From a virus, in the IMG/VR virus record IMGVR_UViG_3300008450_000342, positions 1 through 28,400 of that record: a stretch of DNA of 28,400 nt, one strand, 5' to 3'. The position numbers and the translations under genes were made by a program. Shown here one piece after another: positions 1 through 28,400 of the stretch; position 1 is the stretch's first letter, and every line of letters starts with the position of its first letter. The notes under the pieces are model-generated. The model was not told the origin of the DNA and ran no database searches. It saw only the letters and a program-made list of their open reading frames with translations.

Positions 1-574
1 TTACAGCTGCGCTACCAGCGACAAGTGATACAGGAGCTGTAAGATCAAATCCGGCGCTGGTATTATCTGCAACCACGCCGCCTACTATGGACGCAACAGC
101 AGTTAGGTTTGCGCCTGTAACATTGATCGAAATATCTACAGCCCCCGGAACAAAATCCAGCAACACTGTAAATTCGGCACCATTTATATTGGCGCCTTCT
201 GGTGGAACCGTGATTAACTCTACGCTGACGTTGTAACGCTGAGTACCCGGAATATCCTCTACTTGTGGGGTGCTGCCGTAAATCCAGCTATAGCCAGTTG
301 GAGTAAAATCGGCTGGCGTGGTCATTCCACTAAGCAAGCTGGTAGGAATGAAAAAACTAGTAAATCGCCCTTGTTGGCCGATGTAATGGCTGCGAATGCT
401 GAGCATTTCTGCTTCGGTAAGCCCTAGAAATGTGAGCCGTAGCTGCTGCTCCAGAATTACATTGCTGGTGCGCACACGAGTTTGCAGCCCATCCAGTGTT
501 GAAATCTCCGAATGCGGATGCCGTCCCGGCGTAAATGTCCGAGTGGCTGGCTTGAGTGCGGGAAAGGTAGCCAT
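1..574 (-). CDS. Tail-tip-associated protein, 3' part cut off by the window edge
   Basis: The reading frame opens with ATG at 574 and stays open for 191 codons to the left edge, so the C-terminus lies outside the window. It starts 2 nt after the stop of the tail tip gene, consistent with the same late message. The N-terminal 100 residues (MATFPALKPATRTFTPGRHP..., then a stretch with LRLTFLGLTEAEMLSIRSHYIGQQGRF) resemble a small domain found in phage tail genes that follow the tip protein. The remainder is beta-rich, with no cysteine-rich or enzymatic motif. Position suggests a tail fibre or tip component. The family assignment is from memory of similar phage proteins and is tentative; the reading frame itself is solid. 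Confidence 0.7.
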   Translation of the reverse strand, partial: MATFPALKPATRTFTPGRHPHSEISTLDGLQTRVRTSNVILEQQLRLTFLGLTEAEMLSIRSHYIGQQGRFTSFFIPTSLLSGMTTPADFTPTGYSWIYGSTPQVEDIPGTQRYNVSVELITVPPEGANINGAEFTVLLDFVPGAVDISINVTGANLTAVASIVGGVVADNTSAGFDLTAPVSLVAGSAAV

Positions 575-576
575 GC

Positions 577-2853
577 TTATGGAGGTGTATTAGTGCCGCC
601 AAAGTTGCCAAGATATGCTGGCACGGCATCGGGCTCGGTGCTTGATAGTCCAATGTCGCCCGTAAAATCTATCCATTGTGTGCCGCCGCCTGTTATTGAT
701 GCAAGCTGTGTCCATGTACCTGCTGCATTTTGATATTGCAAAACAATTAAGTTGTAACCGCCACAATTCCCTGGACCTCCGGTTTTCACAAGGCGGAAGG
801 CCTGCAAGCCTATAGGCGAAGCAGTTCCCGTCCCTCCGCCTGCTGTTTGTGATACGCACGGGCCATCTACCACGAGTTGCTTTGAACCGGACCATCCGGT
901 TGTAATTGAAATTTGTGTTAATCCTGTAGGGCTGTAAGTGCCATATACGTTGGCGCCAGGTAATTGGATTTGCGGGAGAATAGTTGATGTTGAGCCCAAT
1001 CTAATTGGTTCTCCGTAACCCGTAGGTGACGACGGATCAGGGCACTGAATCTCGGCATAGACGCTTTTATCAATATCGTTGATTATCAACGTATAAGTAG
1101 ATGTTGCCTGTGCTGCAATAACTTTTCCTCCTTCAACGGTTGGATCTTTCCGGTAGAAAACAACTCTTCCGCCTTCACAAATCATTGGTGCAGTTAGCGT
1201 ATCGCCAACCCTCGCTTCATTGAGGTTGCCGCTGCTAGTAATTGAAGGTATAACACCAGATGAGGATGATTGGCCGCCAAGCCTATCTCGGCCATTGCCG
1301 CCATTGCCGCCATTGCCGCCTCCTTGGCCACTAAAACCGCCGCCTCCTTCACCGATTTCGTCGAAACTAGTGTCATAATCAGGGAATGACTCTTGTGTAA
1401 ACGTTTCAGCCGGCACACTGGTATCTTCAGAAGAGTTGATGTCGCAGGTAATGCCGCTTAAGCCGGTAGGTAGCAATAAACCTGTGCCGGTGGCAGCATT
1501 TACTTCTTGAGCCACTACGCTGGCCAAGTTGGAATCAACAGGGAAGTGGGTCAGGTCAAGCTGCACCTCACCCGAAAGTGATTTGCCAATGCGATCTACC
1601 TCATAGAGATAATCGTGAACACTGTCAGCCCCAGTGGAGGCAATGCGATCTAGGCGCACTCGCACCAGATCACCAGCCGCCAGCGTGGGGTTGAACGCAT
1701 CAGGCTTTACGCCAAGCTGTAGCCGGTGGGTAATGTGCCGGCGCTTCGAGATGATGTAGGCACCCACCTTCACTGCGTGATTTTCAGACGAGCAGAAACC
1801 TGATAAGTCGTGCTGCTCAAATGGTCCATCAATGGCGGTGTCGGTGTAGCGCACTTGAGCGGTACGCATCACGGGGATGCCTAGATCATCCTGCTGTCGC
1901 CAGAGCACAGTAGCGCAAAACGGCTTGCGGTCTGCCAGTGGGGTGTATGTGATCTCAAAGCTATCCGGGATTATGTGCTGTTCAGTGAACGTGAAGGCCC
2001 AGGTGACTGCTGTGGTTTTGATCGTGCCATTTGCATTGGTTGGCACCAGTGGCTTGAGCGCCTCCTTGCCACCAATTCGCGCTTGACGCAGCAGGAAATA
2101 CTGGAGAGTGCTGCCGATCCAATCGCGCAAGTTGGTGGATTCGCTGACTACGCCGTTGAACCAGAAGCCATTGGCGTTGGTGAAGGTCGCCGCTGCTAGA
2201 AAGCTGGTGGCGGTGTCGATCATCGCCTCAGGCACCCTGGAGCTATTGCGCAGCAGATACAGCAGCAGATCAGCCACGTTGTTGCTAGGGCCGGTGACGC
2301 TATCAATCAGCCGTGTGATGCGTATCCCGCCACGAATGAAGCAGTGAACCTGGCGGTCCCATTGGTCAAATCCTGCTGGGATCGTGACCGAGAACGCCAT
2401 CGTGCTCAGCCCGTCATAAGTGCCGCTGGTACCGCAATACGTTGGCGCTTCTAGGTTTGGCGTGTTGTCGATGAAGTTACCGGCCACAAAGGTGCCAGCA
2501 CGTCGGTCATAGGTCTGAGTGAAACTGCCCACCCGGCAAGCGCGCTGGAATACATCGCGCACCTGGATCGAGTCAATCTGGCCCTCGCTCAAGACGAGGT
2601 GGTAGCTGGCTGTGATGTTGCTAGAAGCGTCATCTTCAAACCTGGCCTCTGTTGCAGGCGGGCTGATCAGTACGCCACCAGTTCCACTGACGCGGCGGCA
2701 GAACACAATGGGAATCGGCTCACCGACAACAGCGCTGCGCTGCTTCTGATCCAGGTTGTCAGCACCACTGGCGCCGCCCTCGGTTAGGGGTGTTCCCACC
2801 ACTCCACCTTGAGCGGTTAGGAAGGCAAGTGGATCGCTGCCGATGATGCTCAT
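577..2853 (-). CDS. Tail tip / host-specificity protein (J-like), 758 aa
   Basis: Long tail protein placed after the tape measure and an L-like gene, the place of lambda J. Residues 1-470 form the tail tip part: the N-terminus (DQKQRSAVVGEPIPIVFCRRVSGTGG) resembles the hub domains of phage tip proteins. A Gly/Asn-rich linker follows at about 502-528, containing GGN three times in a row. After it come an Ig-like beta segment (about 535-610) and a terminal beta-rich domain, probably for receptor contact. It overlaps the upstream gene by 4 nt (ATGA at 2850-2853), so translation is probably coupled. The region coding the C-terminal third looks more AT-rich than the rest, hinting at module exchange. 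Function as tip/adhesin is inferred from order and architecture. Confidence 0.75.
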   Translation of the reverse strand: MSIIGSDPLAFLTAQGGVVGTPLTEGGASGADNLDQKQRSAVVGEPIPIVFCRRVSGTGGVLISPPATEARFEDDASSNITASYHLVLSEGQIDSIQVRDVFQRACRVGSFTQTYDRRAGTFVAGNFIDNTPNLEAPTYCGTSGTYDGLSTMAFSVTIPAGFDQWDRQVHCFIRGGIRITRLIDSVTGPSNNVADLLLYLLRNSSRVPEAMIDTATSFLAAATFTNANGFWFNGVVSESTNLRDWIGSTLQYFLLRQARIGGKEALKPLVPTNANGTIKTTAVTWAFTFTEQHIIPDSFEITYTPLADRKPFCATVLWRQQDDLGIPVMRTAQVRYTDTAIDGPFEQHDLSGFCSSENHAVKVGAYIISKRRHITHRLQLGVKPDAFNPTLAAGDLVRVRLDRIASTGADSVHDYLYEVDRIGKSLSGEVQLDLTHFPVDSNLASVVAQEVNAATGTGLLLPTGLSGITCDINSSEDTSVPAETFTQESFPDYDTSFDEIGEGGGGFSGQGGGNGGNGGNGRDRLGGQSSSSGVIPSITSSGNLNEARVGDTLTAPMICEGGRVVFYRKDPTVEGGKVIAAQATSTYTLIINDIDKSVYAEIQCPDPSSPTGYGEPIRLGSTSTILPQIQLPGANVYGTYSPTGLTQISITTGWSGSKQLVVDGPCVSQTAGGGTGTASPIGLQAFRLVKTGGPGNCGGYNLIVLQYQNAAGTWTQLASITGGGTQWIDFTGDIGLSSTEPDAVPAYLGNFGGTNTPP

Positions 2854-3311
2854 AATTTGCAGGGCGCTCCAATCAGCCGGGTTGAGAATGTGCGCGGTGG
2901 AACCTGAGCGCCAACTGGTGAGAGGCTGCTGCCTAGTTGCATCTGTATGGATGTAAAGCTGCCCGACACGCCAACCACCTCGCCTAAGTAAGACGCAATC
3001 AGCATCTGCCCAGTCTGTGGGGTGCTGTTGCCCAGGATGGTGTCGAACTCATATAGGCGCAGTTCCGCCAGGCGGGCTTCATCAAGTGCCTGTAGCACCA
3101 CCTCCATCACGTTGGTAGTGGCTGGCAAGGTGACTGAGATTGAGGATTCAGATTGCACCTCGCCAGCAGTGATGCCATCAGCATCAAACGGCTGGTAGCT
3201 CCAGGCCGCGCCTTCCCAGGTCACGCTTGTGTTGACGTAGTAAGACTGCCACCGCTGATAGGTGGTGGAGCCAGAGAAGATGCGCAGGTATTGGGATTGG
3301 CCGCGAGCCAT
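2850..3311 (-). CDS. Minor tail protein (L-like / DUF2163-DUF1833-like), 153 aa
   Basis: Short beta-rich protein between tape measure and tip protein. In siphophages this position holds the L-like or distal-tail proteins that join the tube to the tip. The sequence (YLRIFSGSTTYQRWQSYYVNTSVTWEGAAW, then SSISVTLPATTNVMEVVLQALDEARLAELRLYEFD) has the pattern of the DUF1833/DUF2163 minor tail families: an opening strand pair, a middle helix and a repeat of strands. The start codon overlaps the tape measure stop as TAATG at 3311, and its own stop overlaps the next start as ATGA. No metal-binding cysteine cluster, typical of lambda L, is seen; only one cysteine near the C-terminus. The exact family needs a profile search. 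Confidence 0.6.
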   Translation of the reverse strand: MARGQSQYLRIFSGSTTYQRWQSYYVNTSVTWEGAAWSYQPFDADGITAGEVQSESSISVTLPATTNVMEVVLQALDEARLAELRLYEFDTILGNSTPQTGQMLIASYLGEVVGVSGSFTSIQMQLGSSLSPVGAQVPPRTFSTRLIGAPCKL

Positions 3312-5206
3312 TAGCGAGTACCTACGGCGTAGCGTCCTGCGGGAGTGCGGAGGCCTTTGTACACGTTACCAGCGACCTGGCGTAGGCCACGCTCGAAGTC
3401 GCCCATCGTGACGTAGCGTTCGCCGTTCATTTCCACCACTGGGCCAGTTTGAATGTTAATGGTTGTACTGCCGCCTGCATCACTGCCTTTTGCCCCAGAC
3501 GATGCAATCGCACTATCTCCGCGAGCACCATTCAGATAGCTAGCAGCTGTTGCTGCCATTTTAGATTCTGGAATGATATATTCGGGTTCGCCGCCTTCAC
3601 CGACTACTGCCAAAGTTGGCTTGGTGACCACACCACCTTCCGCAAATTGTGGAACTGCAAGCTTCGGAATTGTCGGGAGTTGGGGGCCTTTGACCTTAGC
3701 GGAAATTGCATTGGCCCGGTTAATCAACGAATTGATGTTATCAATTGCCTTATTGACTCCACTAAAAATGCTTCTCATGACCGCATTTAGTATGCTTTTA
3801 ATTGCGGATCCAACTTGTGAGAATGTGCTTTTAATTGTCGCAGCCGCAGAACTCAGTGCCTTTGGCAGCAATTGCATTAAGCCTTCCCACGCATTGCGAA
3901 TGGGATTGATTATTGCAGTATTGAACGCCTGGGCAACGGCTTTGAACGCGTTCCCAATAGTTGAAAAAGATGTTCTAGCGTTTTCGATAGCCTTGTTCCA
4001 CAGATCTATCCAAAACTTGCGGATAGGCTCTCCCCACTTCCATAGCCAATTTGCAAACTCTGTCAATGGCTTACGGAATGCAACCCCAAGTGCCACAACC
4101 GCCGCGATGGCCAGCACCGTCCAGCCAACCGGGCCGGAGAAAAATGCCAGCAAGCCTGGGATAAAAGTGCTCCCAACCCAAGTAAGGAATCCAGAAAGGA
4201 CAGGCAACCAACCTGCGATAAGGCCACCAATGTTGGCAGCCGCCAAGGCTGTTACAAGGCTGCCAATTCCGCTAATCAGGAATCCAAGCGGTGCAGCAAC
4301 TAACGCGATTACCGCAACAAGCCCGCCGATGGCAACTACGACATTTTGCACTGGCTGCGGCAATGCAGAGAATCCGTTAATCAGCCCAGTTAGCGCTTGC
4401 AAGAATGGTGTGAATACAGGCATCAGCTTGGTGCCAATACTTGTCTGCAGATCTTCTACTGCAGCCGTATATAGCTTGACTGCATCAGGCGGAGGCGGCT
4501 TGAGTTTGTCCAACTCAGCCATTGCTTTGATGATGATATCTGTCGTAATCAGGCCATCAGCGCCAAGCTGCTTAATATCGCCAACCTGTACCCCCATGAC
4601 CTTGGCAATGGCCTGGCCAACTGCGGGCAATCGCTCCATCACAGATCGCAACTCATCACCCTGCAATCTGCCAGAGCCCATAGCCTGACTGAGCTGCAGC
4701 AAAACACCTTCAGTGTCTGCTGCTGTCAAATTCATCAATCCAGCGGCTTTATTGACCCCATTGAATGTTCCGCCAATATCTTTCAGGGATATTCCCATAG
4801 GCCGCAATCTGCCATACAAATCGGCCACTGATTTTGCAGCAGTTGTTTGGCCAAGGCCAAATTCTTTGGCTGCATTACTGGCAATTTTATTGACGCCCGC
4901 AACTTCTCCAAGATCGCCAGCTAACGCCTTAATTGTCTTTCCGGTACGCTCTGCCGCAACGCCAGCATCTAGAAAACCTTTAAGTGCAGCACCTGCACCT
5001 AAAGATGCAACAGCACCGCCGAGGGTGGCGAATTTGCCGCCCAATGCTTGCATTTTGCCGCCAAGCCCATCAATGCCGCTACCAATTTTGCTAGGTATCC
5101 CGGCAGCACTCTTGGCAAGATTGTCTACTGCTGTATCGACGCTTCTAATCTGCGTCAGCGCCTTGCTGGCATCTACATTGATTGCAACATTGGCAACAAC
5201 AGACAT
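3311..5206 (-). CDS. Tail tape measure protein, 631 aa
   Basis: Sets tail length and is ejected during infection. Residues about 85-230 match the tape measure domain: GVAAERTGKTIKALAGDLGE, a helical run, then GRLQGDELRSVMERLPAVGQAIAKVMG and a GLITTDIIIKAM segment. Residues about 289-377 hold several strongly hydrophobic stretches, usual in tape measures and thought to help DNA cross the host membrane. The C-terminus has the common FAEGGVVTKPTLAVVGEGGEPEYIIP motif. At about 1.5 Å per residue (known relation for tape measures) the tail would be roughly 95 nm. A good ribosome binding site (GGAGGG, 6 nt before ATG) precedes it. It begins 23 nt after the end of the GT frame, the standard place for this gene. 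Confidence 0.95.
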   Translation of the reverse strand: MSVVANVAINVDASKALTQIRSVDTAVDNLAKSAAGIPSKIGSGIDGLGGKMQALGGKFATLGGAVASLGAGAALKGFLDAGVAAERTGKTIKALAGDLGEVAGVNKIASNAAKEFGLGQTTAAKSVADLYGRLRPMGISLKDIGGTFNGVNKAAGLMNLTAADTEGVLLQLSQAMGSGRLQGDELRSVMERLPAVGQAIAKVMGVQVGDIKQLGADGLITTDIIIKAMAELDKLKPPPPDAVKLYTAAVEDLQTSIGTKLMPVFTPFLQALTGLINGFSALPQPVQNVVVAIGGLVAVIALVAAPLGFLISGIGSLVTALAAANIGGLIAGWLPVLSGFLTWVGSTFIPGLLAFFSGPVGWTVLAIAAVVALGVAFRKPLTEFANWLWKWGEPIRKFWIDLWNKAIENARTSFSTIGNAFKAVAQAFNTAIINPIRNAWEGLMQLLPKALSSAAATIKSTFSQVGSAIKSILNAVMRSIFSGVNKAIDNINSLINRANAISAKVKGPQLPTIPKLAVPQFAEGGVVTKPTLAVVGEGGEPEYIIPESKMAATAASYLNGARGDSAIASSGAKGSDAGGSTTINIQTGPVVEMNGERYVTMGDFERGLRQVAGNVYKGLRTPAGRYAVGTR

Positions 5207-5229
5207 GGCAGGCCCTCCCTGAGATTAGT

Positions 5230-5738
5230 CTACCGTCTACGCTTAGATTCCTTTTCGGCTTCTTCAATGTCTAGCTCGTAGAAGGCGTGCCATAGGCACA
5301 CCTCCTCGATTGTCATTTTTGTTTCAAGCTCAGATAAGGTTAGGCCTAAATCTTTTGCCAGTCGCATTTGAAAGCGGAGCTGATTATTTTTCTTCAGCTC
5401 CGTCTTTAGTTTCCCATTTCGATAGGCGTTGAAAGCTCATCAGAAATCAATGCCAAGACGATTTTTTGCAAATCGGCATCGCGGACTTCATTTTTCAATT
5501 CAGCAATCTCGGCTGACTTGAATAATTTTTCGCCGTTCTCGTCCAGGGCTTTTGCTACCAGTAGTTGAACCGCCAGTGCGTTGGGGTCATTGCTGCCAGC
5601 AGACTTAGCAGCTTTTTCGCGCTCTGCCATTGTCAGGTTTGTATGCCAGAATTCAAACTGCGATCCATCATTTAGCTCAACAGTTTTTTTAATCGGGACC
5701 AGGTTGGCCGCTTTTTTTAGCCGATCAAGAGCACGCAT
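5230..5738 (-). CDS. Tail assembly chaperone GT fusion made by -1 frameshifting, 169 aa
   Basis: The shorter chaperone (110 aa, stop at 5406-5408) can be extended by a -1 slip on GGGAAAC at 5409-5415. After the slip the ribosome reads CTA AAG ACG... for 59 codons to a TAG at 5230-5232, giving a 169-aa product. The added T-like part (LKTELKKNNQ..., ending AEKESKRRR) is helical and charged, with a KMTIEEVCLWHAFYEL core like T domains that bind the tape measure. In lambda and many siphophages G and GT wrap the tape measure during tail assembly in a fixed ratio set by frameshift efficiency. The extension has no good start codon of its own nearby, supporting expression only through the slip. Confidence 0.88.
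5375..5415 (-). promoter_or_regulatory. -1 programmed frameshift signal: slippery site plus hairpin
   Basis: On the minus strand the heptamer GGGAAAC (5409-5415) sits in the X XXY YYZ phase of the G frame, directly before its TAA stop. After a 6-nt spacer comes a perfect 9-bp stem, CGGAGCTGA (5394-5402) pairing with TCAGCTCCG (5375-5383), with a 10-nt A-rich loop. Slippery site, spacer and stem all have textbook geometry; lambda uses GGGAAAG at the same place. Confidence 0.9.
5406..5738 (-). CDS. Tail assembly chaperone G, 110 aa
   Basis: Short form of the chaperone pair, lying between major tail protein and tape measure as in lambda-like phages. The protein opens with a basic helix (MRALDRLKKAANLVPIKKTV), then a beta pair with a WHTNLTMAEREKA segment like that seen in phage TAC proteins, then a helical C-terminus ending IEMGN before TAA. 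The last three codons ATG GGA AAC hold the slippery heptamer. No clear Shine-Dalgarno sequence precedes the start at 5738. A terminator lies upstream (5774-5798), so its expression is probably lower than that of the major tail protein. Function rests on position, size and the frameshift signal. Confidence 0.85.
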   Translation of the reverse strand: MRALDRLKKAANLVPIKKTVELNDGSQFEFWHTNLTMAEREKAAKSAGSNDPNALAVQLLVAKALDENGEKLFKSAEIAELKNEVRDADLQKIVLALISDELSTPIEMGN

Positions 5739-5773
5739 GTAAATAGCCGATCAACGGTTACAGCCTAAGGCAC

Positions 5774-5798
5774 AAAAAAGCCCCGGTCAAGCCGGGGC
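5774..5798 (-). terminator. Rho-independent terminator after the major tail protein gene
   Basis: On the minus strand GCCCCGG and CCGGGGC (5780-5798) form a 7-bp GC stem with a 5-nt loop, followed by six T (5774-5779). It stands between the major tail protein stop (5814) and the chaperone start (5738), so it would reduce transcription of downstream tail genes relative to the abundant tube protein. Confidence 0.88.
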
Positions 5799-5813
5799 CG
5801 ATGGCTATCAAGA

Positions 5814-6581
5814 TCAGGTTTTGGACAGATCAAACGTAGGTGCAGAGCTGGGACGGAAGCTGACCTCAACCATTTGTCCATCATCTGGGTTGACCGAGAA
5901 GCTGGCAGACAGCAGGATCACTTCAACATCAATAAAGCGACTGAGCGTGTCATTGACAGTTCCACTGCTAACAACACGATCAATGTAGAGCTTCATTTCG
6001 GCACCAGTTTGCTGGCGTTGAAGCACGTCCTGTACCATGCGGCTAGCGATGGTGGTGTCATCATCGGTCGTATAGACCATTGCGCTTCCTTCGCCATCAG
6101 CAAAGCCGCTGATGTAGGTGCGGAATGGAACGTATTGGCCGCTTTCGGTGCCAATAGTCGTAACGTCGATTTCTTCGCGTGTAACGCTAAACGACCATTC
6201 ACGGACCTGACCGACAGCTACCGAGTCTGCATAGGCAACCTTGAAGACGTTAGGCGTCACAGCCGTGCCATCATCGGTGATTGCTACACTGGCACCACCG
6301 AGGGTTGCAGATACAGTCAGCGCACCAGTGGCCGCAGTGTAGCCGATGACGTAATAGGTAGTTGCAGCGGAAAGACCCGCAGGCAAAGTGCCGGTGCCAG
6401 CAGCACCAGTATTGACGTTGATAACACTAAATTGCACGGGGTCGCCAACCTTAAAGCCAAGGTATGGTGCAACAGTGATTACGTCAGTGGTGAAATTGAC
6501 GTTTGTCTCGGTGAATGTGGCAGAAGTGCCAGCAGGCTTGTAGTAAAGGGCGCCGGACGTACCGGACAGAACAGTTGCCAT
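5814..6581 (-). CDS. Major tail (tube) protein, 255 aa
   Basis: Tube subunit, placed directly before the G/GT chaperones and after the tail terminator gene. The N-terminus (MATVLSGTSGALYYKPAGTSATFTETN) and the core after residue 125 (REWSFSVTREEIDVTTIG, then FRTYISGFADGEGSAMVY and a QDVLQRQQTGAEMKLYID helix-strand) match the two-sheet fold of siphophage tube proteins. Residues about 35-115 are an inserted beta domain (LSAATTYYVIGYTAATGALTVSA), probably exposed on the tube surface. A strong terminator follows, which fits high, separate expression. No Shine-Dalgarno sequence is visible before the ATG. Confidence 0.88.
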   Translation of the reverse strand: MATVLSGTSGALYYKPAGTSATFTETNVNFTTDVITVAPYLGFKVGDPVQFSVINVNTGAAGTGTLPAGLSAATTYYVIGYTAATGALTVSATLGGASVAITDDGTAVTPNVFKVAYADSVAVGQVREWSFSVTREEIDVTTIGTESGQYVPFRTYISGFADGEGSAMVYTTDDDTTIASRMVQDVLQRQQTGAEMKLYIDRVVSSGTVNDTLSRFIDVEVILLSASFSVNPDDGQMVEVSFRPSSAPTFDLSKT

Positions 6582-6620
6582 TGTGTGAACGGTAGTGGCT
6601 GTAGACAGTGTAACTGGTTG

Positions 6621-7040
6621 TCAGCTTAGGTAAGCCTCAAAAGTGATTGTCAATTGTGTCTGAAAATAAGCGGCAGGCTCTGGCGATACAATCTGAGCAG
6701 GGCCTGATGCTGCATCAAAGTGAATATTGCTGACTACTTGCCGATCAAACAAGTCTTTAATGCGCTCAGCTATTGTCAGATTGGCAGCGGTTCCAGCCCC
6801 TATAGATGTGAATACATTTACTGTTACAACTCCGTTTTGCCGGTTAAATCCAGTTGATGGTGACAAAATCGTGGCATAGTTGTTGTCTCCAAATCGAATA
6901 AATGCTTGTAACCACGATGCGTTGTTGGGCGGCGTGAATGGAACATTCTCATAACTTACTGGATAGGTCGGCAATTTTGCCATTTCGGCAGCAATCCGGC
7001 TTTCAATGGTAGCCCTGATGTCGTTGTAGGTGCTAGTCAT
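6621..7040 (-). CDS. Tail terminator / tail completion protein, 139 aa
   Basis: Small protein between the HK97 gp10-like gene and the major tail protein, the usual place for the tail terminator (lambda U-like) that caps the tube and joins it to the head. It starts with a helix (TYNDIRATIESRIAAEMAKL), continues with strands (VSYENVPFTPP, AFIRFGD, NGVVTVNVFT), then a helix (AERIKDLFDRQ), and closes with FQTQLTITFEAYL. This alpha/beta order is the common terminator fold. Its start overlaps the upstream stop as ATGA at 7037-7040. Role inferred from order and fold pattern. Confidence 0.72.
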   Translation of the reverse strand: MTSTYNDIRATIESRIAAEMAKLPTYPVSYENVPFTPPNNASWLQAFIRFGDNNYATILSPSTGFNRQNGVVTVNVFTSIGAGTAANLTIAERIKDLFDRQVVSNIHFDAASGPAQIVSPEPAAYFQTQLTITFEAYLS

Positions 7041-7435
7041 GATTCGCGCCCAATGCGGCTTGCTGCTGCCTGCACTCTAGTTTGCACGTCCTTGGCGACG
7101 CCTTGTACCCAACCGGCAGACGCTTGACTAGACCAGCCAGTTGCCAAACGCTCGGCATACGGCAGATTATTATGGACGCTGTAGATGTTGCCTGGCTTTT
7201 CTTGCTGATAACCGATTCGACTTATAGGTGCCGAGCCCGAATAGCTTCCTGGTGGCTTAATGCCACCTGGCGCTGAATTTTGGCCCACCTGCCAGCTTGC
7301 ACGAAATCTGCCGGTATCTACCGGGCTGGCTTGCTTGACCAGTGAGTCCGTTTCCCGCACCGCTGCCCGTAACAGTTTTTCCATCTGCTCCTCGCAGTAC
7401 CTGCCGATATCCCGCACCTGGATTTGACGTGCCAT
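7037..7435 (-). CDS. HK97 gp10-like head-tail connector component, 132 aa
   Basis: The segment EKLLRAAVRETDSLVKQASPVDTGRFRASWQVG is the signature of the HK97 gp10-like family: a helix followed by SPVDTGRFRASW. Members sit between head closure and tail terminator genes and act in head-tail joining. C-terminal IYSVHNNLPYAERLATGWSSQASAGWV is also typical (a 'Y-A-x-x-L-x-x-G-x-S' pattern). Start and upstream stop overlap as TGATG at 7435, and its stop overlaps the next start as ATGA, so the three connector genes are translationally coupled. Confidence 0.85.
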   Translation of the reverse strand: MARQIQVRDIGRYCEEQMEKLLRAAVRETDSLVKQASPVDTGRFRASWQVGQNSAPGGIKPPGSYSGSAPISRIGYQQEKPGNIYSVHNNLPYAERLATGWSSQASAGWVQGVAKDVQTRVQAAASRIGRES

Positions 7436-7791
7436 CAGTCCCTCAGAATCAGTTCGTAGGTGATCGGTGTGTTGTCCTGCTCGATGGTACGCACCTCAAT
7501 AATTTGCAATTTGCGAGTATTGAGCAAGATTTGATCCGCGATTGTTGGCACGACTGGTAAGTCATTTGCCGCGATTGTCAATTTTTTATCGCCTGCCCTT
7601 ACTAGACCTGCAACCTCGCGTGATACAACATCCTCAAGTACGCCCTTGATGGCTGTATCAGTAATGCCTTCGGTAATAGTGCCAGTTGTTGGATTGTATA
7701 CGCCGTTGGTTACGCGCCGAAATGTTACCGCACCGCCAAAGCGTAGCATCAGCTTGCTGGCTACTTTTACTAATGGTCCAGCAAGTGACAT
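7435..7791 (-). CDS. Head-tail adaptor / head closure protein, 118 aa
   Basis: Beta-barrel type connector of the phage head-tail joining family. It has an N-terminal helix (LAGPLVKVASKLMLRFG), then strands with VTFRRVTNGVYNPTTGTITEG, a common feature of these adaptors, then a barrel with VVPTIADQILLNTRKLQIIEVRTIEQDNTPITYELILRD. The closing 'Y-E-L-I-L-R-D' strand is usual for the family. It lies first in a coupled set with the gp10-like and tail terminator genes. The long repeat protein upstream separates this set from the capsid genes, an unusual layout. Confidence 0.72.
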   Translation of the reverse strand: MSLAGPLVKVASKLMLRFGGAVTFRRVTNGVYNPTTGTITEGITDTAIKGVLEDVVSREVAGLVRAGDKKLTIAANDLPVVPTIADQILLNTRKLQIIEVRTIEQDNTPITYELILRD

Positions 7792-7814
7792 GACAAATGC
7801 GCGATAAAGTCAGT

Positions 7815-9587
7815 CTAGAAGATCAGAACATTCCTGCGCCGCCCCGTTGCTGCGGCTTTTGTCAGGATGGCAGGATTACCTGTGTAGACAAAGACGCCGA
7901 CTGAGGCAATTACATTGGCTGTTCTGCTAAAAATTACGTCATTGCCGACAAGCGCAAAAGTTCCAGCACCTGTCAAGGTGCTGCGGCCTACTTTCAGGGC
8001 AACTGCATTTCCGTTGAGTGTGAAGATTCCTGCATTTGCCGCAAGCTCTGATGCGCCCTGTTTTGCAAGCGTTGCTGGATTGCCGGTTAGGGTGAAGTTT
8101 CCGGCGGTTACAGGTAGGAAGCGGTTTTCGCTGAAGGTGACCGGGTTGCCGGTGAGGTTGAACGTGCCAGGGTCAGCCTGGAGCACACGGCCTGCGGTGA
8201 AGATGGCGTTCTGGCCCGTGAGGGTGAAGATGCCTCGGGCGGCCTGGATGGCGCAGGACTTGGCAAAGGTGGCATCGTTGCCTGTTAGGGCGAAGGTGCC
8301 AAGGATCGGGTCGATCTCAAAGGCACCGATCTCGGTTAAAGCTGCGGGCTCGCCAGTGAGGATGAACTGCCCTCGGACGGCGGAGACGTTCCAGGTGCGG
8401 GCGAAGGTGGCGGGGTTGCCCGTGAGGCTGAAGGTGCCTACCTGGATGGGGAGGTTGTAACCCTTACGCAGCTCTGGGGCGCCGCCGGTAAGGGTGAACA
8501 GGCCGCGTTCTGCTTCGAGCCTGCTGGTCTTGCTAAGGGTGGCGGGGTTTCCAGTGAGAAGGAAGGTGCCTCGGTCGGCGGCAAGGTTGCGGCCAAGGCG
8601 GAATGTTGCTGGATTGCCCGTGAAGGCGAAGGTTCCAGTGACTGCCTCTAAGACTGCCGGGACTTTGACCGTCAGCGTGGCAGGGTTGCCCGTTAGGGAG
8701 AAAGTGCCGGTGGTGCAGTCGAGCTTGACGTTGTGGCGAGTGTCAGCCGGATTGCCGGTTAGGGTGAAGGTGCCGACACCTGCTTCGATGCTTGGGTTGT
8801 GGCGTAAGTCGGCGGGGTTGCCTGTGAAGGTGAAGGTGCCAACAACCGGCTCGATGGCCTTCGGGCTGGCAACCGTGAGATCCGCCGCGTTGCCCGTCAG
8901 CGTGAAAGTGCCGACGATTGGCGTTTCGGTGCGGGGCACCAGTTCGCGGATGGCCAGATGGACCGCTGCACGGTCATCCGTGGCGCCAGTGAAACCAATG
9001 CTGCGGGCGCCTTGACCGGCAGTGGTCTCGCGCACCAGCGCAGAGCCATAGTTGCCGATGTCAATGCTGTTGAGCAGCGTGCTGCCGGTGCCAGCCGTTG
9101 GTGGCGTGTTCAGACCCGAGTAGCAACCGGCGTAGCGAACGCTGTTGGTGCCCGGTGATGTGTCATTGACGGTTTGAGCCGCTAGTGTGCCATCACCTTG
9201 CAGTAAGACGATGGTTGCTTCTGGGACAGCCGTATCAGCAGCAGCGGTTACGGTGGCCGCTGCCGCATAAAGCACCGTGGCGTTGTTGGTCCGGTTGACC
9301 GTGATGGTCTGGTTTCCGGTGCCGAGTCCGCTGCCAAGGAAGAAGGTGTCAAGTCGGCCTAATTCTCCAGCGCCGTCTTGCGCCAGGCCGCCTGTAAGTC
9401 GAGTTAATGCAACGCCGCCATAGGTGACGCTGGTGATTAAGTTTGCAACGCTGGCATACGTCGAGACGAAAACCACCACCCCCTGAGGGGTGCCCGTCTG
9501 CGTGTGCGTCCAGGAGAATGCCGCTTGGTTTGTCGAACCTGTTGCCCCAGTGTGGGACTCCGAGGCAGCACTATGGGCGACAGCCAC
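7815..9587 (-). CDS. Tandem-repeat beta-rich structural protein, 590 aa
   Basis: It starts with GTG at 9587, supported by a GGAGG sequence 9 nt upstream; no in-frame ATG is closer. Residues 1-220 form a globular beta-rich domain (TGTPQGVVVFVSTYASVANLITSVTYGGVALTRL, ending VHLAIRELVPR), like the N-terminal domains of phage surface proteins. From residue 225 on, 16 repeats of about 22 residues follow, each G-x-F-x-L-T-G-N-x-A-x-L plus a 9-11 residue spacer. A short basic tail (GRRRNVLIF) ends the protein. No enzyme motif is seen. A head fibre, decoration or neck-whisker role would fit its place between capsid and connector genes. Function unknown. Confidence 0.75.
   Translation of the reverse strand: MAVAHSAASESHTGATGSTNQAAFSWTHTQTGTPQGVVVFVSTYASVANLITSVTYGGVALTRLTGGLAQDGAGELGRLDTFFLGSGLGTGNQTITVNRTNNATVLYAAAATVTAAADTAVPEATIVLLQGDGTLAAQTVNDTSPGTNSVRYAGCYSGLNTPPTAGTGSTLLNSIDIGNYGSALVRETTAGQGARSIGFTGATDDRAAVHLAIRELVPRTETPIVGTFTLTGNAADLTVASPKAIEPVVGTFTFTGNPADLRHNPSIEAGVGTFTLTGNPADTRHNVKLDCTTGTFSLTGNPATLTVKVPAVLEAVTGTFAFTGNPATFRLGRNLAADRGTFLLTGNPATLSKTSRLEAERGLFTLTGGAPELRKGYNLPIQVGTFSLTGNPATFARTWNVSAVRGQFILTGEPAALTEIGAFEIDPILGTFALTGNDATFAKSCAIQAARGIFTLTGQNAIFTAGRVLQADPGTFNLTGNPVTFSENRFLPVTAGNFTLTGNPATLAKQGASELAANAGIFTLNGNAVALKVGRSTLTGAGTFALVGNDVIFSRTANVIASVGVFVYTGNPAILTKAAATGRRRNVLIF
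7863..8915 (-). repeat. Sixteen tandem 22-codon repeats inside the structural gene
   Basis: Repeats run from codon 225 to about 575. The protein consensus is (V/R/A)GTF(T/S/A)LTGNPA(T/D)(L/F) followed by a variable spacer with a hydrophobic residue 4-5 positions before the next unit. Copies have diverged in DNA, so recent amplification is unlikely for most; the last four units (toward 7863) look more AT-rich than the rest. A regular one-turn-per-repeat beta fold is likely. Confidence 0.85.
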
Positions 9588-9609
9588 CGTCCCGCCTCCG
9601 CGTCAGTTA

Positions 9610-10029
9610 TCAGGCCAGGGTCAGGATGCCAGCAGCGTCCCAGGCGATCGTGAAGGTTTCGCCGTTAAGGAGGTCCACGGTTGCGCCGTAGTCATACCAG
9701 CCGATCAGTTCGTCGTTGGTGGCGGTGTTGTTGTACAACACAACGTAACGGAACGTCGGCACCGTGCCGGTGGCGGTAAGTACCAGATCGTTGGCATCTA
9801 GCTTGTAGGTGCCACTGGTCTGCGCCGAGGTCACACCAGCCAGGTTGCGGCCCGTGGTGGTGCCGTTTTGGATGTTGGTGTAAGCAATCTCAGTGACGTT
9901 GGTCAGCTGCGTGTAGGTGTTCACCGGCAGCGAGTTGGTGAGCGCCACCGTCAGCGTGTCGGAGCCAAGGTTATGCACCTTCTCGGCCAGCGCCTCGACG
10001 AAGGAGTTGAACTTGTTGAAGGTAGCCAT
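9610..10029 (-). CDS. Conserved phage structural protein of unknown role, 139 aa
   Basis: The opening MATFNKFNSFVEALAEKVHNLGSDTLTVALTNSLP resembles a phage protein often found near head and tail genes with no assigned function: a short helix (NSFVEALAEKVHNL) and then beta strands. The rest, with FRYVVLYNNTATNDELIGWYDYG and GETFTIAWDAAGILTL, looks like a small beta sandwich similar to decoration or fibre-head domains. It lies 37 nt after the C1q-like fibre gene and 22 nt before the repeat protein gene. I infer a virion surface protein; only the reading frame and the general resemblance are supported. Confidence 0.65.
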   Translation of the reverse strand: MATFNKFNSFVEALAEKVHNLGSDTLTVALTNSLPVNTYTQLTNVTEIAYTNIQNGTTTGRNLAGVTSAQTSGTYKLDANDLVLTATGTVPTFRYVVLYNNTATNDELIGWYDYGATVDLLNGETFTIAWDAAGILTLA

Positions 10030-10066
10030 CGGCTCGTCAACGCTTTTGCTGTGCTCCTATTCTAAT

Positions 10067-11701
10067 TCAAAAAGCAACCGACAAATTGAATTCATTGACG
10101 ATGCCGCTAACAGCCGTGATCACAATCCAGACGTACCTGCCTGATGGGATCGGCTGATTTTGCACAGTAGCTGCATCACCCGTGGTTGTATTTGTCACTG
10201 TGTCAGAAATTGTTGCAAGTGTTCCAGCGGTTGTGCGGTCTGCTGCATATCGCAGCTCATAAGTCACTGAACCGCCTGACACCAGGCCAACAACACTGCT
10301 GATCGTGGTTTCTCGCGTTGTTCTGAAGAGAGTGAAACTGTCATTAACTTGTGGGCCTGCAATGGTGATGCTGCGTGGTGCAAGATTTGGCACCGCAAGC
10401 GGCATCCAATGCTGCATCGCTTCGGACCAGCCCAAGTAATTGGTGTCTTCAGCCGTATCTACTTCTACGTCATGACAATCAGACAGGTTTTGGCCAGTTT
10501 CGGCCCGAACCATGATTGCGCCTGTTGTTGCATTTGACTTAATAACTACAGCAGCCGCAATTTTTAGATTTGGCGAAACTGGCTCAGTTGTGACAAATTG
10601 TCCAGGATTTACAGGGTCGCACCAGAGAATCGAATCTTCGGGATATGCGCTGGTGTCAATGTTGCGGATCTTGCCGAACGTTGTGATGTATCCTTCGCCG
10701 CCAGGCGGAATTGCTTGCGTTGCGATGCCGAAAAATACATAGCCAGGCAATGCGCCGCTTGCGTTCATCGGCTGTACTTCAAGCCGCAACGTAATCGGGT
10801 CGGCACCCGTGAACATCACCCCGCCGCCATTCGGAATTGTCAGGCTTGCTGCGGTGTTTTTGCACAGCATTTGCACTTCTTGGCCAACTTGATTGACAGC
10901 GCCATTCAGTAGCCCGACATCAATTGTGCCTTCAGTAGCGTTCCAGGCAATTTGCCCTGTCGATACAGATTCAGCAGCCGTTGTATCAAGGCCAAGTTTG
11001 TCAACAGTTGGTGCATCAGTCCATGCGGTGTCGTAGTCAACGCCTGATGCCTTGACAACTAGATCGCCAGCATTGCCGCCTGGTGGGGTGCCCGTTTGGG
11101 CATACATCACCTGCGCCACGTTCAAGATGACACTTGGCGCTTGCGGGTGTATGCCGTCAGAAGCCAGCGTATCTAATGTTATGTCTATATTGTCCGCAAA
11201 CCACCATAGTTCTAGGTAATCGTTAGTTGCAAGAGTTAGTTGATATTCAACGGTGAAAGCTTCGTGATGTGGAACAGTTACGGACTTGCGTTGATGTACG
11301 TCGATCCGCGTGTTGCTGTTTGAGACGGTTGTGCCATTCTTCTTTAAGAAGAAGTCGATCTCCGTAATGTTGTTGCCGAGGTTTGTGACTTGGATAGAGG
11401 CAAGTAATTTGTAGGTGCCAGCGAGCGCGAAGGTGACACGACTATTTGAGGCAATAGTGACGCCTCTGCTTTCCAGTGTCGTATTGAGGGTTATTGGTTG
11501 CGCGGCGGCAGTGCTGACCAGCGGTTGGTCGGTGGTGTCGATGAAGCTGCCGTATAAGCCGAGGATGCCGCCTGGTCCCTGCGGTCCTAGATCATCAATC
11601 TGCACCACAGCAGCCGGGCTCGGCGCTGTTACAACGGTAATTCCATCACCGTTAGTTACAACAACTGTTTGAGTTGTTTCGGTGATAGCGACAGATGTCA
11701 T
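10067..11701 (-). CDS. Fibre-like protein with collagen-like turn and C1q/TNF-like domain, 544 aa
   Basis: Residues 39-45 are a short collagen-like GPQGPGG. Residues about 46-185 have the pattern of the C1q/TNF-like jelly roll of phage fibres (LYGSFIDTTDQP, RVTFALAGTYKLLASIQVTN, IDFFLKKNGTTVSNSNTRIDV, NDYLELWWFADNIDI). A middle domain (about 205-420) has a GDLVVKASGVDYDTAWTDAP linker and SVSTGQIAWNATEGTIDVGLLNGAVNQVGQE, often seen in phage fibres. A final beta domain (about 445-544) closes the protein. It probably forms a trimer on the virion surface, binding host or debris. The start overlaps the upstream stop by 4 nt. Whether it sits on head or tail is not decided; gene order favours head or neck. 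Confidence 0.75.
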   Translation of the reverse strand: MTSVAITETTQTVVVTNGDGITVVTAPSPAAVVQIDDLGPQGPGGILGLYGSFIDTTDQPLVSTAAAQPITLNTTLESRGVTIASNSRVTFALAGTYKLLASIQVTNLGNNITEIDFFLKKNGTTVSNSNTRIDVHQRKSVTVPHHEAFTVEYQLTLATNDYLELWWFADNIDITLDTLASDGIHPQAPSVILNVAQVMYAQTGTPPGGNAGDLVVKASGVDYDTAWTDAPTVDKLGLDTTAAESVSTGQIAWNATEGTIDVGLLNGAVNQVGQEVQMLCKNTAASLTIPNGGGVMFTGADPITLRLEVQPMNASGALPGYVFFGIATQAIPPGGEGYITTFGKIRNIDTSAYPEDSILWCDPVNPGQFVTTEPVSPNLKIAAAVVIKSNATTGAIMVRAETGQNLSDCHDVEVDTAEDTNYLGWSEAMQHWMPLAVPNLAPRSITIAGPQVNDSFTLFRTTRETTISSVVGLVSGGSVTYELRYAADRTTAGTLATISDTVTNTTTGDAATVQNQPIPSGRYVWIVITAVSGIVNEFNLSVAF

Positions 11702-12039
11702 GGCGCTGTATATCCTTCGGAGACGTATGCAATGCCTTCCAGATAGTATTCACGCAAGCCGCTCGGATTTTCTAGCAGCACGTCATAATATGCCTCATCG
11801 GGGAATGAGGCTGTTTGCGTATCAGTTAGCAGGATTTTGATCGTGCCTGTTGCCCTGTTGACATAGGTAACCGAAAAGTCCGCATATTTCGTTGTGCGGC
11901 CTTGGTTCCAAACTTGCGCATACGCTGTCCAGCCAGTCAGATTGATAGCTGCATCAGTCGAATCCTTGAACTGCAATTGCAGGTCATAATCCGCTCGGCG
12001 TTGCAGCGTGATGTTGTGCTGGCCAGGCTGAACAGACAT
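11698..12039 (-). CDS. Small structural protein with BppU-N-like fold pattern, 113 aa
   Basis: Short beta-rich protein with QHNITLQRRADYDLQLQFKDSTDAAINLTGWTAYAQVWN and a closing YYDVLLENPSGLREYYLEGIAYVSEGYT. The run 'F-K-D-S-x-x-x-x-I-N-L-T-G-W' and the later 'Y-D-V-L-L' strand recall the N-terminal domain of baseplate upper proteins and similar fibre-attachment domains. It is linked by TGATG to the upstream small gene and by ATGA to the downstream fibre gene. A role in anchoring the fibre is a reasonable inference; a structure prediction would be needed to settle it. Confidence 0.6.
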   Translation of the reverse strand: MSVQPGQHNITLQRRADYDLQLQFKDSTDAAINLTGWTAYAQVWNQGRTTKYADFSVTYVNRATGTIKILLTDTQTASFPDEAYYDVLLENPSGLREYYLEGIAYVSEGYTAP

Positions 12040-12263
12040 CAGATTTTGTAAGCAACGACCTTGCCAGATGCCAGGGTGACACTTGTAAAAACGCCTTCGA
12101 TGCTATCGCCTGCTTCAAGTGGCACAGACGTAAAAGCATTGCCGCTTGCATTTTCCACGGTGGCTGTGCTGATCACGGCTGTGGCAAGTGCGTACAGCTT
12201 ATAAAAGCGGCCAGTGTGCGCAGCGGTATCACTGATGTATTCAAACCCGATGCCGTAATCCAT
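12039..12263 (-). CDS. Small beta-rich protein, decoration-like, 74 aa
   Basis: The 74-residue protein contains IGFEYISDTAAHTGRFYKLYALATAVI and ends SGKVVAYKI. The 'I-S-D-T-A-A-H-T-G-R-F-Y-K-L' segment occurs in short phage proteins near capsid genes that look like surface or tail-fibre caps. Its last residues and last 14 bases resemble the end of the decoration-like gene at 12935-13327 (VVIYKI). It lies 2 nt after the adaptor gene and is TGATG-coupled to the next gene. No function can be assigned. Confidence 0.6.
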   Translation of the reverse strand: MDYGIGFEYISDTAAHTGRFYKLYALATAVISTATVENASGNAFTSVPLEAGDSIEGVFTSVTLASGKVVAYKI

Positions 12264-12265
12264 GA

Positions 12266-12829
12266 TCAGCTCCGCTTAATGGCAACGTTGCCCGGTCCAC
12301 TTATTCTAAGGCCTGTCAAATATCGCTCCATGATTGGCGGCACCTTGTCCGCGCCAACAGCGCCATAGCCAAGATTGGGTGTCACGCTCAGGCTGCCAAT
12401 GCTGACAGATTTGTAATCCTCCAGGCCGCTCAATCCAAGTCCGTCTGGGTTGTTGTTTAGGTACGTTGCCAGCACCACTTGTGCATATTGAATCTGAGTT
12501 GGAATTTCAGTGTCAGTGAAATAGTCAGTGGTGATCCGAAACGGGAATCCAACTGCGTAGGTGTTGATGTAGGTGTCGGGCTTGCGCACACCAGTACGCG
12601 GCCACTGCAAAGATTGCGTATCAGTGGCACGAGCACCTAAAAACCTTTCTCGGTCGAGGCGTTGCGTAGCTGTAAACAGCGCTCGATTCTTTTGATCAGT
12701 GGTCGCAGTGGCCCATGCAGTTACATCGCCATCTTCGACAAAGCCGTCAATGATCGTCTGTGCTTCCGCCAGCGTCAGATACGAGTTTGCGTTTGCGGCC
12801 CCTGGCGTTGCCACGATCACTACTGCCAT
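12266..12829 (-). CDS. Head-tail connector, DnaT-like adaptor family, 187 aa
   Basis: The N-terminus (GAANANSYLTLAEAQTIIDG) and the core (TTDQKNRALFTATQRLDRERFLGARATDTQSLQWPRTGV) are the signature of the phage family labelled 'putative DnaT-like ssDNA-binding protein'. Despite the name its members lie just after the major capsid gene and have the helical fold of gp6/gp15-type head completion adaptors that attach below the portal. The later part (IPTQIQYAQVVLATYLNNNP) fits the third helix. The family link is good; the adaptor role is inferred from context. Confidence 0.75.
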   Translation of the reverse strand: MAVVIVATPGAANANSYLTLAEAQTIIDGFVEDGDVTAWATATTDQKNRALFTATQRLDRERFLGARATDTQSLQWPRTGVRKPDTYINTYAVGFPFRITTDYFTDTEIPTQIQYAQVVLATYLNNNPDGLGLSGLEDYKSVSIGSLSVTPNLGYGAVGADKVPPIMERYLTGLRISGPGNVAIKRS

Positions 12830-12861
12830 TGTCCGGCTCCGTTGATGTCAGTTTAGGCTCT

Positions 12862-12899
12862 GCAATAGAAAGAGAGGCTACCTCCGAAGAGGCAGCCTC
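12862..12899 (-). terminator. Terminator with UUCG tetraloop after the decoration-like gene
   Basis: On the minus strand GAGGCTGCCTC and GAGGTAGCCTC (12874-12899) form an 11-bp stem with one G-T pair around a TTCG loop, an unusually stable fold. It is followed by a T-rich but interrupted tail (TCTTTCTATT). It lies between the decoration-like gene and the adaptor gene, and so would separate abundant capsid transcripts from connector transcripts. The broken T tract suggests partial termination, or an mRNA-stabilising end. Confidence 0.75.
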
Positions 12900-12934
12900 A
12901 AGATCACGCAGTCGCCGGAAGGCGAACAGTCCCA

Positions 12935-13327
12935 TCAGATTTTGTAGATCACGACGGTGTTAGCGGCAGTCACCACAGCACGGAAAGTGCTGGAGGTGCC
13001 AGCCTCAACAATCGCATCACCGCTGACAGTGGCGCCAGTGGCGCCAGCAAGCAGAGTGATGTGAAAAGTTGAGGTGCCGAGGTTCACAATCGAGAACTCA
13101 AAGCTGACGCCAATGACGTTTTGGCCAACCGTTTCAAGTGCCGCGCAAATCAGAGCACCGGTATCGGTGGTCAGGTTGAACGCAGCGGTCGCGGTAGAAA
13201 CCAACACGCCACCAAGCAGCATTGCCGCAGTCGCAGTCTGAGCGCCAGAGGCGGCCAGCGTGGTGACAGTGGTCTTCCGGTAGACGTTACCGAAAGCGGG
13301 GTTCTCAAGCTCAAAGATGCTTGCCAT
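12935..13327 (-). CDS. Probable head decoration protein, 130 aa
   Basis: Starts 11 nt after the major capsid stop, the commonest place for decoration proteins. It is low in charge and rich in Ala, Thr, Val and Gly, with alternating beta strands (YRKTTVTTLAASGAQTATAAMLLGG, VIGVSFEFSIVNLGTSTFHITLLAG, STFRAVVTAANTVVIYKI). The pattern fits a beta-sandwich capsid surface protein such as fibre-head or cement domains. The stable hairpin downstream suggests abundant transcript. No specific family is recognised; the assignment is from position and composition. Confidence 0.65.
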   Translation of the reverse strand: MASIFELENPAFGNVYRKTTVTTLAASGAQTATAAMLLGGVLVSTATAAFNLTTDTGALICAALETVGQNVIGVSFEFSIVNLGTSTFHITLLAGATGATVSGDAIVEAGTSSTFRAVVTAANTVVIYKI

Positions 13328-13338
13328 GATCAGTTACC

Positions 13339-14364
13339 TCAATCAAAGTTAGAGGTGTTGGTAGCCCGCACGATCCCAAGATTCTTGAGTTCGTAGACCT
13401 TCGACCAGTTGCCAACCGTTGCCAGTTGAGCACGAGTCGGGTTGGAGGTAGTGACACCCCACTTGGCACCAACCGGGTGGTAGCAGTAATGCAGGTCAAT
13501 CGACATGGCATCGCTCTTGGCGAGGATGTCACGATCGGTTTCAGTCTGCATCCCCAGCTGCTCGCCGGAAGCGACAGCACCTTGGGTGAAGAAGTAAGTG
13601 GCGTATTCGGTAGAACCGCCAGTGCCTTCGGTCTGCACGTCATCCGAAACGATCACCCTGAGCCCCATGAACGTGGGGACCTGGACATCGCCGAATGCGG
13701 CAGCAATGCTGCCACCAGATTGCGTGGTGCTAGTGCCGCGTGCGTCACCAGTGCCAACGTAATCAATCGCACGGCGCTCCACGAGGTCGTAATAGACCTT
13801 GGAGTGCATGGCAACAGCGGCCAGCTTGTCGCCTTGGTCACCCAGCAGGCTGCGGGCTTCCGCAACGTGACGGGGGCTCAGCGTGGTGGGCGTATCGCCA
13901 GACTCGCCATCAATGGTCAGGCCAAAGAAGGCAGCAGACGAGCTGGTGGTGCCAAGGGTGCCGAAGACACCAGCAAGGCAAGACAGCAGATCCTTCTGAC
14001 GTTGGTTAGCAACGTAATCAGCGATCTTGGCGCCGATGGCAGCCATGGGGTCGGCTCCAGCCGCAAGGGCCGCCAAATCCCGCGCCTCGAACGCACGGCC
14101 ACGATGCAGGATCACGCCGACTTGCTTGTCAGCGGTGATTTTGCCGGGCGTCAGCGAGGTGCTGTCAGACAGCACTTCAAAGTCGCCAGACAGGTTGGCC
14201 TTCCAGAAAGGCACGTTAATAAAGTCACCACCCTCGGTCGCATTAAGCTCAGCCATCGGCTGGACCACACCGGATGCCAGGAAGGCATCACGTTGAGTGG
14301 TTTGCTCGATGACGTAAGGCGTAAAAATCTCGGGGATGATGATGTCAGAGCGAAGAGTCGCCAT
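13339..14364 (-). CDS. Major capsid protein (HK97 fold), 341 aa
   Basis: Shell subunit. It follows the scaffold gene and is about the usual length. The opening (SDIIIPEIFTPYVIEQTTQRDAFLASGVVQ) and the block GGDFINVPFWKANLSGDFEVLSDSTSLTPGKITADKQVGVILHRGRAFEARDLAAL fit the N-arm, E-loop and beginning of the spine helix of phage coat proteins. LAAVAMHSKVYYDLVERRAIDYV and VPTFMGLRVIVSDDV are typical A-domain motifs. No protease gene or cleavable delta domain is seen, and a separate scaffold precedes it, so assembly probably resembles scaffold-dependent phages. There is only a weak purine stretch before the ATG. Confidence 0.9.
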   Translation of the reverse strand: MATLRSDIIIPEIFTPYVIEQTTQRDAFLASGVVQPMAELNATEGGDFINVPFWKANLSGDFEVLSDSTSLTPGKITADKQVGVILHRGRAFEARDLAALAAGADPMAAIGAKIADYVANQRQKDLLSCLAGVFGTLGTTSSSAAFFGLTIDGESGDTPTTLSPRHVAEARSLLGDQGDKLAAVAMHSKVYYDLVERRAIDYVGTGDARGTSTTQSGGSIAAAFGDVQVPTFMGLRVIVSDDVQTEGTGGSTEYATYFFTQGAVASGEQLGMQTETDRDILAKSDAMSIDLHYCYHPVGAKWGVTTSNPTRAQLATVGNWSKVYELKNLGIVRATNTSNFD

Positions 14365-14433
14365 GATTCATCTCAAGGAAATGGTTTACGGTGTGGGCGC
14401 AGCCCTGGCACCAGCGCAGCCGGTTGCGATAGT

Positions 14434-15105
14434 TTAGCGCGCTGCAGCGGCTTTAAGCCGTTCGTACATATCTCGATCTGTGCGGAATAGCCTTGACTGC
14501 TCGGTGAGGTTGAATGATTCCTGTGAAAAAGGGTTTTTGATGCCCAATGGAATCTCACTGCTGCCTCGACCTGATGGCGCCCCACCACCTTGCGGTTTAG
14601 GTTGCTTTTGCATCCAGGCCGGCAGTGTCTTGGCCCATTCGGCTACAGGTGTCCGCTGGTAGCCGTCAACAACAACAACAGTTCCGTCTGGATCGCGTTC
14701 AATTTGACTGCTGCTGAGCTTGGTTTTAAGGATCAAGTCTGGGTCATGAACAATTTCAGCCAGTGCGGTTACGGCTGGGCTGACGAGTTCAAGTTCTCGG
14801 ACTTTGGCTTCAAGTTCGGCAATGCGCTCGTCCTTTTGCGCCGTCGCCTCACGGAACTGTTGCTCCAAAGCCTGCCTTGCTTCGGCATATTTTCCTTGAG
14901 ATTCAAGTTCGGCTTGCTCGGCGCGTCGCTTGAACTCAAGTAGTTCATCGACATCTACGCCATCCGGTAGTTTTTTGGATTTAGCCGTTCGCAGTTCGGC
15001 GATCAGCTCTTGATTCTTGCGTTCCAGTGCTTCAATGCTGCGTTGCATTGATTCAGTATTGCTCCCAGTCGCCGCAGGCTCTTGGGTTTGATTTTCTTCA
15101 GACAT
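14434..15105 (-). CDS. Capsid scaffolding protein, 223 aa
   Basis: Directly precedes the major capsid gene. Residues about 20-110 form a charged coiled coil (ESMQRSIEALERKNQELIAELRTAKSKK, then FKRRAEQAELESQGKYAEARQALEQQFREATAQKDERIAELEAKVREL). A Pro/Gly/Ser-rich joint follows at about 170-190. The C-terminus is a helical basic segment (SRLFRTDRDMYERLKAAAAR), the type that docks to the coat protein. The acidic, disordered N-terminus is usual. Scaffold directs shell curvature and leaves the head before packaging. The gap of about 70 nt to the capsid gene holds nothing I can name. Confidence 0.85.
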   Translation of the reverse strand: MSEENQTQEPAATGSNTESMQRSIEALERKNQELIAELRTAKSKKLPDGVDVDELLEFKRRAEQAELESQGKYAEARQALEQQFREATAQKDERIAELEAKVRELELVSPAVTALAEIVHDPDLILKTKLSSSQIERDPDGTVVVVDGYQRTPVAEWAKTLPAWMQKQPKPQGGGAPSGRGSSEIPLGIKNPFSQESFNLTEQSRLFRTDRDMYERLKAAAAR

Positions 15106-15130
15106 GCTTATCCCGCAGGGATTTAGTGCG

Positions 15131-15403
15131 TCACCACTTTACCTTGTCAGCCCAATATGCGGCACTTAATTTACCCTTGGCGATATTCTTGGCGTGACGC
15201 GCCTTGAATGATGCCCTTCTGGCCTTGTCCGCTGCTGATTCTCCTTTTCGTGCTGGTGAGCCAGATACGCCCTGCTGACCGAAACGAATAAGTTTTACCG
15301 TCTCGCCTTCCTTGGCGAGGACAGCATGAGATTTGTTTGGATTGCTAGGCGTTCGCTTGGGCTTGTTGTAACCCTTGAACTGCTCGCCCCTGTATATGAT
15401 CAT
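15131..15403 (-). CDS. Small basic conserved phage protein, 90 aa
   Basis: Very basic protein with an N-terminal strand pair (MIIYRGEQFKGYNKPKRTP, then SHAVLAKEGETVKLIRFGQQGVSGSP) and a C-terminal helix ending KARHAKNIAKGKLSAAYWADKVKW. The 'S-F-K-A-R-H-...-A-A-Y-W-A-D-K-V-K-W' ending recalls a family of small proteins found in phages near head genes (DUF6321-like, recalled without checking). The sequence could bind nucleic acid. It lies 6 nt after the Lys/Ala-rich gene and 25 nt before the scaffold gene. No function is known to me. Confidence 0.65.
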   Translation of the reverse strand: MIIYRGEQFKGYNKPKRTPSNPNKSHAVLAKEGETVKLIRFGQQGVSGSPARKGESAADKARRASFKARHAKNIAKGKLSAAYWADKVKW

Positions 15404-15409
15404 GACTTA

Positions 15410-15874
15410 TCACTTCCTGCCTGCTGATCTACGCCTCTTTTCAGCAGCAATTTTCTGCTTTTGTTTTACAGCTCTGGCGTCGGCTCTGGCTTTTTCTACT
15501 TTTAATTTGGCCGCATCATTTTCGGCCTTGGTCTGTGCTCTAATTGCATCCTTTTCGGCTTTTGCCATTGCCCTGGCATCTGCTTTTTGTTTTCTAGTTT
15601 TTTCTCTAATTGCTGTTTTTTGAGCTCTAATCGCTGCCCTCTCAGCTTTTGCTTTTGACCTAGCCTTAGCCCTTTCAGCTTTTGTTTTTTCTCTAGCTGC
15701 GGCCTTTTCAGCCTTCGCTGCATCTTTCTGCTTTTTAACAGCGGCTTTTTCTTCAGCCGTCAATTTTTTTCTTTTACCTTTCCGCGCAGGTTTAGATTTT
15801 TTCTCGGTCGTGCCAGCTTCACTGAACATGCCCTGATCATCTCTTACATATTCCCTTTCTTCGGTGGCGGCCAT
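15410..15874 (-). CDS. Lys/Ala/Arg-rich histone-like helical protein, 154 aa
   Basis: After a short N-terminus (EEREYVRDDQGMFSEAG, with the 'R-D-x-x-G-x-F' motif frequent in phage head proteins), residues about 25-150 are almost only Lys, Arg, Ala, Glu and Gln in a long charged helix (KAAAREKTKAERAKARSKAKAERAA...). The pattern is like histone H1 tails or nucleoid proteins. It may bind DNA inside the head or RNA. The low-complexity composition means that family searches may give false matches. It sits among head genes, between the minor head and scaffold genes, so a virion role is more likely than a regulatory one. Confidence 0.7.
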   Translation of the reverse strand: MAATEEREYVRDDQGMFSEAGTTEKKSKPARKGKRKKLTAEEKAAVKKQKDAAKAEKAAAREKTKAERAKARSKAKAERAAIRAQKTAIREKTRKQKADARAMAKAEKDAIRAQTKAENDAAKLKVEKARADARAVKQKQKIAAEKRRRSAGRK

Positions 15875-15898
15875 GACTTGGGATCGTTTAGCTTAATT

Positions 15899-16039
15899 CT
15901 ACTTGTCTTTACGCTTGCGGCTTTTTCCGGCTTTGGCGAGGGCGATTGCTACTGCCTGTTTTTGAGGCTTGCCCGCCTTCATCTCCGCTTTGATGTTGGC
16001 TGAGATCGCCTTTCGTGACTTGCCTTTCTTCAGAGGCAT
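15899..16039 (-). CDS. Small basic MPLKKGKS-type phage protein, 46 aa, overlapping another gene
   Basis: ATG at 16037-16039, TAG at 15899-15901. The protein opens MPLKKGKSRKAISANIKAEM and continues with GKPQKQAVAIALAKAGKS, a pattern I recognise from many small phage proteins (often DUF6496-like) that lie next to head or packaging genes. It overlaps the 99-aa frame (15909-16208) by 131 nt in a different phase. The clear family pattern makes this frame real; its role is unknown. Confidence 0.75.
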   Translation of the reverse strand: MPLKKGKSRKAISANIKAEMKAGKPQKQAVAIALAKAGKSRKRKDK

Positions 16040-16208
16040 TACGCCACTCCTCAATACCTAGCAGCAGGCTAGCGCCATCAGCAGTTGCCCAACCCTTATC
16101 TGTGTAAACCGCAGGCACCCATGCTTCACCAACCAGTGCCTCTACTGGATCAGAGCTGACGAAGTAAATCCCACTATTGCTGAAATGACGGAGGCTAGGC
16201 AGGTCCAT
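15909..16208 (-). CDS. Unknown protein, 99 aa, tail overprinted by a second gene
   Basis: ATG at 16208 lies 14 nt inside the end of the minor head gene. Residues 1-58 look like a genuine small protein (SGIYFVSSDPVEALVGEAWVPAVYTDKGWATADGASLLLGIEEW). From residue 58 on, the DNA also codes the 46-aa MPLKKGKS-type protein in another phase, and this protein's own tail (polar: GDLSQHQSGDEGGQASKTGSSNRPRQSRKKPQA) looks like a by-product of that frame. It may have lost an earlier stop and read into the neighbour. No family recognised. Confidence 0.55.
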   Translation of the reverse strand: MDLPSLRHFSNSGIYFVSSDPVEALVGEAWVPAVYTDKGWATADGASLLLGIEEWRNASEERQVTKGDLSQHQSGDEGGQASKTGSSNRPRQSRKKPQA

Positions 16209-17400
16209 ACCGTTTGCGGAGCTGTTCCAAGGTTACCTCAGAGCCGTCTTCACGCACCAGTTTGGCAATGGCAGCATCTGGGCCATACTTATTGGCCAAT
16301 CTGCGGAAATAAGGCGCTTTGCTGCCTAGTGCCTGCTGTTGCCGCGCCAGCACGTCTGCCCGCGATTCACCTGGCATCTTATCTTTGAGCCATTTGCCAT
16401 AGGTAGTGTCAATCGGCACTTGCCCACCCTTGCTGGCCCGCGTGGCCTTGTCTGATGGTGGCAAAATATCTGGATCAATGATTGGCACTGTTGTCGAGCG
16501 GCAGTTGAAATGTTGCGGCGGCATTGGGCCTTTGCCGTATTCAAACTCTTTGCCATCCAATGCTCGGCATCTTGCACTGGTGCGGCTATCAAGTGTAGCG
16601 ACATATCGGTATTTTTTTGTGATGTCCTGGTTGGCTTCATATACCTGCTGGCTTGCAGCATTAGCAACCTGATTGATACTGGTACGCACTAGTGCCATCA
16701 CTTGATTGTCTGCCACCGCAGTTGACTGTCCACCTGCTGCTATTAACTGCCGAGCCGTCTTTGTGGTTTCGCCAAACTGCAAATTGCCAATTAACCGCTT
16801 TGCAATGTCCTGCGTTGTCTCACCCGTCAGCAGCCCTTGCCTAACTACTTGACTGAATCGCTCTGCCTGATCAACGGCGATGCCACGAAATGCCTTGCTA
16901 ATCACTTCGCCATTGGGCAGTGTGATAGTAGCGCCTTGCGCAGCCGTTAGCGCAAACGTTTGTGGCGCACCTTCAACTGCTGCAAATAGATCGTCGCTAA
17001 GTGCTACGACGTTAAGCTGCGTCGGGTCAGTTGTTACGACTGACTGCGCAAACTGCGGGCTGATCTCTACAGTATTCACAGCGCTGGTGGCACCAACTGG
17101 CAACGCTTTTGATATTTGCTCAGCGGCAAACTCTGACTGCAGTTCAGCTAATCCTTGCAACTCAGGCACCAGCAGTTCGCTTGCGTCACCAGCCCAAGTG
17201 CCTAATGAATCCTTGAGTTGAGCCAGGATACCGCGCAGTCGAGCTGCTTTTACTGGTGCCGCCAGTTCATCAATCACCCGGAGCTGATTAACCGAATCAA
17301 TGATGATGTCGTTGTAGGCATTGATTATGCGCCGAGCCACGCTATTGCTGTAGCGGTTTAGATCAATTGCGTTGCGATATAGCGACTCAGGTGTGGTCAT
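16195..17400 (-). CDS. Minor head protein, Mu F / SPP1 gp7-like, 401 aa
   Basis: Carries the phage Mu F-like domain at about residues 225-310: NQVMALVRTSINQVANAASQQVYEAN, then KKYRYVATLDSRTSARCRALDGKEFEYGKGPMPPQHFNCRSTTVPI, which has the conserved L-D-x-R-T-S-x-x-C, D-G and P-P-x-H-x-N-C-R. Members associate with the portal, lie inside the head and in some phages are ejected. The N-terminal two thirds are helical. The gene lies just after portal, as is usual; its start overlaps the upstream small gene as ATGA at 17397-17400. Residues after 310 are basic and might carry an extra function, but no toxin motif is visible. Confidence 0.92.
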   Translation of the reverse strand: MTTPESLYRNAIDLNRYSNSVARRIINAYNDIIIDSVNQLRVIDELAAPVKAARLRGILAQLKDSLGTWAGDASELLVPELQGLAELQSEFAAEQISKALPVGATSAVNTVEISPQFAQSVVTTDPTQLNVVALSDDLFAAVEGAPQTFALTAAQGATITLPNGEVISKAFRGIAVDQAERFSQVVRQGLLTGETTQDIAKRLIGNLQFGETTKTARQLIAAGGQSTAVADNQVMALVRTSINQVANAASQQVYEANQDITKKYRYVATLDSRTSARCRALDGKEFEYGKGPMPPQHFNCRSTTVPIIDPDILPPSDKATRASKGGQVPIDTTYGKWLKDKMPGESRADVLARQQQALGSKAPYFRRLANKYGPDAAIAKLVREDGSEVTLEQLRKRYGPA

Positions 17401-17660
17401 GTTGGAATCCCCAAGTCCTCCGGTCGGTATGAAGAACTGATGGTGACATTTGCGCCCTGGATTAACGCTGCACCAACAATTTTATGAAATGCTGAATATC
17501 CATCATCGCCATCTTCTAGTAAAACCATCTCATCAACCTCTTTTGGTTTACCATCTGCAAACCAACTAAGCCGCACGATGGCTAATACCTCATCCGGCAA
17601 TGCCGCGATGGTGTAGCTCAACTGCGCCTTACGCGGTTTCTTCGGTTCCAAGAGTATCAT
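17397..17660 (-). CDS. Small conserved protein between portal and minor head genes, 87 aa
   Basis: The ATG at 17658-17660 lies inside the end of the portal frame (32-nt overlap). The open frame extends further up, but that part is out-of-phase portal sequence, rich in hydrophobic and cysteine residues unlike a real protein, so the start at 17660 is chosen. The protein has a beta pattern (KAQLSYTIAALPDEVLAIVRLSWFADGKPKEVDEMVLLEDGDDG) and a helix (SAFHKIVGAALIQGANVTISS). It is ATGA-coupled to the minor head gene. A portal-associated or gateway protein is possible; function unknown. Confidence 0.65.
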   Translation of the reverse strand: MILLEPKKPRKAQLSYTIAALPDEVLAIVRLSWFADGKPKEVDEMVLLEDGDDGYSAFHKIVGAALIQGANVTISSSYRPEDLGIPT

Positions 17661-19062
17661 CACTTCGATCAGGAAGTTGGTCAATTGATCGAGTCGATGA
17701 TAGATCCAGTCCCGCACTAGCAGTTGCCTCAAGTTCTTCATCAACATCGAAATCATCACCCAGAACATCGCCCTCGGCCAGTTCACGCAACAGCGTTTCC
17801 TGGGTGATGGTGCCTGCAGTGTAAAGCTGCAGCAGGCTGGAAATATCAGAAGCTTCAAGGCGAGTGCCAAGAAAGTCACGGTTAACGTAACTACTGCCTG
17901 GCTGTTCCCTGCTTTCAAGAAATTGCGAGTGAAACTGCAAGCAATTGTCGATCATATCTTGCATGTTTTGCGCAATGACCATCATTGTGCTATCACCTTG
18001 GCTGCGGTCAATTCGCTTTGCCTCGGCAGTTTCAGCACTGAGCTTTTGGCCAAGTACAGCAGATAGGCCAAGCTCATTGATCTGTGATGCAAGCTGCTCT
18101 AGCCTCTGGAACTGATACTGAAAGCTGGTGCCACCAGGCTCGATGTACTCAGCGCGGCCTTCAGCTGGAAATGCAATTGCTTCGCCTGGTCCGGCAGATA
18201 CTTCCTCTGCGCTAGATGGAAACCCATAGAAGGCCAACATCGGCACCGCAGAAATATGTAGTTGATTGTCAAGATCGGACTGAACTTGATAGGTCTTTAG
18301 ATTCAGCTCTGCAATATCTTCTAGCGGTGGCCGCGACTCCATAAAACCAATACGGTTGGAGTAGGCAATGCTGAATGGGATTTCACTCAAGCTGGTACGG
18401 CCTTCATCTACTACACGAAAATCGCCTTTTCCATCTTTCTGGTGAATCTGATATTCGCCAGGCGTTAATACGCGCACTTGCTGTACAAGCCGCTCGCCAT
18501 AGTCGCCATCGGGCACAGTCGCAACCTCTTGCAGCCGCAGCATGGTGAGCTGCTGTTTGCCTTCCTTTGCTTCACTGCGCCATCCCAGGATTTGTCTTGG
18601 CGTGTACGTTACCCAATAGGGCCGACCCCCATTAGCAGGTGCATCCACCAATGTACCAACGTGGCCATAACGGACCATCTTGCGGGCCGCTTCATAGGTC
18701 CAGACATTAAGGTCATTGCCATTTAGGTCAACATCAAACAACTGCTCGCGGATAACGTCCGACGTATCGTTTAGCCGCACCGGCTTGCGAGTCAACATGC
18801 CAGCCAGCAGCCTTTCAAGGCGCTGGTAATACGGCGGGCAAACGCTACGAGCAAGGCGGCTGTCGTAGGACTCGTCAAGCTCACGCGGTTCTTGCGGCAG
18901 GTAGCGGCGATGCTTTTGCCGCATCCCATAGGTGCCCTGCAGCAAATCTTCAATCAGAAGCCAATGAGCTTCTTGCGCATACCATGCGGTGTTGGGATCC
19001 TGTACACGGGTGACTTTACGTTCCGCCGTGGGTCGGTCGTAGTAATTAAAACCCGTGTACAT
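17629..19062 (-). CDS. Portal protein (DUF4055 type), 477 aa
   Basis: Forms the ring at the head vertex through which DNA is pumped. Length and order (terminase, portal, Mu F-like) are typical. Motifs of the DUF4055 portal family: AHWLLIEDLLQGTYGMRQKHRRYLP near the N-terminus, SRLARSVCPPYYQRLERLLAGMLTRKPVRL, RKMVRYGHVGTLVDAPANGGRPYWVTYTPRQILGW, and LSAVLGQKLSAETAEAKRIDRSQGDSTMMVIAQNMQDMIDNCL in the stem-helix region. The start at 19062 has AAGGG five bases upstream. The last 32 nt overlap the next small gene. Confidence 0.93.
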   Translation of the reverse strand: MYTGFNYYDRPTAERKVTRVQDPNTAWYAQEAHWLLIEDLLQGTYGMRQKHRRYLPQEPRELDESYDSRLARSVCPPYYQRLERLLAGMLTRKPVRLNDTSDVIREQLFDVDLNGNDLNVWTYEAARKMVRYGHVGTLVDAPANGGRPYWVTYTPRQILGWRSEAKEGKQQLTMLRLQEVATVPDGDYGERLVQQVRVLTPGEYQIHQKDGKGDFRVVDEGRTSLSEIPFSIAYSNRIGFMESRPPLEDIAELNLKTYQVQSDLDNQLHISAVPMLAFYGFPSSAEEVSAGPGEAIAFPAEGRAEYIEPGGTSFQYQFQRLEQLASQINELGLSAVLGQKLSAETAEAKRIDRSQGDSTMMVIAQNMQDMIDNCLQFHSQFLESREQPGSSYVNRDFLGTRLEASDISSLLQLYTAGTITQETLLRELAEGDVLGDDFDVDEELEATASAGLDLSSTRSIDQLPDRSDDTLGTEETA

Positions 19063-19078
19063 GGAAACCCTTATCGCG

Positions 19079-19396
19079 TCAAGCTGCAGTCAGTGTAACG
19101 CTGTTGCGGTTTACCTTGATTTGAAAACCATCGCCAGGCTTGAAGCCCATTTCCTGCAGATAGGCGCTACCGACCATCAGGTTGCCGTTAAATTGCACTT
19201 TGGTTTTGTAGCTCAGCTTGCGCCCTGGCTTTTTAGCAGTAGCAAGTGAAATGCCCTTTGCTTCTAGCAGCGCTTCATAAAACTGCGTGAAACAGAGCTT
19301 ATCGCCCTTGACGTAACCACAAGCACGGACCAGATCGGATTTATTGGCATCGCCAAGTTCCTTGACTTTGGCGAGCAGTTCAGCACCAGTGAGCAT
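19079..19396 (-). CDS. Cyanobacterial-type AbrB (cyAbrB) transcription regulator, 105 aa
   Basis: Matches the cyAbrB family of cyanobacteria. The N-terminal helical part (LTGAELLAKVKELGDANKSDLVRACGYVKGDKLCFTQFYEALLEAKGI) has the family's L-L-A-K-V-K-E-L-G and A-C-G-Y motifs. The C-terminal DNA-binding swapped hairpin (about 58-105) reads GRKLSYKTKVQFNGNLMVGSAYLQEMGFKPGDGFQIKV. Both parts are complete, so it could work. In hosts cyAbrB proteins regulate nitrogen, carbon and stress genes. The gene lies between large terminase and portal, 24 nt after the terminase stop, so it would be expressed with late genes. Host gene capture is the likely origin. No Shine-Dalgarno sequence is visible. Confidence 0.9.
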   Translation of the reverse strand: MLTGAELLAKVKELGDANKSDLVRACGYVKGDKLCFTQFYEALLEAKGISLATAKKPGRKLSYKTKVQFNGNLMVGSAYLQEMGFKPGDGFQIKVNRNSVTLTAA

Positions 19397-19420
19397 TTGA
19401 ATAGTGAATGGTGAGCCGGC

Positions 19421-20770
19421 TTAATATAGCCTAACGCCAGTGCCACGTCCAGCTCCTGCATGGAGCGGGTTGAACTCACGCCAGATGACGTAGCCAAGTG
19501 CATCGTTCATGTGATCGTAACCGGCATCCTTGTCTGGATCGCCTTTCTCGTTGTAGCTCTGCAGTTCTAAGCACTCGATCACCTTGCGGCAGCTAGCGGA
19601 AATGGTCAGCCTGACTTGACCTTTGCCATTTTCCAGCAAAGCTTGAACAGCAGCCACCCGATCACGAACGGCAGGGTTGCTGCGTGGTGATTGGTTGCTG
19701 AAGCCGTAGGACTCCAGGATCTGAATGTCGGTCTGACTTGCGTTGGTACTGCGATTGCCGCCGCTGGCGTCCGGGTAGACGTACACCTGCCGCTGTGGGT
19801 AGCGCCGTTCGATTTCTTGTGCCAATGCGTCGGTGTCATGCGCGCCACTGATTTCATCAATGACTAGCAGGCTGTTGCCCTGCCTGATAGCGATGACTGC
19901 CGACATGTTGCCAACGTTAAAGTCAACGCCAACTCTGAGCGGTTCGCGGCTGGTATCTGGTAGGTCGGTTGTGATGTGTTTGCTGCGATCAAAGCGGTCG
20001 TATACCTGACCAGTGGTGAGGTTGACAAACTCGCCGTCGAGGTATGCACGCAGCAACTGCGGGTCGTAGTTGGCTTGCAGTCGTTCGATAAAGTCCGGCG
20101 GCAAGTGCGGGTTGTCAGCAGTGCGCATTTTGATGAGCTTGCGGTCAGTGCGCTGCTGGGCGTCATCACTGCCGAAGGTATTCCACATCCAGCGAAAGCC
20201 TTCAGGCGTGCTGGCCGCGGCAAACTGCCTGACATTGCCTGCGCGCAAGCGGCCAAGGATTTTTGGAAATGCCTTGTTGGCAATGTTTGGTGTCACCGTG
20301 TCAATCTCGTCGGCCAACACCCAAGCAAGGTTCAAGCCAATAATGCGTGACCAATTTTCAAACGAACGGCAGAGAATCTTGGTGTCACCGCCTGGCAAGT
20401 GCAACATGTATTCCGGCAGTGGTGATGCACGGAAGGTGTACGGAATGTCGTATGCCTCAAGGAAATCATCAAAATCGTTTTGCCAGATATCACGGATCAA
20501 TGGGCCAGTGGGCTCCATTACGGCACCAATGAAGCCTTGGTTGGCTGCTGCAAGCATTACTGCCTTGGCGCATAAAGCGCGTGTTTTGCCAGCGCCGTAG
20601 CCAGCCGAGATGCCAATGATCTGCGTCGCAGTGTCATCGACAAATGCAAGCTGGCCAGGATGCAGGTCGCCTTGGATGCGAGCGATCAATTGTTCTACAT
20701 CTACAGCGTCGCCATGCTGTCCAAGCTGCTGCAGGACGTGGCCTTCACGGGTTGCCGTGAGGATGCTCAT
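19421..20770 (-). CDS. Terminase large subunit, 449 aa
   Basis: Packaging motor ATPase and nuclease. I choose ATG at 20770, overlapping the small-subunit stop as ATGA; the frame is open 32 codons further but that part is the small-subunit gene read in another phase. Motifs: Walker A AGYGAGKT (about 56-63), Walker B LAWVLADE (148-155), coupling motif ASTPEG (186-191). Nuclease acidic residues are at V-G-V-D-F-N (D283), Y-P-D-A-S-G-G (D334) and H-M-N-D-A (D423), the RNase H-like triad. All key residues are present, so the enzyme looks active. Subtype (cos or headful) cannot be told from this window alone. Confidence 0.95.
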   Translation of the reverse strand: MSILTATREGHVLQQLGQHGDAVDVEQLIARIQGDLHPGQLAFVDDTATQIIGISAGYGAGKTRALCAKAVMLAAANQGFIGAVMEPTGPLIRDIWQNDFDDFLEAYDIPYTFRASPLPEYMLHLPGGDTKILCRSFENWSRIIGLNLAWVLADEIDTVTPNIANKAFPKILGRLRAGNVRQFAAASTPEGFRWMWNTFGSDDAQQRTDRKLIKMRTADNPHLPPDFIERLQANYDPQLLRAYLDGEFVNLTTGQVYDRFDRSKHITTDLPDTSREPLRVGVDFNVGNMSAVIAIRQGNSLLVIDEISGAHDTDALAQEIERRYPQRQVYVYPDASGGNRSTNASQTDIQILESYGFSNQSPRSNPAVRDRVAAVQALLENGKGQVRLTISASCRKVIECLELQSYNEKGDPDKDAGYDHMNDALGYVIWREFNPLHAGAGRGTGVRLY

Positions 20771-21090
20771 GAGCAAAGCTGTGCCAGTTTGGCTGCGGTA
20801 TTGATGGCGCCAAGGGCAATGTGATACTGCCCAGCACGGCGAGCTTCCATCTGCAAAGTGCTGCACTGCGACAGCAGATCAGCCACCATTTGCGGGCGTT
20901 CGATGTCCCAGTCAGCCTTGAGCTGCTCACGAGCCATGGCCAAGTAGCGACCACAAGCAGCTTCACCTACCCCCCAGTTTTCGCTCGCATAGCGGATGCA
21001 ATCGGATCTGCGGCCACCGTTAGCGATAATGCGAGCAAACCGTTGTGCGCGCTGTTCAGTTTCTGCTTTAGTCGTACCTTTAGCCGCCAT
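20767..21090 (-). CDS. Terminase small subunit, 107 aa
   Basis: DNA-recognition subunit, directly before the large subunit with ATGA overlap. The N-terminal part (AQRFARIIANGGRRSDCIRYASENWGVGEAACGRYLAMAREQLKADW) has the helix-turn-helix pattern of small terminases, where 'R-x-D-x-I-R-Y-A-x-E-x-W-G' forms the recognition unit. The C-terminal half (MVADLLSQCSTLQMEARRAGQYHIALGAINTAAKLAQL) is the oligomerisation helix pair. It starts 50 nt after the glycosyltransferase gene; I could not define a convincing promoter in that gap, though it is AT-rich. Confidence 0.85.
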   Translation of the reverse strand: MAAKGTTKAETEQRAQRFARIIANGGRRSDCIRYASENWGVGEAACGRYLAMAREQLKADWDIERPQMVADLLSQCSTLQMEARRAGQYHIALGAINTAAKLAQLCS

Positions 21091-21140
21091 TCTAGAGGTA
21101 GCTAGTGATTTTAAATGATTCTATGTATAGCATAACAAGG

Positions 21141-22001
21141 TTAGGATCTGCGATATTTTTCATGGAGAATTTTCGGGCAGACCTTATTCCAATCATGAGT
21201 GTGGTGAAGCCGTGGATTTGCATGACCCATGAGTTCAATCCATGTTGATGATGGCGAGATCATAACGGTGTAGAAAGATTTGACGTAGGTGCCATTTTCC
21301 TTGTAGGCCTCGGTGATGCCGCCTGCATTTTGCTGAGTAACAGCTTGCGTTAACTGTATTGGGCAATAGGTGAAAAACAGGCTGCCGGTGGCCCCATGAG
21401 CGATATATGTATTGACGTCATCGTTGAATTTACCAATGAATTTGAATGGTCGTTGGCTATCGCAAAAGAATGAGTTCATCGTTTTGCGAAGAACACGGCG
21501 AGCATTTTCCGAATTGGTGTTGTAGTCGCCTCCTTGCGAGAAGGCAATGCTTGACACTGACGGTGTTTTTTCCAGCAATTCGACCATGCCATCAAAAACG
21601 ATATCAAGACTTTTTGCTTTAAAGTTTGAATACCTTGGCTGCTGACCTACTTCCTTTCTGCCTATTCGGCGATATGAAAACCAACTGTAGTCATCATCAA
21701 GCTGGCAGAAGAACCGGCATTTGACTTGCTTAGCAAGATCCCAACAAGCGTTGCGCGCCCATAGTGGTGTACGGCGATCTTTGGATGTATCGCATGAGTC
21801 AGTAATTTCAGCAACCTTGGCTTTTGAGAATACAAGAACACGGTCGCCATAGTTTTTCTTGTACTGCTGGCCAGTCGGATCTTCGTCATCAATAACGATG
21901 AACCATTTGCCGGTGTAACCAGAGCGCTGGAGTGTGTCGAGTGTTTTGATGTTGTCCGGTCTGCGGTTAGACAGGATGAAAATGCAAAAGTCGTTACGCA
22001 T
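21141..22001 (-). CDS. TAGT-like (TET-associated type) glycosyltransferase, 286 aa
   Basis: GT-A type glycosyltransferase pattern. The opening FILSNRRPDNIKTLDTLQRSGYTGKWFIVIDDED gives a Rossmann start with R14-P15 and acidic residues 38-41. RRTPLWARNACWDLA (76-90) and CQLDDDYSWF (99-108) hold the likely D-x-D metal/sugar site. FKFIGKFNDDVNTYIAHGATGSLFFT (186-211) and the C-terminal HHTHDWNKVCPKILHEKYR complete a pattern shared by phage proteins related to the TET/JBP-associated glycosyltransferases, which are thought to put sugars on modified DNA bases. All these motifs are intact. It overlaps the ParB-like gene by 8 nt. DNA as substrate is an inference; no base hydroxylase is in this window. 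Confidence 0.72.
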   Translation of the reverse strand: MRNDFCIFILSNRRPDNIKTLDTLQRSGYTGKWFIVIDDEDPTGQQYKKNYGDRVLVFSKAKVAEITDSCDTSKDRRTPLWARNACWDLAKQVKCRFFCQLDDDYSWFSYRRIGRKEVGQQPRYSNFKAKSLDIVFDGMVELLEKTPSVSSIAFSQGGDYNTNSENARRVLRKTMNSFFCDSQRPFKFIGKFNDDVNTYIAHGATGSLFFTYCPIQLTQAVTQQNAGGITEAYKENGTYVKSFYTVMISPSSTWIELMGHANPRLHHTHDWNKVCPKILHEKYRRS

Positions 22002-22797
22002 CGGGATGATCCTGCTTGAAGGATTGCTCTACGCGCTCGTCAAGGCGCACGAATCCATTTTCAATCGCTTGTTCAAAATCAATAATGACAAGGGCCGACT
22101 CTTCAAACAGCGACTGGATTTCCTTTGATGCGGTGGCGTAGTAGTCAGCGATTTTGCTGTATGTAAATGCCGTGTGCCGATAAGCTGCCGAGATCAGGAA
22201 ATCCTTGACGTCTTCTGAAATGTCAGCTGCTTCGATTTTGGCGATGAGCTGATTTGTTTTTGACGGATCGTAGAGATGCTCGGGCTTGTGCTGCGTGCCG
22301 CTTGGCTCGTAGATCGGCGCAGTGGTTTTGTTGGTGTATGGGCTGTCTTCGTCTATAGCGTCTTCGATGCCGAATAGCTCATCGAGTTCTTCCTTGTTGA
22401 ACCATGCGCTGATGTCATGCTCTTCACTGATCTGATGAAGCATCGCGCCATCCCATTCGCTGAGATCGCTGGTGCGGTTATCAGCCAGCGCCAGACCGAT
22501 TTTGTCATCTTCCGAGAGGTCGGTACGGCGCACGGCAATGATTTCACTACCATCGGTTTCGATGACACGAATGTTCTTGATGCCAGCTACCTTGGCACCT
22601 TCGATGGTGCCGTTGCCAGCAAGGATGCGATTGTCCTCGTCGATGACAATTGATCGTGCTGCACCGAAACGCTTGAGTGATTCGGCGATGAGCTTGCTGC
22701 TGCGATCAGTGCGGCGCCTTGCGTTTTTATGGTCGTGCTTGAGATCCTTTATTGATGCGATAGTGGCATCTGGCTGCACTTCGTCAAACGGAAGCAT
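21994..22797 (-). CDS. ParB/Srx-like protein with C-terminal helical domain, 267 aa
   Basis: ATG at 22797 gives an 8-nt gap to the upstream gene; a TTG 15 nt earlier is possible. Residues about 14-115 are a ParB-like domain: L-K-H-D-H-K-N-A-R-x-R, the box RILAGNGTIEGAKVAG (57-72) with the conserved G-N-G, and the closing LADNRTSDLSEWD. This is the type found with phage DNA methylases and modification genes, not chromosome partition. Residues about 150-267 form a second domain (YTNKTTAPIYEPSGTQHKPEHLYD... SALVIIDFEQAIENGFVRL) that I recall travelling with TAGT-like genes. The 8-nt overlap with the glycosyltransferase gene points to joint action. Confidence 0.75.
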   Translation of the reverse strand: MLPFDEVQPDATIASIKDLKHDHKNARRRTDRSSKLIAESLKRFGAARSIVIDEDNRILAGNGTIEGAKVAGIKNIRVIETDGSEIIAVRRTDLSEDDKIGLALADNRTSDLSEWDGAMLHQISEEHDISAWFNKEELDELFGIEDAIDEDSPYTNKTTAPIYEPSGTQHKPEHLYDPSKTNQLIAKIEAADISEDVKDFLISAAYRHTAFTYSKIADYYATASKEIQSLFEESALVIIDFEQAIENGFVRLDERVEQSFKQDHPDA

Positions 22798-22805
22798 TGA
22801 TTGGG

Positions 22806-23015
22806 CTAGCAATTGGGAAATCCGCCTTCAATGTACCCTATATGCTTTTCGGCGGCAATAACTGCGTCGTCGAGCGTTTTAGGTAAGCCGCAGGCAAGAA
22901 TTCGCATTGCGCTCCTGCCATCAGGCCACTGCACAAGGCACAGATGACGCTGAGGCTGGTCGTATAGGAACCGGTATTGACCGGCAGCTCCGCTTACTTC
23001 AAAGCGATGGTGCAT
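22806..23015 (-). CDS. Small unknown protein, 69 aa
   Basis: The ATG at 23015 is preferred, leaving 17 nt after the RHH gene; an upstream in-frame ATG at 23072 would overlap that gene by 40 nt. The protein is compact: RFEVSGAAGQYRFLYDQPQRHLCLVQWPDGRSAMRILACGLPKTLDDAVIAAEKHIGYI, strands then a helix, like small phage proteins of unknown role. No family recognised. Confidence 0.55.
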   Translation of the reverse strand: MHHRFEVSGAAGQYRFLYDQPQRHLCLVQWPDGRSAMRILACGLPKTLDDAVIAAEKHIGYIEGGFPNC

Positions 23016-23032
23016 GGTGCTGCGGAATGCTG

Positions 23033-23335
23033 CTAGCCGTTGTACAGCTTGCGCAGCGTTGCTGCAACGCACACCTCAGCCGTCGAGCGCCCGACAGCGC
23101 CGCCCAGGACGCGGTAGACGTGCTGGACCAGTGACAGATACTGATCAGGTGTCAGAGGCGCCTTGCTGGGGCTGCCAGCAGCCTCTGGTGACGTGTCTGC
23201 GTCATTGCCTGCCAGGGCAGCATTGCGTATGAACTCGGCACGAGACAGCCCGTACGCCTTGGCAGCGTTGTCAATTTTGCTGATGGACTCGTCGTCAAAA
23301 CGGATTTCGACTTTGCGATTGAAGGTGCGTGGCAT
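23033..23335 (-). CDS. Ribbon-helix-helix DNA-binding protein, 100 aa
   Basis: Residues 5-42 (FNRKVEIRFDDESISKIDNAAKAYGLSRAEFIRNAAL) show the RHH fold: a beta strand RKVEIRF for major-groove contact, helix, G-L-S-R turn and second helix with E-F-I-R-N. The pattern resembles CopG/MobC-like proteins. After a Pro/Ser-rich linker (about 45-62) a second helical part (DQYLSLVQHVYRVLGGAVGRSTAEVCVAATLRKLY) may mediate oligomers. It is TGATG-coupled to the upstream gene. It probably regulates this middle operon or helps replication initiation; target unknown. Confidence 0.75.
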   Translation of the reverse strand: MPRTFNRKVEIRFDDESISKIDNAAKAYGLSRAEFIRNAALAGNDADTSPEAAGSPSKAPLTPDQYLSLVQHVYRVLGGAVGRSTAEVCVAATLRKLYNG

Positions 23336-23604
23336 CAGAACGGCAGTTCGGTGGTAAAAAAATCACGTGGCGATGGCCAAGCCTCAACGGCTGGCTCGGG
23401 CTCCATGTTGTACTCGGCCTGGATGCTTTGCCATTTGGATTGATTGACGGCTATCCAGTCCCTGACAAGATTTCTAGGCTTGTAGCCAGCTGGTGCTCCT
23501 GGTGGGGCATGGTCAAGCTGCTCGATGGTGCAGCGCCCTTTGGCCACCATGCGAGCAAGCGTGTCGCCTGTCGAGTCAAAGCCACCAAGCGGATGAAGCG
23601 TCAT
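23335..23604 (-). CDS. Unknown protein, 89 aa
   Basis: Joined to both neighbours (ATGA with the upstream gene at 23601-23604, TGATG with the RHH gene at 23335). Visible features are a helix (STGDTLARMVAKGRCTIEQLDH), a Pro/Gly joint (APPGAPAGYKPRN) and a Trp-containing helix (LVRDWIAVNQSKWQSIQAEYNME). The C-terminus is acidic and ends DFFTTELPF, similar in type to tips that bind partner proteins in replication complexes. I do not recognise the family. Place after the initiator gene hints at a replication accessory role. Confidence 0.6.
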   Translation of the reverse strand: MTLHPLGGFDSTGDTLARMVAKGRCTIEQLDHAPPGAPAGYKPRNLVRDWIAVNQSKWQSIQAEYNMEPEPAVEAWPSPRDFFTTELPF

Positions 23605-23897
23605 CTGTAAGCAGCTCCTATGGCGGCGTTGTACGCCTCGTAGGCGCCTAGGTGCATGATGTACCGACCAAGGCCGCCTGCGACGTTTGGCAGCGGTGGG
23701 CAGTAGGTGTGATACCTGCCAAGCTCGTCGTAACGACCAATCGGGTAGTCGCCGATCTGGTTGTGATCAATGGCCAGCTTGTCGAACGATGGCTCCTGCG
23801 TTCCGCGAAAAACCTGCTTAGGCGGAAACGAGCGATCTTTCTTCTCGCTGCAAGCCCAGATGTAGGCATTGGCGAGGCGCGTGTCAAAGAGTTCCAT
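23601..23897 (-). CDS. Unknown protein, 98 aa
   Basis: ATG at 23897 overlaps the initiator stop as TGATG; a TTG one codon earlier is less likely. The protein begins MELFDTRLANAYIWACSEKK, has a Pro/aromatic-rich middle (RYDELGRYHTYCPPLPNVAGG) and a helical end (RYIMHLGAYEAYNAAIGAAYR). No catalytic motif is evident. Coupled translation with the initiator suggests a replication-linked function, but nothing else supports one. Confidence 0.6.
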   Translation of the reverse strand: MELFDTRLANAYIWACSEKKDRSFPPKQVFRGTQEPSFDKLAIDHNQIGDYPIGRYDELGRYHTYCPPLPNVAGGLGRYIMHLGAYEAYNAAIGAAYR

Positions 23898-24694
23898 CAA
23901 CGGATCATGAATTCGGGTGCTGTACTGATCGAGGCGTCAACGAGGTGCGGATTGAACTGCAGGTGTCGGTTGTAGTTGATGCCTGCCCACTTGCCGTTAA
24001 TCGCATGAGCGAGCTGCTCCTCGACGACAGCCGGGCCGAGGGTGCTGTTGAACTTTAACAGTTCTGTGCACAAAAGCTTCCAAGCTATGTCACCCTTTGA
24101 TCCTTTCTTGATCTTCCAGAATGCCTGCACCAGTTCCCTGTGTGGCTCCAGCTCGGGCGGCAGTGGCCTGGTCTTGATCCTATCGCTTTTTTCACCTGAA
24201 TCTGCATCTATGGGTTTGGTAGGTACGTCAGTACCTACTAAAGCCATAGAGGGTTCTTGTTCATGGGTTCTTGTTTGGGTGCACTTTTGGCTACCAGGGT
24301 CGGTGGCTAAAAGTGCACTTTGGCTCTTGGTGCCTTTTTGGCTACCACGGTGCACTTTTGGATACCGCCCATCAGTGCCCTTTTGTGCACCAGCACTGCG
24401 TTGCTGCCGCTTATCTGCGTTCAGGTAGATGTGCCGCCTGTGACCGTCGTCATAGGTGTAAGTGGCCCACCCGTTGTCGATCAACCAATGAATGGCTGCC
24501 ATCACGTCACGACGACCACTGCCAAGTTCCTTTGACAGGGTGGTGACAGATGCGTAGCACCCGTGCGGACTGGCATTTCCGTGACGATGCAACACGAGGT
24601 AAACACAGACCCGATGCTTGCCGCCAGGCTCAGCGATCTGGTCTAGCAATCCATGCGGGCAAATCGAAAATCCTGTTGATCTAATGCGTGGCAT
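23897..24694 (-). CDS. O-like replication initiator with winged-helix domain, 265 aa
   Basis: Residues about 20-92 form a winged helix: HRVCVYLVLHRHGNASPHGCYASVTTLSKELGSGRRDVMAAIHWLIDNGWATYTYDDGHRRHIYL, like the DNA-binding part of lambda O-type initiators. A polar linker (about 95-170) follows; its DNA carries the iteron-like repeats. The C-terminal part (ELEPHRELVQAFWKIKKGSKGDIAWKLLCTELLKFN..., ending WAGINYNRHLQF) resembles C-terminal domains of phage replication proteins that recruit the helicase loader. The layout DNA-binding domain - repeat-coded linker - partner domain repeats that of lambda O. Genes for loader or helicase are not visible here. Confidence 0.75.
   Translation of the reverse strand: MPRIRSTGFSICPHGLLDQIAEPGGKHRVCVYLVLHRHGNASPHGCYASVTTLSKELGSGRRDVMAAIHWLIDNGWATYTYDDGHRRHIYLNADKRQQRSAGAQKGTDGRYPKVHRGSQKGTKSQSALLATDPGSQKCTQTRTHEQEPSMALVGTDVPTKPIDADSGEKSDRIKTRPLPPELEPHRELVQAFWKIKKGSKGDIAWKLLCTELLKFNSTLGPAVVEEQLAHAINGKWAGINYNRHLQFNPHLVDASISTAPEFMIR
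24219..24238. repeat. Perfect inverted repeat beside the iterons
   Basis: GTAGGTAC at 24219-24226 and GTACCTAC at 24231-24238 are separated by GTCA. The repeat lies about 40 nt from the iteron cluster, inside the initiator gene, next to a moderately AT-rich stretch. A similar inverted repeat lies beside the iterons in the lambda origin. Confidence 0.7.
24279..24391. repeat. Iteron-like direct repeats, candidate replication origin
   Basis: Five imperfect copies of about 17 bp on the plus strand, consensus GTGCACTTTTGGCTACC, start at 24279, 24313, 24330, 24350 and 24375. Copies 1 and 4 differ at one base in 17; copy 2 is one base shorter and diverges at its end; copy 5 is the most divergent. 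They lie in the linker-coding part of the initiator gene, where they encode G-S-Q-K-G-T-like motifs. DNA-level similarity across uneven spacing suggests binding sites for the initiator itself. Confidence 0.72.
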
Positions 24695-24696
24695 AA
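24688..24696 (+). promoter_or_regulatory. Possible extended -10 promoter for a short antisense RNA
   Basis: TGGCATAAT on the plus strand matches an extended -10 box (TG-N-CATAAT). No good -35 is seen at 17 nt. It overlaps the start of the initiator gene and points away from it. Confidence 0.35.
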
Positions 24697-24702
24697 TGAG
24701 TC

Positions 24703-24766
24703 AGCTCATGGTTCTGATGGCCGTCAGCTATTGCCCGGTGTGCGTGGTGGCGCTGCCGGGCTTTTT
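24703..24766 (+). ncRNA. Candidate oop-like small antisense RNA
   Basis: A transcript starting near 24703 would run about 60 nt through the gap between initiator and RHH gene and stop at the hairpin 24733-24761. Its 3' end would overlap the RHH stop codon (24765-24767) on the other strand. Place and orientation copy those of lambda oop RNA between cII and O. This is an inference from the promoter-like box and the terminator. Confidence 0.35.
24733..24766 (+). terminator. Plus-strand terminator between two minus-strand genes
   Basis: GCCCGG (24733-24738) pairs with CCGGGC (24756-24761), with a 17-nt loop, followed by five T (24762-24766). Only a plus-strand transcript would be terminated by it, yet both flanking genes are on the minus strand, which is why a short antisense RNA is suspected. 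The large loop lowers confidence. Confidence 0.55.
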
Positions 24767-24917
24767 ACTGTGCAGACGCAGCTTTCTGCGCGACATCCCT
24801 GTTCATCGCTTCCTCGATGATCTCTCTGAGGACAATGGTTCTGGGCTTCCACTCGCCTCGTTTTGACTCTAGCCAGGCGTACATCGTCGGACTGACGTCA
24901 ACCACAACTCTTGGCAT
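24765..24917 (-). CDS. Small ribbon-helix-helix repressor-like protein, 50 aa
   Basis: ATG at 24917 gives MPRVVVDVSPTMYAWLESKRG followed by EWKPRTIVLREIIEEAMNR, a complete Arc/CopG-type RHH unit: strand RVVVDV, helix TMYAWLESKRG, then helix IVLREIIEEAMNR. An upstream in-frame ATG at 24959 would run through the palindrome and is less likely. It is the first gene of the leftward block and faces the rightward early genes across a 34-nt gap with a perfect palindrome. It probably represses one or both divergent promoters. Confidence 0.8.
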   Translation of the reverse strand: MPRVVVDVSPTMYAWLESKRGEWKPRTIVLREIIEEAMNRDVAQKAASAQ

Positions 24918-24940
24918 GATCGTGCAATAAGGTGCATTGG

Positions 24941-24952
24941 TATTGTACAATA
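24941..24952. promoter_or_regulatory. Perfect 12-bp palindrome, likely operator in the divergent control region
   Basis: TATTGTACAATA is identical on both strands and holds a TACAAT -10-like box in each direction. It lies between the leftward RHH gene (start 24917) and the rightward nuclease gene (ATG 24952). A symmetric site of this size suits an RHH dimer pair. Good -35 boxes could not be placed for either direction. Confidence 0.55.
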
Positions 24953-25587
24953 TGATCACACGCTGGCGAGCCTTGCTGCAGCCCCTCGACGACCTTGAAT
25001 TTTTTCCCGATATTCACCGATACCGCTACCGAGGTGCTTGGATGCGGTACAGCGTTAGCCGCATTGCGCAGCCTGCTACCGCCGATCAGCAAGCTCGCTT
25101 TGAAGAGACTCGTCACATCTGGCAGCCTCGTGGCAATCACGTTCACACGGCAGCCGAAGCACTTCTGCTTGGCCTTGAGCCAGAGTCTGGTGACTACGGC
25201 GCATGGATCGACGCCCTGAGAAGCTGCTGGCTGCTAGAAGGTGCTGAGACGATTGCGGCAGAGCTTGGCATTGTGATTCCGCATCACGAGGTTGCCGGAA
25301 CGTTTGATGGATTGATTCGGACTGCCGATGGCGGCATCACGCTGCTGGATTTCAAAACCGTTCAAACCGAAAAATCGGTTGACACTCGCAAGCCCGCTAC
25401 GGCACAGCTTGGCGGATACCTGCACGGCTTAAACATCAACTATCCGGCAATCAGCGTTGACAAGTGCTGCACTGTCATCATTGGTCCAGGTCGCAGCAGG
25501 GTAATTAGCGAGGAGCCTGATGCCTGCTATGCAGCGTGGGAAGATCGCTTGGCAGCTCACAATGCGGCACTTTCGCTTCCCTTCTGA
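24952..25587 (+). CDS. PD-(D/E)XK nuclease, Cas4/RecB-like, 211 aa
   Basis: The ATG at 24952 is chosen over a TTG 15 nt upstream; ATG codons further in are also possible. Motifs of the RecB/Cas4 nuclease fold: G-N-H-V-H-T-A-A-E (61-69), the metal motif VAGTFDGLIR with D119, then GGITLLDFKTV with D-F-K at 133-135, and Q-L-G-G-Y-L-H-G-L (152-160), corresponding to the Q-x-x-x-Y motif. All catalytic positions are present. In a block with an annealing protein and SSB, it probably acts as the exonuclease that makes single strands for recombination. No iron-sulphur cysteine cluster like that of Cas4 is seen. Confidence 0.85.
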   Translation: MITRWRALLQPLDDLEFFPDIHRYRYRGAWMRYSVSRIAQPATADQQARFEETRHIWQPRGNHVHTAAEALLLGLEPESGDYGAWIDALRSCWLLEGAETIAAELGIVIPHHEVAGTFDGLIRTADGGITLLDFKTVQTEKSVDTRKPATAQLGGYLHGLNINYPAISVDKCCTVIIGPGRSRVISEEPDACYAAWEDRLAAHNAALSLPF

Positions 25588-25775
25588 TGAACTGGACACA
25601 GATCCTGTCAGACGCTGGCGTCCCAGAGCCGCCTGGCAGAGATATGGCAATTGAAATGGCGATTGCTGAAACTGCTGCTCGATATGAGAAGGTTGGCAAG
25701 AAGCGAGCCAAGGGCAGCACGACACGCAAGGCCAAGAAGGTTGCCCGCATCGACTACGGCGCCAGAAATTCATGA
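25587..25775 (+). CDS. Small unknown protein, 62 aa
   Basis: ATG at 25587 overlaps the nuclease stop as TGATG. The protein starts MNWTQILSDAGVPEPPGRDM, continues with a helix (AIEMAIAETAARYEKVGKKRA) and ends in a basic tail (KGSTTRKAKKVARIDYGARNS). The tail could bind nucleic acid. Coupling with the nuclease suggests a helper role, otherwise unknown. Confidence 0.6.
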   Translation: MNWTQILSDAGVPEPPGRDMAIEMAIAETAARYEKVGKKRAKGSTTRKAKKVARIDYGARNS

Positions 25776-25837
25776 TGCACAATTTGTGCACTCTGGGTCA
25801 AAATGGTGTATAGTGGTCACATCGGGGTAGATCCCGA
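25776..25837 (+). promoter_or_regulatory. Promoter/operator region P1 with a perfect inverted repeat
   Basis: TGCACAA-T-TTGTGCA (25776-25790) is a perfect inverted repeat starting right after the upstream stop codon. TATAGT at 25809-25814 is a good -10; TTGTGC at 25784-25789 is a possible -35 with a 19-nt spacer. AATGGTGTATAGT (25802-25814) recurs with one change at 28346-28358. A small leader hairpin follows (TCGGG 25822-25826 with CCCGA 25833-25837), then ATG at 25853. Confidence 0.55.
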
Positions 25838-25852
25838 CCACCACCTAAAGCC

Positions 25853-26029
25853 ATGCTCACAATCGATAGCCAGCTCACCCACATCAAACAGTTGATCGCG
25901 GAACAAGAAACTGCCTACCAGCAGCACTTTGCAGCTGGTCGCCTTGACGAAATGATGCAATCCAAGCGAGAGCTTGCCAAGTACCGCAATGCTTTTGGCA
26001 AACTCCTCAAGGAAAAGATGGGCATCTGA
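25853..26029 (+). CDS. Small helical unknown protein, 58 aa
   Basis: ATG at 25853 and TGA at 26027-26029, first gene after promoter region P1. The protein is one or two amphipathic helices (MLTIDSQLTHIKQLIAEQ, then GRLDEMMQSKRELAKYRNAFG and KLLKEKMGI), probably a coiled-coil dimer. The next gene starts 1 nt after the stop. Small helical proteins at such positions are often regulators or inhibitors of host proteins, but nothing specific can be said. Confidence 0.6.
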   Translation: MLTIDSQLTHIKQLIAEQETAYQQHFAAGRLDEMMQSKRELAKYRNAFGKLLKEKMGI

Positions 26030-26030
26030 C

Positions 26031-26210
26031 ATGGAATTGTCAAAAGAAGAACTCGATTTGCTCTACGTCATCATTCGCCACGAGGCCTTGGCTTTGCGAA
26101 GAGGCGACTATCGCTACATCCCAGAGCCCGGAACCTATGAAGACCGTGTTTTTGCTCTTGATTTCAAATTGGCCAATAGTTTCCGCAAACGCAACCAAAC
26201 AATCAGATGA
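26031..26210 (+). CDS. Small unknown protein, 59 aa
   Basis: ATG at 26031 lies 1 nt after the upstream stop. The protein reads MELSKEELDLLYVIIRHEAL, then RRGDYRYIPEPGTYEDRVFALDFKLANSFRKRN. It has an acidic helical start and a basic end. It overlaps the next gene by ATGA at 26207-26210. An earlier in-frame ATG at 25974 is inside the upstream gene and is rejected. Confidence 0.6.
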   Translation: MELSKEELDLLYVIIRHEALALRRGDYRYIPEPGTYEDRVFALDFKLANSFRKRNQTIR

Positions 26211-26392
26211 CCTACTCCGTTTTTTGCTATCGCTTCAAGGAGCCAGCCGTCAAGCTTTACAGCAACCTATCCCTTGAGGATGCTCAAAAAATCTGCAAGG
26301 ATCCAGACACAAGCAGCCAAACGTCAAAGGATTGGAAACTGCTGAAAAGATGGGGTCCAGACCACTGGTTTTACGGCTACGAAAAAGACTGA
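26207..26392 (+). CDS. Small conserved phage protein, 61 aa
   Basis: The sequence (MTYSVFCYRFKEPAVKLYSN, LSLEDAQKICKDPDTSSQTS, HWFYGYEKD) has a pattern I recall from many short phage proteins: an aromatic strand, 'L-x-x-E-D-A-Q-x-x-C-x-D-P-D-T-S-S', and a closing W-F-x-G-Y-E. Function unknown. The gene ends just before promoter region P2. Confidence 0.7.
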   Translation: MTYSVFCYRFKEPAVKLYSNLSLEDAQKICKDPDTSSQTSKDWKLLKRWGPDHWFYGYEKD

Positions 26393-26399
26393 CCACCTA

Positions 26400-26451
26400 T
26401 TTACAACCAGTGCACTATTTGGTACAATAAAAACAAGACGGACAACCGTCT
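26400..26451 (+). promoter_or_regulatory. Promoter region P2 with operator-like ACCAGTGCACTA
   Basis: TTTACA (26400-26405) and TACAAT (26423-26428) are separated by exactly 17 nt. ACCAGTGCACTA (26406-26417) lies in the spacer and recurs with one change at 28335-28346. A leader hairpin (AGACGG 26436-26441 with CCGTCT 26446-26451) follows, then ATG at 26468. Confidence 0.7.
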
Positions 26452-26467
26452 CAACCACCCAATCATC

Positions 26468-26773
26468 ATGACAGCTATCCAAGAGATGACCCATAGGGTC
26501 TCCGAGCTTTCTTCGCTTATCAAGCAGCTAGAAACAGAAAAGTCTGATCTCATCAGCCAGCTTTCAGTTGCCTGGTCTATCGGTGATCTTGACGAATACT
26601 TAGATGACAAAGGCAATGCCGTCATCGAAGACATCAAGCTGGAGCGCCGCTCTAGGTCAACATGGAGCTACTCGCCAGCAGTTAAAGAACTGCAAGAGCG
26701 CGAGCAACACTCAGGTATTGCGGAGCGCAAAGTCACCACTTATGTTTGCGTGAGTCATGTCAAGCAAAAGTGA
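26468..26773 (+). CDS. Coiled-coil protein of the recombination block, 101 aa
   Basis: First gene after P2. Residues 1-35 form a coiled coil (MTAIQEMTHRVSELSSLIKQ, LETEKSDLISQLSVAW). A variable middle (SIGDLDEYLDDKGNAVIEDI) follows, then SRSTWSYSPAVKELQEREQHSGIAERKVTTYVCV, a 'T-W-x-Y-S-P-A-V-x-x-L' pattern I recall from small phage proteins placed before recombinases. The stop overlaps the RusA start as GTGA. Function unknown. Confidence 0.65.
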   Translation: MTAIQEMTHRVSELSSLIKQLETEKSDLISQLSVAWSIGDLDEYLDDKGNAVIEDIKLERRSRSTWSYSPAVKELQEREQHSGIAERKVTTYVCVSHVKQK

Positions 26774-27198
26774 GTGTCACATTTTTTGTGGAAGGCATCA
26801 GCCGACCACAAGGCAGCAAGCGATCACTTGGCAATGGTCGCATGGTTGAATCCAGTCCACACCTAAAGCCGTGGCGAAGTGACGTTCGCTTTACAGCGCA
26901 GCAGAATCGCCCCGGCGAATGGAATTCAGCACTACCAATGTCTGTCAGTCTTGCTTTCTGCTTTCCCCGGCCAAAGTCGCATTACAACAGCAAAGGCATT
27001 CTGACTACTAAGGCTCCAGCTAGGGCAACCAGCAAAAGCATTGGTGACATCGACAAGCTAACTCGAGGCATCCTTGATGCCTTGACCACTGTCCTATTCG
27101 ACGATGATTCACAAGTCATCGAAGTTAACGCATACAAGCGCTACTGCTCGCCATCCGAGCGGCCTGGCGCAATTATCACCTGCACACCTATTCAATGA
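26770..27198 (+). CDS. rusA: RusA-type Holliday junction resolvase, 142 aa
   Basis: I choose GTG at 26770, overlapping the upstream stop (GTGA); a TTG at 26746 is less likely. The opening VTFFVEGISRPQGSKRS is the usual RusA start (F-V-x-G-x-P/R-x-x-Q-G-S-K). The active-site block IGDIDKLTRGILDALTTVLFDDDSQVIEV holds the conserved D-x-D-K-L-x-R, L-D-A-L and D-D-S-Q-V, including the catalytic aspartates. RusA cuts four-way junctions, so it would resolve recombination or replication intermediates before packaging. ATGA couples it to the annealing gene. Confidence 0.93.
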   Translation: MSVTFFVEGISRPQGSKRSLGNGRMVESSPHLKPWRSDVRFTAQQNRPGEWNSALPMSVSLAFCFPRPKSHYNSKGILTTKAPARATSKSIGDIDKLTRGILDALTTVLFDDDSQVIEVNAYKRYCSPSERPGAIITCTPIQ

Positions 27199-27905
27199 CC
27201 TATCCAAACCTTGCAGGCGTTATCACCAAGGATGACGTTTACAGCAAAGGCAGCGGCAGCTATGCAGCCTCCTATGTTGCCTGGGCTCGCATTGCAAACT
27301 ACCTGCACACAAATGCACCTGGCTGGGAGTTTCACCTAAAGCAAACTCAAGACAGCGGACACATCTGGAAAGCTCCTGATGGCACTGGTTACCTGATTGG
27401 ATATTTCACTGGTCCAGAGGATCAAGCGACGGCAGACTTCCCGTTTCCGATCATGGACAACCGAAACAATGCCATTCAGTATGACAAGATCAGTGCGCGA
27501 GCATTGACAGATGCACACCGTCGAGCACTGTGCGCCTGTGCTGCCTTTACTTTGTCGCTTGGCTACGAGCTGTGGGCCAAGGAGGAAGTTGCAGAAGCTG
27601 GATCAAACAATGCTGCCGCAGTAGTTGACGAAAAGCCAAAGGCAGCAGCAAAGCCAAAGGCAAGTCCAGAGCCTGCACAGAAAACTGCAGAGTCGCTCGA
27701 CTTGGCCGAAATGCCTGTCACCGAAGATGAATACAACCTAGTGATTGGCTTGCTGACCGATGTGCATACTAAAAACCCAGAAAAAATTGCAGATTTGACC
27801 AAGGCTTTCCGCAAGGAATACAAGCTGGATGCGAAAGCTGCATTGTCCAAAGAGATCAAGACACAGGCACACGTCGAGTTCATCAATGCGTTTCTGTCTA
27901 GCTAA
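27195..27905 (+). CDS. Single-strand annealing protein, Rad52/DUF1071 (Sak3)-like, 236 aa
   Basis: Residues about 15-130 resemble DUF1071-type annealing proteins: SYAASYVAWARIANYLHTNAPGWEF, a GTGYLIGYFTG strand pair, FPFPIMDNRNNAI, and SARALTDAHRRALCACAAFTLSLGYELWA, matching the usual 'P-V-M-D-x-R-N-x-A-I' and 'D-x-x-x-R-x-L-x-x-x-x-A-x-x-x-G-L-G' pattern. A Lys/Ala/Pro linker (about 147-170) leads to a small helical domain (about 175-236) that may bind SSB or nuclease. With the PD-(D/E)XK nuclease and RusA it makes up a recombination set. The family call needs a profile search. Confidence 0.72.
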   Translation: MTYPNLAGVITKDDVYSKGSGSYAASYVAWARIANYLHTNAPGWEFHLKQTQDSGHIWKAPDGTGYLIGYFTGPEDQATADFPFPIMDNRNNAIQYDKISARALTDAHRRALCACAAFTLSLGYELWAKEEVAEAGSNNAAAVVDEKPKAAAKPKASPEPAQKTAESLDLAEMPVTEDEYNLVIGLLTDVHTKNPEKIADLTKAFRKEYKLDAKAALSKEIKTQAHVEFINAFLSS

Positions 27906-27944
27906 CGCCAAGCAGCAACGCACTTTCCAAACCGCTACTAAATC

Positions 27945-28271
27945 ATGTTGACATTGACCGCTGTGGGCAACCTTGCCAGGGACCCGCAAATCAGAGCCGT
28001 AGGCGACACAGAAGTTGCAAGCTTCACCGTGCTGTGCAATCGCAAAGGTAAAGACGGTGACATCGTGACTGCTGTTGACTGTTCCGTCTGGGGCAAGCGC
28101 GCTCAAGTCGTAGGCGACTATCTAACGAAAGGATCACAGGTCACTGTGACTGGCGACGGATATGTCGAGCAGTACGAACGCACAGATGGAAACAAGGGTG
28201 CAAAGATCGTGCTACGGGTGAATGATTTCAGCTTGCCACCAAAGGCAAAGTCTGTTGACACGCCGTTCTGA
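27945..28271 (+). CDS. ssb: Single-stranded DNA-binding protein, 108 aa
   Basis: Complete OB-fold SSB: LTAVGNLARDPQIRAVGDTEVASFTVLCNRKGKD, VTAVDCSVWGKRAQVVGDYLTKGSQVTVTGDGYVEQYERTDGNKG, then LRVNDFSLPP. N-L-x-R-D-P, V-x-x-F-x-V, W-G-K-x-A-x-x-V and the G-S-x-V-x-V-x-G strand are all typical. The C-terminal tip (KSVDTPF) is a short, less acidic version of the bacterial D-D-I-P-F tip that recruits partners. No Shine-Dalgarno sequence is visible before the ATG. It is the last gene before a strong terminator. Confidence 0.95.
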   Translation: MLTLTAVGNLARDPQIRAVGDTEVASFTVLCNRKGKDGDIVTAVDCSVWGKRAQVVGDYLTKGSQVTVTGDGYVEQYERTDGNKGAKIVLRVNDFSLPPKAKSVDTPF

Positions 28272-28285
28272 CACCACTGAATATG

Positions 28286-28307
28286 AGCCGGGGAAACCCG
28301 GCTTTTT
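28286..28307 (+). terminator. Rho-independent terminator after ssb
   Basis: AGCCGGG (28286-28292) and CCCGGCT (28297-28303) pair around a GAAA loop, followed by TTTTT (28303-28307). It ends the rightward early block 15 nt after the ssb stop. Confidence 0.93.
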
Positions 28308-28318
28308 GTTTCAGCAAT

Positions 28319-28358
28319 TTTACAATAGTGCACAACCAGTGTACTAATGGTGTATTGT
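28319..28358 (+). promoter_or_regulatory. Promoter region P3 for a gene beyond the right edge
   Basis: TTTACA (28319-28324) with TACTAA (28342-28347) 17 nt away is one possible promoter; TATTGT (28353-28358) is an alternative -10. The region repeats ACCAGTGTACTA (28335-28346) and AATGGTGTATTGT (28346-28358) from P2 and P1. By analogy with the 38-39 nt leaders of P1 and P2, the next gene probably starts at about 28400, where the window ends in AAATCA; an ATG at 28365 opens 12 codons to the edge but is less likely to be the start. Confidence 0.55.
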
Positions 28359-28400
28359 TAGTTCATGGAGGCAACAAGCTCTCCCCCGCTACACAAATCA

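Follow-up and report, generated by a model that had tools for sequence, protein, structure and literature searches.

To our knowledge, the characterized DNA glycosyltransferases act on hydroxylated bases or on sugars already on DNA, and Iyer et al. reportedly described TET/JBP-TAGT hypermodification systems of phages in 2013. The TAGT of phage T6 (T2/T6 beta-glucosyl-HMC-alpha-glucosyltransferase, gene ggt) glucosylates phage DNA (PMC13216743, PMC13390438), adding a second glucose to glucosyl-hmC. Solitary TAGTs, which occur without an alpha-GT or beta-GT, are present in 288 of 753 phage genomes and have been called potentially novel transferases whose function is yet to be defined (PMC13216743, 2026), in a paper that mentions neither ParB, nor a CT partner, nor terminase in connection with them. 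Here we analyze a TAGT that is probably one of these solitary enzymes, encoded on an entire 28.4-kb virus contig record (the window; the phage genome itself is possibly incomplete) next to a ParB-like protein with an additional C-terminal domain, which we call CT. Like the TET/JBP-TAGT systems, the locus places a TAGT glycosyltransferase within a phage modification locus; unlike them, it has a ParB-CT partner, and no Tet_JBP or C5 methyltransferase was found with it. We consider it probable that the pair is an autonomous, horizontally mobile, late DNA-glycosylation module of the phage.

Both genes lie on the minus strand, as the initial annotation had described them: the ParB-CT gene (22797-21994, 267 aa from its ATG; an upstream TTG at 22812 would add 5 aa) and the TAGT gene (22001-21141, 286 aa) share an 8-nt stop/start overlap, ATGCGTAA, at 21994-22001. 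Their reported position directly upstream of terminase is also correct, with a TerS-like gene of 107 aa (20767-21090, minus strand) immediately downstream of the pair, between it and the gene for the terminase large subunit, TerL (19421-20866, minus strand; Pfam Terminase_6N/6C), whose true start is probably near 20770. Sister phages conserve the TerS-like gene immediately before TerL, where it forms the fixed boundary of an exchangeable slot; in most of them 107 of 107 aa align at 81–90%. TerL is 81% identical to that of Synechococcus siphophage S-H1, 79% to that of KBS-S-2A and 74% to those of MED4-117/184, which places the window phage, a marine cyanophage, with the siphophages of this group; S-H1, KBS-S-2A, MED4-117 and MED4-184 are themselves absent from the 34 phage records that gave a TAGT match.

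The downstream protein had been read as a GT-A glycosyltransferase with intact acidic motifs, and the profile search and structure prediction proposed for it bear this out. It matches Pfam PF20691 at 107.6 bits (E=1.1e-30), above the gathering score of 27.5, as well as PHROG_842 (E=6e-67), and its AlphaFold model adopts a GT-A fold with Foldseek matches to K4CP, SpsA and GnT-I; the models of the TAGT and its partner are of medium confidence (pLDDT 73 and 74). Residues D102-D103-D104, K173, D195 and H266-H267 are invariant in the TAGT family members compared, and the acidic metal/nucleotide-sugar motif (D102-D103-D104 and D195) is retained without loss across 28 to 33 relatives. The T6 enzyme, which acts on phage DNA, likewise matches PF20691 (35.8 bits) and has a DDD motif and a GT-A fold (PMC13216743), but its gene lies beside that of dCMP hydroxymethylase and lacks an adjoining ParB-CT partner. 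Direct HMM comparison of the window TAGT clade with T6 TAGT gave no significant alignment, and the kinship runs through PF20691. A search of solved structures with the single sequences returned no match for the TAGT and only weak ones for the ParB-like protein.

The N-terminal part of the upstream protein (about residues 1–140; 22378-22797, minus strand) had been assigned as ParB-like, an assignment that a single-sequence Pfam search alone leaves without a match but that other comparisons uphold: this part matches the ParB-like PHROG_620 (3e-33), a profile built from its relatives matches solved ParB/Noc N-domains (E 4e-10), and its model matches ParB structures (Foldseek 7bnr, 7bnk), centered on the N-domain. 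Neither a ParA partner nor a central parS-binding HTH domain, as in ParABS partition systems, was seen among the annotated genes. At the position of the GERR-type CTP motif, the window head reads GNGTIEGA and has lost the Arg, and relatives such as that of locus L001 read GHGRVMAA; the missing Arg makes CTP-clamp behavior of the window head doubtful. We also considered that marine relatives might carry different N-terminal domains and rejected this, as these regions align as divergent ParB.

The extra C-terminal domain noted earlier on the ParB-like protein is real and conserved among relatives. CT (from about residue 145 to the stop; 21994-22365, minus strand) spans ~110 aa and consists of a linker of the form YT...PIYEP and a helical domain in which R207, H208, Y220, E232 and D240 are conserved. 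It lies beside a TAGT in all loci tested, being directly upstream in 87 of the 87 virus loci first collected for TAGT (L001-L087) and in 26/26 loci from bacterial genomes, whose titles include Veillonella, Pantoea, Desulfovibrio, Cloacimonadota, Dysgonomonas, Bacteroides, Gastranaerophilales, Clostridia, Acidimicrobiaceae, Falkowbacteria, Spirosoma and others. In the reverse search from CT, a TAGT accompanies 78 of 79 CT genes and begins within 120 nt of the CT gene end in 75 of 79; among the other four, the overlap at L324 is an ORF-calling artifact, L331 and L319 have inserted genes, and L284 is without a TAGT. The two genes overlap by 8 nt in 75 of the 87 loci measured. More than 100 loci share the arrangement, so chance does not account for it. 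Because CT stands beside TAGT with or without a ParB domain, which Vibrio jumbo phages and a small number of other members lack (L005, L301 and L308 are among the loci without it), the constant partner of TAGT is CT rather than ParB, and ParB targeting would not be essential everywhere. Judged by gene order, CT-TAGT is an obligate pair. Two variants of the TAGT side were also seen: an Erysipelotrichaceae genome has one ParB-CT gene followed by three tandem TAGT genes (L367:3358-6022), and the TAGT at L360:3449-4849 has an additional N-terminal region of ~185 aa without a Pfam match.

To place the pair among known hypermodification systems, we searched 42 pair-carrying records, many of them fragments but complete genomes included, with Tet_JBP, thymidylate synthase and C5 methyltransferase profiles. 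Tet_JBP was found in 0/42 (the oxygenase of MED4-184/117, serving as a control, was detected), no C5 methyltransferase was found in these records, and a thymidylate-synthase/dCMP hydroxymethylase homolog occurred in only one of them, a 191-kb Vibrio jumbo phage. An N6/N4-methyltransferase as a constant partner of the pair was rejected as well, being present in 8/42 records. Viruses that carry the pair without being related to one another infect cyanobacteria, E. coli, Lactobacillus, Nocardia, Porphyromonas and haloarchaea. In an all-against-all comparison of seven unrelated viruses (the window, an E. coli Rac-type element, Lactobacillus c5 and jlb1, halovirus HHTV-2, Nocardia NTR1 and a Porphyromonas virus), exactly two genes, ParB-CT and TAGT, were common to all and no other gene was common to more than three, the comparison covering two records less 1.7–2.6 kb at one end and a window that is possibly incomplete. 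The TET/JBP hypermodification reading of the initial annotation thus found no support in the 42 records. It had also offered two branches, a hydroxylating enzyme elsewhere in the genome or another substrate; the first we set aside, with three profiles essentially negative, and the second becomes the likelier one, since these records yielded no hydroxylase and the pair alone is common to the seven viruses. The lack of a recognized hydroxylating enzyme in the 42 records likewise favors the autonomous late DNA-glycosylation module. Alternatively, the TAGT might act in a classical hypermodification pathway, on a base hydroxylated by an unrecognized enzyme (a divergent oxygenase, a hydroxylase or one supplied by the host), and CT or ParB might contribute to that chemistry. 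This would agree with the hydroxyl acceptor that known DNA glycosyltransferases need (for T6 TAGT, PMC13216743), with the dCMP hydroxymethylase gene adjoining T6 TAGT and with the Tet_JBP-like oxygenase in one sister slot (MED4-184/117), but we judge it unlikely, given that the marker enzymes are missing (bar ThyA in one jumbo phage), that no third gene is common to the seven viruses, and that the pair moves alone among viruses of bacteria and archaea.

The strongest support for a DNA target comes, at the level of gene neighborhoods, from the same slot in sister phages, where the same ParB head is found with other DNA modifiers. Most often TerS is immediately preceded by a gene for a ParB_N–N6/N4-methyltransferase fusion, whose ParB N-domain is homologous to that of the window (72–80% identity) and which occupies the same slot upstream of terminase, but whose effector is a fused SAM-dependent methyltransferase, whereas the window has CT and a separate glycosyltransferase. 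In Mom-type slots, Mom (PF25680, E=8e-52) follows the same head (75–79% identity); Mom modifies N6 of adenine (PMC7824862) and differs from the window enzyme in being a GNAT-type acyl transferase, not a glycosyltransferase. The TerS and TerL genes flanking MTase- and Mom-type slots are 80–90% identical to those of the window in most examples. In C5-type slots, a ParB head with a Cys-rich tail precedes a C5 methyltransferase (PF00145, E=2e-46). A DNA-modifying effector is present in 105 of the 105 sister loci having both a ParB head and TerS (80 N6/N4-methyltransferase fusions, a further 2 that also have a PALP-like enzyme, 2 C5 methyltransferases, 10 Mom and 11 TAGT; with identical heads removed, 51 methyltransferase, 8 Mom, 8 TAGT and 2 C5), counts that take TerL and ParB of the window itself as their anchors, and so describe the window lineage, and that include some repeated contigs. 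In a tree of the N-domains, methyltransferase and Mom heads are intermingled, forcing at least three changes of effector, and TAGT heads form one clade. The window fits this pattern, with a homologous ParB head followed by a modifier, which would act on DNA, before TerS-TerL. The methyltransferases and Mom on the same head in the same slot thereby lend strong support to the family, the pairing, the DNA-modification theme and the timing before packaging that the initial annotation had put forward.

These neighborhoods also bear on two further explanations. The sugar might go instead to a small molecule or to a protein, be it terminase, capsid or host factor, with ParB-CT as a DNA- or terminase-bound adaptor. 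The pair does adjoin terminase, and the E. coli TAGT members carry the PGAP label 'GREB1-related protein'; GREB1 has been reported to be a protein glycosyltransferase. We nevertheless regard such a target as very unlikely, as the slot combines this ParB head with DNA methyltransferases or Mom in sister phages and the neighboring terminases are too diverse for one conserved substrate. The database label 'partition protein' and the location before terminase could instead point to a partition or packaging factor with a degenerate or moonlighting glycosyltransferase. This is scarcely credible in view of the acidic and other glycosyltransferase residues, invariant in 28–33 relatives, and we set partition aside because most of these ParB heads form part of methyltransferase fusions and CT-TAGT survives without ParB.

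From this context we infer that DNA is the acceptor of the TAGT. In the DNA-glycosylation module that we favor, CT would dock the TAGT, the ParB head would, at a late stage of infection, bind or position this complex on the DNA of the phage, and the TAGT would move a sugar from a nucleotide-sugar onto DNA bases; glycosylation would then shield the phage DNA against host nucleases ahead of packaging. The acceptor base, the sugar and targeting by ParB are presumptive elements of this scheme. Since ordinary bases are the substrates of the N6/N4-methyltransferases, C5 methyltransferases and Mom on the ParB head, the most economical assumption is that TAGT-CT, too, would use a base without prior modification. 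We tentatively entertain the possibility that TAGT and CT glycosylate an ordinary, unhydroxylated base of phage DNA, for example at an exocyclic amine, and that the ParB head serves as a universal adaptor bringing interchangeable modifiers to this DNA before it is packaged. If true, this would be direct glycosylation of DNA with no prior hydroxylation step; should the pair work without a hydroxylase, it would represent either a new DNA chemistry or a pointer to an unknown hydroxylation route. The portion of the literature covered did not describe the CT partner, the exchange in the slot or the autonomy of the pair, and Iyer et al. (2013) may contain parts of them. For solitary TAGTs resembling that of the window, these results supply ParB-CT as a partner, the position before terminase as a genomic address, and a strong case from context for a DNA target. 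The slot as a whole suggests a single ParB head that phages combine with swappable chemistries, namely methylation, acylation by Mom, glycosylation and perhaps oxidation.

The slot varies further among sister phages. In MED4-184/117 it holds a ParB gene, an FkbM methyltransferase and a Tet_JBP-like oxygenase (L095:7896-8681, L096:7896-8681) with a weak match (E=3e-6) below the curated cut-off, and this set is possibly another ParB-headed modification module. The oxygenase gene is annotated in databases as a queuine tRNA-ribosyltransferase, and its neighbor annotated as a DNA methylase is a ParB_N protein, with the FkbM methyltransferase lying between the two. A PALP-like gene adjoins the ParB-methyltransferase before TerS at L142:6068-6769 and L210:2541-3239, and this pyridoxal-phosphate enzyme may supply an amino-acid-derived modification. 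Some sister phages, of the S-H1 type, have no ParB gene in the slot and only a sliding-clamp homolog upstream; such a DNA polymerase III beta-clamp homolog also lies just upstream of the slot at L093:18187-19236 and in many sister loci (for example L098:109-1170). Streptococcus, Terrisporobacter and Acidithiobacillus phages also have ParB-methyltransferase fusions within their terminase region or close to it. Streptococcus phage SpGS-1 (L339:3998-5819) has, upstream of terminase, a ParB_N-DUF4417 fusion (E=2e-70) followed by a 248-aa protein, and DUF4417 may be a further DNA-modifying effector.

Genes of donor type accompany some of these loci. A fusion of a His phosphatase and a cytidylyltransferase lies between CT and TAGT at L331:2560-5156, and a CofD-like gene and a MobA-like NTP transferase lie between them at L319:2646-6013; these insertions suggest unusual nucleotide-linked donors and hint that the TAGT donor may vary. 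A SAM-synthetase-like gene adjoins the ParB-methyltransferase in Streptococcus Javan117 and the Terrisporobacter phage, a parallel that fits modules bringing their own activated donor.

In the ynaK region of the Rac prophage, at least 80% of the ParB-CT/TAGT stretch is present in 885 of 5,426 complete E. coli genomes, and K-12-type strains such as C600 retain only a remnant of about 254 nt of the ParB gene, which makes E. coli suitable for direct testing. Shortly upstream of the pair, the window also encodes a small ribbon-helix-helix protein (23033-23335, minus strand), a possible regulator that is found in some sister phages as well.
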